Shown piece after piece: positions 1 through 64,000 of a DNA stretch of 64,000 nt. Source of the DNA: Paenibacillus thiaminolyticus (GTDB lineage: Bacteria > Bacillota > Bacilli > Paenibacillales > Paenibacillaceae); assembly GCF_007066085.1 (NCBI RefSeq), contig NZ_CP041405.1, forward strand, positions 4,295,001 through 4,359,000. The letters are read 5' to 3'. Positions within the stretch are counted from its first letter, which is position 1. Each line of letters opens with the position of its first letter. A model generated the notes under the pieces. That model was not told the origin of the DNA. It searched no databases and saw nothing but the letters and a program-made list of their open reading frames with translations. The translations under genes and the position numbers were made by a program.

Positions 1-902
1 ATCAGCAGCATGTTGACCACGGCGGCCCGGTTCGCTTCCTCCAGCAGCACATGCTTGGGAATGATTTTGATAAGCGTCATATTGACCAGCGGCGTCTCGA
101 CCCGCTCATGAACGAGGAGGGAGCCGTTCGCTTCGATGCTGCCGCTTGGCGACGCCAGGAACGGGGCAAGATCGTGTCCAGTCTCCTGGAACGGGCGCCC
201 GATCGCCTCTCGATCCCCCGAGTAGAAAATGACGCCCTCGTCATCGACCAGATAGAACTGCTCCTTGTCCCGGACATAGAGCTGATCTGCAATCCGAGAC
301 AGCGCTTCCAATTTGACGTCAATGGACAGATAGCCCAGCCGCTCGCTGGATGGCATGCGGTAGATGGGACGGTGGAGCGTGAATACTTGAATGCTCGGGA
401 AATAATAAGGCGACGCGTTGAAGCCGTACATTCCGCTCAGATGGGTCGGCTGCATGCTGATGCCATCCTGCGCATAGCGCCGGACGTTCTCGTCGAGCGC
501 AACGTCATGCATGCGCCGCGGCAGGCTTTGGATGACGAGCGTAGCCCGCTGCTGCTTGCTCCGGTATAAATAAACCTGCCAGATGTCGCCCATCGCGGCG
601 GCGATATTTTGCAAGGAGACATAGGTATTCGCTTCTGCGGTGTAATCGTCATAGCCCAATTCGAGCTGCCGGAAAAATTCATGATCCGTATAGACCGCTA
701 ATGAGGTCCGGTTCAAATTGTCCAGCAGGTTGCCGAGATTGGTCTTCCCTTGGAACATAAGCTGACGGTTCTCTTCGATGGCCCGCCGCTTCAATGAGTC
801 GGTCGTATAGCTGTAAGACACGACCATTGTCGCGACCGTCGGCACGATCGTCGCAATCAGCATGAAGAGAATAAGCTTGGTGCGGATGCTGTTCCAACGC
901 AT
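1..902 (-). CDS. YesM-like sensor histidine kinase, N-terminal part (cut by window edge)
   Basis: The frame stays open from an ATG at 902 to the left edge, giving 300 codons without a stop. It begins MRWNSIRTKLILFMLIATIV, a short basic N-terminus followed by one membrane segment (about residues 8-30). A long extracytoplasmic region follows with the look of a double-Cache sensor (YLSIDVKLEALSRI, then FYLVDDEGVIFYSG), and a second membrane segment begins at the edge. This is the architecture of YesM/LytS-type kinases that pair with AraC-type YesN regulators and control nearby sugar transporters. HAMP and kinase domains lie outside the window. It diverges from the CUT1 permease gene at 1068, so it probably senses the substrate of that transporter; this is inference. 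Confidence 0.85.
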   Translation of the reverse strand, partial: MRWNSIRTKLILFMLIATIVPTVATMVVSYSYTTDSLKRRAIEENRQLMFQGKTNLGNLLDNLNRTSLAVYTDHEFFRQLELGYDDYTAEANTYVSLQNIAAAMGDIWQVYLYRSKQQRATLVIQSLPRRMHDVALDENVRRYAQDGISMQPTHLSGMYGFNASPYYFPSIQVFTLHRPIYRMPSSERLGYLSIDVKLEALSRIADQLYVRDKEQFYLVDDEGVIFYSGDREAIGRPFQETGHDLAPFLASPSGSIEANGSLLVHERVETPLVNMTLIKIIPKHVLLEEANRAAVVNMLL

Positions 903-986
903 AGATGTTCAACTCCTCCGGTCACAGTGTACCCGTTCCGCAGGGAGCGGTCAATATATTGCACCTTTTCGTTCATCAGCAGCGGT

Positions 987-1000
987 GGCAACCGCTTACA
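987..1000 (+). promoter_or_regulatory. cre-like CcpA site upstream of sugar permease operon
   Basis: GGCAACCGCTTACA matches the catabolite-response consensus TGNAANCGNTNNCA at every fixed position except the first. It lies 68 bp upstream of the permease ATG and just before a -10-like CATACT (1009-1014). The promoter of the binding-protein gene has the same arrangement, with a perfect cre at 2890. Confidence 0.5.
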
Positions 1001-1067
1001 TCGGGCGTCATACTAGAGGTATTCCTGAACACGAATGAAATTCATAACATGAAAAGGGGAGAGGCGA

Positions 1068-1949
1068 ATGTCGCGCAAAACATGGTCTCAAGTCGGACAA
1101 CAGCTTTTTTTCATCGGCCCGGCGGCATTCTTTTTTACGATTATCGTTGTCTTTCCGTTCCTGCTCGGCATGTACTATTCTTTCACCGATTGGAATGGAG
1201 TGTCGGGGTCGGTAACCTGGGTAGGACTCGATAATTTCAGACAAATCTTCGCGAATGGCTCGGATTTCTTCCCGGCCTTCTGGTTCACGCTGCGGTTCAC
1301 GGTGGCAGGCATCGTATTGACGAACCTGATTGGCTTCCTGTTCGCTTACGTGCTGACGAAGCCGCTCAAGTTGCGCAATGCGCTGCGCACCGTCTTCTTC
1401 ATGCCGAACGTCATCGGCGGCCTGCTGCTTGGCTTCATTTGGCAGTTCATCTTCGTCAAGGGCTTCGCCGCAATCGGCGAGCTGACGGGCATCGGCTTCT
1501 TCAATCTGCCGTGGCTCGGCGACGAGACGACGGCGTTCTGGGGCATTATTATCGTCTTCGTCTGGCAGACGGCCGGTTACTTGATGGTTATCTATATCGC
1601 GGCGATGACGAACATTCCGAAGGATGTGCTCGAAGCGGCCGAGATTGACGGCGCTTCCCGCGGGCAGGTGCTGCGCCACGTCATCGTGCCGCTCGTCATG
1701 CCGGCGGTGACGGTCTGCTTGTTCCTGGCCATTTCCTGGTCGTTCAAAATGTTCGACCTGAACCTGTCGCTCACGAAGGGCGGCCCGTTTAAATCGACGG
1801 AATCGGTTGCGCTGAACATTTATTTGGAGGCGTTCCAAAATAACCGCTACGGTCTCGGTACGGCCAAAGCGCTCTTGTTCTTCGTTATCGTCGCCGTCAT
1901 TACCCTGATTCAGGTGAAAATCACCAAGAGCAAGGAGGTGGAGAGCTGA
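1068..1949 (+). CDS. Carbohydrate ABC transporter permease (CUT1, MalF type)
   Basis: A 293-residue inner-membrane permease with six hydrophobic segments. The first follows the N-terminal QVGQQLFFIGPAAFFFT. The EAA loop that docks the ATPase is seen as DVLEAAEIDGASRGQVLRHV at about residues 189-208. Family membership (binding-protein-dependent sugar permeases) is clear; the exact sugar cannot be read. The ATG is chosen because GGGGAGAGG lies 6-8 nt upstream. Its stop overlaps the next start (TGATG at 1947-1951), so the two permeases are translationally coupled. No ATPase is encoded here, so a shared MsmX/MsmK-type ATPase elsewhere is expected. A cre-like site upstream suggests CcpA repression, and the divergent YesM-like kinase suggests induction by a two-component system. 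Confidence 0.92.
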   Translation: MSRKTWSQVGQQLFFIGPAAFFFTIIVVFPFLLGMYYSFTDWNGVSGSVTWVGLDNFRQIFANGSDFFPAFWFTLRFTVAGIVLTNLIGFLFAYVLTKPLKLRNALRTVFFMPNVIGGLLLGFIWQFIFVKGFAAIGELTGIGFFNLPWLGDETTAFWGIIIVFVWQTAGYLMVIYIAAMTNIPKDVLEAAEIDGASRGQVLRHVIVPLVMPAVTVCLFLAISWSFKMFDLNLSLTKGGPFKSTESVALNIYLEAFQNNRYGLGTAKALLFFVIVAVITLIQVKITKSKEVES

Positions 1950-2785
1950 TGGAATCCGCGCGCAAATACGGCGGCCGTCTGCTCCTGACCGAAGGACTGA
2001 TGGTGCTGGCCGGACTCGTCTTTCTCGTTCCGTTCTATTTTTTGCTTGTCAATTCCGTCAAATCGTTCGGCGATCTGTTGAGCAATGCCGCAAGCTGGCC
2101 TGTCTCCTTCGAATGGGAGAACTATCGCAAGGCGTGGGAGATGACGCAATTCCCGCAGGCGTTCAGCAATTCGCTGCTTGTGACAGTCGCCGGCATTCTG
2201 CTTATCGGTCTTTTCAGCGCCATGGCCGCTTACCGGATGGTGCGGCATAATTCCCGGTTCAACCGGTTCCTGTTCATGGTGTTCGTCGCGGCGATGGTCA
2301 TTCCGTTCCAATCCATCATGATCCCGCTCGTCAAGGTGACGGGAACCTTGCATCTCATGGACAGCATCTGGGGATTGCTCATCTGTTATCTCGGCTTCGG
2401 GGCGCCGCTCTCGATCTTCCTGTTCCACGGCTTCGTCAAGTCGGTACCGGCAGAAATTGAAGAGGCGGCGGTCGTCGATGGCTGTTCCCCGTATGCGGTC
2501 TTCTGGCGGATCGTGCTGCCGCTGCTGAAGCCGATGTTCGTGACGGTGGCGATTTTGAACAGCTTGTGGATCTGGAACGACTACCTGCTTCCGTCCCTTA
2601 TGCTGCAGAGCGCGGAGCTGCGCACCATTCCGCTGGCGACCTATGCGTTCTTCGGGCAATATACGAAGCAGTGGGATTTGGCGCTGCCGGCGCTCGTGCT
2701 GGGCATCACGCCGATCGTCGTCTTCTTCCTGGCGATGCAGCGCTATATTATCGAAGGGATTACGGCCGGATCGGTTAAAGGGTAA
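1949..2785 (+). CDS. Carbohydrate ABC transporter permease (CUT1, MalG type)
   Basis: The 278-residue partner of the preceding permease. It has six membrane segments and the family EAA motif (EIEEAAVVDGCSPYAVFWRI, about residues 168-187). The C-terminus RYIIEGITAGSVKG is typical of MalG/MsmG-type subunits. It starts inside the stop codon of the upstream gene (AAGGAGGTGGAGAGCTG precedes the ATG), so the two are made in equal amounts. About 370 bp separate it from the binding-protein gene, which has its own cre and promoter. Confidence 0.92.
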   Translation: MESARKYGGRLLLTEGLMVLAGLVFLVPFYFLLVNSVKSFGDLLSNAASWPVSFEWENYRKAWEMTQFPQAFSNSLLVTVAGILLIGLFSAMAAYRMVRHNSRFNRFLFMVFVAAMVIPFQSIMIPLVKVTGTLHLMDSIWGLLICYLGFGAPLSIFLFHGFVKSVPAEIEEAAVVDGCSPYAVFWRIVLPLLKPMFVTVAILNSLWIWNDYLLPSLMLQSAELRTIPLATYAFFGQYTKQWDLALPALVLGITPIVVFFLAMQRYIIEGITAGSVKG

Positions 2786-2889
2786 ACGGTATGCCTCAAT
2801 TGGTACGTCATTACCCATCGGCCGCAGGCTGGAAGCATCCCTGATCTTCGATGGTCAATGAATTGCACCTGTTCGGTCAATTCTCTCGG

Positions 2890-2903
2890 TGTAACCGCTT
2901 GCA
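2890..2903 (+). promoter_or_regulatory. cre site (CcpA) upstream of sugar-binding lipoprotein gene
   Basis: TGTAACCGCTTGCA fits TGNAANCGNTNNCA at all fixed positions. It lies about 250 bp upstream of the binding-protein ATG and immediately upstream of a TATACT -10-like hexamer (2914-2919). The surroundings resemble the promoter at 959-1014 (both start TTGCACC), so the two transcripts of this transporter appear to share control. Confidence 0.65.
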
Positions 2904-3000
2904 TGATAGGCCTTATACTGAAGAGGAAGCAAGCGGCTGTCACTGCCGCAGACGGCGGATCGTCGGCCTTCATAGCCCTTCATAATACAGTTAAACTGCA

Positions 3001-3107
3001 CAACGATTAAGTTACAAACGATTAAGTTACAAACGATTAAGTTACAAACGATTAAGTTACAAACCATTAAGTTACGCAACCATTAAGTTACACAACAGTT
3101 AAGCTAC
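3001..3107 (+). repeat. Seven tandem 15-16 bp repeats in the leader of the binding-protein gene
   Basis: The unit AACGATTAAGTTACA is repeated head to tail: four nearly identical 15-bp copies (3001-3060), then AAACCATTAAGTTAC, then two 16-bp variants. A possible degenerate copy (ACAGTTAAACTGCA) precedes at about 2987-3000. The array is AT-rich in a GC-rich setting and lies between the cre/promoter and the ribosome-binding site, so it would be transcribed as an unstructured leader if the 2914 promoter is used. Confidence 0.9.
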
Positions 3108-3153
3108 ACAACAGCATCAAAATCAGGTATACACATAAGGGGAGGTCTAGCAA

Positions 3154-4449
3154 ATGAGACGAATGGCACAATGGTCGTTGGTCATGATTCTGGCGGTATC
3201 GGTAATGCTCGCGGGCTGCGGAGCGAAGGACGCGGGCGGAGATGCGTCCTCTTCAACCGGGACGGATGCCAAGCAGGACGTGAAGACGGTGAAGATTTTC
3301 CAATTCAAGGTTGAAATCGCGGAGGCGCTGAACCGGCTGAAGGGGGAATTCGAGAAGGAGCACCCGAACATCAAGCTTGATATTCAGACAGTTGGCGGCG
3401 GAGCGGATTATGGCGCTGCGCTCAAGGCCAAATTCGCAGGCAATGATGCGCCCGACATCTTCAATAACGGCGGCTTCCAGGAGCTGACGACCTGGTTCGA
3501 GCATCTGGAGGATCTGTCGGATCAGCCGTGGGTGAAGGACGTGCTCCCGCTGGCGAAGGAACCGATGACACAGGACGGCAAGCTGTACGGCATGCCGATG
3601 AACCTGGAGGGGTACGGCTTCATCTACAATAAGGATCTGTTCGCCAAGGCGGGAATTACCGAAGTGCCGAAGACGCTGGCTGAGTTGGAGGATGCCGCGA
3701 AGAAGCTGCAGGCAGCCGGGATTACGCCATTTGCCAACGGCTATCAGGAATGGTGGATTCTCGGAATTCATAACTTGAACGTCGCTTTCGCGCAGCAGCC
3801 GGATACGAATGCCTTTATTCAGGGGCTGAGCGACGGCAGCGCGAAGTTCAAGGGCAATCCGGAGTTCGAGAACTGGGTGAACCTGCTTGACCTGACGGTG
3901 AAGTACGGCAACAAAAACCCGCTGACGACCGACTATAACACGCAGGTGACGCTGTTCGCCAAGGGCGAAGCCGCCATGATGCAGCAGGGCAACTGGACCC
4001 AGGTTCAGATCGACGGCATCGACCCGAACTTGAATCTCGGCGTGCTTCCGATGCCGATTGACAATGATGCGGCGAAGAATGACAAGCTGCTCGTCGGCGT
4101 ACCGAACAACTGGGTCGTCAACAAGAACTCCAAGGTGAAGGAAGAAGCGAAGACGTTCCTGAACTGGATGGTTACCTCCGATATCGGCAAGGAGTATATT
4201 GCCAAGGAGTTCAAGTTCATTCCGGCTATGTCGACGATCGACGCGACGGCGGATGATCTGGGCGACATCGCGGCCGATGTAATGCAGTATAGCCAGGACA
4301 ATCGCGTCCTGAGCTGGAACTGGTTCAAATACCCGGATGGCGCCACGCAGGAATTCGGGAACTCGATTCAGGCCTATATCGCGGGCAAAGCCGACAAGGA
4401 TAAAATGTTCGATGAATTCCAAAAGGCCTGGGACAATCTGAAAAAGTAA
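3154..4449 (+). CDS. Sugar ABC transporter substrate-binding lipoprotein
   Basis: A 431-residue family-1 solute-binding protein. The signal peptide ends in the lipobox LAGC (Cys22), followed by a polar linker and a maltose-binding-type fold (SBP_bac_1). Landmarks are the early FEKEHPNIKLDIQTVGGG strand, YGMPMNLEGYGFIYNKDLF in the hinge region (about residues 147-165) and a C-terminal EFQKAWDNLKK helix. It captures the sugar at the membrane surface for the permeases at 1068-2785. GGGGAGG sits about 9 nt before the ATG. A strong hairpin terminator follows. The ligand is unknown; the YesM-like kinase and cre context suggest a plant or host oligosaccharide. Confidence 0.92.
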   Translation: MRRMAQWSLVMILAVSVMLAGCGAKDAGGDASSSTGTDAKQDVKTVKIFQFKVEIAEALNRLKGEFEKEHPNIKLDIQTVGGGADYGAALKAKFAGNDAPDIFNNGGFQELTTWFEHLEDLSDQPWVKDVLPLAKEPMTQDGKLYGMPMNLEGYGFIYNKDLFAKAGITEVPKTLAELEDAAKKLQAAGITPFANGYQEWWILGIHNLNVAFAQQPDTNAFIQGLSDGSAKFKGNPEFENWVNLLDLTVKYGNKNPLTTDYNTQVTLFAKGEAAMMQQGNWTQVQIDGIDPNLNLGVLPMPIDNDAAKNDKLLVGVPNNWVVNKNSKVKEEAKTFLNWMVTSDIGKEYIAKEFKFIPAMSTIDATADDLGDIAADVMQYSQDNRVLSWNWFKYPDGATQEFGNSIQAYIAGKADKDKMFDEFQKAWDNLKK

Positions 4450-4480
4450 GCCTGAACTGCGAACCGGATATAATGCATCA

Positions 4481-4512
4481 GGGGCTGTTCCCGCTATGGG
4501 AGCGGCCCCTTA
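4481..4512 (+). terminator. Rho-independent-like terminator after binding-protein gene
   Basis: GGGGCTGTTCCC (4481-4492) pairs with GGGAGCGGCCCC (4498-4509) across a 5-nt loop. The T-tract is short (TTAACT), so termination may be partial. Confidence 0.6.
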
Positions 4513-4631
4513 ACTGTGCTTCCCCATTCTTGTCATGGTAACTCCATAGAAAAGTAATCGATATTATAGAAGACTTTCGAAGTTCGATACTATACTTTGG
4601 TTGTAGCTGTAAAGAAAGGAGGAGAGGTTTT

Positions 4632-5234
4632 ATGAACAAAAGATTAATTGTGTTTGTTGTCGTGTTACTGTTTTTTTCTTTTTTTATCGTAATGTACAAT
4701 AGTAGTTCAAAAACCATACAAGAAGCACTAAGCACATCACATCCGGAGCGGATCGATATTATCCATGAAGAAAACACGAAGCATGGTATTATCGTCTTTT
4801 ACCATCAACTGAGTAACAATGATTTTTCAGTGGCTGTTGTAAAAAAAAGATTCGGTAACTATAAAGTGATTTATAGTGGTGCACAAGGAGATATTAATTC
4901 ATCGCTAGATCGGTTTGGTTTTACGTATATGTATTTTCCGGGTATAGGAAAAACATCCTCCCCTATGTATTTTGGCATGATTAGAAATCCAGAGATAACT
5001 CAAATTAAAATTATTGAAAAGGAACGGAATAGGGAAGCGCAAGCTAAAATTATTGAGGGGACAGATGCCAGAGTTTGGTTAATGGATATGGAGGGATTTG
5101 AGGGAACCGAATTCCAAATCATAGCGCTCACTAAGGATAACAAGGAAATTTCTAAAAGTGATGACACTATATCTGCGCAAGTATCTGATGCCGATTATAA
5201 ACCTACAAAAAGTAAGGAATTAAAAGGTAAATAG
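4632..5234 (+). CDS. AT-rich hypothetical membrane-anchored protein
   Basis: A 200-residue protein of unknown family. It has an N-terminal signal anchor (MNKRLIVFVVVLLFFSFFIV), then a soluble, beta-rich extracytoplasmic domain with no cysteine and no catalytic motif I recognise. A good ribosome-binding site (GGAGGAGAGG) sits 5-12 nt before the ATG. Base composition and codon choice are clearly more AT-rich than the flanking genes, and it borders a repeat-filled gap, which points to recent acquisition. It forms a single-gene unit. It may be an anchored sensor, cell-surface or immunity-type protein, but no function can be assigned. Confidence 0.75.
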   Translation: MNKRLIVFVVVLLFFSFFIVMYNSSSKTIQEALSTSHPERIDIIHEENTKHGIIVFYHQLSNNDFSVAVVKKRFGNYKVIYSGAQGDINSSLDRFGFTYMYFPGIGKTSSPMYFGMIRNPEITQIKIIEKERNREAQAKIIEGTDARVWLMDMEGFEGTEFQIIALTKDNKEISKSDDTISAQVSDADYKPTKSKELKGK

Positions 5235-5312
5235 GGTTAAACTGGATAGTGAGAAAGTCTCATAGTAAACCCTTCTAGGCCATTCCAAGGGCAGATGCCA
5301 GTTTACAAATGA

Positions 5313-5428
5313 TGCTTATCCTCATGCTGTGAATCTCATGTTGTGAATCTCATGGTGAGCATCCTCGCTGAGCATCCTCATGCCGTGCATCCTCATGCCG
5401 CGCACCCTCACCTCATGCCGTGCATCCT
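5313..5428 (+). repeat. Degenerate ~15 bp tandem repeat
   Basis: About seven imperfect copies of a unit close to GTGCATCCTCATGCC, with variants GTGAATCTCATGTT, GAGCATCCTCGCT and GCGCACCCTCACC. It lies directly upstream of the palindromic array at 5433-6069. A similar 16-bp tandem array precedes the second palindromic array at 57.9 kb. Confidence 0.7.
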
Positions 5429-5432
5429 TAGA

Positions 5433-6069
5433 AAATTACTGCAAAAGCGCCGTATTGTCTCGCTAAAATTTCTTATTCCCACCAAATTCCTGCGACAGCG
5501 CAGCAATTCCCCTACTAATTTCTAATTTGAGCCGATATCGTTCCAAATTGATGTAAATTTGCGGGACTCGAATTGTCGCAAGCCGGCTTTGGGGGAAAGC
5601 CTGCGTTTACAGGCCGTTGAAAATCCCCATGGACTTTTTAACGGCCTGATTTTACGGGATCCAAGAGTCCGCGTCGGATCCTGGGGGCATCATCGCCTTC
5701 AGGAAGCATCATTGCCTCCTGGGGTTTGAACGTGTGGAGGGAATTGCTGCTATTTTACAGGAATTTTGGCTCAATGAGTCCACATCCCGAGGAATTGCTG
5801 CAAATCTACAGCATTTTAGGCCCTTTTGCTTCAAGCCGAAGCGAAACGGGTGAAATTCCTGCAGTTTTGCAGGATTCCCTTTCTGGGAAAGTCGTCCATA
5901 TCGAATTGCTGTATTTGCGCAGGATTTCGCTTGCCTAATAAGCGTAGAAATCGTGCAGTTTTGCAGATTTCGCTTACCGATTAGGCGTGTCTGGAGAAAT
6001 CGTGGAGTTTTGCGGATTTCGCCTACCGGATAGACGTGCCTAGGGTAATGGTGCAGTTTTCAGGCCGTT
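5433..6069 (+). repeat. Array of degenerate palindromic repeats (locus A)
   Basis: About ten copies of a ~24-bp imperfect palindrome of the form AATTCCTGC, 5-7 nt, GCAGGAATT. Clear copies are at 5484-5508, 5741-5766, 5791-5817, 5853-5876, 5903-5926, 5948-5971 and 5997-6020, with weaker ones at 5433, 5544 and 6046. From 5741 on, starts are 45-62 bp apart, mostly near 50. Spacers often carry a second small palindrome (CGCTTGCC..AAGCG, CGCTTACC..AGGCG). A hairpin CAGGCCGTT/AACGGCCTG (5610-5648) lies inside the array and a second left arm is at 6061-6069. No coding potential was found. The same family recurs at 57872-58057. Confidence 0.75.
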
Positions 6070-6363
6070 GGAAAACCCCTGTTTTTTACGTGGAGATTGT
6101 CCATTCTCCTACTCAAAACTTGGCACCCATAGCGTTTTAAATCGATTTTTTTCTACTAAGAGACGAGATCCGCCACATAAAAAATGAAGGGCCACAAAAT
6201 CCCTTGCACTTTCTCAACAGCCTGGTTTATGCAGCACTTTGGGAAGCTGCTGCCAATAACGGCTAGTAAAGTACGTTTGCATCGCCCCAGGCACCCCAGG
6301 ACACGGCCCAAAAGGAACCTGGCGGAACAGGCGGAATGAGGAACCGCATCACTTGCTGCGTTG

Positions 6364-6500
6364 GGAGCCGAATTTTGACGCGGAATGCGCTCTCGATCAA
6401 GGATGGGGCTTCGACTACGAGGGCGACGAGAGGACGGGGATACCCATATCCGCCGGCTCCGCGAGAAGATCGGGGAGCGCTTGATCAAGACGCTCGCGGA
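6364..6500 (+). pseudogene. Relic of an OmpR/PhoB-family response regulator (winged-helix end)
   Basis: Three overlapping frames each give a piece of the C-terminal winged helix of an OmpR-type regulator in the right order: RILTRNAL, then LDQGWGFDYEGDERT, then DTHIRRLREKIGERLIKT. In intact family members these segments are contiguous (LTR...LLDxVWGxDYxGDxRTVDTHIRRLREKIG...IKTV). Two frame changes and loss of the receiver domain show a decayed gene. No matching kinase gene lies nearby, and upstream sequence (6170-6360) shows no recognisable receiver. The rest of the gap 6070-6752 holds nothing else I can identify. Confidence 0.6.
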
Positions 6501-6752
6501 CCGGGATGCCTTGTATGGGGAAGACGCCGTTAAGTCCCGATCGGCCCCCATTTATGATGGCGGGAGGCGATCCCGTTCGGTATGGTTCCCGTTGCTGCCA
6601 AGGGGAAATTTTCCGTAACGGGAGATTTCTGGACCGGAAGATTCCAGTAACGCCAGACCAGGCTCCGGCAAAAAACAATTGACGTTCGCTCTCCCTATTC
6701 TTATAATACCCATTAACCATGTTGGAATTATAAGTTATCAGGAGGGCGGATC

Positions 6753-8141
6753 ATGAACGAACAATCTTGGATTATATTGCGGGACTGGAATGTCTATGCA
6801 AGCTGGGGCGTTGCCCTGCTGCTCGTCATTCTGCTGTGGTGGCTGGCGAAGAAGAAGGTCGGCTTCGGCTTGCGCGTGCTGCTGGCGATGGCGCTCGGGC
6901 TGACGTTGGGGGCGCTGTTCGGTCCGGCGGCTGCGGACGTCAGCATTCTGGGCTCGCTGTATGTCAGCCTTATCAAAATGGTGGTCATGCCGCTCGTCTT
7001 CGCCGCCATCATTACAAGCATTACTTCCGTTAAAGATCCGGCCGTCTTGAAAAAGCTCGGGACGAAGACCATTGCGCTCTTCCTGATTACGACCGCGATC
7101 GCGGCGGTTATCGGCCTGGGGACGGCGCTGGTCATCGATCCCGGTTCCGGCATCGCCCAGAACGGCGATGCGGCCCAAGATTTCCAGGCGCGCGAGATTC
7201 CGAGCTTCCGGCAGGTGATACTTGACCTCGTTCCGTCGAACCCGATTAACGAGATGGCTCAAGGCAAGGTAGTGCCGGTCATCATCTTCGCCGCGTTCAT
7301 CGCCGTCGCCATCATATTCGAAGGGACGCGGAACCCGGAGCGGGTCCAGCCGGTTCGTTCATTCTTCCAATCGTTCTCTCATATTATGTTCCGCGTCACC
7401 AAATTCGTTATCCGGCTGACGCCTTACGGAGTGCTTGGGCTCATGACATCGATGTCCGCGAAATACGGACTGTCCACCTTGAAGGAATTGGGCTGGTTCA
7501 TTATTGCTGTCTATGCGGCGTGCCTTATCCATATGATTATTACGTTCGGATCGCTTGTCGCATTCGGCGCCCGCGTCAATCCGATCCGGTTCTTCAAGAA
7601 GGCGTACCCGACGATGGCGGTCGCCTTCACGACGCGCAGCAGCTACGCTACGCTGCCTGTTAACCTGGAGGTGATTACGAAGCGGATGAAGGTCTCGGAC
7701 CGGATAGCCAGCTTCGTGGCGCCGCTCGGGGCGACAATTAACATGAACGGCTGCGGCGGCATCTACCCGGCTGTCGTCGCCGTGTTCATCGCCCGGGTCT
7801 ACGGCATTGATCTGAACATCGCCGATTATCTCCTTATCATCGGCGCCGCAACATTGGCTTCCGTCGGCGTGGCCGGCGTGCCGGGTCCGGCCTCGATCTC
7901 GACGACGGTCGTGCTGGTGCAGGCCGGTCTGCCGCTCGAGGGCTTCGCGCTTGTGCTCGGCGTGGATGCGATCGTCGATATGGCCCGCACCACGGTGAAC
8001 GCGACCGGAACGACCGTCGCCTCCCTGCTTGTCGCCAGCAGCGAGGGCGAATTCGACCGCGAGGCGTTCCATCACCAGCCGGACGGGGAGATTGACTTCA
8101 ACACGGAATCGGCGCCAAGCGAAGGGACCGTATCCGTGTAA
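6753..8141 (+). CDS. Dicarboxylate/amino acid:cation symporter (TcyP-like)
   Basis: A 462-residue secondary transporter of the DAACS family (glutamate/dicarboxylate/cystine type). Membrane segments start at about residue 17. The conserved inner-core elements are LIKMVVMPLVFAAIITS (about residues 73-89), the serine-rich re-entrant loop AFTTRSSYATLPVN and the NMNGCGGIYPAV segment. C-terminal DMARTTVNATGT binds substrate and cation in this family. The length is almost the same as B. subtilis TcyP (L-cystine uptake) and the pattern is closer to it than to GltP, but substrate is uncertain. GGAGGGCGG precedes the ATG. It is transcribed alone and ends at a strong hairpin shared with the convergent gene. 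Confidence 0.88.
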   Translation: MNEQSWIILRDWNVYASWGVALLLVILLWWLAKKKVGFGLRVLLAMALGLTLGALFGPAAADVSILGSLYVSLIKMVVMPLVFAAIITSITSVKDPAVLKKLGTKTIALFLITTAIAAVIGLGTALVIDPGSGIAQNGDAAQDFQAREIPSFRQVILDLVPSNPINEMAQGKVVPVIIFAAFIAVAIIFEGTRNPERVQPVRSFFQSFSHIMFRVTKFVIRLTPYGVLGLMTSMSAKYGLSTLKELGWFIIAVYAACLIHMIITFGSLVAFGARVNPIRFFKKAYPTMAVAFTTRSSYATLPVNLEVITKRMKVSDRIASFVAPLGATINMNGCGGIYPAVVAVFIARVYGIDLNIADYLLIIGAATLASVGVAGVPGPASISTTVVLVQAGLPLEGFALVLGVDAIVDMARTTVNATGTTVASLLVASSEGEFDREAFHHQPDGEIDFNTESAPSEGTVSV

Positions 8142-8222
8142 CCTCGAATTGGAGAAGACAACAATGACGGTGCTTTTACCGTATGAGGTAGGAGCGAATT
8201 GCGGGCCATCAAGCCCCCGACG

Positions 8223-8260
8223 AAGAACCCGCCAAGCCGGTTAGGCTTGGCGGGTTCTTA
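8223..8260. terminator. Bidirectional terminator
   Basis: AAGAACCCGCCAAGCC (8223-8238) pairs perfectly with GGCTTGGCGGGTTCTT across a 5-nt loop. It lies between two convergent genes (ending at 8141 and 8268) and can serve both. Confidence 0.85.
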
Positions 8261-8267
8261 TGCTGAA

Positions 8268-9659
8268 TCAGGAGGCCGGGGCATCGGTGGAGCGATAGGA
8301 GAGCGGGTGCGATTTGTGAGCCTCCTCATGCTTCGCATTCGGGCCGGGCCCGTTGACCGGAAGGAGGCGCTGTTGCTCTCCGTCTTGCTTCAACTGCTGA
8401 CCTTGCTCGCGCTCCTGAACCGGTTCCTGTTGTTGTTCTACTTGTTGCTCTGATGGCGGTTTCTCTTGTTGTACTTGTATTTCTACTTGTACTGGTTTTT
8501 CTTTCAGCTCTAGGACGGCTATCTTTTCCCGAGGCTGATCATGAATTTGGACAATCTTGTGCATCGCCTTCTCTTTTCGCTGCCGGGCCAAATACATTGC
8601 ATAGGCGATCGGATACGTCAAGGCATTCCGGTACGCTTCCGTATCGCCGATTTTGCGGAACAGATCCCGGCTCGGCTTCGGATTGACCTCCAGCAACCAT
8701 ATTTTGCCTGCCTTATCTACGGCCAGGTCGATCCCGAGTTCGAACAAGGAGCCGATCTTATCCTCGATCACCTCGGTCAGGCGCTGTGCCACACAGCGGC
8801 ATTCCTCTTCAATGGCTTTCGCCTGCTCTAGCCCGAAGTGCTTCTCCATGAACGGAAGGAACGGCAGCGCTGCACTGCCCCGTTGACCCGCCAGATTGGA
8901 ATTCGGGCTGCGCGGCGTGCCGACGCGGATAGCCATACCTGTCGTTACCCATTTGCCCTCTCCGTTTTTTTGATGAAGGACGCGGGCATCGGCGGTTCTT
9001 TCGGGCAGCAGCTCTGTATCAATGCCCTGCTGAAGGACGAATGAGCCGTTGCGAATGCGCTGCGATCGGGTCCAATGCGCGAGCCAGCGAACGACCTCGC
9101 CCTGATGGCGGAGCCGGACATTGCGAAGCCCGAAGCTTCGTTTCCGTCCCCATACTTCATACCTGCCTTGCTTCGCCTGGATGCGGACGACGCCCATCCC
9201 GCCGGTTCCATTGCTTGGCTTCGCATAGATAAGCGGATAGGTGGCCAGCATGCTTCTCAGATTCCGTTCGGAATAAAGCATTGTCTTCGGAAGCCAGCGA
9301 GCGGTTCTTTCATCGGCGGAGAACATTTCCAACGCTTTGGACTTGAGCACGAATTTATCGTTGGCATAGGGGAAAAGCGAACGGTTCCGCATGATGCGGA
9401 AGGCGGCGTTCCAATTGCTGCGTCTCCGATCGATGACGATGTCGGGCCAAGGCTCTATTGCGGCGGTCCAGCCTGAACGGGTGAACTTGAACCCGCGAAT
9501 CTGCCTGTGGCGCAGGCGGATGTCTGATTCATTGAATACGTACACATTAGCCCCCAGCTTCCTGCCGATCTCCACCCATTGGCGGAACACGAAGGATTCC
9601 GTGAACCAGGTGCCCTTGCGGTATGTGAAAATTCCAATTACCGGATGTCTCTGCTTCAT
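8268..9659 (-). CDS. YheC/YheD family endospore coat-associated ATP-grasp protein
   Basis: A 463-residue member of the YheC/YheD family, ATP-grasp-fold proteins associated with the Bacillus spore coat. It starts MKQRHPVIGIFTYRKGTWF behind a full-strength AAGGAGGTGAT site. An ATP-grasp region is seen in YAKPSNGTGGMGVVRI (about residues 140-155), and LLEVNPKPSRDLF near residue 325 supplies the usual metal/ATP ligands. The last ~80 residues are an extra low-complexity tail made mostly of Gln and Glu (EQQVEQQQEPVQEREQGQQ), likely disordered and not part of the fold. Expression is probably sporulation-specific by family analogy; no sporulation promoter was identified. Confidence 0.85.
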   Translation of the reverse strand: MKQRHPVIGIFTYRKGTWFTESFVFRQWVEIGRKLGANVYVFNESDIRLRHRQIRGFKFTRSGWTAAIEPWPDIVIDRRRSNWNAAFRIMRNRSLFPYANDKFVLKSKALEMFSADERTARWLPKTMLYSERNLRSMLATYPLIYAKPSNGTGGMGVVRIQAKQGRYEVWGRKRSFGLRNVRLRHQGEVVRWLAHWTRSQRIRNGSFVLQQGIDTELLPERTADARVLHQKNGEGKWVTTGMAIRVGTPRSPNSNLAGQRGSAALPFLPFMEKHFGLEQAKAIEEECRCVAQRLTEVIEDKIGSLFELGIDLAVDKAGKIWLLEVNPKPSRDLFRKIGDTEAYRNALTYPIAYAMYLARQRKEKAMHKIVQIHDQPREKIAVLELKEKPVQVEIQVQQEKPPSEQQVEQQQEPVQEREQGQQLKQDGEQQRLLPVNGPGPNAKHEEAHKSHPLSYRSTDAPAS

Positions 9660-9904
9660 CTGATATCACCTCCTTGGCCGAGAAAGTGGCGGCCGAGATT
9701 GTGACTGCGGTTCAATGCGGCAATGCTGATTACGTTGCAGGTACAGCCCATGGGCGGGCTGTCCAAGTTGATTGCACGGCGGATCCCTCCGTATGCGATC
9801 GTACTACAGCATATCGCCGGAGCCGGAGAAGTGTGACTGTCATTTCAGGGAATACGGTAAATCTCTTACTATTCGAAATCGCTGATAGAATGCGATATAA
9901 TAGA

Positions 9905-9942
9905 CTCTCAATCTAGCAGCAAGCTGCGAGTCAAGATTGAGA
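9905..9942 (+). promoter_or_regulatory. Inverted repeat in the 5' leader of the carboxypeptidase gene
   Basis: CTCTCAATCT (9905-9914) and AGATTGAGAG (9933-9942) are perfect inverted repeats. Between them GCAGC/GCTGC forms a smaller hairpin. The element starts 3 nt after a TATAAT -10-like hexamer (9896-9901) and ends just before the ribosome-binding site, so it may be an operator or an RNA hairpin. Confidence 0.5.
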
Positions 9943-9956
9943 GAGGGGATACTCGA

Positions 9957-10802
9957 ATGAACCAGAACCGTATGGCAGTCCGGTGTCTAATCGCAGCATT
10001 GGGTGTAGCCCTCTTGCTTAGCGGTTGCCAGACATCGAGCAGCAATCAGGCGGGAACGCCGCAATCGGGCCAGACCGAGGTTGATCCGGCTCTGACGCCA
10101 TCTCCCGATCCTGATAATTCAGCGGATCCCGGAAGCGATACGGGCAATGAAGGGGCCGTCGACACCATTGCGCAGATGAAGTCGGAATTCGCCTTGGCGA
10201 ACACGGTACAGGAAGAGGACGGACGAGCAATCGTAACGAATGAAGAATCGACGATGGTTGTCGTCAATAAGCAGCGATATTTGCCGGATGGATATGAGCC
10301 TCCGGATTTGGTAGAGCCTAATGTCAAGTTCTCATTCGATGAGCCGCATGAGAAGCGTCATATGCGCAAGGAAGCGGCCGAAGCGCTGGAAGCGCTGTTC
10401 GCTGGAGCGGAGCAGGATGGCATCACGCTGAACGCCGTCTCGGGCTATCGTTCGTACCAGCGTCAGCAGTCTCTATTCAATCATTATGTCGAGACGCAAG
10501 GGAAAGAGTACGCTTCCCGCGTCAGTGCCGTTCCGGGAACGAGCGAGCACCAGACCGGGTTGGCGATTGACGTCTCCAGCCCAAGCGTAGGCAATGTGTT
10601 GGAAGAGGTATTCGGCGATTCGGAAGAAGGAAAATGGCTTGCGGAGCACGCTCATGAATATGGCTTCATCATCCGCTATCCGCAGGATGGCGAATCGATT
10701 ACCGGGTATGTATACGAGCCATGGCATATCCGCTATGTCGGGAAGGAAGCAGCCAACGCGATATATAGCGAAGGAACGACACTGGAGCAATTTTTGCAAT
10801 AG
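9957..10802 (+). CDS. VanY-type D-alanyl-D-alanine carboxypeptidase lipoprotein (M15B)
   Basis: A 281-residue exported lipoprotein with signal peptide and lipobox LSGC (Cys24). A Ser/Pro/Asp-rich linker runs to about residue 60. The C-terminal M15B peptidase domain (about 110-280) shows all zinc-site signatures: SGYRSYQRQ, the SEHQTGLAIDVSS block (His and Asp ligands) and YEPWHIRYVG (catalytic Glu and third ligand His). Enzymes of this family trim the terminal D-Ala from peptidoglycan stem peptides outside the membrane. No van resistance genes are linked, so a housekeeping wall-remodelling role is more likely than glycopeptide resistance. It is monocistronic, with a leader hairpin and a strong terminator. 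Confidence 0.9.
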   Translation: MNQNRMAVRCLIAALGVALLLSGCQTSSSNQAGTPQSGQTEVDPALTPSPDPDNSADPGSDTGNEGAVDTIAQMKSEFALANTVQEEDGRAIVTNEESTMVVVNKQRYLPDGYEPPDLVEPNVKFSFDEPHEKRHMRKEAAEALEALFAGAEQDGITLNAVSGYRSYQRQQSLFNHYVETQGKEYASRVSAVPGTSEHQTGLAIDVSSPSVGNVLEEVFGDSEEGKWLAEHAHEYGFIIRYPQDGESITGYVYEPWHIRYVGKEAANAIYSEGTTLEQFLQ

Positions 10803-10834
10803 CATTTATTCTTATACGAAAATACGAAAATGAA

Positions 10835-10869
10835 AGCCGGAGATAGGGGACCTGTCTTCGGCTTGTTTT
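10835..10869 (+). terminator. Rho-independent terminator
   Basis: AGCCGGAGATAGG (10835-10847) pairs with CCTGTCTTCGGCT (10851-10863), 13 pairs with wobbles, followed by TGTTTT. It lies 33 bp after the carboxypeptidase stop. Confidence 0.8.
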
Positions 10870-11138
10870 GTGCCTTGGGCGGTTGAAGATCGAACTCCGA
10901 ACTCACGGGCACGGTCCGTCCGTTGGCTGTTGTCTGCTGCTCCGCTCGCACGGCAGCGGCTGGCGGAGAAGGAGAGCCGGGAGGAGCGAAGAAAACGGGT
11001 GTAAAGTTTCTGTATATGAGCGAATGGGATAATGGACAAAAGGAAGCGAATATGACGCTAAGGGAAGGTGAGCAAGAGGATGTATGAGCAATCGGGCGAG
11101 GGAAAAGAGAGGGCACACGCCACGCTAAGGCCACGCAA
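10870..11138. other. Intergenic stretch without recognised content
   Basis: This stretch lies between the carboxypeptidase terminator and the tlp terminator. Open frames here are short, lack ribosome-binding sites and resemble nothing known. I see no repeat or clear promoter. Confidence 0.5.
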
Positions 11139-11171
11139 AGAACCGGAGGAAGCTCCCCTTCCCCCGGTTCT
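11139..11171 (-). terminator. Terminator hairpin after tlp
   Basis: AGAACCGG and CCGGTTCT (11139-11146 and 11164-11171) form the stem base, with a partly paired interior. On the minus strand it follows the tlp stop by 13 nt and is followed by TTT. Confidence 0.55.
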
Positions 11172-11184
11172 CTATGCGTACGGA

Positions 11185-11409
11185 TTACTCTTTGGCGTAC
11201 GGCTGCTCGTCGCGGCGCTCGTCCGCCAGCGATTCGATGCTGTGGCGTCGTCGTTCATTCTTCGCCTTCAGCTGCGCTTGCTCGCCTTCGCTTATTTCAT
11301 CTTCATGCGCCGACAAATACTGCTCGCTCTCCCGCAGATTTTCTACGGTATTGTCGATTGCATTCTGAATATGCGCGGCATTGTCCGCGCGGTTATCCGG
11401 CTTTGGCAT
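11185..11409 (-). CDS. tlp: Small acid-soluble spore protein Tlp
   Basis: A 74-residue, highly charged helical protein starting MPKPDNRADNAAHIQNAIDN and containing the Tlp hallmark NT(V)ENLRESEQYL...ISEGEQ...KNERRRHSIESL. Tlp is a minor small acid-soluble protein made in the forespore and found in the spore core. An upstream in-frame TTG (11415) would add two residues, but GGAGG lies only 2 nt from it and 8 nt from the ATG at 11409, so the ATG is preferred. It is monocistronic. Promoter not identified; forespore sigma-G control is expected from the family. Confidence 0.88.
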   Translation of the reverse strand: MPKPDNRADNAAHIQNAIDNTVENLRESEQYLSAHEDEISEGEQAQLKAKNERRRHSIESLADERRDEQPYAKE

Positions 11410-11515
11410 ATGCAAGGCCTCCTTTGCCTTCCCGAGTATGGTGGACGCGGCGCGACAAGACAGACGGCCCTGAAGGTCCGCCTGAGCATGTCCGCATTCA
11501 TGGCGTCATTTGATA

Positions 11516-11561
11516 AGGTGCATCAGCCGCCCGCTTTTTATGCTGGATGGCTGCTGCACCT
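11516..11561 (-). terminator. Hairpin downstream of the alarmone synthetase gene
   Basis: AGGTGCATCAGCC (11516-11528) and GGCTGCTGCACCT (11549-11561) pair with a single mismatch. On the minus strand this begins about 70 nt after the relP stop. There is no long T-tract, so it may define an RNA 3' end rather than act as a classic terminator. Confidence 0.45.
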
Positions 11562-11632
11562 AAGAGGATCACCATGCTGCCCAGGCTTCCGGAGTCCGCT
11601 GCGGGAGAATGGGAACGCGAGCCTCGCACACA

Positions 11633-12325
11633 CTATGGCGCTGAGGTGATGTCGCGCAGAGACAGGCCGTTCTCGATTCCTTTGAGCCAGTCCTCATGAT
11701 TGTAAGACAGTATCTCCTTGCGCAAGTCAAGCATTTTCCGATCCAGCTCATCCACGGCTCTGGCTGCTTCCGTCAATTCCTTAATGACATGAGAAGGCAC
11801 CTGCTGCTCGAATTTATAATAAATGATGTGCTCCAGGCTCGCCCAGAAATCCATGGCCAGCGTCCGCAGTTGTATCTCCACATATATCCAGCGCGTATCC
11901 TCGAACAGGACAAGCGGCACCTGGAGAATAATATGAAGGCTCTGATAGCCGTTCGCCTTCGGATTGGCGATATAGTCCTTAATTTCCATAATCCGAATGT
12001 CGTCGCGGGTCTTCAAATGATCGAGAATCAGGTAGATATCTTTGACGAACGCGCATACGATCCGCATTCCAGCGACGTCATAGATTTTGTTCACAATCGA
12101 ATCGAGGGTGAGCGGAAGGCCCTTGCGCTGCAGTTTATTGAAAATGCTGCTTGGTTCCTTGAGACGTGTCTTAATATGCTCGATTGGCTCATAGCCGTTG
12201 CGAAGCTTCCACTCCGCCTGGATGACCTTGATCTTGGTCTCCAGCTCTTCCAGAGCCAATTGATACAATGTCGGCAGTTGCTTCACTTCTTCGTACTGCT
12301 TCATAATGATATCGGTCTGTGCCAT
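11633..12325 (-). CDS. relP: Small alarmone synthetase (RelP/YwaC-type GTP pyrophosphokinase)
   Basis: A 230-residue stand-alone (p)ppGpp synthetase with no hydrolase or TGS/ACT domains. Synthetase motifs are visible: EPIEHIKTRLKEPSSIFNK, YDVAGMRIVCAFVKDIY, KDYIANPKANGYQSLHI (G-loop-like substrate region) and the VEIQLRTLAMDFWASLEH block with the catalytic Glu. It resembles B. subtilis YwaC (SasA/RelP) more than YjbM (RelQ), for example PIEHxKxRxK and MDFWASLEHxIYYK. Members of this type raise ppGpp during cell-envelope stress. The start at 12325 is chosen because GAGGAG lies 6 nt upstream; an in-frame codon 11 codons earlier has no such site. A sigma-A-type promoter lies 80 bp upstream. Confidence 0.9.
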   Translation of the reverse strand: MAQTDIIMKQYEEVKQLPTLYQLALEELETKIKVIQAEWKLRNGYEPIEHIKTRLKEPSSIFNKLQRKGLPLTLDSIVNKIYDVAGMRIVCAFVKDIYLILDHLKTRDDIRIMEIKDYIANPKANGYQSLHIILQVPLVLFEDTRWIYVEIQLRTLAMDFWASLEHIIYYKFEQQVPSHVIKELTEAARAVDELDRKMLDLRKEILSYNHEDWLKGIENGLSLRDITSAP

Positions 12326-12404
12326 ACGAATCTCCTCGTGTAATTGCGTAATATGCAAGAGACATCGGCAAATGGATTACCGGATATGCCCGTATGCTAC
12401 TTCT

Positions 12405-12434
12405 ATTGTAACGGATTGGGGGGCAGAATATCAA
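12405..12434 (-). promoter_or_regulatory. Promoter of the alarmone synthetase gene
   Basis: Read on the minus strand: TTGATA (12434-12429), 18-bp spacer, TACAAT (12410-12405). The predicted transcript would start near 12398 with a leader of about 70 nt. A stress-sigma promoter was not obvious. Confidence 0.5.
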
Positions 12435-12833
12435 AGCACGCCCAGCTGGCAATCCATACCCAGCCGTTCCGGAATGGAGCCGCGGGCGCCGCATGCTTGG
12501 CCCAAAAAGGCATCTCCTTTCCCATAGAAATCGCGGGTTCCTTCGTAGTATAATAAAGCACCCCCGATACATCATGGGCGAACATGAGCGGGCTTGCGGG
12601 CGCTCGGAATTGTGAAGCAGTTGTTGTACATGTTCCGTAAAAGTTGCGCATACGTTGAACAAGAGGCTTGGTTCTGGAACCGGCTCTGCACGACAACGGA
12701 AGGCATGCCCGCCCGGCAGAACGGAGGGAGCAGTACCCCGATTGTGTGAAGGGTCTGTTTCGATCCGCGCCGTCCTGTGTATAGGGTTAAGGGGCCATGT
12801 TCAACAGCGGGCATGGAAAGGGAGGGATTACTT
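12435..12833. other. Intergenic stretch between relP and the zinc-ribbon gene
   Basis: No gene is supported here. A minus-strand open frame of about 82 codons (12403-12651) lacks a ribosome-binding site and overlaps the relP promoter. The ribosome-binding site of the next gene (GGGAGGG, 12820-12826) marks the right end. Confidence 0.4.
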
Positions 12834-13592
12834 ATGAATCGAATATTGCAAAAGTTAAAAGCAGGCGCCAACAAAGCATCGGAGAAGGCGCAAAATGTCA
12901 TTGAAATCAATCGTCTGCAATCACAGATTGCGGCCCGGCGCAAAGAGATCGAGCAGAATGTGTATCTCATCGGCGAACGGGTATATGATGCCTATAAAAA
13001 GAAGGATTTAACGCAAGCGGAAGATGAGATTATGGCGCTTGGAGACACGAATCTGCTGCTGGAAGAAGAGATCAAGCAGCTGGAGTGGAAGGTGAGCGAG
13101 CTGCGCCATGAGAAGCGATGCGAGTGCGGAGAAGTGGCGCCGATAACTTCGAAATACTGCGCTGCCTGCGGCCGGAAGCTGCCGGAGGCTCCGGAGGAGC
13201 TGTTCGAGCTGGACGAGGAATGGGGCGAGGAGGAAGAGGAGACGAGAGTCTATGCGCATCGTCCGTCCTCTGACTCCGAATCGGCCCCCGCCGCGGAAGA
13301 CGACGTCCGGTGGCAGCCGCTGCAGCCGGAGGAAGATGAGGAGTGCGAGGAGGATGTTCGCTACACGTACCATCCGGACCGGCTCTCGTCTCCCCCGACA
13401 AGGCAGAAGGAGGAATTCTCCATCCCTCCTCTGGAGTCCAGCCGGTCCGGACGGGAGATGAATATTACCGTCGGCGGCAGGCCCGTTACCAGGAGGCCGA
13501 AGGAGCCTTCCGTTCGCCGCTGCCCGAACTGCAACTCCGCCGCAGAGCCGGAGGCGAAGTGGTGCGAGCGCTGCGGCACGCCTTTTATATAA
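12834..13592 (+). CDS. Coiled-coil protein with two zinc ribbons
   Basis: A 252-residue soluble protein of unknown role. Residues 1-95 form a long helix or coiled coil (NRLQSQIAARRKEIEQNV...LLEEEIKQLEWKVSELRHEK). A zinc ribbon follows (CECGEVAPITSKYCAACG, about 97-114). A long acidic, proline-rich linker full of Asp/Glu and Arg comes next, and a second zinc ribbon (CPNCN...WCERCG) closes the protein. Twin terminal zinc ribbons joined by a disordered linker suggest a scaffold or nucleic-acid/protein adaptor, but no partner is visible. The ATG follows GGGAGGG at about 8 nt. It is monocistronic and ends at a textbook terminator. Confidence 0.82.
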   Translation: MNRILQKLKAGANKASEKAQNVIEINRLQSQIAARRKEIEQNVYLIGERVYDAYKKKDLTQAEDEIMALGDTNLLLEEEIKQLEWKVSELRHEKRCECGEVAPITSKYCAACGRKLPEAPEELFELDEEWGEEEEETRVYAHRPSSDSESAPAAEDDVRWQPLQPEEDEECEEDVRYTYHPDRLSSPPTRQKEEFSIPPLESSRSGREMNITVGGRPVTRRPKEPSVRRCPNCNSAAEPEAKWCERCGTPFI

Positions 13593-13619
13593 ACGGAAGC
13601 GAGTCGGGGGACGACTTGA

Positions 13620-13644
13620 AGAGAACCTGAGGGTTCTCTTTTTT
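13620..13644 (+). terminator. Rho-independent terminator
   Basis: AGAGAACC, a 3-nt loop, GGTTCTCT and a run of six T. It ends the zinc-ribbon gene transcript. Confidence 0.92.
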
Positions 13645-13777
13645 ATGTACGCTGTCGACAAATAGCGACGGTATTCGATGAAAAAAACTCCGGTTTGAGT
13701 TACAATGACAACAGGGAACGCCAGGTGAACAGCCTTGGTATCTGACACATGTATTCGTAGAGTGGGAGGCTGGCCTG

Positions 13778-14551
13778 ATGGAAGGACTCGTATCGCATTT
13801 ACGAGCGCTCGGGTTCACGGAAATGGAAGCTAAGATTGTTGTAAGTTTGTCTGAGCAGGGCGCAATGACCGGATATGAAATCGCAAAAAAACTGGGGGTA
13901 TCGCGATCCAACGTCTATGCCGCGCTGCAGCGCCTCGTCGATCAGGGTGTCATCCTTCACCGCAAAGGCGATCCATCGCATTATGCGGCGCTTCCGGCAG
14001 AGGAGCTGACGAAGCTGCTGGCGACCCGTCTGGAGACATCGCTGCGCTATGTGCAGCAGCATATGCCTGCGGCGGAAGCGGATGGAAGCTCCTTCTACAG
14101 CGTCGAAGGGGAGCGGGCCGTAGCGGATACGATCAAGCGCACGCTGCATGAGGCGGAGCGGGAGATTATCGTCGATGTATGGCCTGATGAAGCGGCCGTA
14201 CTGCGGGAGGAGCTGCTGCTGGCGGAAGCGCGGGGAGTGAAGGTGCTGTGGTCGATCGCCGGGCATGAAGGCCGGACGACCGAACGGATTTGGCCGATGT
14301 CGGGGGCGGCGGAGAGCGAGCCGCGGCATTTCGCCTTTGTCGTCGACCGCCGGGAGACGCTGATTGGCGCGCGGGGCAGCGGCCATGCGACCAAAGCGTT
14401 ATTGACGGAGCATCCAGCCGTGACGCGCCTTGTCCTGAGCCATTTTTTGCAAGAGGCGGTGCTGTACGAGTTGGAGCGGGAGATGGATCGTGATGGCCAA
14501 CGGCGCTTCGGCGAGCGTATTGAGGAGATTATGGCCAAATATTTTGACTAA
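13778..14551 (+). CDS. TrmB-family transcriptional regulator
   Basis: A 257-residue regulator. The N-terminal winged helix (about residues 1-75) has the TrmB signature LRALGFTEMEAKIVVSL...GYEIAKKLGVSRSNVYAALQRLVDQGVI. A short coiled coil (about 80-100) is followed by a C-terminal effector/dimer domain of the PLD-like type (REIIVDVWPDEAAVLREEL, then AFVVDRRETLIGARG). TrmB proteins in archaea often sense sugars; bacterial members have varied ligands, and none can be assigned here. GGGAGG lies 9 nt before the ATG. A TACAAT at 13701-13706 may be its -10. No obvious target operon is adjacent. Confidence 0.85.
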   Translation: MEGLVSHLRALGFTEMEAKIVVSLSEQGAMTGYEIAKKLGVSRSNVYAALQRLVDQGVILHRKGDPSHYAALPAEELTKLLATRLETSLRYVQQHMPAAEADGSSFYSVEGERAVADTIKRTLHEAEREIIVDVWPDEAAVLREELLLAEARGVKVLWSIAGHEGRTTERIWPMSGAAESEPRHFAFVVDRRETLIGARGSGHATKALLTEHPAVTRLVLSHFLQEAVLYELEREMDRDGQRRFGERIEEIMAKYFD

Positions 14552-14758
14552 TTTTCGAACTTTGTGAAAAATGAAACAATTTCCTGCAACGCGAATCAAT
14601 TCATTGCGTATTGATCAATATAGTGAGAAATGTGATGCGTCGTTCTGCCAGGCCAAGCTATCAAGGGAGCTTGATGCGCGGTGCATCGGGCGTGGCGCGA
14701 AGGGCAGTCTACCATCGGATGGAACCAAGCCGGGCGACAGCATAGAGGAGGAAGTCAG

Positions 14759-15070
14759 ATGGAATGCATTGTTCATTTTGATGCCGTACACCGCGGAGAA
14801 GGAGAGATTGCGAAGCTGCGCGGGCTGGTCATGACGGAGGAAGGGAAGAAGCCGACGACGCCGGAACTGGAAGAGATGTTCCGGATGATGGGATATAACG
14901 TGCATTGCACGGATGAACACAGTTTGATTTTCGAGCCGGATACGAACGATGGCGATATTGAAGAGCTTCGCGTCAAGAAGCTGGATATCGGGGAGGAGTC
15001 CTACACCCCGGACATGCAGCTGCGCGCCATCGCCGAACAATTGATGAACAAGCCGAACCGGCCGATGTAA
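14759..15070 (+). CDS. Small hypothetical protein
   Basis: A 103-residue acidic protein starting MECIVHFDAVHRGEGEIAKL. It has no signal peptide, membrane segment or recognisable motif; predicted mixed alpha/beta. The ATG is chosen because GAGGAGGAAG lies about 5 nt upstream, and an upstream ATG in the same frame lacks such a site. It is followed by a strong hairpin shared with the convergent mscL. Codon use matches its neighbours, so it is probably a genuine lineage-specific gene. Confidence 0.7.
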   Translation: MECIVHFDAVHRGEGEIAKLRGLVMTEEGKKPTTPELEEMFRMMGYNVHCTDEHSLIFEPDTNDGDIEELRVKKLDIGEESYTPDMQLRAIAEQLMNKPNRPM

Positions 15071-15112
15071 CGAACCGGAGCGCGGAGCGGACTTGTCTGG
15101 CAATGCGCACGA

Positions 15113-15163
15113 AAGGCCTTCTTCTCTGCATGCGGATCACCGCATGTCAGGGAAGAAGGCCTT
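15113..15163. terminator. Long hairpin between convergent genes
   Basis: AAGGCCTTCTTC (15113-15124) pairs with GAAGAAGGCCTT (15152-15163); the interior also pairs (GCATGCGG/CCGCATG). It lies between the 14759 gene and mscL, both ending here, and probably terminates both despite short T-tracts. Confidence 0.65.
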
Positions 15164-15179
15164 GCTTCATGCTGGCCTG

Positions 15180-15689
15180 CTAGGCTCGTGCGCCGGACTC
15201 GTCCAGCATGGATGTGCAATGAGCGCATCGTACGGCCTCTTTCGGGATCTCCGAGAGGCAGTATGGGCATTCCTTCGTTGTCGGTTCCGCTGGCGCCTCC
15301 TCTGCTTTGTTCCGGCGGTGCAGCATATTCGTACCCTTCACGATGAGGAATACGCAGAGGGCCACAATCAGGAAATCGATGACAACATTGATGAATTGTC
15401 CGTAGGCAATGACGGCAACTCCGGCTTCTTGCGCTTGGGCAAGCGACATGGAAGAGACGGGTTGTCCGTTCACGACCAGATCCGGATCGAGCGGAATGAA
15501 CAGATCCTTGAAGTTCACGCCGCCCAGCAGCTTCCCGATCGGCGGCATGACGAGATCGTTGACAACAGAGGTGACGATTTTGTTGAAGGCGCCTCCGATG
15601 ATCACCCCGACGGCGAGATCGATGACGTTGCCTCGAACGGCGAATTGCTTGAACTCTTCAAAAAAAGAGCTTACTTTTGATTTGGCCAT
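15180..15689 (-). CDS. mscL: Large-conductance mechanosensitive channel MscL
   Basis: A 169-residue channel that releases solutes on hypo-osmotic shock. The N-terminal amphipathic helix and TM1 are clear ([29 protein letters not shown]), as is TM2 ([20 protein letters not shown]). The C-terminal end is longer than in E. coli: after the usual cytoplasmic helix it adds a rubredoxin-type zinc ribbon, [18 protein letters not shown], a form found in several Gram-positive and other MscL proteins. AAAGGAGAATG precedes the ATG. It is transcribed alone, convergent with the 14759 gene. Confidence 0.96.
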
Positions 15690-15776
15690 CCGATATCATT
15701 CTCCTTTCACGATAGTAACTGGCTGTCCGGATGATGCCATAATTCCGGCATCATGACAGCGGGCATAGCGTGCCGG

Positions 15777-16682
15777 TCAGCGTGAGCGCGCCGGAATCAT
15801 CATCTGCAGCTTGCCTTGAGCGGCAGCGGCGTGCAGCGGGGTAGCCGAGACGCACTCACCGTCTCCGTATGTCCAGCGGCGGACCTCGGAGTGGATGCCT
15901 ATCTGCCGGCCGCGCAACATAGTAACATACGGAAGCGTCCGATGGCGGCCCGAATATACGGTCGGGAAGAGCCGCAGCAGCGCCCAGCGGCTGCAGCCGT
16001 GCACGACGCACACGTCCAGTACTCCGTCCCCGGCTTCCGCATCCGGGCAGATCGGGATACCGCCTCCGTAATAGGGGACGTTCGTAATAGCAGCCAGCCA
16101 GACGCCCTTGAAGGAGCGGGCATCGCCGTCCACGACAATGTCCGCGTCTGCAGGCTGGAAGCGGAATAAGGTGTGCAGCAAGCCGTAGAGATACGCGAGC
16201 GAGCCGATGCCAAGACGGTTGAACCACCTTTTGAAGCGGCTCGCATTCACGTATTGCGCCACATCCGCATCGAATCCGGTCGCGAGCGCGGTCAGCGTCC
16301 ATTGGCCGTTCGCATAAATCAGATCGACGATCGACCGCTGTCCATGGAGAATCGTAAGCAGCGCCTCCAGCGGATCCATCGGGAGGGAGAAGCCGCGCGC
16401 CGTATCATTGCCCGAACCCGCGGGGATAATGCCCAGGGTTGCTTCCGTTCCGACTAGCAGCGGCAGCAGGCGATGAATCGTGCCGTCTCCTCCGATCACG
16501 ACGATGAGAGCGCCGGGATTGCGCTCCATATAGTGCCGGACCGCCTCCTCCGCTTCTTCCGCCGTCCGTGTAATACTGGAGTCGTAAGGAATGTCGAATC
16601 GCCGCAGACAGTCCTCTACGCTGCGCCAGATCCCTATTCCTCTTCCGTTCCCCGCATTGCGGTTCACCACACACAGCATCAT
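15777..16682 (-). CDS. Diacylglycerol/lipid kinase family protein (YegS/DagK fold)
   Basis: A protein of about 301 residues with the DAGK catalytic N-domain: VNRNAGNGRG at the start, VVIGGDGTIHRLLPLLV (GGDGT nucleotide loop) and LGIIPAGSGNDTARGF. The C-terminal beta-sandwich ends near residue 300. Such enzymes phosphorylate lipids at the inner membrane (diacylglycerol in DgkB; other lipids in YegS/BmrU types). The exact lipid is not readable. The start at 16682 is preferred over a farther codon at 16733 because AGGAGAGAGC lies directly upstream. Confidence 0.88.
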   Translation of the reverse strand: MMLCVVNRNAGNGRGIGIWRSVEDCLRRFDIPYDSSITRTAEEAEEAVRHYMERNPGALIVVIGGDGTIHRLLPLLVGTEATLGIIPAGSGNDTARGFSLPMDPLEALLTILHGQRSIVDLIYANGQWTLTALATGFDADVAQYVNASRFKRWFNRLGIGSLAYLYGLLHTLFRFQPADADIVVDGDARSFKGVWLAAITNVPYYGGGIPICPDAEAGDGVLDVCVVHGCSRWALLRLFPTVYSGRHRTLPYVTMLRGRQIGIHSEVRRWTYGDGECVSATPLHAAAAQGKLQMMIPARSR

Positions 16683-16902
16683 GCTCTCTCCTATGTCGTA
16701 TCGAGTCCAACGCGATTGATGGACTAGGGTCATCTATGATTCTATTATCATAGCAAAACAGCGGTGGTTTGCGTGAACTTTTTGCAAGGAAGATCCCGGC
16801 AATGGGCAGGAAAAATAAGGGATTCGTCGAATGGATCGAATGGGCCATCGTAATCGAATGGACCGTGATCGCCAATAAGGAGTCCAGGGAGGCTGCTGCC
16901 GC

Positions 16903-17691
16903 ATGTCCATGTTCAATCGTTTCTTGGCAAGCGCGATGTACGGAGGAAGCCAGATTGATACCTTGCTGGAGCGGGGGCGTTATGCGCCGGGCGAGCAGAT
17001 GCGCGGCATCGTGAAGCTTCGCGGCGGCCCCTTGTCCCGAAGAATTGAAGGGATTCAGTTGCTTTTGCAGACCGATTATGCGGAGCCGTACCTTCCGGAC
17101 GGCATGTCGAGGATCTGTACGTTGATGCGTTATCCCGTGTGTTCCTATGTGAGCGTGGAGCCGATGGAGGCGAGGGAGCTTCCTTTTTGTGTCCAGCTTC
17201 CGGCCCATTTGCCCTTGACTATCGGAGATACGTCCGTCTGGCTGCAGACGGCGATGGAGACCGAAGAGGCGAGGGAGCCTTCGGATGAGGATCGGATTGA
17301 AGTGATTCCGAGCGTGGAGCAGAGTATCGTCATCGATGCGGTGAACCGGTTGGGCTTCCGTCTGCGAAGCGTTCATTCTGTTCCTTGGAATGGAAGCGGT
17401 TTCTCTTCATTCGTGCAGCCTTTTGAATTCTTCGCCGCCTCTTCCTTCCAAGAATTGATCTCGGTTCTGCGGCTTGTCTTTCGGCGAGGGGCGGAGGGGA
17501 TGGAGCTGTTCGTCTATACGGAGCCGGCATGGGAAGAAATGAGGGAGAATCCGCTGGCCGCTCCCCTCGAAGCCGACCATAGAATCAAGCATTACAAGTT
17601 GTCGGATATGGAGTGGCGGCTGCTTGGAGCGGAGGAGCTGGCGGAGGAACTGGCCGAATGGATTCGAATACAATACGGGTATGTAACCTGA
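16903..17691 (+). CDS. spo0M: Sporulation-control protein Spo0M family
   Basis: A 262-residue arrestin-fold protein of the Spo0M family. The conserved opening is seen as FNRFLASAMYGGSQIDTLLERGRYAPGEQMRGIVKLRGG, the usual place of the ASVGIGAAKVDT-type motif, and the two beta-sandwich halves fill residues 10-200. In B. subtilis Spo0M tunes early sporulation. GGGAGG lies 10 nt before the chosen ATG. It ends at a GC-rich hairpin shared with the convergent small gene. The first 30 residues differ somewhat from B. subtilis, so it may be a paralogue. Confidence 0.75.
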   Translation: MSMFNRFLASAMYGGSQIDTLLERGRYAPGEQMRGIVKLRGGPLSRRIEGIQLLLQTDYAEPYLPDGMSRICTLMRYPVCSYVSVEPMEARELPFCVQLPAHLPLTIGDTSVWLQTAMETEEAREPSDEDRIEVIPSVEQSIVIDAVNRLGFRLRSVHSVPWNGSGFSSFVQPFEFFAASSFQELISVLRLVFRRGAEGMELFVYTEPAWEEMRENPLAAPLEADHRIKHYKLSDMEWRLLGAEELAEELAEWIRIQYGYVT

Positions 17692-17700
17692 ACAGAAGAC

Positions 17701-17722
17701 GAGGGGCCCGCAGGCCCCCTTA
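17701..17722. terminator. GC-rich hairpin between convergent genes
   Basis: AGGGGCC and GGCCCCCT flank a 4-nt loop between the Spo0M-family stop and the stop of the small minus-strand gene. Confidence 0.6.
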
Positions 17723-17731
17723 TCGTCAATC

Positions 17732-18019
17732 TTATTTATCGCCCCGATCGGTATGCTTGCGCGGATGCGTCTGCTTCGGCGGTTCTTCTTCCGCTTTAGG
17801 CACGAGCCGGGGATCGGTCCGGCCTTCATGGTGATTGTCGAACATGAACTCCTTCAGCTCCCACTCGGATGCGCCCAATTGCGGATCCGAGGGGAAGTGC
17901 TGGCCGCGGTGAAGCACTTCTTCCCGTCCCCATTCATTCGCATATATGCCGTCCACCTCGACCCTGTCGCGGGACATGGGATTCATCTTATATTGATTAT
18001 GCTCCTGTTCTTTTGTCAT
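17732..18019 (-). CDS. Small hydrophilic hypothetical protein
   Basis: A 95-residue, strongly charged protein (MTKEQEHNQYKMNPMSRDRV...) with no hydrophobic segment. Its central part (VDGIYANEWGREEVLHRGQHFPSDPQLG) recalls small YjzC-like proteins in which a GxY segment is followed by GDxFP, but the match is weak. The end is rich in Lys, His, Arg and Pro. The start at 18019 is chosen over longer in-frame options because AAAGGAG lies about 10 nt upstream. Function unknown. Confidence 0.6.
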   Translation of the reverse strand: MTKEQEHNQYKMNPMSRDRVEVDGIYANEWGREEVLHRGQHFPSDPQLGASEWELKEFMFDNHHEGRTDPRLVPKAEEEPPKQTHPRKHTDRGDK

Positions 18020-18156
18020 CGGTGCGCAGCTCCTTTTTTTCAGCATCCGTCTGCCGCGAGGGCGGTGCCGTCGCGCAGGCTCTCTATTATAGATGCCCCC
18101 GGTCAAGGAATTGTATCCGGGCCCGGCACGGTTGCCTGGCGGGTTCGTCTTGTCCG

Positions 18157-19335
18157 TTACCTTTCTGCAAACCATCGTGACGGGAACAACAAATAAATAA
18201 TCGAAATCGCGGTGAACAGGCCCGCGCTGATCCAGATGACTGTGCCGGCGGACGACACGTTCGCGATGACACCTCCGATAACGGGACCGAGCAGCACGCC
18301 GATCCCTTCCACGGTGGAGAGCAGGCTCCAGCCCAGACCTTTATGCCCCGGCGGGACATATAGCGCCAGCAGCGCGTTCCAGGCCGGCAGCACCGCGGAA
18401 TAGGATATTCCGAGCAGTACGGCCAGTCCGTAAGCGAAGATAACCGATGGATAAAGAGACAGTGAGGCAAGCGCCAGGCCGAAGATGCCGAAGCCGATAA
18501 TCAGGAACGGCTTGCGGCCGACGCGGTCCGACCATTTGCCCATCGGGACAAGTCCGAGCACGGTGAAGCCGCCGCCAAGCACGAGCAGGACCGAATACTG
18601 CTGGCTCGAGAAGGAGAGCGCCTCCGCGGCGAAGGTCGGCAGAATCGGGACGAGCATGCTCGCGCCCAGCGTCTGCAGGATCATGCCCGGGAGAAGCGGC
18701 TTCATCGCCTTCACCTTCACGAGCAGAGCGTCCCACTGCTGCCGGAACGGAACGGGAGCCGCATCGGCCAACTGCTGCCTGCCGCCCCCGACGAAGAAGC
18801 TGAGCACCCAGGCGATACCCGATAAGGCGAACAGAAGCAGATAGGCGGTCTGCGGATGCTTGTCCACGATCAGATTGAGCACGACCGGGCCCGCCCCCAT
18901 CCCGACAAGCCAGATCATATAGAGAAAGCCCATTTGCGCGGCCCGGTTCTCTTCCTTCACCTTGGTGAGGCACACGATCCATACCGGGGAGATGCCGACG
19001 CCATACAGGGCGGCCGCTGCGATGAATAGCCAGTCGCTTGAACCGTAATAGAACAGGCCGATGCCCGCGAAGGATATCAACAATCCAGCATTGATAATGA
19101 GCCTGGGGGAGAAGCGGTCAAGCAAATATCCAATCCCCATTTTCAGAATCGTATCTGTTAAATAGTGAGCCGTAATGGCGGTTCCGATAATGGCCAGGCT
19201 AATATGCAATGTATTTTTCCCGTAGATCGGAATAAATGAAATCAGGGCCGCCCCCCGAACGAATTCCACAAAGAACAAAATAATAGCCAGCAATGCGATA
19301 TCTCTGCCTAATCCAAGTCCGCGTAATCCCTTCAA
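18157..19335 (-). CDS. MFS transporter
   Basis: A 392-residue, 12-segment major facilitator protein. The loop 2-3 signature appears as GIGYLLDRFSPR and its repeat in the C-half as PMGKWSDRVGRKPFL. A central cytoplasmic loop lies at about residues 190-215. The pattern fits proton-driven exporters for drugs or small metabolites; substrate unknown. The start is TTG at 19335, with AAAGGGG 10 nt upstream. A GTG 4 nt before it is out of frame. It stands alone. Confidence 0.85.
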   Translation of the reverse strand: MKGLRGLGLGRDIALLAIILFFVEFVRGAALISFIPIYGKNTLHISLAIIGTAITAHYLTDTILKMGIGYLLDRFSPRLIINAGLLISFAGIGLFYYGSSDWLFIAAAALYGVGISPVWIVCLTKVKEENRAAQMGFLYMIWLVGMGAGPVVLNLIVDKHPQTAYLLLFALSGIAWVLSFFVGGGRQQLADAAPVPFRQQWDALLVKVKAMKPLLPGMILQTLGASMLVPILPTFAAEALSFSSQQYSVLLVLGGGFTVLGLVPMGKWSDRVGRKPFLIIGFGIFGLALASLSLYPSVIFAYGLAVLLGISYSAVLPAWNALLALYVPPGHKGLGWSLLSTVEGIGVLLGPVIGGVIANVSSAGTVIWISAGLFTAISIIYLLFPSRWFAER

Positions 19336-19525
19336 ACACGTAACGCCCCTTTCCTAATTATCCCATTATAGCGTGTTCGCCAACTGCTTGCCAGCGGCGG
19401 CAAAGGACGAACCGAAGGCATGCTACAGAGCTTGTCCCTGGCGGAACCGGAAGTCATTTCAAGAGCGAAGCCGCGGTTCATGTCCAAGGTGCCCGATTCA
19501 TTGCTTGGTGAACAATAGCGGTGTG

Positions 19526-19555
19526 TTTTTGCTGCGCTGTCGAATATGTTATAAT
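19526..19555 (+). promoter_or_regulatory. Promoter of the small gene at 19653
   Basis: TATAAT at 19550-19555 is a perfect -10. The -35 region is weak (TTTTGC around 19527-19532, 17-bp spacer). The predicted leader is about 90 nt. Confidence 0.45.
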
Positions 19556-19652
19556 AGAGAAACGGTTGCGAAGTTCCAGAAAGAGAAGCGAAACGTCCAG
19601 GCTGTACTCCATTGCGGAGCATGTTCTACAACGCTTTTGGGAGGGAATTTTC

Positions 19653-19841
19653 ATGGCAACGAAAGGTCACAACGAAGTGAAAGAAAGTTTGTTGGAGATG
19701 ACTCGCATTTTCCGTCCAAAGAATCCGCGGAAGTTTGTGAGGGAGTATATCCGGAAGTATCGGATTATGGGAGGCTATGAAGACGAACTGACTCATCTTG
19801 TAGAGCTTGAGCTTGGCAAGATCGACACCAGCGTGTCGTAA
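19653..19841 (+). CDS. Small conserved-looking protein, 62 residues
   Basis: MATKGHNEVKESLLEMTRIF begins a 62-residue basic/acidic helical protein ending ELELGKIDTSVS. It has GGGAGGG 8 nt before the ATG, a good -10 upstream and a perfect terminator downstream, so it is very likely a real gene. No motif or membrane segment is seen. The function is unknown. Confidence 0.7.
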   Translation: MATKGHNEVKESLLEMTRIFRPKNPRKFVREYIRKYRIMGGYEDELTHLVELELGKIDTSVS

Positions 19842-19940
19842 TTCACGCAGTCATGGCAGAGAGCAGGCGGATGGATGTACACCGGCCGCGTGCAGGACGT
19901 GCAGCAATCAGGATCAAAACATCATTTCTTAAATATAATG

Positions 19941-19972
19941 AAGCGCTCCGAACAGGTCGGAGCGCTTTTTTT
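19941..19972 (+). terminator. Rho-independent terminator
   Basis: AAGCGCTCCGA and TCGGAGCGCTT flank a 5-nt loop and are followed by seven T. Confidence 0.93.
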
Positions 19973-19996
19973 GCGTCCTGCGGCGAGGCGCGGGCC

Positions 19997-20764
19997 TTAC
20001 CGCATATAGCGGCGCAGATCTTCCCGGATGATGTCCTGCACCGATTCCAGCGACTCCCCCGGGTACGCTCGCAACGCGTGAATCGAGACGGAATTGAACA
20101 ATTCCTTATTGGCGCTCGTGTATACTTTGGCGAGACTCGGGTCATGGCGCCGAATTGCCGTGTCCACCGTATGCAGGAATTCACCGGACAGATCGTCCAT
20201 CCGCTCCAGCGTGCGCATCGGGCTGTGCTTGGTCGCAATTCGAGGAACCTTGCGCTTCATCTCGTCATCAAGAACGCCGCTGGTTTCGATTCGTCCAATG
20301 CCGTATTGCTCCCTGGTGCCCTTTCCGCCTCGCCCGTTCACCCCGTTAGCTGTCCCGTCGAGAGTCAAAGACACGTAGGCGGTGTCGTTCCATCTCAGAA
20401 CATAGCCGACCGCGATTCCGTCAATATTGCTGACGAGCGCGCTCAGCGGGCGATCCACATACAATGTATTGGGACGATGCAATTCCGGGCGGTCGAACCG
20501 TTTCCGCTCCAGACTGTTGCCTTTGGCGGTGTAATCGGGTGTGGCGATATCGGAATCGGTTGGGGTTGAGGGCCTTTTTTCCAGAGGCTGCACCGTCTTC
20601 CGGTTCGCGTAATTGGCGGTTGTATTGCCGTCATAGGATCTCGTTTTCTCGGAGCGGTAGCCAATACAGCCAGTCAAGCCGATGGCAATGCTTAGCGCAC
20701 AGACGGTATAAGTGACAATTGAGTGAACATTGCGCTTGGGGGTGTGACCATTTTTTGACGACAT
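19997..20764 (-). CDS. YhcN/YlaJ family sporulation lipoprotein
   Basis: A 255-residue lipoprotein. The signal peptide ends with LTGC (Cys33). A low-complexity polar stretch of about 80 residues is followed by a YhcN/YlaJ-type domain (NIDGIAVGYVLRWNDTAYVSLTLDG...TSGVLDDEMKRKV...RIATKHS). Family members are forespore-made lipoproteins of the inner spore membrane that support efficient germination or outgrowth. The ATG at 20764 is chosen because GGAGGG lies 6 nt upstream; the open frame extends much farther but lacks another site. Confidence 0.82.
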   Translation of the reverse strand: MSSKNGHTPKRNVHSIVTYTVCALSIAIGLTGCIGYRSEKTRSYDGNTTANYANRKTVQPLEKRPSTPTDSDIATPDYTAKGNSLERKRFDRPELHRPNTLYVDRPLSALVSNIDGIAVGYVLRWNDTAYVSLTLDGTANGVNGRGGKGTREQYGIGRIETSGVLDDEMKRKVPRIATKHSPMRTLERMDDLSGEFLHTVDTAIRRHDPSLAKVYTSANKELFNSVSIHALRAYPGESLESVQDIIREDLRRYMR

Positions 20765-20907
20765 AAGCATCCCTCCTTCAAGATTTACTTTATTTTTCTG
20801 AAAAACGAGTATAAGTATGCAGGAAGCATCGCCGTCAATGTTTGAGAATCGAAAATTTGACAACATCTTCTTGATTTCGACACATTTCGATAGAGGTAAA
20901 ATGATTT

Positions 20908-20921
20908 TGTAAGCGTTTGCA
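20908..20921 (+). promoter_or_regulatory. cre site (CcpA) upstream of the caa3 oxidase operon
   Basis: TGTAAGCGTTTGCA matches TGNAANCGNTNNCA at all fixed positions. It ends 60 bp upstream of the -35 of the promoter at 20982. Catabolite repression of the cta genes is known in B. subtilis, so the site is functionally plausible. Confidence 0.7.
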
Positions 20922-20959
20922 TTTGTTGATATAACGGGCCAAAATGACTTTCTGAACAC

Positions 20960-20968
20960 TTTGTGAAC
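20960..20968 (+). promoter_or_regulatory. ResD-like box upstream of the caa3 promoter
   Basis: TTTGTGAAC differs by one base from the ResD consensus TTTGTGAAT and lies 13 bp upstream of the -35. ResD activates cta and other respiratory genes in Bacillus. A single short box is weak evidence. Confidence 0.35.
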
Positions 20969-20981
20969 TCCCTCCGAAACA

Positions 20982-21010
20982 TTGACAAATAAAATATTGG
21001 TAATTATATT
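20982..21010 (+). promoter_or_regulatory. Promoter of the cta operon
   Basis: TTGACA (20982-20987), 17-bp spacer, TATATT (21005-21010). It leaves a leader of about 290 nt before ctaC. The leader contains hairpins (GCCGGT/ACCGGT near 21060 and GCATGCG/CGTATGC near 21097) but no known riboswitch. Confidence 0.65.
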
Positions 21011-21305
21011 TAGGTAAGTGATTGTATTAATTGACAGGATTACGACATCCGTGCTTAAAGCCGGTGACTCCTTGGGGACCGGTTGGATAGCCATGGGCAT
21101 GCGTAAGCGTATGCACATGCCGCTACCTACACGGTCGAAGCCTTTCTTCCGTAGCGATTACAGCGTGCCGAGAGGACAGGAATCCCGCGCGTGGAGCAGA
21201 ATGTATACGTTCGCATGAATGTATGCTGATGCATTCGGACAGAAGGGCAAGTGAAGGGGCATGAGATGCGGTAATCAGCGAAAACGTACAAAGTGGGGTT
21301 GATCA

Positions 21306-22379
21306 ATGATGAAACGGTGGCATGCAGTGAAGCGACTCCTTCCTCTGTTAGCCGGGCTCGTCTTGCTGCTCAGTGCTTGTGGACGCGCGGATTTGTCCGC
21401 TCTCAATCCGCAGGGTCCGATAGCAGAGGGTCAGTTCGGTCTGATGAAGATTGCGATTTCGATTATGACGCTCGTAGTCGTTGCCGTATTCGCGCTTTCC
21501 ATTTATGCCGTCATCCGCTTCCGCAGACGGCCGGGTGACCAATCGATTCCGAAGCAAGTAGAAGGCAATCACAAGATGGAAGTTATTTGGACGGTTATTC
21601 CGATTCTCCTCTTGATTATTCTGGCAGTGCCGACCGTGAAGTATGTGTTTGCCTTCGCTGAAGATTACAGCAAGGATCCGGACGCGATCAAGGTGAAGGT
21701 AACTGCGCACCAGTTCTGGTGGGAGTTCGAATATCCTGAACTGGGCGTACATACAGCACAGGATATGATCATTCCGGCCGGGAAAAACGTGGCGGTCGAA
21801 TTGCGGACGGTTGACGTTCTTCACTCGTTCTGGGTACCTGCTCTGGCAGGGAAGATGGACACCAACCCGTCGGGCAACGTGAACAAGATGTACTTCAGCG
21901 CGAACCAGGTTGGGGTATACCGGGGCAAATGCGCCGAGTTGTGCGGACAGTCCCACGCCTTGATGGAGTTCAAAGTCAAATCGGTAAGCGAGGAGACATT
22001 TAACGCTTGGGTTAATGAGATGAAGGCAGAGCCGAAGCCGTTCGAAGGCGATGCGCAAGTCGCCGAGAGCTTCAAGCAGAACTGCCTGACCTGCCACGCG
22101 ATCGATAATGCGCCTTCCCTCGGCCCGAACTTGAAGGGAACGGGAAGCCGCGAAGCTGTCGCCGGCATCATGCTCAACCGGGATACGATTGACGAACCGA
22201 TTGAACAGCAAGTGGTGGAAGATCATTTGCGCCAGTGGATTCTGAATCCGCAGAAGGTGAAGCCAGGGAATACGATGCCTAAATTCGAGGGCGTATTGTC
22301 AGAGCAAGAGCTTGACGGCATTGTGAAATATCTGGCGGAATACAAACTTGATTCTCTGAAAGAAATCAATAAGCAATAG
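21306..22379 (+). CDS. ctaC: Cytochrome caa3 oxidase subunit II with fused cytochrome c domain
   Basis: A 357-residue membrane-bound subunit II. A lipoprotein-type signal (LSAC, Cys25) is followed by two membrane helices (about residues 44-68 and 86-110). The periplasmic-side cupredoxin domain carries the binuclear CuA site, CAELCGQSHALM (about 208-219), plus the earlier HSFWVP His. The C-terminal cytochrome c domain binds heme through CLTCH (about 260-264), with a Met in GNTMPKFEG as axial ligand. This makes it the caa3 type, which takes electrons directly from cytochrome c. It heads the cta operon. Confidence 0.97.
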   Translation: MMKRWHAVKRLLPLLAGLVLLLSACGRADLSALNPQGPIAEGQFGLMKIAISIMTLVVVAVFALSIYAVIRFRRRPGDQSIPKQVEGNHKMEVIWTVIPILLLIILAVPTVKYVFAFAEDYSKDPDAIKVKVTAHQFWWEFEYPELGVHTAQDMIIPAGKNVAVELRTVDVLHSFWVPALAGKMDTNPSGNVNKMYFSANQVGVYRGKCAELCGQSHALMEFKVKSVSEETFNAWVNEMKAEPKPFEGDAQVAESFKQNCLTCHAIDNAPSLGPNLKGTGSREAVAGIMLNRDTIDEPIEQQVVEDHLRQWILNPQKVKPGNTMPKFEGVLSEQELDGIVKYLAEYKLDSLKEINKQ

Positions 22380-22408
22380 AAAAGCATCTTCTAGGGGAGG
22401 TAACGACC

Positions 22409-24292
22409 TTGGCTCACACGGTGAAGCGTCATCGCGGCTTAATGGATTGGCTGACGACGGTCGACCATAAGAAGATAGGTATTCTTTACCTTATTGCCGG
22501 AGGGATATTCTTCGGTATCGGCGGTATTGAGGCCATCTTAATACGTATACAATTGATCAAACCGAATTTCGAGTTCGTGGATGCGCAGTTATTCAACGAA
22601 TTGATTACGATGCATGGGACGACCATGATCTTCCTGGGCGCCATGCCACTGATATTCGCCCTCATGAATGCGATAGTACCGCTGCAGATCGGGGCGCGGG
22701 ACGTTGCGTTTCCGTTCCTGAATGCGCTCGGCTTCTGGACATTCTTCTTCGGTGGGTTGCTTCTCAACCTGAGCTGGCTGTTGGGCGGAGTGCCTGACGC
22801 AGGCTGGACCTCCTATGTTCCATTGTCCAGCACGGAGTACAGCCAGCATCACGGAGTTGACTTCTATGTTCTCGGTCTGCAGATTTCCGGTCTTGGCACG
22901 CTGATCGGCGGGATCAACTTCCTGGCTACGATCATCAACATGCGCGCGCCGGGTATGTCGTTCATGCGGATGCCGATGTTTACCTGGACGGCGTTCATTA
23001 CGTCCGCGCTCATTTTGTTCGCTTTCCCTGCCGTTACGGTAGGTCTCGTATTGCTCATGTTCGACCGTCTCTTCGGAGGGAACTTTTTCTATACTCCGAA
23101 TGGAGGTAACGTCATTCTATGGCAGCATATTTTCTGGTTGTTCGGTCACCCTGAAGTATATATTCTGATTCTTCCTGCGTTCGGTATTATCTCGGATGTC
23201 GTCAGCACATTCTCGCGCAAGCGTCTGTTCGGGTACAGTTCCATGGTGTTCGCCACCGTGCTTATCGGGTTCCTGGGCTTCATGGTCTGGGCGCACCACA
23301 TGTTCACGGTTGGCCTTGGGCCGGTTGCCAACGCGCTCTTCTCGATAGCGACGATGCTGATTGCCGTTCCGACGGGGATCAAAATATTTAACTGGGTATT
23401 TACGTTATGGGGCGGTTCGATCAAGTTCACTACTGCCAATCTGTTTGCAGTGGGCTTCATCCCTACGTTCGTTATGGGGGGGGTCACCGGGGTCATGCTG
23501 GCCGCGGCGCCGGCAGACTTCCAGTTCCACGACACCTATTTCGTCGTAGCTCACTTCCACTATACGATTGTAGGCGGGCTTATCCTTGGTCTGTTCGCAG
23601 GCTTCCATTACTGGTGGCCGAAGATGTTCGGCCGGATGCTGAACGAGACAATAGGCAAGGCCACGTTCTGGATGTTCTGGATTGGCTTCCAGCTGACGTT
23701 CTTCATCCAGCACTTCCTAGGCTTGATAGGGATGCAGCGCCGCGTCTTTACGTATTTGCCGAACCAAGGCTTCGATACGATGAACCTCGTCAGTACCATC
23801 GGGGCACTGATGATGGGGGTTGGGGTATTGCTCTTCCTGGCCAATGTTATTATCTCGCACCGCCAGAAGCAGGTTGTCGGCAACGATCCTTGGGAAGATG
23901 GACGCACACTGGAGTGGACGATTCCATCTCCGCCGCCGGAATACAACTTCAAGCAGACGCCGCTTGTCCGCGGCTATGATGCTTGGTGGAAAGAAAAGAT
24001 GGAAGGCCGTACGGAGATGACGCCGGCCGAGCCGGTTGGAGCGATCCATATGCCTTCACCTTCCATCTTGCCGTTCATGATGTCCGTAGGGCTGTTCATT
24101 GCCGGCTTTGGTTTCATGTTCGCCAAGGACGATTTCAAAAATGGGGCGTTGAATTTCCTGTTCAACAACCATCTCATTGCGATTCTTGGATTGGTGATTA
24201 CTTTCGCCTGTATGGTCGTTCGTTCCCTCAAGGACGATCACGGCTATCATATTGAACCGGAAGAGATGGAGCAGAAGGGGGTAAAAGCATGA
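22409..24292 (+). CDS. ctaD: Cytochrome caa3 oxidase subunit I
   Basis: The 627-residue catalytic subunit, close in length to B. subtilis CtaD. It has 12-14 membrane helices. Heme a/a3 and CuB ligands are seen as MHGTTMIF (His), FWLFGHPEVYILILPAFG (His and the cross-linked Tyr), WAHHMFTVG (two CuB His) and HFHYTIVGG (two heme His). It reduces O2 to water and pumps protons. The start is TTG after GGGGAGGTAACGACC. It overlaps the next start by four bases (ATGA). Confidence 0.97.
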   Translation: MAHTVKRHRGLMDWLTTVDHKKIGILYLIAGGIFFGIGGIEAILIRIQLIKPNFEFVDAQLFNELITMHGTTMIFLGAMPLIFALMNAIVPLQIGARDVAFPFLNALGFWTFFFGGLLLNLSWLLGGVPDAGWTSYVPLSSTEYSQHHGVDFYVLGLQISGLGTLIGGINFLATIINMRAPGMSFMRMPMFTWTAFITSALILFAFPAVTVGLVLLMFDRLFGGNFFYTPNGGNVILWQHIFWLFGHPEVYILILPAFGIISDVVSTFSRKRLFGYSSMVFATVLIGFLGFMVWAHHMFTVGLGPVANALFSIATMLIAVPTGIKIFNWVFTLWGGSIKFTTANLFAVGFIPTFVMGGVTGVMLAAAPADFQFHDTYFVVAHFHYTIVGGLILGLFAGFHYWWPKMFGRMLNETIGKATFWMFWIGFQLTFFIQHFLGLIGMQRRVFTYLPNQGFDTMNLVSTIGALMMGVGVLLFLANVIISHRQKQVVGNDPWEDGRTLEWTIPSPPPEYNFKQTPLVRGYDAWWKEKMEGRTEMTPAEPVGAIHMPSPSILPFMMSVGLFIAGFGFMFAKDDFKNGALNFLFNNHLIAILGLVITFACMVVRSLKDDHGYHIEPEEMEQKGVKA

Positions 24293-24909
24293 GCGCACCT
24301 GCACACCAGGCTGACGGCCACTGGCCTCACGAACCGGAAAAAGCGACGTTAGACGGCCGCAATAAAGTGATTGGCTTCTGGCTTTTCCTTGGCGGCGAAG
24401 CGGTGTTGTTCGGCACGTTGTTCGCGACGTTCCTTGCGCTCCGCGATCAGATAGGCGATGGACCGGCTGCGAGCGAGCTGTTCCAGCTTCCGATGATTGC
24501 GACCACGACGGCTATCCTGCTGGTGAGTTCCTTGACGAGCGTATTCGCGGTTCAAGCTATGCATCGCAAGGACATCAAGTCTCTGATTACGTGGTTGATT
24601 GTTACCGTCGGCCTTGGCTTCTGCTTCCTCGGATTGGAGATTTACGAGTTCGTCGAGTACGTCCATGAAGGCCATACGTTCACGACAAGCGCCTTCAGTA
24701 CATCGTTCTATACGCTGGTCGGCTTCCACGGCGCGCACGTTGCCTTCGGCGTCGTCTGGATCTCCATCCTAATCGGCCAGCTCTTCAAGAAAGGACTGAA
24801 CCTGGTTACAGCGCCTAAAGTCTATGTGTCCGCGATGTACTGGCATTTCATCGACGTCGTATGGGTATTCATCTTTACGGTTGTCTACTTGATGGGAAAG
24901 GTGGGATAA
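24289..24909 (+). CDS. ctaE: Cytochrome caa3 oxidase subunit III
   Basis: A 206-residue membrane protein with five hydrophobic segments, the short (five-helix) form typical of Bacillus subunit III. Conserved elements include FWLFLGGEAVLFGTLFATF, the acidic LEIYEFVEYVHEGHTF helix and YWHFIDVVWVFIFTVVY near the end. It stabilises subunit I and its proton path. Its ATG overlaps the ctaD stop. Confidence 0.95.
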   Translation: MSAPAHQADGHWPHEPEKATLDGRNKVIGFWLFLGGEAVLFGTLFATFLALRDQIGDGPAASELFQLPMIATTTAILLVSSLTSVFAVQAMHRKDIKSLITWLIVTVGLGFCFLGLEIYEFVEYVHEGHTFTTSAFSTSFYTLVGFHGAHVAFGVVWISILIGQLFKKGLNLVTAPKVYVSAMYWHFIDVVWVFIFTVVYLMGKVG

Positions 24910-24912
24910 GCG

Positions 24913-25233
24913 ATGGCAGCTCAAAATGTGGCATCCAACTCGTCAAATCGCCGTCATAAGCATGAAGGAAAGCAAAAGCATATCATTGCTTTTATCTTCT
25001 CCATCGTACTGTCGCTTATCGCCTTTGTAATGGTAGCTTCCGCCGGTATCGTGAACAAAACCTTCACCTATATTCTGCTTCTTGTTATGGCTGTTCTGCA
25101 GGTCATCATTCAAATGGCCTACTGGATGCATATGAAGGACAAAGGCCATATGCTGCCCATTGTCTTTATGATAGGTGGAGCTTTCGTCGCATTCCTGGCA
25201 ATTATTATGGCCGTATATTGGGTCTGGTGGTAA
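24913..25233 (+). CDS. ctaF: Cytochrome caa3 oxidase subunit IV
   Basis: A 106-residue protein with a charged N-terminus and three membrane helices, of the prokaryotic COX4 type (FTYILLLVMAVLQVIIQMAYWMHMKD is characteristic). It is an accessory subunit of the Bacillus-type oxidase. It lies 3 bp after ctaE. Confidence 0.93.
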   Translation: MAAQNVASNSSNRRHKHEGKQKHIIAFIFSIVLSLIAFVMVASAGIVNKTFTYILLLVMAVLQVIIQMAYWMHMKDKGHMLPIVFMIGGAFVAFLAIIMAVYWVWW

Positions 25234-25343
25234 GCCGAATCGGATATTTAGAAAGAGGGGACGTACAGGCGTCGCCTCTTTTTCCGTAATAGAGCAAAAT
25301 GTGGCGAAATGATGGCATCCGCAAGAGAAGGAGATGAACGAGA

Positions 25344-26252
25344 TTGTTGGAATTAACGAAATATTTTAGCCCGTATGATGTATGGAGTCCGTTGTTTCTT
25401 GTCTCTTCGGTGCTTATTATCATTCTCTATCTGGGAATTACGGGCCCGTATAGACGAGTGTTCGCCCAGGTTGATCCCGTGCCTATACCCAAGAAGCTCA
25501 TGTTCATTAACGGCGTACTGCTGTTATATTTGGCCCAAGGAGGCCCGCTTAACATCATGAGCCATATGATGCTGACGTTCCATATGCTGATGATGGCCAT
25601 AACGTACATTATTGTGCCGCCGTTGATTTTATTAGGCGTCCCGGCCTGGCTGTGGAAGTATTTGCTTGATCGCAAGCCCTTGCGGTGGTTGAAAGGATTC
25701 ATGCATCCGATTCTTATGGCCGTCCTGTTCAATGCGTTATTCTCGTTCTACCATGTGCCGGCAATACATGATTACGTGATGACGCATTACGCGGTTCATG
25801 TCGTCTATTATATTGTTCTGTTCATCGCGTCCATGATCATGTGGTGGCCAATTGTCGTGCCGGTCCCGGAGTGGGTTATTCTGAGCGACGTCAAGAAAAT
25901 GGGCTATATTTTCTTGAACGGCATGCTGATTACGCCAGCGTGCGCGCTTATTATTTTTGCGAGCGAGCCATTGTATGCGACTTATGTGGACAAGGAAACG
26001 TGGATCCAAGCGATGGGTTACTGCCTTACCGGCGATCCGAGCAAGCTGCTGGCCGCTTTTGACGGCCCTGAATTTTTCAACTGGTTCTCGCCGGAGGAGG
26101 ATCAGCAGCTCGGAGGCGTCATTATGAAGCTGGTGCAAGAGATTATGTTCGGCTGCATTCTGTATTATGTCTTCATTCATTGGTACCGTAGAGAAAGCAA
26201 AGAGGATGACGATATTGTGGACACTCTTCCGGATGGGCAGCTCCATTCATAG
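25344..26252 (+). CDS. ctaG: Cytochrome c oxidase assembly factor CtaG
   Basis: A 302-residue, seven-helix membrane protein of the caa3_CtaG family, required for active caa3 oxidase in B. subtilis and thought to help copper delivery to subunit I. Motifs include LFINGVLLLYLAQGGP-like helix 2, HMMLTFHMLMM and MWWPIVVPVPEW. The start is TTG at 25344 with AAGGAG 10 nt upstream; an ATG 10 nt earlier is out of frame. It follows ctaF in the same order as in Bacillus. Confidence 0.93.
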   Translation: MLELTKYFSPYDVWSPLFLVSSVLIIILYLGITGPYRRVFAQVDPVPIPKKLMFINGVLLLYLAQGGPLNIMSHMMLTFHMLMMAITYIIVPPLILLGVPAWLWKYLLDRKPLRWLKGFMHPILMAVLFNALFSFYHVPAIHDYVMTHYAVHVVYYIVLFIASMIMWWPIVVPVPEWVILSDVKKMGYIFLNGMLITPACALIIFASEPLYATYVDKETWIQAMGYCLTGDPSKLLAAFDGPEFFNWFSPEEDQQLGGVIMKLVQEIMFGCILYYVFIHWYRRESKEDDDIVDTLPDGQLHS

Positions 26253-26307
26253 AATTGGTTTATAATAATAGGAAAGTCTGAATTGAGGTAGAGGAGGCAT
26301 ACCATTC

Positions 26308-26769
26308 GTGGATTTGTATAATCTTATGCCTGCGGTAAGCACGACATTTATCGTCATTAGTGCGATTCTGGTCGCGATCGGCTGGGCGCTTATTATCAAG
26401 GGCAAGCGCGAGGCGCACAAGAAGACGATGATCGCGGCAGCCGTAGCCGCCCTTCTGTTCTTTATCATCTACGTGTCACGAACTATATTTGTAGGCAACA
26501 CATCCTGGGGCGGCCCTGAAGGATTAAAGACGATCTATCTCATTTTCCTGCTGTTCCATATTGTGCTCGCTACCGTGGCGGCCGTATTCGGCATAACGAC
26601 ATTAGTCAGCGGATTCCGGTCCAAATTCAAGCTGCACCGCAAAATCGGGAAAATCACCTCGATCATCTGGTTCATTACAGCCATCACCGGCGTTACCGTA
26701 TATACGCTTCTTTATATACTGTACCCAGGTGGCCACACGAAGCCGGTCATCGATGCGATCTTTGGCTAG
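26308..26769 (+). CDS. DUF420 membrane protein (CtaM/YozB family)
   Basis: A 153-residue protein with four membrane helices, starting at a GTG (GTGGATTTGTATAAT) after GTAGAGGAGG. The sequence MDLYNLMPAVSTTFIVISAI and the helix-4 FKLHRKIGKITSIIWFITAITG fit DUF420. The family includes S. aureus CtaM, needed for maturation of a heme-copper oxidase, and B. subtilis YozB. Its place at the end of the cta operon supports an oxidase-assembly role. Two terminators follow. Confidence 0.88.
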   Translation: MDLYNLMPAVSTTFIVISAILVAIGWALIIKGKREAHKKTMIAAAVAALLFFIIYVSRTIFVGNTSWGGPEGLKTIYLIFLLFHIVLATVAAVFGITTLVSGFRSKFKLHRKIGKITSIIWFITAITGVTVYTLLYILYPGGHTKPVIDAIFG

Positions 26770-26782
26770 GTACGCGATCAAG

Positions 26783-26828
26783 CCCTTATGCTTGCTTCCG
26801 TTGAGGGGAGCACGGCATAAGGGTATTT
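26783..26828 (+). terminator. Terminator of the cta operon
   Basis: CCCTTATGC (26783-26791) pairs with GCATAAGGG (26815-26823), followed by TATTTT. Confidence 0.65.
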
Positions 26829-26838
26829 TCTCCTGTCA

Positions 26839-26886
26839 AGCATTCCGCGCGAACGAAGATTCCTCGCCCGGGATGCTTTTTTTATA
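26839..26886 (+). terminator. Second terminator after the cta operon
   Basis: AAGCATTCC (26839-26847) pairs with GGGATGCTT (about 26870-26878), followed by a run of T. It insulates the next operon. Confidence 0.7.
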
Positions 26887-26924
26887 GGTGTCAACCCGAA
26901 GCCGCATATCATCGGAATCGTGCC

Positions 26925-26954
26925 TTGACAATAAAATGGCGAAGTGATTATACT
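26925..26954 (+). promoter_or_regulatory. Promoter of the YtrA-type ABC operon
   Basis: TTGACA (26925-26930), 18-bp spacer, TATACT (26949-26954). It drives the membrane protein, GntR regulator and ABC genes that follow. Confidence 0.75.
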
Positions 26955-26975
26955 GTGTATAAGGATATAAACAGT
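26952..26975 (+). promoter_or_regulatory. Inverted-repeat operator, probably for the YtrA-type regulator
   Basis: ACTGTGTATA and TATAAACAGT, separated by 4 nt, are inverted repeats matching at 9 of 10 positions. The site covers the -10 end and the start of transcription, an ideal position for repression. It is of the size expected for a dimeric GntR-family protein, one of which is encoded at 27859. Confidence 0.65.
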
Positions 26976-27068
26976 AAGCACAGTGCTGCAAGGAGGCAGC
27001 AGCTTCAAGATACAAGACACGAGGTTGTTCACATGTTATGGATGGATACGAGAAGCGAGGGGATATCG

Positions 27069-27800
27069 GTGAATAAGCAGTTGAAGGATGCGTGGATGCT
27101 GGTCAAGACAGACCTGCTTCGCTTTAAATGGGGAGCGCTGTTCACCTTGCTGTTCAGTGGTTATATGGGGGCTATCTCGACGCTGATGCTGAACGGCTTG
27201 TTGAAATCGGATCAGGAGGGCGATACTTTAGTTCTCCGGGCGGTTTTTGATTTTGTCTACCTCCTCACCTTGCCGAATTTGGGCTTCTTTCTCTCTCGGC
27301 GGAACACGCGCTATTTGCAGGAGGATTCTTATACGAAATGGATGAGGAAGCTGCGCATTCTGCCGATTGATGTGGGTACGATCGCCTTATCACGCTATAT
27401 GATGCTGGCGGTTGCCTTCGTTCTGAATATGACAGTGTTCTTCACCTTCCAGCTGATGCTCAGCGACAGTCTGCAATCGGCCTTCTCGCCGCTGTCGCTC
27501 GTCGCCTATGTGCTCGTTCTGACCGCGTACTCCTTCGTGGTTCAGACGGTTTACATCCAGTTTGAACTGGGCAAGCATGCCGGGGGCTACCTGCGACTCG
27601 TCTTTCTTGTCATGTTCATCATACTGGCCCTCTCTGTTATCGTGGCCTTGTCCGGGGGAAGCATGATGATGGCCGTTATCTATATCGCCAAGTATTATCC
27701 GTGGGTAAGCGGCTTGATCGCCGCAGGCGTCATTGTCCAGGCGTTGGTTATCGGCATGGCAATCACCCGGAACACGATTCGCAATCGGGAACTCGATTAG
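27069..27800 (+). CDS. Integral membrane protein of a YtrA-type ABC operon
   Basis: A protein of about 243 residues with five or six membrane helices and no family signature I can name. It starts MNKQLKDAWMLVKTDLLRFKWG, the usual opening of ABC-2-like permeases. The GTG at 27069 is preferred (GAGGGG 6 nt upstream); an ATG at 27032 would add 12 residues but has a poor site. It is the first gene of the operon and probably a membrane partner of the ATPase at 28271. Confidence 0.72.
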   Translation: MNKQLKDAWMLVKTDLLRFKWGALFTLLFSGYMGAISTLMLNGLLKSDQEGDTLVLRAVFDFVYLLTLPNLGFFLSRRNTRYLQEDSYTKWMRKLRILPIDVGTIALSRYMMLAVAFVLNMTVFFTFQLMLSDSLQSAFSPLSLVAYVLVLTAYSFVVQTVYIQFELGKHAGGYLRLVFLVMFIILALSVIVALSGGSMMMAVIYIAKYYPWVSGLIAAGVIVQALVIGMAITRNTIRNRELD

Positions 27801-27858
27801 ACGGGCAAGCTCTGTAATGCAACGATACCACTATGAAGAGTCAGGGGGTGGGCAGGCG

Positions 27859-28248
27859 GTGTTCATACCGATCAACATTGATGAGAACAGCTCGGAACCG
27901 TTATATGCGCAGATTACGAATCAACTGCGCGCGTTGATTTTGAGCGGTTATCTGGATGAAGGGATGCTGCTGCCGTCGATTCGTGAATTTGCCCACCAAT
28001 TGCGGTGCAGCGTCATTACGGTCCGAAGAGTGTATCAGGATCTGGAGGCGGAAGGGCTGCTGCGGACGAGGCAGGGAACGGGGACGTTCGTTGCTCCGGT
28101 CGGGGCCGGCGAGCGGGAGCGCTACCGCAAGCAAGCCGTGGAAGACGCGCTCTTGGAAGCAATCGAGGCCGCTATTCGGGTGGAGATGTCCGTGGCAGAG
28201 CTAACGCACATACTAGAGGACCTGATCCGGCAGAAGCAGATGAAGTAA
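27859..28248 (+). CDS. GntR-family regulator, YtrA subfamily
   Basis: A 129-residue regulator with an N-terminal winged helix (PLYAQITNQLRALILSGYLDEGMLLPSIREFAHQLRCSVITVRRVYQDLEAEG; then LLRTRQGTGTFV) and only a short helical tail for dimerisation. This is the YtrA subfamily, which autoregulates ABC operons induced by cell-wall antibiotics. The start is GTG at 27859 (GGGGGTGGG upstream); alignment of MFIPINIDENSSEPLYAQI with YtrA supports it over an ATG at 27817. It probably binds the inverted repeat at 26952. Confidence 0.87.
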   Translation: MFIPINIDENSSEPLYAQITNQLRALILSGYLDEGMLLPSIREFAHQLRCSVITVRRVYQDLEAEGLLRTRQGTGTFVAPVGAGERERYRKQAVEDALLEAIEAAIRVEMSVAELTHILEDLIRQKQMK

Positions 28249-28270
28249 TCCGGAATAAGGAGAGAATGCG

Positions 28271-29152
28271 ATGAATACCGAGCCGGTCATAGTATTGAAG
28301 GACGTGGTGAAGCGCAGGGAACGGCTGCAAATTGGACCGTTGAACATACAGATTCCCTTGGGCTGCGTCACCGCAATTGTGGGAACGAACGGGGCCGGGA
28401 AGTCGACGCTGATGGGCATGTTCATGGGCTTCATTAAGCCGGACAGCGGCACCGTTGCGCTCTTCCAGGAGGTCAATCAACCGGAGCCGGACACGTCTGT
28501 CAAGGCCCGCATCGGTTATGTGGCGGAGAGCCCCAATTCGGAGGAGGATGATCTCACCGCGGAAGCGGCGGCATCCTTCAACGCCTACTGGTATGAGCGT
28601 TGGGATTGGAAGTTGTACCATCATCTGATGGCCCGGTACGATATCCCCCCGAAGACGAAGCTCAAGAAGCTGTCCAAAGGGATGCGCCGCAAGCTCGATC
28701 TCATCCTGGCCATCTGCCCGCAGCCGGATCTCCTGCTGCTGGATGAGCCGTCTTCCGGCTTCGATCCGATTTCATGGCGGATGATGATCGAAGATTTGAA
28801 TTCGTATTTGGCAGAAGGGCAGCGTTCCGTTGTCATTGCGACGCATATTATCGAGGAAGTGAAGCGGCTGGCCGATTATATTCTGTTCCTGCACAAGGGT
28901 CAGGTGCTGCTCGTGATCGAGAAGGATGCTCTGTTCGATGCCTGGAAGGAATTCTGGGTAGAAGGGGAGGCCGGGGATTATGCCGGCGTTCCGGGCGTGG
29001 TCAAGGTGATTCAGGAGCGGAACGGGGTGCGGCTGATTGCCAGTCAGGCGGATCAGGCCGATGCATTCCTAGAGGAGAATGGGGTTATTCCGCGGCAGAC
29101 GGCCGGCATCGAGCTGGATGATATTCTGGCGTATTTAATCGAGTTGAATTAG
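28271..29152 (+). CDS. ABC transporter ATP-binding protein (YtrB/BcrA type)
   Basis: A 293-residue ATPase. Walker A is VGTNGAGKSTL (about residue 38), the signature is LSKGMRRKLDLILAI and Walker B is LLLLDEPSSGFDP. The extra C-terminal ~70 residues are typical of ABC-2 exporters of the BcrA/YtrB kind. AAGGAGAG precedes the ATG. It follows the GntR gene by 22 bp and presumably powers the membrane protein at 27069. Confidence 0.9.
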   Translation: MNTEPVIVLKDVVKRRERLQIGPLNIQIPLGCVTAIVGTNGAGKSTLMGMFMGFIKPDSGTVALFQEVNQPEPDTSVKARIGYVAESPNSEEDDLTAEAAASFNAYWYERWDWKLYHHLMARYDIPPKTKLKKLSKGMRRKLDLILAICPQPDLLLLDEPSSGFDPISWRMMIEDLNSYLAEGQRSVVIATHIIEEVKRLADYILFLHKGQVLLVIEKDALFDAWKEFWVEGEAGDYAGVPGVVKVIQERNGVRLIASQADQADAFLEENGVIPRQTAGIELDDILAYLIELN

Positions 29153-29166
29153 GAGGTTCGAAGCGA

Positions 29167-30072
29167 ATGAAGCCATTGGAGTTGAAGCAAGTCGTGAAGC
29201 AGTATGGGGACAAGACGGCCGTCAACGGTTTGAGTCTGGACGTCGAAGAGGGGGAAATTTACGGTCTGCTCGGGGCGAACGGCGCGGGGAAGACGACGAC
29301 GATGCGCATGGTGCTCGGTCTTATTTACCCGGATGGAGGAGAGATCCGTTATAACGGCAAGCCGTTCCATACCGAGCTGCAGCGCACGCTGGGGTACTTG
29401 CCGGAAGAGCGGGGCATGTATCCGAAGATTCGGGTAAGCGATCAGGTGACCTACTTGGCGCAATTGCGCGGAATGCCGCGCAAGGAAGCGGACCGGAATC
29501 TCAAATATTGGCTGGAACGCTTCAATGTGCCGGAGAACTACAACAAGAAGATTGAGGAACTGTCCAAAGGGAATCAGCAAAAGATCGGGTTCATCGCCGC
29601 CATCGTGCATAAGCCGAAGCTGCTCATTCTGGATGAGGCCTTCAGCGGACTTGACCCGGTCAATGTCGAACTGCTGAAGGAGACCGTCAAGGAGCTTCGC
29701 GACCAAGGCACGAGTATCCTGTTTTCGACCCACCGGATGGAGCATGTCGAGGAGCTGTGCCGCAATGTGACGATTTTACAGAAAGGCAATGCAGTCGTCC
29801 AAGGCTCGCTGCGGGAGTTGAAGTCCCGTTACCCGCGGGAACAAGTGCTGCTTCGTACGGCTGGGGAAGTGGAAGGGCTCGGTTCGATTCCGGGAGTAGC
29901 CGACGTGAACCGGACGGAGGAAGGTTACCGGATTCGGATCAGCGACGAGGCTGCGGCGCAGGGGATTTTGCAGAAAGCGCTCGCCCAAGGTCCAATTCAG
30001 CATTTCGAAGTGAAGGAGCCGACCTTGAACGAAATCTTCATCAAGGCGGTAGGAGGTGATTCGAATGAATAA
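29167..30072 (+). CDS. ABC transporter ATP-binding protein (NatA/YhaQ type)
   Basis: A 301-residue ATPase with Walker A LLGANGAGKTTTMRM, a divergent signature ELSKGNQQKIGFIAAI and Walker B LLILDEAFSGLDPVN. Here Glu-Ala replaces the usual Glu-Pro. A DUF4162-like C-terminal domain (VLLRTAGEVEGLGSIPGV...) is typical of NatA/YhaQ. Its end overlaps the permease start, so the two form an exporter. NatAB exports sodium in B. subtilis; substrate here unproven. Confidence 0.9.
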   Translation: MKPLELKQVVKQYGDKTAVNGLSLDVEEGEIYGLLGANGAGKTTTMRMVLGLIYPDGGEIRYNGKPFHTELQRTLGYLPEERGMYPKIRVSDQVTYLAQLRGMPRKEADRNLKYWLERFNVPENYNKKIEELSKGNQQKIGFIAAIVHKPKLLILDEAFSGLDPVNVELLKETVKELRDQGTSILFSTHRMEHVEELCRNVTILQKGNAVVQGSLRELKSRYPREQVLLRTAGEVEGLGSIPGVADVNRTEEGYRIRISDEAAAQGILQKALAQGPIQHFEVKEPTLNEIFIKAVGGDSNE

Positions 30073-31336
30073 TGTATGGACGGTTATCGGATTTACGCTG
30101 CGAACCAAGTTAATGACCAAATCGTTTCTCATCTCGACCCTCGTTCTGGCTCTGCTGATTAGCGTGGGCGCCAATGTTCCGTACTTTATCTCATTATTTT
30201 CGAAAAACGAGCCCGCGACAATCGGTGTCGTCTCCGGACCGCATCCGGACATTGCGAAGTCGCTGATGGACCATTATGCCAAGCAGGAGAAGGCAGACTT
30301 TCGCTTCGTGCCGTATACGGATGCGACGGAGGAGCAATTGAAGAAGGATGTGCAGGCCGGGAAGATCGAAGGGTATATTATGTTCGAGGACAAGGCGAAG
30401 GGGGAATTTCCGCTCGTCGTCTATTCCGGGAAAGACGGACTTGGCATGGAGAAGGAATCAAAGCTGACGGGCACGCTCACGCTGATTAAGACAGAGTGGC
30501 TGGTCAAGGATTCGCTGACTCCGGAGCAGATCGCCCAATTGAACCAGCCGGTTCAAGTCGAGAACAAGACGATCCTGAAGGATGGAGCCAATGCCGGCGA
30601 AGAGGAGAACCCTGCGAAGAAGGGGGTATCGATCGTGGTCGTCACCGTGCTCATCATTTTGTTCTTCATGACGAATACAATGACGGGGAATATGATCGCG
30701 TCCGAGGTTACGCAGGAGAAGAGCTCGCGCATTATGGAGATTCTCATTACGAGCGTATCTCCGCTCGCCCAGATGTTCGGGAAGATTATCGGGATGTTCA
30801 TCCTCGGATTGATGCAGGTTGTGCTCTTCTTCCTCGTCATGATCGGGAATCTGATGCTGCCGCATAACAATGCGCCGCTGAAGGCCATTAACTTCGATAT
30901 GTCGATGATCGATTGGAATGTCGTAGGCGGCGGTTTGCTGCTCTACGTATTGGGCTATTTCCTGTACGCGACCTTGTTCGCGGCGGTTGGCTCGATCGTT
31001 AGCCGGACAGAAGATCTTGGCCAAGCGATTATGCCGATTACGATGCTGACGTTGGCGGCGTTCTATATTGCCATCTTCAGCGTCTCGACGCCGAATTCGC
31101 TGCTGGTGAAGATTTCTTCCTTTATTCCGTTCTTTACTCCGACCTCGATGCTGCTGCGCCTTGGCGCAGGCGAGGTAGCCTGGTGGGAGTTCGGGACATC
31201 GATCGTTATCCTGCTCGTCTCGGTCTTCGTGTTCGGCTGGCTGGCGGCGAAGATCTACCGCACCGGCGTCCTGATGTACGGCAAGCGCCCGTCGTGGAAA
31301 GAGATCCGTAAGGCGATGAAGGCGTACAAGATCTAA
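30065..31336 (+). CDS. ABC-2 family permease (NatB/YhaP type)
   Basis: A 423-residue exporter permease. One N-terminal helix (about 18-40) is followed by a large extracytoplasmic domain (about 45-185) and five more helices in the C-half, with NTMTGNMIASEVTQEKSSRIMEILITSVSP as the signature loop. It pairs with the ATPase at 29167. The ATG at 30065 lies 8 nt after AGGAGG, whereas the longer GTG start at 30056 overlaps that site. A strong terminator closes the operon. Confidence 0.9.
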   Translation: MNNVWTVIGFTLRTKLMTKSFLISTLVLALLISVGANVPYFISLFSKNEPATIGVVSGPHPDIAKSLMDHYAKQEKADFRFVPYTDATEEQLKKDVQAGKIEGYIMFEDKAKGEFPLVVYSGKDGLGMEKESKLTGTLTLIKTEWLVKDSLTPEQIAQLNQPVQVENKTILKDGANAGEEENPAKKGVSIVVVTVLIILFFMTNTMTGNMIASEVTQEKSSRIMEILITSVSPLAQMFGKIIGMFILGLMQVVLFFLVMIGNLMLPHNNAPLKAINFDMSMIDWNVVGGGLLLYVLGYFLYATLFAAVGSIVSRTEDLGQAIMPITMLTLAAFYIAIFSVSTPNSLLVKISSFIPFFTPTSMLLRLGAGEVAWWEFGTSIVILLVSVFVFGWLAAKIYRTGVLMYGKRPSWKEIRKAMKAYKI

Positions 31337-31410
31337 GCTCTGTGGGTAACGGTAATAGTCGAGACAGATTTGGTGGATAACTGAGAGGGTATAGGTTTGA
31401 GACAAGTTTT

Positions 31411-31453
31411 AAACCAGTAGAAGCAAAATTTCCTTGTTTCTACTGGTTTTTTC
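31411..31453 (+). terminator. Rho-independent terminator
   Basis: AAACCAGTAGAA pairs with TTCTACTGGTTT, followed by T-rich sequence. It ends the ABC operon and may also serve the convergent transporter gene. Confidence 0.88.
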
Positions 31454-31496
31454 TTTGCCAATTCCGTGTTGAGCGTGGGATGGGAGCCAAAAATGT

Positions 31497-32357
31497 TCAT
31501 ATTAGCAACAACAAGGTACCAAGAATAATCAAGATGAAACCTGCAAAAGCCTTCATAGACAATTTTTCTTTCAAAACAATATAAGCAAAGATGATCGTCA
31601 CGATGATACTCAATTTGTCAATGGGCACGACAATACTTGCCTGTCCTTCTTGCAATGCCTTGAAATAAAACAGCCAGGACATTCCGGTGGCCAAACCTGA
31701 CAATGTAATGAAAATCCAGCTTTTTTTATCGATTTCTTTGATGCCATTCTGTTTTTTGGTGGCAAATACAATCAACCAAGCCATGATCAGCACGACAATC
31801 GTTCGTATGGCGGTGCCTAAATTGGAATCAACATCCTCGATCCCGACTTTCCCTAATATAGCGGTGATTGCTGCGAAAAAAGCAGATAGTCCAGCGTACC
31901 AAATCCATTTCCTGCTCCTGTCGGCGGATTGCTCAACGTCTTGTTTTTGTATCATCATATACGTTCCAATACCGATCGTCGCCATACTGATCATTTTTAA
32001 TATCGTGACCGGCTCGCCCAGCATGATGATCGCGAAGAGCATCGTAATAACCGTGCTTGATTTATCAATTGGAACGACAACATTAACATTTCCTAATTGA
32101 AGCGCTCTGAAGTAGAAAATCCAAGAAGCGCCAGTCGTCATCCCTGATAAAATAAGATAGACAAGGGAATTCAAGCTGATGTCGTAAAGAGTATGGTGAA
32201 TGTTTCCCGCAAATACAATGATCCAGGCAAAAATGACAACAATCCCGGTCCTGAGGGCGGTAGCCAGGTTGGAATCAGTATTTTGAATTCCGATTTTAGC
32301 AAGAATAGAAGTAATACCGGCAAACAGCGCCGCACCAAAAGCATAGATGACCCACAT
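31497..32357 (-). CDS. EamA/DMT-family transporter
   Basis: A 286-residue, ten-helix transporter built of two homologous halves: residues about 1-137 and 150-286 both contain SxLAKIGI.(N/E)DxDSNL.TA(L/I)RT and a later SWxFYF(R/K)ALQ.G...VVPIDK motif. This internal duplication is the EamA hallmark. Substrate unknown (metabolite or drug export). GGAGG lies 8 nt before the ATG. Composition is more AT-rich than the neighbours, so transfer is possible. A perfect Fur box lies 138 bp upstream of its start. Confidence 0.87.
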   Translation of the reverse strand: MWVIYAFGAALFAGITSILAKIGIQNTDSNLATALRTGIVVIFAWIIVFAGNIHHTLYDISLNSLVYLILSGMTTGASWIFYFRALQLGNVNVVVPIDKSSTVITMLFAIIMLGEPVTILKMISMATIGIGTYMMIQKQDVEQSADRSRKWIWYAGLSAFFAAITAILGKVGIEDVDSNLGTAIRTIVVLIMAWLIVFATKKQNGIKEIDKKSWIFITLSGLATGMSWLFYFKALQEGQASIVVPIDKLSIIVTIIFAYIVLKEKLSMKAFAGFILIILGTLLLLI

Positions 32358-32494
32358 TTATAAATCCTCCAAATAATATATCTATACAAGTCTCTCATTC
32401 AGCACCAGAATGCCGGGCTCCACACCTGGTTCAGCCTTAAATCTCGGCTGGCAGCGGTGAAGTTGGATAAGAGTATATTGATTCTTTCTATAAT

Positions 32495-32509
32495 TGATAA
32501 TGATTATCA
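32495..32509. promoter_or_regulatory. Perfect Fur box
   Basis: TGATAATGATTATCA matches the Bacillus 7-1-7 Fur consensus TGATAATNATTATCA exactly, in an AT-rich promoter-like stretch (TATAAT at 32489-32494 and 32511-32516). It lies between the DMT transporter (start 32357, minus strand) and the broken exporter gene (start 32838, plus strand); either could be the target. Confidence 0.8.
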
Positions 32510-32837
32510 TTATAATTGAAGTACAGGGAGTTGGGAAGAGGATGTTGGGATTATGGCAAGCTTACTTATGAGCTTACAGACTCCATTCGCCAATACTCAT
32601 CCAGAACCGTTAAGTTATAGGCTGCCGTAAGCTTGGGAATGGCACTTGGCTAACTCTTCGGAGTCAAACGTATCCCCTTTGCGCAGCTTCCATGTTTTCT
32701 TTCCGGGAGACCGTCAAGTCAAACTTGTATGATAAGTCCTGCCTTGTGAATCTGCAGCAGTTGTGCGAGACTGAAGTCTGCACCAAGGACACGAACGAGC
32801 CTCATGCAGAGGCGCAGTATGTGGGGGGGAGAGAAGG
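32510..32837. other. Intergenic stretch with no intact gene
   Basis: Only short frames are present. One minus-strand frame (about 32624-32715) gives a protein-like fragment (KTWKLRKGDTFDSEELAKCH) bounded by stops, perhaps a gene remnant, but I cannot assign it. GGGGGGGAGAGAAGG just before 32838 is the ribosome-binding site of the next gene. Confidence 0.35.
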
Positions 32838-33314
32838 ATGGATTTTATTTTTAATGTGTTGGAAAACGTGAAAGAGGCCAATGTGCTGCTGCAATCGGCA
32901 GCTGTGTTTGTCGTCTCGATGATTCCTTTTCTGGAAGGATATGTAGCTGCGCCAATCGGCGTTATGCTTGGGATTTCGCCAATTCCGGTCATAGCTGCAG
33001 CGCTGATCGGGAACTGGTTGTCCATCATGCTCATTATTGTTCTGCATGGCAAATGGAGTAGCGGCAGGCAGGGAATGAGAAGCGGAAAGCGAATGGAGCG
33101 TGCCCGGAAGATATTCGGAAAATATGGCGTTCCGGGCGTGGCGTTGATCGGTCCGCTAGTATTTGGCCATCATATTGGCGCGTTCATTTCGCTGGTCTCG
33201 GGGGCGCCCAAGGGCTATGTGACCTTGTGGCAGACTATAGCCGTTGCCGTATAGACGGTCGGCGCGGGCGCATTGGCTATGCTGGGCATCGATATCGTCA
33301 GTCAACCAAGATAG
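32838..33314 (+). pseudogene. Small multidrug-export-type membrane protein, interrupted by an in-frame stop
   Basis: The frame gives 138 residues (MDFIFNVLENVKEANVLLQ..., FLEGYVAAPIGVMLGISP, GVPGVALIGPLVFGHHIGAF) that look like the small multidrug export protein family: glycine- and alanine-rich helices plus the GxPGVxLxGPL core. A TAG at 33252-33254 ends it, yet the same frame continues for 19 codons (TVGAGALAMLGIDIVSQPR) to a second stop. That continuation is the expected last helix, so a TGG-to-TAG type change is likely. The product may still be partly functional, or the stop may be a sequencing error. Confidence 0.6.
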
Positions 33315-33572
33315 CTGGCGAGATGGCGCATGGGCCGCAGGCTTTTTTTATTTTGTAAAATGAGAAACAGGTTATTGCCAAATGGATGAACAAAGGTTAC
33401 AGTAATAAAGCAAGTCGTTCATGTTATGATTGAACCTATCGTTTTTCGTAGGAGGGGAGAGGAAATAGCAGCATTGTACATAAGATAAGGGGTATTATGA
33501 TGAAATTTTGTAAAGACACTCGTATCATTTGATTGCCGAAATGGGATTGAAGACAACGGGAGGGTTGCTGGA

Positions 33573-35816
33573 ATGAAGAAATTGAAAGCGTTAACATGTT
33601 TTCTTGCCGTCATGCTGCTGAGCAGCACATTCTCCATGGCGGCCTCGGCGGAGGCGCAAGGGGCGAAGCTGAAGCTGCGGCTAATGGAGACGACCGACAT
33701 TCATACACATATTGTCAATCATGATTACTACCAGGATACGGAGACCGACGAATTCGGCCTGGCGAAGACGGCATCGCTCATTATGAAGGCGCGTCAAGAG
33801 GTGACGAACAGCATGCTGTTCGACAACGGCGACCTGATTCAGGGCAATCCGCTGGGGGATTATGCCGCCCAAATCAAGCCGCTTCAGGACGGCCAGGTCC
33901 ATCCGGTATTCAAAGCGATGAATCTGCTTGAGTACGATGCGGCCGGAATCGGGAATCATGAGTTCAACTATGGTCTGGAGTTCCTCGATCGCAGCTTGAA
34001 AGGGTCCGCGTTCCCATACGTGAATGCCAACGTCTATTTCGATGATGGAGACAACAACCCGGATAACGATAAAAACTATTTCAAGCCGTACGAAATTTTG
34101 ACGAGAACGTTCAAGGATGATGCCGGCCAAGACGCTACGCTGAAAATCGGGGTCATCGGGTTTGTGCCGCCGAAGGTCATGGAGTGGGACAAAGCGAACC
34201 TGGAAGGCAAGGTTGTCGTCAAGGACATTATCGAGACTGCGGAGAAATTCGTGCCGAAGATGAAGCAGGAAGGCGCCGATCTCATCGTCGCGATTCCTCA
34301 CTCCGGCTTCGACAGCAGTCCGCGGAAGGGCAATGATGATAACACGGTCTACTATTTGACCCAGGTCACAGGAATCGACGCAGTTATGTTCGGGCATGAC
34401 CACAATGTCTTCCCGAGTTCGGACTTCGAGAACATCGAAGGAGTCGATGTGAAGAAAGGAACCATACATGGGACCCCTGCGGTCATGCCGGGATTCTGGG
34501 GTGATCATCTTGGCATCATCGATCTGACCTTGGAGAAGTCCGGGGGGAAATGGACGGTCGTCGACAGCCAGTCCGAAGCCCGTCCGATCTACGATAAGGA
34601 GAATAAGAAATCGCTTGTCGATGCTGATCAGCGCATTGTGGATGCCGTAAAGGCGGATCACGAAGGCACGATCGAATATGTGCGCCAGCCGATTGGGGAG
34701 ACGACGGCGCCGATCAACAGCTTCTTCTCCGTCGTGCGCGACGATCCGTCCGTTCAGATCGTCTCTAACGCCCAGAAATGGTATACGGAAAAATATATTC
34801 AAGGCACTTCCTATGACGGAATTCCAGTTCTGTCGGCGGCAGCTCCGTTCAAGGCAGGCGGCCGCTGGGGCCCGAGCTATTTCACCGATATTCCGGCAGG
34901 CACGCTGGCCGTGAAGAGCGCGGCTGATCTGTATGTGTATCCGAATACGGTGAACGTCGTGCTGCTCAATGGCGATGAAGTCAGAGAATGGCTGGAGCAT
35001 GCGGCGGGGCAATTCAACCAGATTGTGCCGGGCAAGTCAGGAGAGCAGCCGCTCATCAATGAAGAATTCCCTACCTACCTGTTCGACGTCATCGACGGCG
35101 TTACGTATCAGATCGATGTGACGCAGCCGGCCCGCTACAATCGTCAAGGACAACTGGCGGCTCCGGATTCGCACCGGATCGTCAATCTGGAATATAACGG
35201 GAAGCCGGTGACGAAGGAGCAGAAGTTCCTGATTGCCACGAACAATTACCGTGCGAGCGGCGGAGGCAACTTCCCGAACCTGGATGGGTCCAATATCGTA
35301 ATCTCTTCGCCGGATGAGACACGGCAAGTCTTGATCGATTACATCGCGCAGAACGAAAAAATCAATCCGACCGCAGATAATAATTGGTCCTTCGTACCGA
35401 TTCAAGGGGAGGCCAATGTCACGTTCCGCACGTCTCCGAAGGCTCAAGAGGCAGCGGCTCAAGCTGGAGGCATGCACTTCATCGAACTGGAGAGCGACGG
35501 CTTCGCCAAGTTCGCGCTGGATATGTCGGCGGGCGAGGAGCAGCAGGCCGCGCCGGAGAAGCCATCCGCTTCGGACGTCCTTGTTCCGGTACGGGCGAAG
35601 GCGGAAGAGCAAGGCATCGACATCGTCTATAACAACAAGACGAAGACGGTCACCTTGACCAAAGGCGATGCAAACGTAATCTATATCTTGAATGCGCTCG
35701 AGATTCAGGTGAATGGACAGAAGCAGCCGGTTCAATCGAAGCTGACGGACAATCGGCTGTGGCTGCCGGAGTCGATCCTGCAATCATTGGGCGCGACCGC
35801 TCCGGCGGCCAGCTAA
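33573..35816 (+). CDS. Secreted CpdB-like 2',3'-cyclic phosphodiesterase/3'-nucleotidase
   Basis: A 747-residue exported protein. A signal peptide (cleavage near SMAASAEA) is followed by a calcineurin-type metallophosphatase domain (about 35-340) with the metal motifs TTDIHTHI, NGDLIQG, GNHEFNYG and GHDHNVF. The 5'-nucleotidase C-terminal domain (about 370-610) shows SFFSVVRDDPSVQIVSNAQ and SGGGNFP. The last ~75 residues form a copper-amine-oxidase-N-like domain, often used by Paenibacillus surface proteins. The enzyme should release phosphate and nucleosides from extracellular RNA breakdown products. Monocistronic. Confidence 0.92.
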   Translation: MKKLKALTCFLAVMLLSSTFSMAASAEAQGAKLKLRLMETTDIHTHIVNHDYYQDTETDEFGLAKTASLIMKARQEVTNSMLFDNGDLIQGNPLGDYAAQIKPLQDGQVHPVFKAMNLLEYDAAGIGNHEFNYGLEFLDRSLKGSAFPYVNANVYFDDGDNNPDNDKNYFKPYEILTRTFKDDAGQDATLKIGVIGFVPPKVMEWDKANLEGKVVVKDIIETAEKFVPKMKQEGADLIVAIPHSGFDSSPRKGNDDNTVYYLTQVTGIDAVMFGHDHNVFPSSDFENIEGVDVKKGTIHGTPAVMPGFWGDHLGIIDLTLEKSGGKWTVVDSQSEARPIYDKENKKSLVDADQRIVDAVKADHEGTIEYVRQPIGETTAPINSFFSVVRDDPSVQIVSNAQKWYTEKYIQGTSYDGIPVLSAAAPFKAGGRWGPSYFTDIPAGTLAVKSAADLYVYPNTVNVVLLNGDEVREWLEHAAGQFNQIVPGKSGEQPLINEEFPTYLFDVIDGVTYQIDVTQPARYNRQGQLAAPDSHRIVNLEYNGKPVTKEQKFLIATNNYRASGGGNFPNLDGSNIVISSPDETRQVLIDYIAQNEKINPTADNNWSFVPIQGEANVTFRTSPKAQEAAAQAGGMHFIELESDGFAKFALDMSAGEEQQAAPEKPSASDVLVPVRAKAEEQGIDIVYNNKTKTVTLTKGDANVIYILNALEIQVNGQKQPVQSKLTDNRLWLPESILQSLGATAPAAS

Positions 35817-35837
35817 GGCGCGCACCGGAAGCAGAAC

Positions 35838-35866
35838 AGACCCTGTCTACATCCGACAGGGTCTTG
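35838..35866. terminator. Bidirectional terminator
   Basis: AGACCCTGTC and GACAGGGTCT flank a 7-nt loop. It lies between the convergent nucleotidase and gerC genes. Confidence 0.8.
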
Positions 35867-35880
35867 CTATCTCCGGAAGC

Positions 35881-37038
35881 TTATTTTGGGTTGACATATT
35901 TATATGCTCCACTGTGGTGAATTTCTGCACTGACCTTGATCGAGGCGATGGACTCGGGGGTAAGGCGAATATCTTTTCCGTTGCCGAGCGCTTTCCACAG
36001 CGTCAGCTTTTTGCGGTATACCTCGTTTTTCAAGTTATAAATATCAATGCCATCCTCTAATCCCTTCTCGAATGTTTTCCGGATATCCTTTTCGATTTTG
36101 TCGTTCAGCATACGGCGGAGCTTCGCAAGCGGCACATTTTCCAGCATTTCATCGAGATGTCCGGACACTTTCAGTTTGATGTGAAAGACGGGCTGATTGT
36201 TTTTCATCGATACTTGGATCCGGCTCTTCGGATAATACATCGACAGGACAGCGTCTGGCTTGCGTTTATTGCCGACGACGACGGGCGTGCGCGCCGTTGT
36301 CCTTGTCAGCCAGCGCAGGCCCATCAGATCTCTCCATGACAACCATTTTTTATGCTTGCCGTTCACGAGGATATAAGCCCCGTTGAGTAAGTACTGTCCG
36401 CTCGGCTTCCCATTCTTGACCCATTGCGTGTCTTGCGTGATCAGGGACGGGAGGATAATGGCAGAGTTGGGCTCTCCCAGCTCCGCCGCCATCTTCTGTA
36501 ATTGAATCGGGGCGATGAAGGAGCTCTGTTGATACACCTCCTCCGGGTGATGAAGCAGAGATGTGATCGGCGATATATTGAACACATTCGTAACCGACAA
36601 CAGCTTGTCCAGGGGCTCCTTCGTCCCGAATACCCACGGCGTATACCGGACTTCCCGGTATCTCCGCAGCGCGTCCAACATATGATTGACATTATGCTTC
36701 ATCGCTCTCTCCGTAATAATAACGGCGGATGTGTGCTCGAACAGGACGCGCAGCGGGGAGGCGTTGTAGATGGCATTAATGGCCATCTCCAACGTGTAGC
36801 CCGTCGCGCGTCCAACCCAGATCGGAGCGGGCTCAGCCGATTTGGTCTCTTGCTTGGCGACGTTCATGAAGTCGAGCGATTGCGTGTAGATGACGTATTT
36901 CCCGCCCTCGTAGTCGATCCCGATGGCCGCGATATAGTTCATGTCCTGAATATTTTTGGCATCCCAGCAGCCGGGCAGACCGACAAGAATCACTGCCGCG
37001 AGCGGGAGGATGATAACCTGTTTCCATCTAGCGTTCAT
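35881..37038 (-). CDS. Ger(x)C family spore germination lipoprotein (receptor C subunit)
   Basis: A 385-residue lipoprotein with lipobox LPGC (Cys24) directly followed by the family hallmark WDAKNIQDMNYIAAIGIDYE. Three GerC domains can be followed, ending in the HHSGAYKYVNPK tail. It is the outer lipoprotein subunit of a germinant receptor in the spore inner membrane. It starts 1 bp after the gerA stop and ends the minus-strand operon. Confidence 0.93.
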   Translation of the reverse strand: MNARWKQVIILPLAAVILVGLPGCWDAKNIQDMNYIAAIGIDYEGGKYVIYTQSLDFMNVAKQETKSAEPAPIWVGRATGYTLEMAINAIYNASPLRVLFEHTSAVIITERAMKHNVNHMLDALRRYREVRYTPWVFGTKEPLDKLLSVTNVFNISPITSLLHHPEEVYQQSSFIAPIQLQKMAAELGEPNSAIILPSLITQDTQWVKNGKPSGQYLLNGAYILVNGKHKKWLSWRDLMGLRWLTRTTARTPVVVGNKRKPDAVLSMYYPKSRIQVSMKNNQPVFHIKLKVSGHLDEMLENVPLAKLRRMLNDKIEKDIRKTFEKGLEDGIDIYNLKNEVYRKKLTLWKALGNGKDIRLTPESIASIKVSAEIHHSGAYKYVNPK

Positions 37039-37039
37039 C

Positions 37040-38518
37040 TCAAGAATCGTCCCCTTTTCTCGTGTTGTCCTGCTCTCTCGTCAGATAAGAGGGACGGTAC
37101 TTGTCCATATTGAGCGGCACGCGGAGCAGCGCCTTCCACATGTCTCTCCATTGGGGCGGCGATACGGGGGCAAGATACGGAATGCCGTAAGACATTATCG
37201 ATGATAAATAGAGCAAAATGGTCATTACGGCCAGGAAGAAGCCGAACATGCCCAGCAGCGAGCTGGCCAGCAGCACGCCCAGCCGCAGCACGCTAACCGT
37301 TCCGCTCAGAGATTGGTTGATAAGCGTGAATGTTGCGACGGCTGTGACCGCCGCGACGACCAGCGTCGTCGGAGAAGCCAGCCCCGCACGAATCGAGGCG
37401 TCTCCCACGATGAGGCCGCCGACAACTGCCAAGGTTTGGCCTACCGCCTTCGGCAAGCGAATGCCGGCTTCACGGAATAATTCGAACATGCCCAGCATGA
37501 ACAGCAATTCCATCGTCGCCGACAACGGGAGGCCAGTCCGGGTATTCGACACGGTCGCCAGGAGCGGGAACGGAAGCTGCTCCACATTGTAGGCGGTAAG
37601 GGCAAGCCAGAAGCCGGGAGTGAAGAGAGAGATGATCAGACCGCTTAAGCGGATGATGCGCTGGAGCACCACGAAGAACACCGGGAAATGGATATCCTCC
37701 GGCGACTTCAGCAGCAGCCACAGGCTGGAAGGACCGATAAGCGCCATAGGCGATCCGTCGACGAGAATGACGAATCGGCCTCTGCTTAACGATTCGACCA
37801 CATAATCGGGGCGTCCGATGTAATCCATCAGCGGGAACATGGAATAATTGGAGTTCAGCATCAATTCACCCAGTTGGGAGCTGCCGACGATGATATCGGT
37901 GTCAATCGAGTAGAGCTGCTTCCTTACGGTATCGACCAGATGTGGCCGAATGACATCCTGCATGTAGAGCAGTCCGACCTCGGTCTGCGAGCGCCTGCCG
38001 ATAATAAACGTTTCGTAGTTCACTGACTGGGTGCGAAGGCGCTTGCGGACGAGCGCCACATTCGTGGCCAGATTCTCCGTAAATCCATCCTTTGGACCTT
38101 TGATGGAAACTTCCGTATTGGATTCTTCCGGCTGCCGCTCTGGCCGCTCGCAAATATCGATGAAGTAGACTTCATTGTCGCCATGCACATAGACAAGCAG
38201 CTCTCCAGCGAACAGCTTCCGTTCCATCTCTATCAATCCTGCCCCCGGAGGCAAAGGAAGCAGAGGGATGAGCCGGTTGCGGCTCACCGCTTGGGAGACG
38301 GAGGAGGCCTCTTGCAGCATGCGATGCAGCGCCGGAACGACAGCCTGGTTCAACTGCTTCATATCGGTGAGCCCGGAGCAGTAGATTAAGGTGATCTGGA
38401 ACGTCCTTTCCGCTGAACCGAATTCGTAGTTTTCTGACTTGATATCGGAGCATTCCGCGAAATAATCGTGAATGACTTTGAGCGTAAGCGGAGTAGGGGA
38501 TGACGAATTGGCGCCCAT
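37040..38518 (-). CDS. GerA family spore germination protein (receptor A subunit)
   Basis: A 492-residue A subunit. The cytoplasmic N-domain (about 1-240) holds the conserved IKGPKDGFTENLATNVALVRKRL segment. VILVDGSPMALIGPSSLWLLLKSPEDI leads into the membrane domain of four or five helices, with the signature RTGLPLSATMELLFMLGMFELFREAGIRLPK. Together with gerB and gerC it forms a nutrient receptor; A subunits of this family assemble as ligand-gated ion channels. It lies 16 bp after gerB. Confidence 0.94.
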   Translation of the reverse strand: MGANSSSPTPLTLKVIHDYFAECSDIKSENYEFGSAERTFQITLIYCSGLTDMKQLNQAVVPALHRMLQEASSVSQAVSRNRLIPLLPLPPGAGLIEMERKLFAGELLVYVHGDNEVYFIDICERPERQPEESNTEVSIKGPKDGFTENLATNVALVRKRLRTQSVNYETFIIGRRSQTEVGLLYMQDVIRPHLVDTVRKQLYSIDTDIIVGSSQLGELMLNSNYSMFPLMDYIGRPDYVVESLSRGRFVILVDGSPMALIGPSSLWLLLKSPEDIHFPVFFVVLQRIIRLSGLIISLFTPGFWLALTAYNVEQLPFPLLATVSNTRTGLPLSATMELLFMLGMFELFREAGIRLPKAVGQTLAVVGGLIVGDASIRAGLASPTTLVVAAVTAVATFTLINQSLSGTVSVLRLGVLLASSLLGMFGFFLAVMTILLYLSSIMSYGIPYLAPVSPPQWRDMWKALLRVPLNMDKYRPSYLTREQDNTRKGDDS

Positions 38519-38534
38519 AGTTGCAGCCTCCTTG

Positions 38535-39641
38535 CTATAAATCTTTGGGGCGCGGCTTCGTGCCGCGCCGGGAACGGAACCAGCTCATCAGGAACAGGAA
38601 CAGGGACAACAGGAGAAAGATTGCTGTCGTTCCAGGCAAAAAGAAGATTTCGAGAAATTTGAAAAACAGCATATCGTTTAGGTGCAAATTGACGGCAATC
38701 AGCAAGGTCACTCCCGAAAATATGCACATGAGCAGCCGGTGGTACAGTGACTTGAGCGGAAGCAGCTCCACGATCAGAAAGACCATGAACGAAATGCGGA
38801 TAAACGCGCCCGACATCCATTGATAAATGGACAGAAAATCGATATGTTCGATATATTTGCTGACCGTAACCAATCTCCACTGCTCGAATGCCGGGTAACG
38901 GATGTTGGCCGCTTCCTTGATGCCGAAATTCGTAATCGAGCCAATAAGCGGCCCTATTGTCAACCCGCATAAAATAAGAGCAAGCACAGCGAGTCCCCGG
39001 AAGCGGGGCGTCTTGGAAATCCGGTGCTGGATAAGAAGCAGGAGGAACAGTTCGGCCAAACCCGCTCCGATGTACACCGTTCCGCGAACCACCGGCATAT
39101 ACCCGTGCTCGAACAGCGGGAACATTAAGGAGTAGTCTTTGTATCTGGCATTGGCGAACATGATGAAGTATCCGAACAGGACGACAAACGGAAGCAGGAT
39201 CCCCGAACAAATGGCAATGGATCGAAGCCCGGCTAGTGCCCCGAAAATACAGAGAAGCAAGAGCGATACCGTAATAAGGAAAAAGGGGGTCTGCGGCAAA
39301 TACGATGTTTTGGCCCAGTTCGCGGTATCCTTCACCGTGACAAACGCGCTGATCCATAGGTACAGCCCAACAATGGCCGTGACGCACCAGGCAACCGCCG
39401 GGCCGAAGGTAGCCTTCATCCAAGGGAACAAGGCCTGCTGTCCCTTGGCCTTCATCAGCCTCTGGAGCAAGGGTATCCAAGCCAGAACGATAAGCGCCAG
39501 CATAATAACGCTCAACCATCCGTCACGGCCGGCTTGCTGAAGCATGAGCGGAATAATGATGACATGATTCAGTAAGCCTGTTGACAGCATCATGATGAAG
39601 CAAAGCTGCAGATAGGTGATAAACTCAGATCCGCGGTTCAT
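38535..39641 (-). CDS. GerAB/ArcD/ProY family endospore germination permease (receptor B subunit)
   Basis: A protein of about 368 residues with ten membrane helices, of the amino acid/polyamine permease-like GerAB family, which carries the germinant-binding pocket. It opens MNRGSEFITYLQLCFIMMLSTGLL. The ATG at 39641 is chosen because AAAAAGG lies 9 nt upstream; the ATG at 39650 abuts that site. It is the first gene of a gerB-gerA-gerC operon, an order different from the second receptor operon at 48.7 kb. Confidence 0.92.
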   Translation of the reverse strand: MNRGSEFITYLQLCFIMMLSTGLLNHVIIIPLMLQQAGRDGWLSVIMLALIVLAWIPLLQRLMKAKGQQALFPWMKATFGPAVAWCVTAIVGLYLWISAFVTVKDTANWAKTSYLPQTPFFLITVSLLLLCIFGALAGLRSIAICSGILLPFVVLFGYFIMFANARYKDYSLMFPLFEHGYMPVVRGTVYIGAGLAELFLLLLIQHRISKTPRFRGLAVLALILCGLTIGPLIGSITNFGIKEAANIRYPAFEQWRLVTVSKYIEHIDFLSIYQWMSGAFIRISFMVFLIVELLPLKSLYHRLLMCIFSGVTLLIAVNLHLNDMLFFKFLEIFFLPGTTAIFLLLSLFLFLMSWFRSRRGTKPRPKDL

Positions 39642-39746
39642 GGAGATCATCCTTTTTGGGTCTGATTGACATCCTTAGAATGAGCAGGCAAGGAAAAAAT
39701 TAATCATAAAGCGGAAAAAGCTATAGCCAAACCGGACGGTTCCGGC

Positions 39747-39830
39747 TATAATACAGCTAAATAACTTAAAGGCAATGCTACCGGACAGGTACAACCTCGT
39801 GATTTATCGCGCTGGCTGTGCCTTTTTTTG
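39747..39830 (+). ncRNA. Candidate structured leader RNA (copy 1) upstream of cyclomaltodextrinase
   Basis: After a -10 (TATAAT, 39747-39752; weak -35 TAGCCA 17 bp upstream) comes AAAGGCAATGC (39768-39778), a hairpin TACC/GGTA (39779-39791), CAACC (39792-39796), a hairpin CGTGA/TCGCG (39798-39811) and TGCC plus seven T. AAAGGCA can also pair with the final TGCCTTT. The layout matches copy 2 at 41683. It ends 58 nt before the gene, so it could act as an attenuator. Confidence 0.45.
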
Positions 39831-39887
39831 TTGTCCGGCGACGCCTCGGTTATGGCATATTGAGATGATGTACAAGGGAGTGGGCAC

Positions 39888-41663
39888 ATGTTAAGGGAAG
39901 CGGTGTATCATCGTTCCAAGCAAAATTGGTCGTATGCCTATGATTGCGAGACGATTCATCTCCGGCTCCGCACGAAGCGGGATGATGCCGTCAAGGTGGA
40001 AGCGATCGTGGTGGACAAATATGCGTTCAAAGATTCGACAGAGTTCATTCCGATGCATATTTTTGCTTCGGATGCCTTGTTCGATTATTGGGAGGCTGCG
40101 TACCGTCCGCCATACCGGCGGCTGCGCTACGCGTTCCGAATTCAGGGCAAGGACGAGCAGGTGTATTTGACGGAACGCGGCTTTTTCGAGGACCTGCCTT
40201 GGGATTACTTCGAATCGTTCGAGTATCCGTTCCTCCATCCGCACGATATGTTCGAAGCGCCTGCGTGGGTGAAGGAGGCCGTCTTCTATCAGATTTTCCC
40301 GGAGCGGTTCGCGAACGGCGATCCAGCCAACGATCCGGAGAAGACCGAGGAATGGGGCGGGGAACCGAAGCCGGGGAATTTCTTCGGCGGCGACCTGCAA
40401 GGGGTTCTGGATCATCTGGATTATTTATCGGAGTTGGGCATTAATGCCATTTACTTCACGCCGGTCTTCGAAGCGACGACGAACCATAAGTATGACACGC
40501 GGGATTATTTGAAGGTGGACAGGCATTTCGGCACGAATGAAAAGCTGAAGGAATTGGTCGAGGCGTGCCATGAACGGGGAATCCGGGTTCTGCTGGATGC
40601 CGTGTTCAATCATGCCGGCCGGACGTTTCCTCCATTCGTCGATGTGATGGAGAAGGGGAGCGAATCTCCGTACGCGGACTGGTTCTATGTGAAAGACTAT
40701 CCGCTCCGCGTCGTGGACGGCAAGCCGACCTATGAGACGTTCTCCTTCGAGCCGCTGATGCCGAAGCTCAATACGAGTCATCCAGAGGTGAAGCGGTATT
40801 TGCTGGAGGTGGCGAGATATTGGGTAGAGGAGATCGGCATTGACGGCTGGAGGCTGGATGTGGCCAACGAGGTCGATCATCAATTCTGGCGCGAATTCCG
40901 GCAAGTCGTCAAGCAAGCAAATCGTGACGCCTATATATTGGGAGAAATATGGCATGATTCGATGGCGTGGCTGCAGGGGGACCAGTTCGATGCCGTCATG
41001 AATTACCCGTTCACGGATGCGGTGTTGAACTTCTTCGCCCGGCAGACGACAGATGCCCGCGTATTCGCGGATTCCATCGGGTCGATACTGGCCAGCTATC
41101 CGCAGCCAGTGACCGAAGTGTCCTTCAATCTGCTCGACAGCCACGATACGCCGCGCCTGCTGACGCTCTGTGAGAGAGACGTTCGTCCGATGAAGCTGGC
41201 GGCGCTGTTCCAGTTCACTTATCCGGGCACGCCTTGCATCTACTATGGAGACGAGATCGGCCTGGAGGGCGGACCGGATCCGGGCTGCCGCAAATGCATG
41301 GTATGGGATGAAGCGGAACAAGACCGCGATCTGTTCGCCTTCTATCAGCGCATTATCGCGCTTCGCCGCAAGCATGAGGCGCTCCGCTCCGCGCGCATTC
41401 GCTTCCTGCATGCCGAAGCGGATGGAAGGACTCTGATGTATGAATTAACAGGAGCCGATGGCAGCTTCTTAATCGCGATGAATGCAGGCGATGCTCCGGC
41501 AGAGCTTCGGCTGGAGACGGGAACGGAAGCAGAGCGTTCATGGTCGCTGGAATATGGAGAAGGCATTCGCATCGATGCCCAGCCAGACATGCTGGAGTTG
41601 GCCTTGGATGGCTTCGGTTTTGCGGTCCTTCATATGAAAAGCGATATTGACAATGCTCAATGA
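39888..41663 (+). CDS. GH13 cyclomaltodextrinase/neopullulanase-type alpha-glycosidase
   Basis: A 591-residue cytoplasmic enzyme (no signal peptide). The N-terminal ~125 residues form a CBM34-type domain. The catalytic barrel shows all GH13 regions: [20 protein letters not shown] (nucleophile Asp near 323), ILGEIWHD (acid Glu near 352) and [11 protein letters not shown] (Asp near 421). Catalytic positions and length fit GH13 subfamily 20 (neopullulanase, cyclomaltodextrinase, maltogenic amylase). It would open and shorten maltodextrins imported by MdxEFG. The ATG follows AAGGGAGTGGG. Confidence 0.92.
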
Positions 41664-41676
41664 AAACGTATATAAT
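41647..41676 (+). promoter_or_regulatory. Consensus promoter of a short RNA
   Basis: TTGACA (41647-41652), 18-bp spacer, TATAAT (41671-41676): both hexamers are perfect. The -35 overlaps the last codons of the upstream enzyme gene. The only thing directly downstream is the hairpin RNA and its terminator. Confidence 0.8.
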
Positions 41677-41682
41677 GCAACT

Positions 41683-41780
41683 AAGCCAGACGACAATTTA
41701 AGGGCAATGCTTTCGGCAGCTTAGCCGAACAACCCCGGTATTCTCTTTGAAGCTTGATTAAAGAGATACCGGGGTTATTT
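41683..41780 (+). ncRNA. Candidate structured RNA (copy 2) upstream of the maltodextrin transporter
   Basis: The predicted ~100-nt transcript contains AAGGGCAATGC (41700-41710), a hairpin TTCGGC/GCCGAA with loop AGCTTA (41712-41729), CAACC (41730-41734) and a long terminator stem AACCCCGGTA...TACCGGGGTT ending in ATTTT. The loop AGCTTA can pair with CTAAGC at 41681-41686 (possible pseudoknot). The core order matches copy 1, while the hairpin stem differs by compensating bases. Confidence 0.5.
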
Positions 41781-41856
41781 TGTATAACGATGTGCCAGCG
41801 AAGCTATTGCCGGATAAGGGGATGATGCGGACGGCAGGGTGTCTTTTGTCCATTTG

Positions 41857-41870
41857 TGCAAGCGTTTGAA
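41857..41870 (+). promoter_or_regulatory. cre/LacI-type operator upstream of mdxE
   Basis: TGCAAGCGTTTGAA matches the cre consensus at all fixed positions but one (final CA is AA). It may bind CcpA or the LacI-family regulator encoded at 47525. Confidence 0.5.
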
Positions 41871-42136
41871 TGAATCGGGTAGTGAGGCCGTCTGATGCGG
41901 CGCCGAAGAAGACCCTCCCGGCTCGCGATATGGACAACCGACGAAGCGGACAATGTGCACAAGAAATAAAGCTGTTGTTTTCACAAGGGGATTTTTTCGA
42001 TTGTATAGGGGGGGTTGCCATTTTCATCAAATGAATAAATGTTCATTTTATCCGATCTTTCATTTTTTTCTTTAAATGGATCTTATTTGGAATTTGAAGG
42101 ATTCAAGCGAAAAAGAAGAGATAGTACATCGAGGAA

Positions 42137-42150
42137 GACAAACGTTTGCA
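42137..42150 (+). promoter_or_regulatory. LacI-family operator next to mdxE
   Basis: GACAAACGTTTGCA contains the perfect palindrome CAAACGTTTG. It lies 39 bp upstream of the mdxE start, so binding of the MalR-like regulator here would block transcription or elongation. Confidence 0.5.
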
Positions 42151-42188
42151 TTAAAAAGACGTCATCCGAACTAACCAGGGAGAGGGGT

Positions 42189-43517
42189 ATGAACATGAAG
42201 GGAAGAAAGCTTGGAAGCATGTTCATCGTAATGGTCATGATGTTGTTGATGATTTCGGCGTGCGGACCGCGGGATAGCGGGGCGCCTGCAGCAGAGGAGC
42301 CGGCGGCACAGGGCGAGACCAATGAGACGGCGCCGGGCGGCGAAGCGGCTGGCGACGAGGAGCTTGTTCCTGAGCCGGGAGCGAAGCTGGTCATCTGGGA
42401 AGGTCCGGAGCAGATGGAGTTCCTGGAGACGATGGCCCAGGAGTTCACGGCGAAGTATGACATTCCGGTCGAGATACAGGAGATCGGATCCGGCGAGCAG
42501 ATGGCCAAGGTGAAGACAGACGGGCCGGCCGGGCTTGGCGCTGATATTATGGTGATGCCGCATGATCATTTGGGGGAGGCGGTAGCTGCGGGTCTCGTCA
42601 TGCCGAATGATTTCTATGCGGAAGATACGATGAACAATTTCGCGCCGGCTGCTGTGGAAGCGGTATCATTGGACGGTATCATCTACGGCTATCCGCGCAA
42701 TATGGAGACGTACTTGCTGTATTACAACAAAGACTTAGTGAAGGAAGAAGAGCTGGCCTCATGGGACAGCATCATCGCTTTTGCGAAAAAATACAACGAT
42801 GCGAAGAACAATAAATTCGGGTTCTTGTATGAAGTCAATAACTTCTACTACAACTATGCCTTTATGGCCGGCAACGGCGCTTATGTCTTCGGCAAGAACG
42901 GCACCGATCCGGCCGATATCGGCCTGGCGACGCCGGAAGCGATAGAAGCGTTCCAATTTTTCCAGAGCTTGAACGAAGCGATTCCGATCAAGGCAGCGGA
43001 CGCGAGCGGAGATGTCAAAACAAGTCTGTTCCAGACCGGCAAGCTGCCGATCAATATGGACGGCATCTGGCAGCTGAGCAACTTCACGAAGGAGAAGCTC
43101 GGCTTCGAGGTCGGCGCAGTGCCGATGCCGGCGATGCCGAACGGCAAGGCGCCGAAGCCGTTCCTGGGGGTCAAAGCCTACTTCGTGAGCACCTTCTCCG
43201 AATATCCGAATGCGGCGAAGCTGTTCATCCATCATGTCACCTCTCAGGAAGCGATGGTGAAGAACTACGAGCTGTCAGGCATTATCCCGGCGCGCAACGG
43301 CATGGAGAACGAGCCGGCCATCCAGGCGAATCCGAACGCGCTGGCGTTCCTGGAGCAGTTCAAACACGTGGAGGCGATGCCGTACATTATTGAAATGCGT
43401 TCTGTGTGGGGACCGCTGACCGCCACGCTGGAGCCGATCTGGGATGGCGGCAACGTAGAGGCCATTCTAAAAAAAGCGGTGGAGGACGTCAAAACCGCGA
43501 TTGCCCAACAGGGCTGA
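42189..43517 (+). CDS. mdxE: Maltodextrin ABC transporter substrate-binding lipoprotein
   Basis: A 442-residue binding protein. A signal peptide with lipobox ISAC (Cys25) is followed by an Ala/Glu/Gly-rich linker (about 26-60) and a maltose-binding-protein fold: KLVIWEGPEQMEFLETMAQEFTAKYDIPVEI, GADIMVMPHDHLGEAVAAGLV and YGYPRNMETYLLYYNKDLV. The context (MdxF, MdxG, amylase, MalR) supports maltodextrin as ligand. The ATG at 42189 follows GGGAGAGGGG; the open frame upstream is not translated with any visible site. A stable hairpin separates it from mdxF. Confidence 0.9.
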   Translation: MNMKGRKLGSMFIVMVMMLLMISACGPRDSGAPAAEEPAAQGETNETAPGGEAAGDEELVPEPGAKLVIWEGPEQMEFLETMAQEFTAKYDIPVEIQEIGSGEQMAKVKTDGPAGLGADIMVMPHDHLGEAVAAGLVMPNDFYAEDTMNNFAPAAVEAVSLDGIIYGYPRNMETYLLYYNKDLVKEEELASWDSIIAFAKKYNDAKNNKFGFLYEVNNFYYNYAFMAGNGAYVFGKNGTDPADIGLATPEAIEAFQFFQSLNEAIPIKAADASGDVKTSLFQTGKLPINMDGIWQLSNFTKEKLGFEVGAVPMPAMPNGKAPKPFLGVKAYFVSTFSEYPNAAKLFIHHVTSQEAMVKNYELSGIIPARNGMENEPAIQANPNALAFLEQFKHVEAMPYIIEMRSVWGPLTATLEPIWDGGNVEAILKKAVEDVKTAIAQQG

Positions 43518-43541
43518 TAAGATCGGTCATCACTTCGAGCG

Positions 43542-43572
43542 CCGTCACCTCCCCTTTGCGGGCAGGTGACGG
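43542..43572 (+). terminator. Intercistronic hairpin between mdxE and mdxF
   Basis: CCGTCACCT (43542-43550) pairs with AGGTGACGG (43564-43572). No T-tract follows. Such hairpins usually cause partial termination or protect the upstream mRNA, raising binding protein over permease. Confidence 0.55.
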
Positions 43573-43597
43573 TCTCATTCATCGGGGGGATTGAATC

Positions 43598-44911
43598 ATG
43601 AACAGACACCGCGGCATCGCCGCCGTGCTATCCGCCGTTATTATGGGCGCTGGTCAGATCTACAATCGGCAGTTGGGTAAAGGCCTCGTTCTCCTGGCCA
43701 TGTATGCCGGAGGCTTGTATTTCGCCGTTATGAATCTCGGGCATGCATTATGGGGTCTGGCTACGCTTGGGGAACGGAAGCAGGAGCTGAAGCTGGTCGG
43801 CAAAGTGTATCAACGGGTTGCCGGCGATCACTCGATCTTTCTGCTGATTGAGGGACTCATTATCGTATTCGTCGTCATCGTCTTCATCATGCTCTATATT
43901 TACAACATTCGGGATGCCTACCGGAACGGGGCCCTGAGGGAAGCCGGCGGACGCCCGCATACGTTCGTGGAATCGTTGAAGCATGTGTTCGAGAAAAATT
44001 TTGCGCAGCTGATTTTGTTCCCGCCGCTCTTGTTCGTGTTTTTCTTCAGCGTGCTGCCGCTTATATTCAATATCTTGATTGCCTTCACGAACTATTCTTC
44101 GCCGAAAAATCTGCCCCCCGCGAATCTGGTGGATTGGGTCGGGTTATCGACCTTCAAAGATTTGTTCGCGCTCAGCGCCTGGGCCAAAACGTTCTACGGC
44201 GTCTTCTCCTGGACGGTCGTATGGGCCATTCTGTCCACCGTGACGACGTTCTTCGGCGGCTTCGCGGTCGCCTTGCTCGTGCAGCAGCCAATTACGCGCT
44301 TCAAGGCGATGTGGCGCACGCTGTATATGCTGCCGTTCGCGATTCCGGGCTTCGTCTCCCTGCTCATTATGCGTAATATGTTCAACGCGCAGTTCGGGCC
44401 GGTGAACCAGTATTTGCGCTGGCTCGGGCTGGAGGGCCCGAATTGGCTCTCTGATCCGGTCTGGGCGAAGGTGACGATTCTGCTCGTCAATCTATGGCTC
44501 GGGTTCCCGGTGTCCATGCTGCTCATCATCGGGATACTGACGACGATTCCGCGGGATTTGTACGAGGCGGCCGAAGTCGACGGGGCATCGCCGTTCCAGA
44601 AGTTCCGCAAGATTACGTTCCCGAGCGTCATGTTCTCGCTTGCGCCGATTCTGATCGGCCAGTTCGCCGGGAACTTCAACAACTTCAATGTCATCTATTT
44701 GATGACGAACGGGCGGCCGGCCAATAGCGACTACCAATTTGCCGGCGAGACGGATATTTTGATTACATGGCTGTACAATTTGTCGATTAACAACGGCAAG
44801 TACAATTTCGCTGCGGTCGTCAGCATTATCATCTTTGTCATTCTCGCTACGATCTCATTGTGGAATTTCCGGCGCACGCGCTCGTTCCGAGAGGAGGATG
44901 TTTACCGATGA
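43598..44911 (+). CDS. mdxF: Maltodextrin ABC transporter permease MdxF
   Basis: A 437-residue permease with eight membrane segments: two extra N-terminal ones (about 5-35 and 85-110), as in MalF-type proteins, then the six-helix core. The EAA loop is DLYEAAEVDGASPFQKFRKI (about 310-329). The length and NFNNFNVIYLMTNGRPAN segment are typical of maltose/maltodextrin MalF/MdxF. GGGGGG precedes the ATG. Its stop overlaps the mdxG start. Confidence 0.93.
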   Translation: MNRHRGIAAVLSAVIMGAGQIYNRQLGKGLVLLAMYAGGLYFAVMNLGHALWGLATLGERKQELKLVGKVYQRVAGDHSIFLLIEGLIIVFVVIVFIMLYIYNIRDAYRNGALREAGGRPHTFVESLKHVFEKNFAQLILFPPLLFVFFFSVLPLIFNILIAFTNYSSPKNLPPANLVDWVGLSTFKDLFALSAWAKTFYGVFSWTVVWAILSTVTTFFGGFAVALLVQQPITRFKAMWRTLYMLPFAIPGFVSLLIMRNMFNAQFGPVNQYLRWLGLEGPNWLSDPVWAKVTILLVNLWLGFPVSMLLIIGILTTIPRDLYEAAEVDGASPFQKFRKITFPSVMFSLAPILIGQFAGNFNNFNVIYLMTNGRPANSDYQFAGETDILITWLYNLSINNGKYNFAAVVSIIIFVILATISLWNFRRTRSFREEDVYR

Positions 44912-45738
44912 ACCGATGGAGAAAAAAGACTTGGTCCGTCATTACCCATATCCTGCTTGTGCTTATCGCCCTGTTCGCCCTGTATCCGGCAATTTGGGTG
45001 ATTCTGTCCTCCTTCCGGCCAGGGACATCCTTGTTCAGCGAGTCGCTGATCCCGGATCGGTTCACGCTCGAGCATTACCGTCAGCTGTTCATTAAGTTCC
45101 CGTTCGCCGACTGGTACGTTAACACGATCAAAATCGCCGTCGTCTCGATGGTCTTCAGCACCTTGTTCGTCCTGTTGACGGGGTATGCCTTCTCGCGCTT
45201 CCGCTTCTACGGACGCAAAGGAATCATGAGCTTTCTGTTCATACTCGGCATGTTCCCTTCCTTCATGAGCATGATTGCCGTGTACATTTTACTGCTGAAC
45301 ATGAACCTGCTGAACAAGCACTCGGCCTTGATGCTCGTCTACTCAGCAGGCGCAGCGATGGGGTATTTGCTGGTCAAGGGCTACTTCGACACGATTCCCA
45401 AAAGCTTGGAAGAAGCGGCGCGGATCGATGGAGCGAACCATCTTACCGTGTTCTTCCGCATCTTCCTGCCCTTGTCGCGCCCGCTGATCGTCTTCCTCAG
45501 CGTGACCTCGTTCGCTGGCGCCTTCAATGACTTCATCTTCGCGCAGATGGTGCTGCGCACGAAGGAGAAGCAGACGCTGGCAGTCGGACTGTACAGCATG
45601 GTCAGCGATCAGTTCGCGACGCAGTTCACCATCTTCGCCGCGGGCTGCGTGCTCGTCGCGCTGCCGATCACGATCCTGTTCATGTCGATGCAGCGTTTCC
45701 TGGTCGAAGGTCTGACGGCGGGAGCGGATAAGGGATGA
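44908..45738 (+). CDS. mdxG: Maltodextrin ABC transporter permease MdxG
   Basis: A 276-residue six-helix permease with EAA loop SLEEAARIDGANHLTVFFRI and the C-terminus QRFLVEGLTAGADKG found in MalG/MdxG. The ATG at 44908 lies in the ATGA overlap with mdxF, behind AGAGGAGG. Its own stop overlaps the amylase start, so permeases and amylase are translationally coupled. No ATPase is in the cluster, so an MsmX-type ATPase encoded elsewhere is expected. Confidence 0.93.
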   Translation: MNRWRKKTWSVITHILLVLIALFALYPAIWVILSSFRPGTSLFSESLIPDRFTLEHYRQLFIKFPFADWYVNTIKIAVVSMVFSTLFVLLTGYAFSRFRFYGRKGIMSFLFILGMFPSFMSMIAVYILLLNMNLLNKHSALMLVYSAGAAMGYLLVKGYFDTIPKSLEEAARIDGANHLTVFFRIFLPLSRPLIVFLSVTSFAGAFNDFIFAQMVLRTKEKQTLAVGLYSMVSDQFATQFTIFAAGCVLVALPITILFMSMQRFLVEGLTAGADKG

Positions 45739-47429
45739 GGACATGGAACACCTCATGCCGGAATCGGCAGGGTACGGCCGTCTTCATCCGGCGGATGCTG
45801 GGCGCCTTGGCTGCGTTCTGTCTGGCGGCGGTGTTAGCCGCGGGATGCGCGTCTACCGAGCCGGGACCGGGACCTGCTCCGACGGATAGCGCGGCGGGCC
45901 AACGGGCGGACAGCGCAGCAGGCGCAGCCGCCTTTGCCCTGGACCGCGCTCAGCCGGCGATGGGGAAGAGCCGGGGCGTCTATTACGAGATCTTCGTCCG
46001 CTCCTTCCACGATTCGGACGGTGACGGCATCGGCGATCTGCGCGGTGTGATCGAACGGCTCGATTATTTGCAGGATCTCGGCATTAAGGGCATCTGGCTG
46101 ATGCCGATCCATCCGTCACCGAGCTATCACGGATATGATGTCACGGACTACTATGAGGTGAATCCGGAATACGGGACGCTGGATGATTTCCGGGCGTTGA
46201 CGGAAGCGGCGCATGAGCGCGGCATCGAAGTCATTATCGATCTGGTCGTGAACCATTCGAGCAGCGAGCACCCGTGGTTCAAGTCCGCACTTGGGGACAA
46301 GAACAGCCCGTACCGGGAGTGGTATATTTTTGCCGACGGCACCCGCCCGGAGGAATCCCAATTGGGGGCCTGGGGACAGCAGGCATGGCACGGAACGGGC
46401 GCCAACAAATATGTCGGGGTTTTCTGGGAAGGAATGCCGGATCTGAATCTGGATCATCCCGCTGTGCGCGCCGAGATGATCAAGATCGGACAATTCTGGC
46501 TGAAGCAGGGCGCGGACGGATTCCGTCTCGATGCGGCGAAGCATATCTATGAGGACTTCCAATCGTCTGTCAACAATCCGGACGTGGTGAAGAAGAACCA
46601 GGCCTGGTGGCAGGAATTCCGCCGCGGTCTCAATGAGATCAATCCCGATGCATATCTGATCGGGGAGATATGGGATTCCGCGAGCGTCGTCGGGCCATAT
46701 CTGAATCACGCGCTCGATTCGGGATTCAACTTCGATCTGGCGAAGATGCTGGTCAACGCCGCCAAGCTGGAGCGCGCCTCCACGATCCCGTCAGTGCTAA
46801 GCAAGACATACTCCTTCTTCAGCAAGCAATCGGACGGCGCCTTCGTCGACGCCCCGTTCCTGACCAATCATGATCAGAACCGGGTGATGAGCGAACTGGA
46901 CGGCCATGGGGAACGGGCGAAGATGGCGGCCTCGCTCTTATTAACGATGCCGGGCACTCCATACATCTATTATGGAGAAGAGATCGGGATGCGCGGAGTG
47001 AAGCCGGATGAGCAGATTCGCGAGCCGATGCTCTGGTCTTCGGACAGCAAGGCCGCGGGACAGACCCGATGGCAGCCGCCGAAGCATGCGGATGGCGTCG
47101 TGCCGGTCGAGGAGCAGCTGAAGGATCCGTCCTCGCTGCTGCGGCATTATCAGACAATGATCGCGTGGCGCAACGAGGAACCGCTGTTGGCCGATGGGGC
47201 GATCCTGCCGTATGCAGGCGTGCCGAATGAAGTGCTGGCCTTCATTCGGCTGAATGAGAACGATCAAGTGCTCGTCCTTCATAACTTGTCCGTCCGTGAG
47301 CAGACCGTCGACCTCGGTGCCCGCCCGGATCTGCCGTTCGGGGAGATGGTCCGGTCGACGAAGGAGATGGCGGCGCTGCGCGACGGCGTCGTGACGCTGC
47401 CGCCTTATAGCTCCGTGCTGTTGAAGTAG
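45735..47429 (+). CDS. Surface lipoprotein alpha-amylase (GH13)
   Basis: A 564-residue alpha-amylase-family enzyme anchored outside the membrane: after a long, basic N-region the hydrophobic core ends in LAAGC (Cys38), then an Ala/Pro/Asp linker. The barrel starts at SRGVYYEIFVRSFHDSDGDGIGDL. GH13 regions are DLVVNHSS, GFRLDAAKHIYED (nucleophile Asp near 264), LIGEIWDS (Glu near 309) and FLTNHDQNR (Asp near 378). It should trim starch or maltodextrins at the cell surface, feeding MdxE. The start overlaps mdxG (ATGA). Confidence 0.92.
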   Translation: MRTWNTSCRNRQGTAVFIRRMLGALAAFCLAAVLAAGCASTEPGPGPAPTDSAAGQRADSAAGAAAFALDRAQPAMGKSRGVYYEIFVRSFHDSDGDGIGDLRGVIERLDYLQDLGIKGIWLMPIHPSPSYHGYDVTDYYEVNPEYGTLDDFRALTEAAHERGIEVIIDLVVNHSSSEHPWFKSALGDKNSPYREWYIFADGTRPEESQLGAWGQQAWHGTGANKYVGVFWEGMPDLNLDHPAVRAEMIKIGQFWLKQGADGFRLDAAKHIYEDFQSSVNNPDVVKKNQAWWQEFRRGLNEINPDAYLIGEIWDSASVVGPYLNHALDSGFNFDLAKMLVNAAKLERASTIPSVLSKTYSFFSKQSDGAFVDAPFLTNHDQNRVMSELDGHGERAKMAASLLLTMPGTPYIYYGEEIGMRGVKPDEQIREPMLWSSDSKAAGQTRWQPPKHADGVVPVEEQLKDPSSLLRHYQTMIAWRNEEPLLADGAILPYAGVPNEVLAFIRLNENDQVLVLHNLSVREQTVDLGARPDLPFGEMVRSTKEMAALRDGVVTLPPYSSVLLK

Positions 47430-47524
47430 AGGGGGCATGGTCTGGGCAGGGAGGAACATGTCTTATTTCTTATAATGGTTTACGATAATATCAAGATAGA
47501 TACAAGACGAAGGAGGAAGCAGTT

Positions 47525-48547
47525 ATGTCCGTAACAATCATCGATGTCGCCAAGCAAGCGGGAGTCTCTCCTTCGACGGTATCGCGAGTATTATCCAACC
47601 ACCCCCGTATCAGTGCCAAAACGGCACAGCGGGTGCGCGAAGTGATGGCTGATCTCGGCTATCATCCGAACGTGATGGCGAAGAGCCTGGTCTCCAAAGT
47701 AAGCAATACGATCGCCGTGCTGCTTCACCGGCCGGCGGAGGAATTATTTCTGAACCTGTTCTTCTCCGAAGTGATGCGCGGCTTGGTCACGCAAGCGAGC
47801 CGCGCGGGCTTCGATCTGCTGATGACGACGGGAGCGACGGAGCAGGAGGAGCTTGAAGCCATAACCCGGCTGGTCAAGGGCAAGCGGGTTGACGGGGTCA
47901 TCCTGCTCTATTCCCGGCGCAACGACCCGATCGTGTCGTTCCTGGAGGAGCTGCAATTTCCATTCGTCCTTATCGGGCGGAGCGAGGAGCACCCGGATAT
48001 TTTGTCCGTCAATAATGATAATGTGCAGGCCGCCTATGACGCGACCCGCCATCTAATCGATCAGGGGCACCGCCGCATCGGCTTCGTAAGCGGTCCTTCC
48101 AATCTGATGATTTCGAAGGATCGGATGGCAGGATATCAAGCCGCGCTTAAGGAGGCGGGCATGGAAGGCCGGCCGGAATGGATTGTGGAAGGCGAGTTCC
48201 TGCAGGAGAGCGGTTACCGGGCCATGTCGTTCTTCATGAGCCTGCCGGAGCGCCCAACCGCTCTGGTCGCTATCGACGATGTGGTCGCCTTCGGCGTGCT
48301 GCGGGGGTTGATGGAGCTTGGCTACCGCGTGCCGGATGATCTGAGCCTCGTCAGCTTCAACAATATCCCGCTGTCCGAGCTGGCGACGCCGCCGATTACC
48401 TCGGTAGATATCGGCATCTACCAGTTAGGCTATACTGCATCCCAGACGCTTATCCGGTCGATCAAGGGCGAACCGATGCAGCAGCGGCTCATCATTCCCC
48501 ATCGGTTGATTGTGCGCGAATCCTCTTTGCGGATGATTAAGGAATAA
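47525..48547 (+). CDS. LacI-family regulator of maltodextrin genes (MalR-like)
   Basis: A 340-residue LacI/GalR repressor. The N-terminal helix-turn-helix and hinge helix are classic (TIIDVAKQAGVSPSTVSRVLSNHPRISAKTAQRVREVM), followed by a periplasmic-binding-like effector domain (about 60-335). Its place after the amylase gene makes maltose or maltodextrin the likely inducer and the palindromes at 41857 and 42137 the likely operators. AAGGAGGAAGC precedes the ATG. A TATAAT (47471-47476) suggests its own promoter. A strong terminator follows. Confidence 0.92.
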   Translation: MSVTIIDVAKQAGVSPSTVSRVLSNHPRISAKTAQRVREVMADLGYHPNVMAKSLVSKVSNTIAVLLHRPAEELFLNLFFSEVMRGLVTQASRAGFDLLMTTGATEQEELEAITRLVKGKRVDGVILLYSRRNDPIVSFLEELQFPFVLIGRSEEHPDILSVNNDNVQAAYDATRHLIDQGHRRIGFVSGPSNLMISKDRMAGYQAALKEAGMEGRPEWIVEGEFLQESGYRAMSFFMSLPERPTALVAIDDVVAFGVLRGLMELGYRVPDDLSLVSFNNIPLSELATPPITSVDIGIYQLGYTASQTLIRSIKGEPMQQRLIIPHRLIVRESSLRMIKE

Positions 48548-48622
48548 GAGCCGCTCCGGGCTGGATTCGGCATGGGACACATCCAAGCGAATTCGGCTAT
48601 TACCACATTATAGCTTGCATGG

Positions 48623-48660
48623 AAGGCTGACAACGGCATAGTGCCGGTGTCGGCTTTTTT
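48623..48660 (+). terminator. Rho-independent terminator
   Basis: AAGGCTGACAACGGCA pairs with TGCCGGTGTCGGCTT across a short loop and runs into six T. It ends the maltodextrin cluster. Confidence 0.88.
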
Positions 48661-48743
48661 GGCATGGGAGAGGGACGGATTCCGCCCGCGCCGGATGAAT
48701 AGGATGATTAGCAACGATGCATAGTACTGACAGGTGATCATGA

Positions 48744-50393
48744 ATGTGGAATGCGATAGTGTCCTATTTTCCAAGCTGGGAAATATGGCTGCAGGCCGTA
48801 ATCGGGCTGTGCGTGCCCTATGGAATCTCCCTGGCCGTAAGCAAGAGCAGGCATCCGAATCGGGATCAATCAGAGCAGGAGGACGGAATAACAGACCAGC
48901 CTGCACAGTTTGCCGGGGATCTGCGTGCCGATATGGCGCTGGTTCAGAATCAATTCAGTCATCAGAGCGATGTTTCCATGCGCGCATTTTGTCTCGGCAA
49001 GACAAGCCAGCAGGCGGCGGTTTTTTTCGTCAACGGCATTTCTGATAAGGATTTAATTGAAACTCATATATTGAAATCGCTCATGGGCGATTTGGCGCAG
49101 ATGGAGAGCGGATCGGAAGCCTCCGGCCCGCCGTACTCCAAGACCTTTATTGTGGAGCATGTGCTGGCAGTCAGTACGGTGAAGGAAGCAGACACCTTGG
49201 ACCAGGCCGCCTCCGAGCTGCTGCGGGGCAATACCGTGCTGCTGATCGAACATTATCCGGGCGCCCTCATTCTGTCGACGAAAAAAGAAATTACGCGGGG
49301 CATAGAGGAGCCGCCGTCCGAATTAATGGTGCGGGGACCCCGTCTTGGCTTCAATGAGAGTATTGACGAGAATTCCGCTCTGCTGCGGCAGCATGGCGAC
49401 AACGAGAATCTGGTTCTTGCCCGGATCCGCGTCGGCAAGCGAATTCAGAAGGACCTGCTAATCACCTATATTTCCGATATTGCCGATCCCGATCTTGTGC
49501 GCGAGGTGATGGCAAGAATCAAGCGTCTGGATATGGGTGATATTCAGGATACCGGCTATATCGAGCAGATCGTGGAGGACAACTTCCTGTCTCCGTTCCC
49601 GCAGGTGCAGAGCACGGAGCGGGTTGACCGCGTGCTCGCCGCCCTGCTGGAAGGGCGTGTGGCGCTTATGTTGGACGGAACCCCGTTCGCCCTCATCGTC
49701 CCGGTCACCTTCCATATGCTGCTGCAGAGCCCGGAGGATTATTATGAACGCTGGATGCCCGCCACGCTGCTTCGCATCCTTCGTTATTTCGCGGCATTCA
49801 TTTCAATGTTCGCTCCATCGTTATATATTTCCTTCATCTCCTTCCACCAGGGCTTGATTCCGACGAAGCTCGCGCTGTCCATTGCCGAGACGCGGTCGGG
49901 GGTGCCGTTCCCGGCGCTGATCGAAGCATTGATAATGGAAGTGGCCTTGGAAATCTTGCGGGAAGCCGGTCTCAGGCTGCCGAAGCCGATCGGCCAGACG
50001 ATCGGCATTGTCGGCGGCCTGGTCATTGGCGAAGCAGCAGTCCGAGCCGGCATCATCAGCCCGATTATGATTATCGTCGTTGGCCTTACCGCGATATCCT
50101 CCTTTGCGATCCCGCAGTACAACGCCGGCATCACATTGAGGATGCTTCGCTTCGCGGCCATGTTCTTCGCCGCCGTCTTCGGCCTGTATGGCGTCGTGCT
50201 GTTCTTCCTGGCGCTGTGCAGCCATATGGTGAAGCTGAAGAGCTTCGGCATCCCTTATGTGAGCCCTGCGGCGCCCTATCAGATTCAAGATTGGAAGGAC
50301 TTTCTCGTGCGGGCGCCGCTGCGGTGGATGACCCGCCGGCCGAAGATGTTGCACGTCTTGGATAAGAAACGCAAAAAGCAGCAGGAGGAATGA
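48744..50393 (+). CDS. GerA family spore germination protein (second receptor, A subunit)
   Basis: A 549-residue A subunit, longer than the one at 37040. An unusual first hydrophobic segment (WLQAVIGLCVPYGISLAVSKS) and a polar stretch precede the cytoplasmic domain. The conserved core is present: MVRGPRLGFNESIDENSALLRQ, ALMLDGTPFALIVPVTFHMLLQSPEDYYERW and AETRSGVPFPALIEALIMEVALEILREAGLRLPKPIGQTIG. The ATG follows AGGTGATC. It is the first gene of a gerA-gerB-gerC operon. The extra N-terminal helix recalls GerKA-like forms with extended N-termini. Confidence 0.94.
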   Translation: MWNAIVSYFPSWEIWLQAVIGLCVPYGISLAVSKSRHPNRDQSEQEDGITDQPAQFAGDLRADMALVQNQFSHQSDVSMRAFCLGKTSQQAAVFFVNGISDKDLIETHILKSLMGDLAQMESGSEASGPPYSKTFIVEHVLAVSTVKEADTLDQAASELLRGNTVLLIEHYPGALILSTKKEITRGIEEPPSELMVRGPRLGFNESIDENSALLRQHGDNENLVLARIRVGKRIQKDLLITYISDIADPDLVREVMARIKRLDMGDIQDTGYIEQIVEDNFLSPFPQVQSTERVDRVLAALLEGRVALMLDGTPFALIVPVTFHMLLQSPEDYYERWMPATLLRILRYFAAFISMFAPSLYISFISFHQGLIPTKLALSIAETRSGVPFPALIEALIMEVALEILREAGLRLPKPIGQTIGIVGGLVIGEAAVRAGIISPIMIIVVGLTAISSFAIPQYNAGITLRMLRFAAMFFAAVFGLYGVVLFFLALCSHMVKLKSFGIPYVSPAAPYQIQDWKDFLVRAPLRWMTRRPKMLHVLDKKRKKQQEE

Positions 50394-50399
50394 AGAAAC

Positions 50400-51506
50400 G
50401 TGGAGATGGGCAGAGAGCAGGGCATCACGACGCGGCAAGCGGCCGTGTTCATCGTGAACTTTATACTTGGGGTCGGCATCTTGATGCTGCCCCGGACGGC
50501 GGCAGAGAAGGTGCAGACACCGGATATTTGGCTCTCCGTTATTATCGGCGGCTTGCTGGCGATGCTGGCCGGCATCATTATTGTCAAGCTCGGACAGTAT
50601 TACCCGGGCAAGACCTTCTATGAATACAGCGAATTGATTATCGGGAAATGGCTCTCCCAAGTCATCAATCTTATTGTCATCGCCTATTTCATCGCTACAG
50701 CCGGAAATGTCGTGCGTTCGCTGGCCGAAGTGACGGAATTGTTCCTGCTGGATGGAACCCCGCGGTGGGCGATCATGCTGTCCTTCCTGTGGGTCGGACT
50801 GTACCTGATTCTTGGCGGCCTCTTCGCTATTGGCCGATTGTTCGAGATCATTTTTCCAATTACGGTCATAATCTTTGTGTTCACCGCCGCCATGAGCTTC
50901 AAAGTATTCGATATCGACAATTTGCGCCCAGTGCTTGGCTCTGGCCTCACGCCCGTACTGAAGGGCGTCAGGACAACGGGACTGTCCTTCACCGGGTATG
51001 AGATTATGCTCATTTTGCAGGCTTATATGCTTCGTCCTCGGCAAGCGGCCAGAGCGGTGGTGTTCGGGGTGTCCATTCCGATTCTCTTCTATGTAACGAC
51101 GGTCGTGATGGTGATCGGGGCGTTGTCGGTAGAAGGCGCTGTAACCCGCGCGTGGCCCACGATTACATTAATCCGGAGCTTTGATTTTCCGGGTGTTTTT
51201 TTCGAACGGTATGAATCGCTGTTGCTCGTCATCTGGATTATGCAAATTTTTGCAACGTATGTCATTACGCATTATGCAGCGGCTCAGGGGGTGGCGACCA
51301 TGCTAAAAAAAGAGATTGGCCCGATACAGTATGTCATGCTCCCGATCGTGTTCATTGTCGCCATGCTGCCGAAAAATATTGACGATCTGTTCCGGTTCGC
51401 CGGCAATATCGGGAATGCCGGAATCGTGCTGTTCGGCGTGCTGCCCGCCGTCCTGCTCGGGATCGTGAAGCTGCGGGGTGGGAAGCGTGAGCTGGACACG
51501 ACATAG
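50400..51506 (+). CDS. GerAB/ArcD/ProY family germination permease (second receptor, B subunit)
   Basis: A 368-residue, ten-helix B subunit. It opens ITTRQAAVFIVNFILGVGILMLPRTAAEKVQTPDIW, typical of GerAB proteins, and ends with a short basic tail. The GTG at 50400 lies 10 nt after AGGAGG, whereas the ATG at 50406 is 16 nt away, so GTG is preferred. It is 6 bp from gerA and overlaps gerC. Confidence 0.92.
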   Translation: MEMGREQGITTRQAAVFIVNFILGVGILMLPRTAAEKVQTPDIWLSVIIGGLLAMLAGIIIVKLGQYYPGKTFYEYSELIIGKWLSQVINLIVIAYFIATAGNVVRSLAEVTELFLLDGTPRWAIMLSFLWVGLYLILGGLFAIGRLFEIIFPITVIIFVFTAAMSFKVFDIDNLRPVLGSGLTPVLKGVRTTGLSFTGYEIMLILQAYMLRPRQAARAVVFGVSIPILFYVTTVVMVIGALSVEGAVTRAWPTITLIRSFDFPGVFFERYESLLLVIWIMQIFATYVITHYAAAQGVATMLKKEIGPIQYVMLPIVFIVAMLPKNIDDLFRFAGNIGNAGIVLFGVLPAVLLGIVKLRGGKRELDTT

Positions 51507-52701
51507 TTGGAAGACCTCGCTGTCATGTGCGATGATTGCGCTGCTCGTCCTGACGGCCGGCTGCTGGAGCGCAAAGGAGATCGAGGAGTTGGGAATGGCG
51601 GTCGCAACCGCAGTGGATGTGGGCGAGGAGACGATGCTGCAGCAGGGTCTGGAGCAAAAAGGCGGCGATTATCCGAAGAAGAACGTGCTGATGATGACCT
51701 TTCAGGTCGTCGATCCCGGCTACAGCACGGGCGCGGGGACAGGCTCCTCCAGCAAGCAGAAAAATTACACCAATATCTCAATAACGGGAGACTCGCTTTT
51801 TGAGATGACGCGGGAAATCGTATTGAGCCGCGCCCGTCCGATTTTCGGCCAGCATCATAAGGTCATCGTGATCAGCGATAAGATGGCGCGGACTTACAGC
51901 CTTCATAGGCTGCTGGACTTTTTCCTGCGGGAGCAGAAGTTCCGGCCGAGCTGCCTCCTCTTCATCAGCAAGGGAGAGGCCCGCAAGACGCTAGAGCTCA
52001 AAGACAAAACGGATTTCCCGGCCATGCGGCTGAACGGCATCACTAACAACCGGGACCGTAGCAGCCGGCTGCTGCCACCGGTGTCGTTGACGAAGGTCAT
52101 CCCCAAGATGAATACGTCGTCCAGCTTCCTGCTGCAGAATGTCGCTGCGGCGGAAGGGGAAGTCAAGCTAGCCGGGGCGGCGGTCATCTATGGCAAGACG
52201 GGCAAGCTGATCGGATTTCTTGATGAGGAGGAACTGGAGGCCGTTAACTGGCTCACCGGGAAAGTAAAAGGAGGAATCCTCAAGTCTCATGACAAGCGGA
52301 CTGGAGAGGTTATCGCCTACGAAATTATGTCGCTCAAGAGCCATATCCGTTCTCGCATCGACAAGGGCAAGATTGCATTCGATATTCAGATCGAATCTGA
52401 AGGCCGGCTTGGCGAACAGTGGTCTGGCGAAGGCAACAATTTCGACCCCCGGTATCTTCATCAGGTCGAGGCGGATACGGCCGGGCAGATGAAGAGGCGA
52501 ATCGGCGAGATGCTGCACAAGGTGCAGAAGGAGTACCGGGCCGACGTTCTCGGCCTGGGCGATTATGTCCGCATTCATTATCCTCGCATGTGGGTAAAGT
52601 GGAAGCAGGATTGGGATGACATCTTCGCGGATGCCGACATCCGGTACAATCTGAAGCTGGAGGTAAAGGAGTTCGGCACGACGAGCATCCAGGCAAAGTA
52701 A
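51487..52701 (+). CDS. Ger(x)C family germination lipoprotein (second receptor, C subunit)
   Basis: A protein of about 404 residues with signal peptide and lipobox LTAGC (Cys26), followed by the hallmark WSAKEIEELGMAVATAVDVG. An unusual Gly/Ser/Thr-rich insertion (STGAGTGSSSKQKNYTNIS) follows the first strands. GerC core motifs such as SRARPIFGQHHKVIVIS and LAGAAVIYGKTGKLIGFLDEEE are present. Two GTG starts are possible (51478 and 51487); a GGGGTGG just before the second favours it weakly. The gene overlaps gerB and ends at a strong terminator. Confidence 0.92.
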   Translation: MSWTRHSWKTSLSCAMIALLVLTAGCWSAKEIEELGMAVATAVDVGEETMLQQGLEQKGGDYPKKNVLMMTFQVVDPGYSTGAGTGSSSKQKNYTNISITGDSLFEMTREIVLSRARPIFGQHHKVIVISDKMARTYSLHRLLDFFLREQKFRPSCLLFISKGEARKTLELKDKTDFPAMRLNGITNNRDRSSRLLPPVSLTKVIPKMNTSSSFLLQNVAAAEGEVKLAGAAVIYGKTGKLIGFLDEEELEAVNWLTGKVKGGILKSHDKRTGEVIAYEIMSLKSHIRSRIDKGKIAFDIQIESEGRLGEQWSGEGNNFDPRYLHQVEADTAGQMKRRIGEMLHKVQKEYRADVLGLGDYVRIHYPRMWVKWKQDWDDIFADADIRYNLKLEVKEFGTTSIQAK

Positions 52702-52721
52702 TGGATAGGGCAGCGTGGCGC

Positions 52722-52759
52722 AAGAGGGCGGTCCGGGATGTTCCCGCGCCCTCTTTTTT
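52722..52759 (+). terminator. Rho-independent terminator
   Basis: AAGAGGGCG and CGCCCTCTT form the lower stem, CCGGGA/TCCCG the upper stem, followed by a T-run. Confidence 0.9.
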
Positions 52760-52918
52760 GGCGTGGCCTCCGGGTGCTCCCTTCGATTCGGGGATATTCC
52801 CCTTGCGCTTCACAGGCCGGTTTTTACTCTCTTTTCTTCTATCTTTCGTTGATTTTGTGTAAACTGAAAGGATACAGAATGCGGCCTTCTCCATGAGAAG
52901 CCGTGAAAGTGGAGGTAC

Positions 52919-54571
52919 GTGCGCTTGTCACAACTGGGATTATCCGTTAAGACATTCAACCGTGTCACCGAGCAGATGAAGCGCCGTTTTCGCTACGCTA
53001 CTTTGGAACAGGGCTGGCGCTACTATCGCAAGCAAGCCGTGCTGGATATGACGGCGGAAGAACAGGCCGGCGGCGGGGCGGAGCCGGTTCAGTGGATAGC
53101 GGCCGAGGTGTATGAGACGAAGCGCTACCGTGTCCGGTTCAACTGCACCGCCGTCAAGCGGAGCGAGTGCACCTGCCCGGAGGAGGGCGGCTGCAAACAT
53201 ATGGCCGCCGTCTATTTTCAGCTGTGTGACGAGTTGGGGAAGAAGCCGGAATTGTATCTGGCGGAATTCCGCCAGGTCTATATCGAAGAAGAACGCCAAC
53301 GCATGGTGCTGCGCAAGCGGGCGGAGCATAAGGCGGAGCTCGAGCGGCGGAAGAAGGCTTGGCAGATGAGTCTGTCCCCATCGGCTCCGGCGCAAGAATG
53401 GCATGATTTTTTTCAGCGAAAATATAGCAAGCCCTTCACCGATTACCATTCTCCTGTGACCGATATCGCGGCCTGGGCGCAAAATGAATTGTACCGCGAG
53501 GGAGATCGCTTTCCCAAGGAGGTTGTTCCGTTGTACCGCATGCATGTTCTGCTTTTCTTGCTGCGGCAGCTGTCCATCCGGTACGGCCAGGGCAGCTCCC
53601 GGAGCTATCCGGGGAGGGACGCTCCGGCCGAGGAGACGGTTCGGCCCTATATGGAGGAGCTGCGGCGGCTGGCGGAGTCTTACGACCTGTCCGCTACGCC
53701 TGCGCCTTACGTGCAGCATATAGCCGCCCTGGGCGAGATAGCGGAAGCGGTGGCCTTGTCGGAAGAGGAATCGGCGGTCGACGGGCTGGACGTGCTCGCC
53801 TTGCTCTGGTCGACGGTATTGAACCGTCCGGACTGGATGGAGGAGGCGCACCGCAGGCTGGAGCGGATGCTTGTCCCCGTCTCTTCGCTGCGTCCGCGGC
53901 GCCGGGACGCAATCCGGGTGGCGCTGGTCCATTTGGAGGTGCTGCTCGGACGCGAAGCCGAGGCGGTGAAGCGGCTGAGCGAGCTGACCTATCACAACGA
54001 TCCTGGCCGGTACTGGGGATACCTGAGCGAGCATGAGCGCTCCGGGCGCTATGATCGGATTGTCTATTGGCTGGGCGCCCTCGCTCCCCTTATCCGGCAG
54101 TCCGGCCAGAGCGCCGATCTGGAGCAATATTGGGAATTTTGGAAGCGGGTCTACGAACGGATGCCCGGCAAGGACGGTCTGGAATCGCTCGTCCTGTCCC
54201 TCCTGCCTGGCATTTACCCGTACTTGTCTTCCTTTTTGCTGGAGCAGGCGCGGTACCGCGATTGGGCGGAAATTCAGCTGCTGCAGCGGATCTCGCCAGC
54301 CGAGATCGCCGCTGGCGAACTGGAAGCGATGGAGCGCGCCGCCCCGGAGCTGCTGCTGCCGTTGTTCCATCAGGCGATTGAACGGCATATCGAGGAACGG
54401 ACGAAGGAGCATTACCGCGAGGCTGCGGGCTTGCTTCAGCGGTTGAAGCCGCTCTATGAAGCCTGCGGCGCGGCCGGGACGTGGGAGCTGTTCATGGAGC
54501 GGTTCACGGCCCGCTATGCGCGCTTGCGGGCGCTGCACAAAGAGTTACGAGAAGGAGCGCTCTTGACATGA
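52919..54571 (+). CDS. SWIM zinc-finger protein (YwqB-like)
   Basis: A 550-residue soluble protein. The SWIM zinc finger is seen near residues 80-100 (CTCPEEGGCKHMAAVYF, CxC...CxH). The rest is helical and rich in Leu, Arg and Glu, resembling tetratricopeptide-like helical repeats. The GTG start follows GTGGAGG. The stop overlaps the SNF2 helicase start, a pairing also seen in B. subtilis ywqB-ywqA. It probably binds DNA or the helicase and acts as its partner. Confidence 0.87.
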   Translation: MRLSQLGLSVKTFNRVTEQMKRRFRYATLEQGWRYYRKQAVLDMTAEEQAGGGAEPVQWIAAEVYETKRYRVRFNCTAVKRSECTCPEEGGCKHMAAVYFQLCDELGKKPELYLAEFRQVYIEEERQRMVLRKRAEHKAELERRKKAWQMSLSPSAPAQEWHDFFQRKYSKPFTDYHSPVTDIAAWAQNELYREGDRFPKEVVPLYRMHVLLFLLRQLSIRYGQGSSRSYPGRDAPAEETVRPYMEELRRLAESYDLSATPAPYVQHIAALGEIAEAVALSEEESAVDGLDVLALLWSTVLNRPDWMEEAHRRLERMLVPVSSLRPRRRDAIRVALVHLEVLLGREAEAVKRLSELTYHNDPGRYWGYLSEHERSGRYDRIVYWLGALAPLIRQSGQSADLEQYWEFWKRVYERMPGKDGLESLVLSLLPGIYPYLSSFLLEQARYRDWAEIQLLQRISPAEIAAGELEAMERAAPELLLPLFHQAIERHIEERTKEHYREAAGLLQRLKPLYEACGAAGTWELFMERFTARYARLRALHKELREGALLT

Positions 54572-57480
54572 AGGAACAGGGAGCTTGGAAGGTGGAATGC
54601 CTCTCCCGCCGGCAGGGCGGGTTTCTGCTCCATCACGGAGAGTTCAGACGGGCCTTGCGGACGTTCAAGCATACGCTGTTCGGCTGGCACCAGCCTTCCT
54701 TTTACGGCACGATGCTGGACGAGGCGGAGGAAGGGCGCGTCTCGGGGATTGCCGTCTCTCCCGTCATGCTCCTGGAGCTGGCGGAAGAGCCGATCTCCGT
54801 CCGGTGGGCGGGGATTGCATGTGGAGACAGCTTCCGCATCGCGGCATCGGCCGCCCATATCTATGCGGAAGTGCTGCGGGATGGCCGGTACCGGCCGTCA
54901 TTTGATTTGTGGAAGCAGGGGAAGCGAGGCTGGGATCTGCAGCTGACGATGGAGGAGCGCCTGGCTCTGGAAGCGATGGAGCAAGAAGCGGCCGCCCTTG
55001 GGGATCCGGGCCTGGCCCGCTGGTTCGATGAACTGATGGCTGACGCCCAGGACCGGCGCGACGATCACCCGAATGTATGGCGGATGATCGCGTCTGTGAG
55101 GCCGGGTATCGAGACGCTGCGCCTTCCCGAACGGTCTGCGGACTGGTGGGAGGAGGCCGACTGGCTGGAGGCGATCGGCTGGGTGAGGGACGAGACGCCG
55201 TTCCGCCTCATGCTGCGGCTGGACGAGCCGGAGGAGGAACGCGCTCCGTGGCGGTTGCGCGTGCTGCTTCAAGACAAGCAGCAGCCTGCCGTGCAGTTGG
55301 CCTGCGCGTATATTCCCGAAGGCCGGGGCTACCGGGCTGACGCCGCGGAGGGCCAATTCCCGGAGGCGTGGCAGCCCTATGTCGACAGCCGCGTGCATCA
55401 TGAGACGGACAAAATTGTCCGTCTCCTTCCTTGGCTTGCCCCGGAAGAGGCCGGCGGCGGGATCAAGACGCAGCTGACTGAGGCGGAGGCGTGGCGCTTC
55501 CTCGCGGAGGGCAGCCTTGTTCTGACCGATGCGGGCATTCTGGTCGCCGTTCCGGTCTGGTGGCAGCGGGCGCGCCGCTTGCAGACGCGGCTGAAGGCGA
55601 AGCTATCCGGGAACGGCTTCGCCGGGACGTCCTATATCGGACTGGAGCAGATGGTGCAGTTCGACTGGAAGCTCGCCATCGGCGACGCCCAGTTCACCGA
55701 GGAGCAATTCCGCGCCCTGCTTGAAGAGGATCGGCGGCTCATTTACCAGAACGGGCAATGGGTAGCGCTGAACCCGGAGGAAGCTGCGCGGATTCGGCGC
55801 ATCATGATGAAGGCGGAGCGGGACGGTCTGTCGCTGGGCGAAGTGCTGGAACTGCAGCTGGCCGCTGAGCGGGAAGCGCTGGAAGAGGAGGATCCGCTGC
55901 AGCGGGAGGACGCCGTTCGCCTGGAGCTGGAGCTGAACGGCTATATTCAGACGTTCATCGACAAGCTGAAGCATCACGACTCCATTCCGCTGTGCGAGCC
56001 GCCTGCCGGCCTGCGCGGCGAGCTGCGCAGCTACCAGGTCCAGGGCTTCTCCTGGCTTGCCTTCATGCGGCGCTTCGGGCTGGGCGCCTGTCTTGCCGAC
56101 GATATGGGGCTCGGCAAGACCATACAATGGATTGCCTATATGCTCCGCATTCAAGAGGAGGAACCGGAGCGGGTTCCATCCTTGCTCATCTGCCCGACCT
56201 CGCTGATGGGGAACTGGCAGAAGGAGCTGGAGCGCTTTGCGCCGAGCTTGAAGGTGCATTTGCATTACGGGCTTGATCGGGCCAAGGGAGAAGGCTTCGC
56301 TGCTGCGGCCCGGCAAGCGGATGTCGTCATTACGACGTATACGCTGGCGCTCAAGGATCGGGAGGAGCTGCGGCAGATCGTCTGGAACTCGCTCTGTCTC
56401 GACGAAGCGCAAAATATCAAGAACCCGTATGCCAAGCAATCGGTGGCCATTCGCAAGCTGCAGGCCAGACACCGAATCGCCTTGACGGGAACGCCGATCG
56501 AGAATCATTTGACCGAGCTGTGGTCCATCTTTGATTTCTTGAACCCGGGCTATCTGGGGTCGCTCGCCCATTTCCGCCAGACCTACATTTTGCCGATCGA
56601 GCGGACTCGCGACACGGAATGGATGCAGCTGGTGCAGCGGCTAGTGCAGCCGTTCCTGCTGCGGCGCATGAAGAGCGACCCGCATATCCAGCTCAATCTG
56701 CCGGAGAAGCACGAGGCGAAGGTGTATGTTCCGCTGACGGCGGAGCAGGCGTCCTTATACGAGCAGACGCTGCAGGATCTGTTCGCGCCGATCGAGCGGA
56801 TGGATGAGCGGATGGATATGCTGGAGCGGCGCGCTCATATTCTCGCGGCCCTCACGAAGCTGAAGCAGGTGTGCAATCATCCCGCGATGCTGCGCAAGGA
56901 AGGGCCGCCTGGATGGAGGCCGGAACGCTCGGGCAAGCTGGTCCGCCTGCTGGAGATGCTGGAGGAGCTTCGTTCGGAAGGCGAGCGCTGCCTCATCTTC
57001 ACGCAGTATGCGGAGACGGGCCGCCTGCTGCAGGCGGTGCTGGAGCGGGAGACCGGCGAACGGGTGCCGTTCCTGCACGGCGGCGTGCCGAAGAAGGATC
57101 GGGATCGGATGGTCGAGCAGTTCCAGGAGGAGGGCGATACTGGCGCTGGGCGGGCATCGGCTTTCATTCTCTCGTTGAAGGCCGGCGGAACGGGATTGAA
57201 TCTGACGGCGGCGAATCATGTGTTCCACTATGATCGGTGGTGGAATCCGGCGGTCGAGAATCAGGCGTCCGACCGGGCTTACCGCATCGGCCAGACCCGC
57301 AACGTTCAGGTGCACAAGCTGATTGCGCTTGGCACGCTGGAGGAGCGGATCGATGATATGATCGAGCAGAAGCTGCAGCTGAGCGAGCAGGTGATGAGCA
57401 GCGGCGACAAATGGATCACGGAAATGTCCACGACGGAGCTGCGCGAGCTGTTCGCCCTGCGGAGTCATTGGATGGAATAA
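54568..57480 (+). CDS. SNF2/Rad54-family helicase (YwqA-like)
   Basis: A 970-residue bacterial SNF2 ATPase. Residues 1-470 are the SNF2-associated N-terminal region (including a DUF3670-like part with LVLTDAGILVAVPVWW). The helicase core follows: LRGELRSYQVQGFSWL, CLADDMGLGKTIQ (Walker A), LICPTSLMGNWQKEL, SLCLDEAQNIKN (DEAQ box), RIALTGTPIENHLTELW, then the C-lobe with CLIFTQYAETG, ILSLKAGGTGLNLTAANHV and DRAYRIGQTR. It translocates on double-stranded DNA. The ATG lies in an ATGA overlap with the SWIM gene. Confidence 0.95.
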   Translation: MKEQGAWKVECLSRRQGGFLLHHGEFRRALRTFKHTLFGWHQPSFYGTMLDEAEEGRVSGIAVSPVMLLELAEEPISVRWAGIACGDSFRIAASAAHIYAEVLRDGRYRPSFDLWKQGKRGWDLQLTMEERLALEAMEQEAAALGDPGLARWFDELMADAQDRRDDHPNVWRMIASVRPGIETLRLPERSADWWEEADWLEAIGWVRDETPFRLMLRLDEPEEERAPWRLRVLLQDKQQPAVQLACAYIPEGRGYRADAAEGQFPEAWQPYVDSRVHHETDKIVRLLPWLAPEEAGGGIKTQLTEAEAWRFLAEGSLVLTDAGILVAVPVWWQRARRLQTRLKAKLSGNGFAGTSYIGLEQMVQFDWKLAIGDAQFTEEQFRALLEEDRRLIYQNGQWVALNPEEAARIRRIMMKAERDGLSLGEVLELQLAAEREALEEEDPLQREDAVRLELELNGYIQTFIDKLKHHDSIPLCEPPAGLRGELRSYQVQGFSWLAFMRRFGLGACLADDMGLGKTIQWIAYMLRIQEEEPERVPSLLICPTSLMGNWQKELERFAPSLKVHLHYGLDRAKGEGFAAAARQADVVITTYTLALKDREELRQIVWNSLCLDEAQNIKNPYAKQSVAIRKLQARHRIALTGTPIENHLTELWSIFDFLNPGYLGSLAHFRQTYILPIERTRDTEWMQLVQRLVQPFLLRRMKSDPHIQLNLPEKHEAKVYVPLTAEQASLYEQTLQDLFAPIERMDERMDMLERRAHILAALTKLKQVCNHPAMLRKEGPPGWRPERSGKLVRLLEMLEELRSEGERCLIFTQYAETGRLLQAVLERETGERVPFLHGGVPKKDRDRMVEQFQEEGDTGAGRASAFILSLKAGGTGLNLTAANHVFHYDRWWNPAVENQASDRAYRIGQTRNVQVHKLIALGTLEERIDDMIEQKLQLSEQVMSSGDKWITEMSTTELRELFALRSHWME

Positions 57481-57483
57481 CAG

Positions 57484-57518
57484 AGGCGTCCCCGCTTTAG
57501 GCCAGGGGGCGCCTTTTT
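57484..57518 (+). terminator. Rho-independent terminator
   Basis: AGGCGTCCCC pairs with GGGGGCGCCT and runs into five T. It ends the SWIM-SNF2 operon. Confidence 0.85.
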
Positions 57519-57535
57519 GGCATTGCATCGCTTCC

Positions 57536-57647
57536 ATGCCTAGCGTCTGCCGTGCCTAGCGTCTGCTGTGCCTAGCGTCTGCTGTGCTTTGCATCTGCCG
57601 TGCCTAGCGTCTGCCGTGCATAGCATCTGCTGTACCTTGCATTTGCG
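57536..57647 (+). repeat. Seven tandem 16-bp repeats
   Basis: Seven copies of GTGCCTAGCGTCTGCC, with changes mostly at positions 5-10 and at the last base (variants GTGCTTTGCATCTGCC, GTGCATAGCATCTGCT, GTACCTTGCATTTGCG). It lies just after the SNF2 terminator and before the palindromic array at 57872, as the similar tandem repeat does at locus A. Confidence 0.9.
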
Positions 57648-57871
57648 GGTGTCCTGGTCGGGCATTGGCTAGCGGCACGTTCCGGGTGGAAGCAAAGGGA
57701 GACGGGGTCCCGCCTCCCCCGCATTATTGGCGCGCCCAAGGATGCCCAATCCTCCGTCATTTTCTCGCAGTCTGCCTGCCCGTCATTCCTCCGTACCCTG
57801 CATGCCCCCCGTACCCTGGATACCCACGGCGGGGAAGAAGGTTCCCAATGCCGTCTGCCGGGTTATCGGGC

Positions 57872-58057
57872 CAATTCCTGCAATTTTACAGTATTTTATG
57901 GCCACGCCGGGCCAAAACGCGAAAATTCCTGCCGGATTGCAGGAATTTCCCTGTTTTAGCGCTGCCGGAACTGAATCGGGGTGAAATTGATGTATATTTG
58001 CAGGATTGATCTTCGGAGATTTTAATCGTAGAAAAATTCCTGCACTTCTGCAGCATT
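57872..58057 (+). repeat. Array of degenerate palindromic repeats (locus B)
   Basis: Four copies of the family seen at 5433-6069: 57872-57897, 57921-57949 (ATTCCTGC, 6 nt, GCAGGAAT is perfect), 57983-58007 and 58032-58057. Starts are about 50, 60 and 50 bp apart. Spacers are unrelated to each other. The rest of the 57519-58559 gap holds the two tandem repeats listed separately and no gene. Confidence 0.75.
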
Positions 58058-58268
58058 GGCGGGGCGGAACGGTGAAGGGGCAGCGCTCCAAGCCGAGGGC
58101 TCGCGAATTACGTAGATGGGCTGCCGTCTGAACCGCCTAAGAAGATGACTGATGATAGCTGCTTGCCCGGCACGTTAGAGCAGGCTGTTGTTTTCCACTG
58201 GATATCTGCATAACTTTCCTTTTTTTACAAAACCTAAGCGGAGTTCTTGTTCACGATCCGGATTTCCC

Positions 58269-58403
58269 GATGCCGGGGTTGGGGATGCCAGAGTTGGGGA
58301 TGCCGTAGCCGCCGGTGCCGGAGTTGGGGATGCCAGAGTTGCGGATGCCGTAGCCGCCGATGCCGGGGTTGGGGATGCCAGAGTTGCGGACGCCATAGCC
58401 GCC
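58269..58403 (+). repeat. Three 45-bp tandem repeats built from 15-bp units
   Basis: Each 45-bp copy has three 15-bp units close to GATGCCGGGGTTGGG, GATGCCAGAGTTGGG and GATGCCGTAGCCGCC. All lengths are multiples of three, so one frame reads through as a five-residue repeat (DAGVG DARVG DAVAA). That frame is open into the SRAP gene, but the SRAP start is clearly downstream. Confidence 0.88.
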
Positions 58404-58559
58404 GGGCCGGAGTTGCAGATGTCGGAACCGCGGATGCCGGAGCTCCCTGTACCGTCAGGGCACCCGATGCAGGCGCAACAAGGGAAGAGGGCTTGTGACG
58501 CCCTCAACGGACAAGGACAAGGACAAGGGCAAGAGGGTCAAGCAAAAGGAGGATGCAGG

Positions 58560-59237
58560 ATGTGCAGAAGGTTCTCGCTCACCGCTGATTTGCCGGATAT
58601 CATTGAGCAATTTGAGGTCGATAAGGTCATGATTCATTACCGTCACCGCTATAATATCAGTCCCACCCAGACCGTTCCCGTCGTGCTGCAGCGGAATGGT
58701 GTGCGGATTCTTGATGAATACCGCTGGGGAATGGTCCCATTCTGGGGCAAAGACTCCCTGAATGCAGACATTTATTCCGTGCAGGGCAATCCGGCCTATT
58801 GGAAGGTCGTCGAGCGTCAACGATGCATTATTCCGTGCAGCGGCTTCTATTATTGGCGGCGGGAAGGGAAGAAGAGCTTCCCTGTCCGGACGGTGCTTGG
58901 CGGCAAGGACGTATTCGGCGTCGCCGGGCTGTATGAGCAATGGAAGGATGCCAAGGGGCAGGCCCATTCCACCTGCACGATCGTCATGACCCGGGCGAAC
59001 GATCTGGTCGCGGAGTTCGACGGGCATATGCCAGCCATTCTGGAGAGGGAGGCGATCGGCGCGTGGCTCGATCCGGCCGTGACCGAGGTCGAGGCGCTGG
59101 CCCGGCTCCTGGTCCCGTATGATCCCGCAGGCATGACGGCTTATCCTGTCACCGTCCTCGTCAATAACGACGAGTATGACACATCGGATTGCATTAAGGA
59201 AGCGACGGATTTGAAATACGCCTATGTGAAGCCGTAG
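58560..59237 (+). CDS. SRAP (YedK/HMCES-type) abasic-site DNA-protein crosslinker
   Basis: A 225-residue SOS-response-associated peptidase-type protein. Catalytic Cys2 follows the initiator Met (MCRRFSLTADLPDII). Other active-site elements are YNISPTQTVPVV (Asn), the RCIIPCSGFYYW segment (Glu is replaced by Ser-Gly at the usual PxxGFYEW position) and AHSTCTIVMTRAND...HMPAILE with the conserved His. The family covalently caps abasic sites in single-stranded DNA through Cys2. An upstream in-frame extension of 124 codons is rejected because Cys must be residue 2 and AAAGGAGG lies just before this ATG. Confidence 0.9.
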   Translation: MCRRFSLTADLPDIIEQFEVDKVMIHYRHRYNISPTQTVPVVLQRNGVRILDEYRWGMVPFWGKDSLNADIYSVQGNPAYWKVVERQRCIIPCSGFYYWRREGKKSFPVRTVLGGKDVFGVAGLYEQWKDAKGQAHSTCTIVMTRANDLVAEFDGHMPAILEREAIGAWLDPAVTEVEALARLLVPYDPAGMTAYPVTVLVNNDEYDTSDCIKEATDLKYAYVKP

Positions 59238-59251
59238 CTTCGGACCCGGAT

Positions 59252-59382
59252 CCGCTCAGCGGTAGGACTTCCGCCGCCCTCCAGGGCCTATACCGCTCAG
59301 CGGAAGGAATTCCGCCGCCTCCAGAGCCTATACCGCTCAGCGGTAGAAGTTCCGCTGCCCTTCACAGCCAATGCGGCTTAGC
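59252..59382 (+). repeat. Three ~41-bp tandem repeats with a small palindrome
   Basis: CCGCTCAGCGG recurs at 59252, 59293 and 59333, each followed by TA/AAGGA(A)NTTCCGCCGCC and CCTATA; a degenerate fourth copy begins near 59373. Each unit can form a hairpin. The array lies between the SRAP and glycosylase genes. Confidence 0.85.
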
Positions 59383-59524
59383 AGATGCGGTTCTGCAGCC
59401 ATCCGGGCGCTGCTCTGTCCCGTGCTTGTTCAAGCGCGCTTCCGGATGACTCCCCTCATTCCAGGGCAAGGAATATGCTATCATAGCGTCAAGAAAAGAG
59501 CAGGAGAGGAGCGGAAGAATAGAG

Positions 59525-60253
59525 ATGGAGCGAGAAGAGGACATCCGCAGTCAGACCGAGGCCGGGAAGGGCGAATATACGTTATGTCACCAGTTGGAGC
59601 CGGGGGAACGGCTGCCTCGGTCTCTATATCGGATGGATGCCGTGTCGCTGGCGCAGACCCTGCTCGGCATGGTGCTCGTCCGGCGCACGGAGGCGGGCAT
59701 CATTCGCAGCCGCATCGTGGAGACGGAGGCCTATGTAGGCCCCGAGGACAAGGGCTGCCACGCTTACGGCGGACTGCGCACAGCCCGGACGGAGCCGATG
59801 TTCGCAGATGGCGGAACTTCGTATGTCTATTTTATTTATGGCATGTATCATTGCCTGAATGTGGTTGCGGAGCAGAAGGACAAGCCGGAGGCGGTGCTTA
59901 TTCGGGCCGTGGCTCCTTGCACGCCGGAGGACGAAGCGAGGATGCGCTCGTTCCGCGTGATCCGCTCCCGCAAGCCGGCCGATCTGTGTAACGGCCCCGG
60001 CAAGCTCTGTATGGCGCTGAATATCGACAAGCAGTGCAATGCCCTGGATTTGACGGACAGCGAGGAGCTGTGGCTGGAAGCAGGGATCTGCCCGGGCGCG
60101 GATCGGATCGTCGCCGCCCCGCGCATCAATATTCCGTATGCGGAAGAATTCGCGGACAAGCTGTGGCGTTATTACATACAGGGCGATCCCTATGTCTCCG
60201 TCGTTGACAAGGAGGCCGTGCCGCTGCTGGTGGCGAATCAGACAGAGCTGTAG
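59525..60253 (+). CDS. Alkyladenine (3-methyladenine) DNA glycosylase, AAG/MPG type
   Basis: A 242-residue enzyme of the mammalian-type AAG family. Motifs include LPRSLYRMDAVSLAQTLLGMVLVRR, the catalytic region RIVETEAYVGPEDKGCHAYGG, the intercalating-loop strand TSYVYFIYGMYHCLNVV, AVLIRAVAP and LCNGPGKLCMAL. It removes alkylated or deaminated purines and leaves abasic sites. AGGAGCGG lies upstream of the ATG. A terminator follows at 60421. Its neighbour SRAP caps abasic sites, so the two may work in one pathway. Confidence 0.93.
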   Translation: MEREEDIRSQTEAGKGEYTLCHQLEPGERLPRSLYRMDAVSLAQTLLGMVLVRRTEAGIIRSRIVETEAYVGPEDKGCHAYGGLRTARTEPMFADGGTSYVYFIYGMYHCLNVVAEQKDKPEAVLIRAVAPCTPEDEARMRSFRVIRSRKPADLCNGPGKLCMALNIDKQCNALDLTDSEELWLEAGICPGADRIVAAPRINIPYAEEFADKLWRYYIQGDPYVSVVDKEAVPLLVANQTEL

Positions 60254-60420
60254 ATGGCTGTTGAATTCGATGCAGACGGAGATGTACATAGCTGTTGAAG
60301 GCGACGCAGTGGAGCGGTAGAAGGCCTGCGGGAATCAGTCGCTAGCCGGGCAGCGGGGCAGGACGCCGGAACGATGGCGCCGCATGAAGTCGCTGCGGAC
60401 GGCAGGGACAAATGGAATAG

Positions 60421-60458
60421 AACCGTCAGGAGAGAGTCCCTCGTTCCTGGCGGTTTTG
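60421..60458 (+). terminator. Rho-independent terminator
   Basis: AACCGTCAGGA (60421-60431) pairs with TCCTGGCGGTT (60445-60455), then TTTG. It is 170 bp after the glycosylase stop. Confidence 0.75.
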
Positions 60459-60566
60459 TGCTGTATAACAAGATAAATCGGAAACTGGGAGATAATGAAT
60501 ATAAGCCTTGCTTGGTTGCGGAGATAGGGCCCTCGCCTAAAAATAAATTCATAGTCAAACAATCAC

Positions 60567-60595
60567 TTGAATGTTAGAAGGAGATCGGATATAGT
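60567..60595 (+). promoter_or_regulatory. Promoter of the cadC-cadA operon
   Basis: TTGAAT (60567-60572), 17-bp spacer, TATAGT (60590-60595). It is flanked by imperfect (TCAAACAATCACTTGA) and perfect inverted repeats typical of ArsR/SmtB operators. Confidence 0.65.
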
Positions 60596-60612
60596 ACAGA
60601 TAAGGACATATT

Positions 60613-60630
60613 CAATCATTCGTTTGATTG
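60613..60630 (+). promoter_or_regulatory. ArsR/CadC-type operator
   Basis: CAATCA, 6 nt, TGATTG is a perfect inverted repeat in a TTCAA...TTTGAA setting, like known CadC operators. It lies 18-35 bp downstream of the -10, so CadC bound here would block transcription. Confidence 0.6.
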
Positions 60631-60718
60631 TTTGAAGAGTGCTCCATTTTACTTATCCTTTTACGATTTCATGTTCTACATTAAACCTCACATAACGAAA
60701 TGGAATGGAGTGGTGACC

Positions 60719-61159
60719 TTGTTGGAAGAGAAGCGGCAGCAGGCCGATATGAATGGCTCCGGAACAAGCAAAGACGACGTGTGCGATATTGTATGCTATG
60801 ACGCGGAGAAGATTCGGCAGCTGCAAGGACGTGTGCAGGAGGAAGAGGTTCAAGGCATGGCGCAGATGTTCAAGGCGCTGTCCGATCCGACGCGGATGAA
60901 GATGGCGTGGCTGCTGGATGAGGGCGGCGAGCTGTGCGTATGCGATATGTCTATTCTGACGAAGCAGTCGATTGCGACCACGTCGCATCATTTGCGCTTG
61001 ATGAAGTCGCTGGGGATCGCGACCTCGCGCAAGGAAGGGAAGAATGTCTTCTATTCCCTGGCGGACCACCATATTCGGACCTTGATTCGCATGACATTGG
61101 AGCATATGAGGGAGGAACATTGCCATGAAGACACAGGAGCGGGAGAGAACAGACGCTGA
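60719..61159 (+). CDS. cadC: ArsR/SmtB-family metal sensor, CadC type
   Basis: A repressor of about 146 residues. Its winged helix carries [30 protein letters not shown]. The ELCVCD pair and the N-terminal DVCDIVCYD pair correspond to the four cysteines of the CadC Cd/Pb/Zn site. A C-terminal His/Cys-containing tail (EEHCHED) may form a second site. The start is uncertain: TTG at 60719 lies 8 nt after GGAG, while two GTG codons (60710, 60713) are too close to it. It represses its own operon until metal binds. Confidence 0.87.
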
Positions 61160-63401
61160 CGAACGCGTTGTGTACAAAGTGCAAGGGCTGTCTTGCGCCA
61201 ATTGCGCGGCCGGGCTGCAGGAGGAGATCCGCAGGCTGGAGTTCGGAGAAGATACCGTGCTCAGTTATAACAGCTCGACCTTGAAAATGCATCGGCGCGT
61301 TGATATGGATAAAGTGCGGCGTATCCTTCGTTCGGATGGGGCGCGACTGGTGGAAGCATCGCAAGCGGCCGGAGCGGCAGCCGCAGGCGCCCATGCCCAT
61401 GGCCATTCGCACGGCGACGGCTGCTGCTCCGAGGGAGCGCACAGCCATGTTCATGGGCATCACGATGAGGAAGGACACGGCCATGGCCATGATCACAGCC
61501 ATGGCAACATGAATCGGATGAAATGGTTTCTCGGCATTTCCGGCGCCTTGTACTTATCGACCTTCGTACTGGACGGCCGCCTGCCGGGCCCCGTCCTCAT
61601 TGTCATCTATCTGGCTGCGATGGCGCTTAGCGGCTATGTTACGTTTTTGAAGGGCGCCCGCAATCTGCTGCGGTTGCGCTTTACGATGGATACATTGATG
61701 ACGGTTGCGTTGACCGGAGCAGTGCTCATCGGGGAATGGAAGGAAGCGACGCTGGTCGCAATTCTCTTCGGGCTGAATGAGATGCTGGAAGGCTACGGTA
61801 TGGAACGGGCCCGCCGTTCGATGGAGACCCTGCTTGCCGTCGCTCCGAAGGAAGCAACCGTCATCCGGAATGAGCAGACGGTGTCGATTCCGATCGAGCA
61901 GTTGGTCGTTGGCGATGTTGTTCTCGTCCGTCCGGGCGAGAAGATTCCGTCCGACGGGACGGTCATGGAAGGGCGGAGCGCCGTCGACGAAGCGGCGATT
62001 ACGGGCGAATCGCTTCCCGTCGCGAAGGAAGTTCAGGATACCGTATTCGGCGGCAGCGTGAATACGGACGGGGTCCTGAAGGTGCGGATCGACAAGGCGT
62101 ATGAGGATTCGTCGCTCGCCAAGATTTTGCACCTCGTGCAGGAGGCGCAGGACACGAAGACGCCGACGGAGCTGTTCATCGACCGCTTCGCCAAGGTATA
62201 TACGCCGATTATTATGGCTGTCGCGGCGCTTGTCATCGTTATCCCGCCTCTCTTCTTCGACGGGGATTGGTATAAATGGCTGTATCAAGGCTTGGCGGTG
62301 CTGATTGTCGGTTGTCCGTGCGCCCTGGTGCTGTCGTCGCCAATCGCCATTGTGAGCGGCATTACCCGGAACGCCCGCAACGGGATTCTCGTCAAAGGCG
62401 GCGTTCATCTGGAGCAGCTTGGCAAGATCGAAGCGCTGGCCTTCGACAAGACCGGTACGCTGACCAAAGGCGAACCGGCCGTGCACGAGGAGGCCGTCTA
62501 CGATGCGGGCCGCTTCTACCGGATTGCCGGCGCGGTCGAGCAGGCTTCGCTTCACCCATTGGCGAAGGCGATTATACGCCATCTGGAAGTGAAGCGGGAG
62601 ACGGCGTTCGATGAGCCGTCGGAGAGCGAGACTGTGCCCGGGGAAGGCATCCGGGCGGTCGTCGGAGGTTCCGTGTATTGGGTAGGCAGCGAGCGCGTGC
62701 TGGACATCGTCCAGGCGAGCGGAGCAGCCGCCGAGCGCATCCGGCAGGCCCGGGACGAAGCGGAACGCATGAAGGCGAAGGGCTTGACCCTGGTCGCCGT
62801 CGTCTCCGAGCAGGATGGAGAGCCGCTTGGCCTGTTCGGGCTCGCGGACGAGATTCGTCCGGAGAGCCGCGCTACCGTGGCTGCGCTGCATGAAGCCGGC
62901 GTGAAGCATACGGTGATGCTGACGGGCGACCACGCTCAATCAGCGAAGCAGGTCGCGGATGCGGTTGGCGTGACCGACTGGTTCGCGCAGCTGCTGCCGC
63001 AGCAGAAGGTCGGCAAGATTAAGGAACTGGCCGCGAAGTACAAGGTCGCCATGGTCGGCGACGGCATCAACGATGCGCCGGCGCTCGCATCCGCCCAGCT
63101 CGGCATCGCCATGGGCAAAGGGACGGACAGCGCCGTCGAGACGGCCGATATCGTGCTGATGCAGGATCACCTCGGCAAGCTGCCGAATGCGATCCGGATC
63201 TCGAAGCACGTTAACCGGATTATCCGCTGGAATATCGGCATCGCGCTCGGCTTGAAGATCGCGGCGCTGCTGCTCACCATTCCAGGGCTGCTCACGCTGT
63301 GGATCGCCATCCTCTCGGATATGGGAGCGACTATCCTCGTTACATTGTTGGGCTTGACCATCCTGCTCGGCAAAGATAAAGATGTCGGCGGCGTCAACTA
63401 A
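61125..63401 (+). CDS. cadA: Heavy-metal P1B-type ATPase (CadA/ZntA), Cd/Zn/Pb efflux
   Basis: A 758-residue efflux ATPase. An N-terminal HMA domain ([17 protein letters not shown], CxxC) is followed by an extended His/Cys-rich linker (about residues 85-128, many HGH/HDH). Eight membrane helices frame the TGES actuator loop, the metal-site [11 protein letters not shown] (CPC near 397-399), the phosphorylation motif [10 protein letters not shown] (Asp near 441), HPLAKAI and [15 protein letters not shown]. The CPC and C-terminal lysine-containing helix fit the Cd/Zn/Pb subgroup. It overlaps cadC by 35 bp and is the second gene of the operon. Confidence 0.95.
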
Positions 63402-63431
63402 ATCCGAACTTGCCATAACGCAATATTCAGG

Positions 63432-63477
63432 CCTTCCCTTGACGTCTCGGAAGAGACGCGAGGGGAGGTCTTTTTTT
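63432..63477 (+). terminator. Rho-independent terminator
   Basis: CCTTCCCTTGACGTCTC pairs with GAGACGCGAGGGGAGG (two mismatches) and runs into seven T. It ends the cad operon. Confidence 0.93.
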
Positions 63478-63634
63478 GCCGTTCGGGCGCAGTTGGCAGG
63501 AATGGCGGAGGATATAAGGGGAAGAAAGGGCAGCGGGTGGGCGCCGGAACAAGAAGCTGGAGGCCGGATCGTGTAAATGGGGACAACTATGGAAATAACT
63601 TTACAGAATGTATGAAGTAAGGAGTGGGTTTGTA

Positions 63635-64000
63635 ATGACGACAGTCGAACAAGGCGATCGCTCCAACCGCCGCAGGACCCGGGAATCGGTCTGGAGGGCA
63701 GGCCTCCGTTCGCTGCGGGGTCACGGTCAGGGCATCGGGCGGATTGCCCGTCTGCCTTGGGCAGCCGTACTGCTTGCCGGCGTCCTGCTGCTTGCTGCCG
63801 GCTGCGAGAAGAGCGAGCCGGTGACCGGAGAGGCCGCATTCCATGCCGGCGAGCCGCTGGCGGAGGAGCGGGCACATGATGCGCCCTGGATCGCCACGAA
63901 AAATATGGTCCGCATTAATACGAACGATCCGGTGAAGGCCGCCGTCTACGTGTCGCGTACGGTATGGCCTGCCGAAACGGATAATCAGCGGCCGAACGCC
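63635..64000 (+). CDS. Lipoprotein, N-terminal part (cut by window edge)
   Basis: The frame is open from an ATG at 63635 (AAGGAG 10 nt upstream) to the right edge, 122 codons. An unusually long basic N-region (about 40 residues, many Arg) precedes a hydrophobic core ending in LAAGC (Cys57). The mature part reads KNMVRINTNDPVKAAVYVSRTVWPA. That pattern recalls Paenibacillus lipoproteins with cell-wall-binding-repeat (CWB2-like) domains, but too little is present to be sure. Confidence 0.65.
   Translation, partial: MTTVEQGDRSNRRRTRESVWRAGLRSLRGHGQGIGRIARLPWAAVLLAGVLLLAAGCEKSEPVTGEAAFHAGEPLAEERAHDAPWIATKNMVRINTNDPVKAAVYVSRTVWPAETDNQRPNA

Follow-up and report, generated by a model that had tools for sequence, protein, structure and literature searches.

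Two short RNA elements in a 64,000-nucleotide stretch of the Paenibacillus thiaminolyticus genome (the window) are very probably cis-acting transcription attenuators of a family that has no match in Rfam 15. Copy A lies before an mdxE-like solute-binding protein gene and copy B before a cyclomaltodextrinase-type gene. As far as the sequence can tell, the attenuators probably turn genes for the handling of starch and maltose on when a signal is present. In the proposed mechanism, the 3′ strand of a small hairpin would double as the 5′ strand of an intrinsic terminator. By default the terminator would form and a leader RNA of about 100 nt would be released. A trans-acting factor that binds and stabilises the hairpin would block the terminator, and the downstream starch/maltodextrin gene would then be transcribed, which makes the element a presumed ON switch.

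All features of copy A lie on the forward strand. Its promoter (41647..41676) consists of TTGACA (41647-41652), an 18-nt spacer and TATAAT (41671-41676), a 12/12 match to the consensus, and the -35 box is located within the end of the cyclomaltodextrinase gene. The 5′ tail AATTTA (41695..41700; consensus AAYUUA), assigned from the conservation of AA at -6/-5, leads into the predicted antiterminator hairpin (41701..41735), which is backed by pattern and covariance-model matches, by covariation and by the presence of its helix P2 in the fold. Helix P1 joins 41702-41704 to 41733-41735 and is followed by a CAA/A internal loop and a UG/CA step; C41710 and U41711 are bulged, and P2 pairs 41712-41717 with 41724-41729. 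The terminator (41731..41782), a stem at 41731-41776 with a T-rich tail taken from the fold, has part of its sequence in common with the 3′ strand of the hairpin. When folded, the segment 41680-41785 reaches -38.6 kcal/mol, with z = -4.87 relative to 200 shuffles, and this fold contains a hairpin at 41712-41729 and the terminator stem at 41731-41776. The promoter, hairpin and terminator of the original prediction, which lie at 41647-41782, are thus borne out by the promoter match and the z score. The prediction had also counted a long stem among the core elements. This stem is present, but it is the terminator, and because some of its nucleotides also make up the 3′ side of the hairpin, the two structures cannot form together. 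The RNA of about 100 nt predicted earlier is in all likelihood the terminated leader of copy A. The proposed pairing of the loop AGCTTA with an upstream CTAAGC is present in the window yet not conserved across four same-genus relatives, in which the site reads CTAAGC (L011), CTAAGA (L012, L014) and CTATGA (L013). The first gene after copy A is the mdxE-like gene (42189..43517, forward strand; open reading frame with Pfam SBP_bac_8 and SBP_bac_1), with 406 nt between the end of the T-tract and its start. In the spacer/-10 region of promoter A, ATGAAAACGTATAT at 41660-41673 agrees in 13 of 14 letters with the cre consensus WTGWAARCGYWWWC, as quoted in PMC9981650. Through this putative cre, catabolite repression may act on promoter A as well.

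The second copy of the core, which had been noticed upstream of the cyclomaltodextrinase gene with a TACC/GGTA stem, was recovered at 39769-39797, again on the forward strand. A candidate promoter with TAGCCA, a 17-nt spacer and TATAAT (39724..39752; 10/12 consensus match) is the probable promoter of copy B. The tail AACTTA (39763..39768), assigned from sequence and conservation, precedes the predicted antiterminator hairpin (39769..39797), which is a pattern match and a covariance-model match (E 2.2e-6) with the core AAGGCAATGC-TACC-GGACA-GGTA-CAACCT. Here, P1 comprises 39770-39772/39795-39797, and P2 is formed by TACC (39779-39782) and GGTA (39788-39791). In the putative terminator (39787..39829), AGGTACA of the hairpin can pair with TGTGCCT, followed by seven T. 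A simple terminator scan listed none at copy A or copy B; the terminators were assigned from folds and T-rich tails, that of copy B by reading the sequence. An AAAGGCA/UGCCUUU pairing was considered as a general terminator; it is possible in copy B and impossible in the AGGG subtype of the element, and therefore not general. The gene 3′ of copy B (39888..41663, forward strand) is an open reading frame of the GH13 cyclomaltodextrinase type with Pfam Alpha-amylase and Alpha-amylase_N.

The core pattern has exactly two matches in the 6.6-Mb genome, both in the window, and the reversed pattern has none. A covariance-model search of the whole genome returned the same two copies (E 2.2e-6 and 0.0016), followed by matches at E 3.2 and 7.9. 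The Rfam comparison that had been suggested found no Rfam 15 family at or above gathering score in the 64-kb window or in 20 element-bearing loci. Lax Rfam scans gave sub-gathering matches only, mostly of animal microRNA models to the terminator stem of copy A.

Searches of other genomes indicate that copies A and B are members of an RNA family that recurs widely in Paenibacillaceae and Bacillaceae. Among 60 relatives the pattern is present in 8, and among 392 genomes of the order in 68; read in reverse as a control, it matched 1 and about 16 of them, respectively. With a looser pattern allowing C or U at position 10, it was found in 150 of 394 genomes of the family, among the matches listed; the reversed control of this pattern hit about 57 of 394, and therefore about a third of these genomes are perhaps due to chance. 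A scan for the AGGG subtype in one genome per species (84,980 species) returned 35 stretches, 28 of them in Bacillales (Paenibacillus, Cohnella, Gorillibacterium, Oceanobacillus, Ornithinibacillus, Shouchella, Aquibacillus, Paucisalibacillus and Bacillus sp.); the seven outside Bacillales resemble chance matches. The search of relatives with covariance models, also proposed at the outset, yielded further matches upstream of carbohydrate genes. Model R1 matched 12 of 398 genomes of the class at E 0.05, with three loci (L054, L055, L058) resembling chance. Model R2, built with the position-10 variants included, matched 37 of 318 genomes in the order of genome G563 at E 0.01. Among 29 R2 loci viewed, 24 precede a cyclomaltodextrinase, amylase or nucleotidyltransferase gene, and five resemble chance (L263, L266-L269, where L269 equals L268 when turned). 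At the level of the phylum, 7 of 279 genomes matched at E 0.001, four of them from the window's own family; outside the class, L274 and L276, both before cyclomaltodextrinase genes, are credible, and L275 resembles chance. The families of G485 (3 genomes) and G089 (104 genomes) gave nothing new when searched.

For a closer comparison, at least 184 instances, distinct by their flanks, were fetched from part of the pattern matches of the order and family scans. A T-tract within 95 nt was required, which 162 of the 184 have; the other 22 were dropped before counting. Five of the dropped instances precede a cyclomaltodextrinase gene and are probably genuine. Removal of L137 and L148 as chance matches left 160 instances, 128 of them unique. 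At L150 (Cohnella xylanilytica) a second copy, AGGGCCATGC...CAACCC, lies on the strand opposite the amylase element; it has a complementary GGGGTTGTT arm and is without a T-tract.

The consensus of about 40 nt, AA-Y-UUA-A-RGG-CAA-UG-(Y)-[U..P2..A]-CA-A-CCY, describes a 3-bp P1 (RGG/CCY), a CAA/A internal loop, a UG/CA step, a variable P2 and a conserved 5′ AA tail. The closing R/Y pair of P1 is kept in all 162 T-tract instances (113 A-U, 49 G-C), and the same positions are unpaired in 5 of the 22 instances without a T-tract. P2 reaches at least 4 bp in 120 of 130 unique sequences, whereas 500 shuffles gave 8.6 such sequences on average and 18 at most. In alignment A3, comprising 33 sequences picked for a longer upper stem, the covariation score is 0.444 versus 0.144 (sd 0.020) after shuffling, slid partners reach at most 0.206, and single P2 pairs are seen as C-G, U-A and G-C. 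Alignment A2, with 80 of the 116 sequences remaining from the 128 after removal of near-duplicates, scores 0.302 versus 0.154 shuffled. Two of five measures, pairs changed on both sides and further pair types, showed no excess over shuffles in A2 or A3. The comparisons and the covariation support the earlier suggestion of a family of regulatory RNAs in which conserved single-stranded blocks surround a covarying hairpin. A tree of 100 cyclomaltodextrinase proteins shows one change of the P1 pair type and eight changes at position 10; the 162/162 count therefore reflects few events repeated across gene families. Likewise, part of the invariance of the core letters stems from the search patterns, in which they are fixed.

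The model matches reveal more relaxed forms of the element, with the internal loop CAC in L250, L253, L256, L259 and L278, CUA in L254 and L273, and CCA in L052 (identical to L113). In L274 and L276, both outside the class, the P1 pair is A.C. The copies of clade f68 (L257, L258, L260-L262, L264, L265) have no bulge, and their stem continues as UGUAC/GUACA, which makes this clade a useful natural variant for structure probing. AA occupies -6/-5 in 137 of the 160 instances; at the remaining upstream positions of the scan the count is 6 to 31. Nine copies of the esterase type are without the AA tail (L067, L069-L072, L074, L075, L078, L216); they start almost at the -10 box, and in L067 and L078 a GNAT-like gene lies close behind the esterase gene.

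The overlap seen in copy A recurs across the family. In minimum-energy folds of the hairpin together with the sequence behind it, four to six of the six nucleotides of CAACCY, with which the hairpin ends, are paired into the terminator in 120 of the 128 unique instances (73 of 81 in a first count), as opposed to 26 of 128 with the downstream stretch shuffled; none of the six joins the terminator in 6 of 128. Median energies over the 128 unique instances are -6.1 kcal/mol for the hairpin alone and -21.45 kcal/mol for the terminator, and the hairpin is the more stable structure in two of them. Since hairpin and terminator are mutually exclusive, the element is best described as an attenuator, and since the terminator is far more stable, transcription would stop by default (OFF). 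As in riboswitches, a conserved structured leader RNA is combined with an expression platform.

According to their best protein matches, the genes behind the 160 T-tract instances encode cyclomaltodextrinase (97), mdxE-like binding proteins (18), AAC(3)-family acetyltransferases (17), secreted amylases or pullulanases (12), esterases (9) and MATE exporters (2). A gene kind was thus recognised in 155 of 160, and the remaining five, to which no kind was assigned, include L193, located before an ABC exporter gene. The model matches add a third MATE gene (L280) and two nucleotidyltransferase-fold genes (L242, L249). Gene-family names of single representatives were taken from Pfam and NCBIfam; the L242 product carries Pfam NTP_transf_2 and Polbeta, and the AAC(3)-like protein scored 207.5 bits, where NCBIfam sets its cut-off at 270. 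Genome G030 carries the element four times, upstream of two cyclomaltodextrinase genes, of mdxE and of a MATE gene. The proposed link to maltodextrin genes therefore holds for most collected copies but not for those preceding AAC(3)-family, esterase, MATE and nucleotidyltransferase genes: unrelated genes have the element in common, and not all of them concern sugar. In tying resistance-like enzymes (AAC(3)-like, nucleotidyltransferase, MATE) to a carbohydrate regulon, the element offers a lead on their natural role.

As to what reads the RNA, we lean slightly towards a small molecule rather than a protein, because a single compact fold with a conserved tail is found before unrelated genes, and no partner gene was observed to accompany it. 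If a small molecule is read, a sugar from maltodextrin or starch breakdown is its most likely identity, as the majority of the genes concern starch and maltodextrin. In its most specific form, a natural riboswitch of about 40 nt would bind an unphosphorylated sugar (glucose, maltose or a short maltodextrin) and switch on starch import and cleavage, which we put forward tentatively and consider unlikely in exactly this shape. If true, the task of the AAC(3)-like acetyltransferase, nucleotidyltransferase and MATE exporter would be to alter surplus or look-alike sugars or to remove them from the cell. With about 40 nt and one internal loop the RNA is easy to make and probe, and sensing of a plain sugar by RNA is therefore directly testable.

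A protein reader is a strong competitor, if short of an even chance. In that case an antiterminator protein outside the BglG/LicT type would bind the hairpin RNA and would itself sense the sugar. The overlap of a hairpin of about 30 nt with a terminator corresponds to the layout of RAT sites, as described in PMC1489936 and PMC9981650, and P2 is free to vary with conserved loops around P1, like a protein footprint. However, inspection of 22 loci by eye revealed no recognisable RNA-binding regulator gene next to the element, and 13 of 46 carrier genomes, each at least 90% complete, have no match to the best-known candidate domain, CAT_RBD (PF03123), the sole RNA-binding family scanned. LacI-type DNA-binding regulators do occur near the element in the same 22 loci.

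Against both of these readings, a trans-acting small RNA ending at its own terminator, as the original prediction had considered, is very improbable. Copy A has its own promoter, a predicted length of about 100 nt and a strong terminator, and it lies 406 nt before mdxE. Yet the copies precede genes, a recognised gene kind following 155 of the 160 T-tract instances, and they share nucleotides with a terminator that consumes the conserved hairpin, which would be needless for a stable small RNA. The classical RAT site, a target of BglG/SacY/LicT (CAT-PRD) antiterminators tied to the sugar phosphotransferase system, is a very improbable identity for the element. Size and terminator overlap are alike and the CAT domain is present in 33 of 46 carriers, but the 13 carriers without a CAT_RBD match exclude a BglG/LicT-type protein as the general partner, most collected targets are genes of the ABC or hydrolase kind and not of the phosphotransferase system, and the RAT sequence differs in both internal loops. 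Finally, ribosome-mediated attenuation by a leader peptide starting at the AUG of GGCAAUG is scarcely credible: an AUG does follow a purine run in most copies, but peptide lengths are scattered, motif lengths are even across the three frames (47, 43 and 40 of 130), no conserved short open frame was found in the leaders, and the AUG-less GGCACUG copies, i.e. the five loci with a CAC loop, precede the same gene kinds.

Returning to the attenuator, with either a small molecule or a protein as its factor, the comparisons argue that the antiterminator RNA family is real, combining a familiar logic with a new sequence. The preQ1-class riboswitches are small transcriptional switches with a compact fold and a conserved A-rich tail, and they compete with a terminator. 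The element resembles them in all these respects, but its tail is on the 5′ side and its consensus is unlike any Rfam model. ANTAR targets require two hairpins with hexaloops, whereas the element is a single hairpin whose loop varies in length and letters. Rfam malK motifs lie before maltose genes; the element, too, is found before maltose genes but no Rfam motif reaches gathering score in the window or in the 20 loci scanned. Vsr217, which is linked to maltose-transport genes (PMC8265627), likewise lies before maltose genes but is a Vibrio small RNA made from a 5′ UTR. In ANTAR target RNA, an antiterminator excludes a terminator (PMC3369936). RAT sites, where a hairpin overlaps a terminator, follow the same antitermination logic (PMC1489936 and PMC9981650). 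Like them, the element is a short hairpin, imperfectly paired and interrupted by internal loops, that lies towards the 5′ end of the leader, overlaps the 5′ arm of a terminator and precedes sugar genes. Unlike them, it has loop sequences that deviate from the RAT consensus, and its targets are mostly ABC-transporter and hydrolase genes. A description of the element was not found in the open-access literature among the matches listed, which covered titles and the starts of abstracts. At their term matches, genome-wide RNA discovery papers and a terminator survey gave no amylase or maltodextrin context.

The control of starch and maltodextrin genes is known mainly through DNA-binding regulators, and the element would add an RNA layer to it. 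In the window, a LacI-type regulator gene (47525-48547, an open reading frame assigned by eye) comes after the mdx and amylase genes and is likely a second layer of control. The maltodextrin operon is flanked by two clusters of spore-germination (Ger-type) receptor genes, at 35881-39650 and 48744-52701, recognised by eye from their open reading frames.
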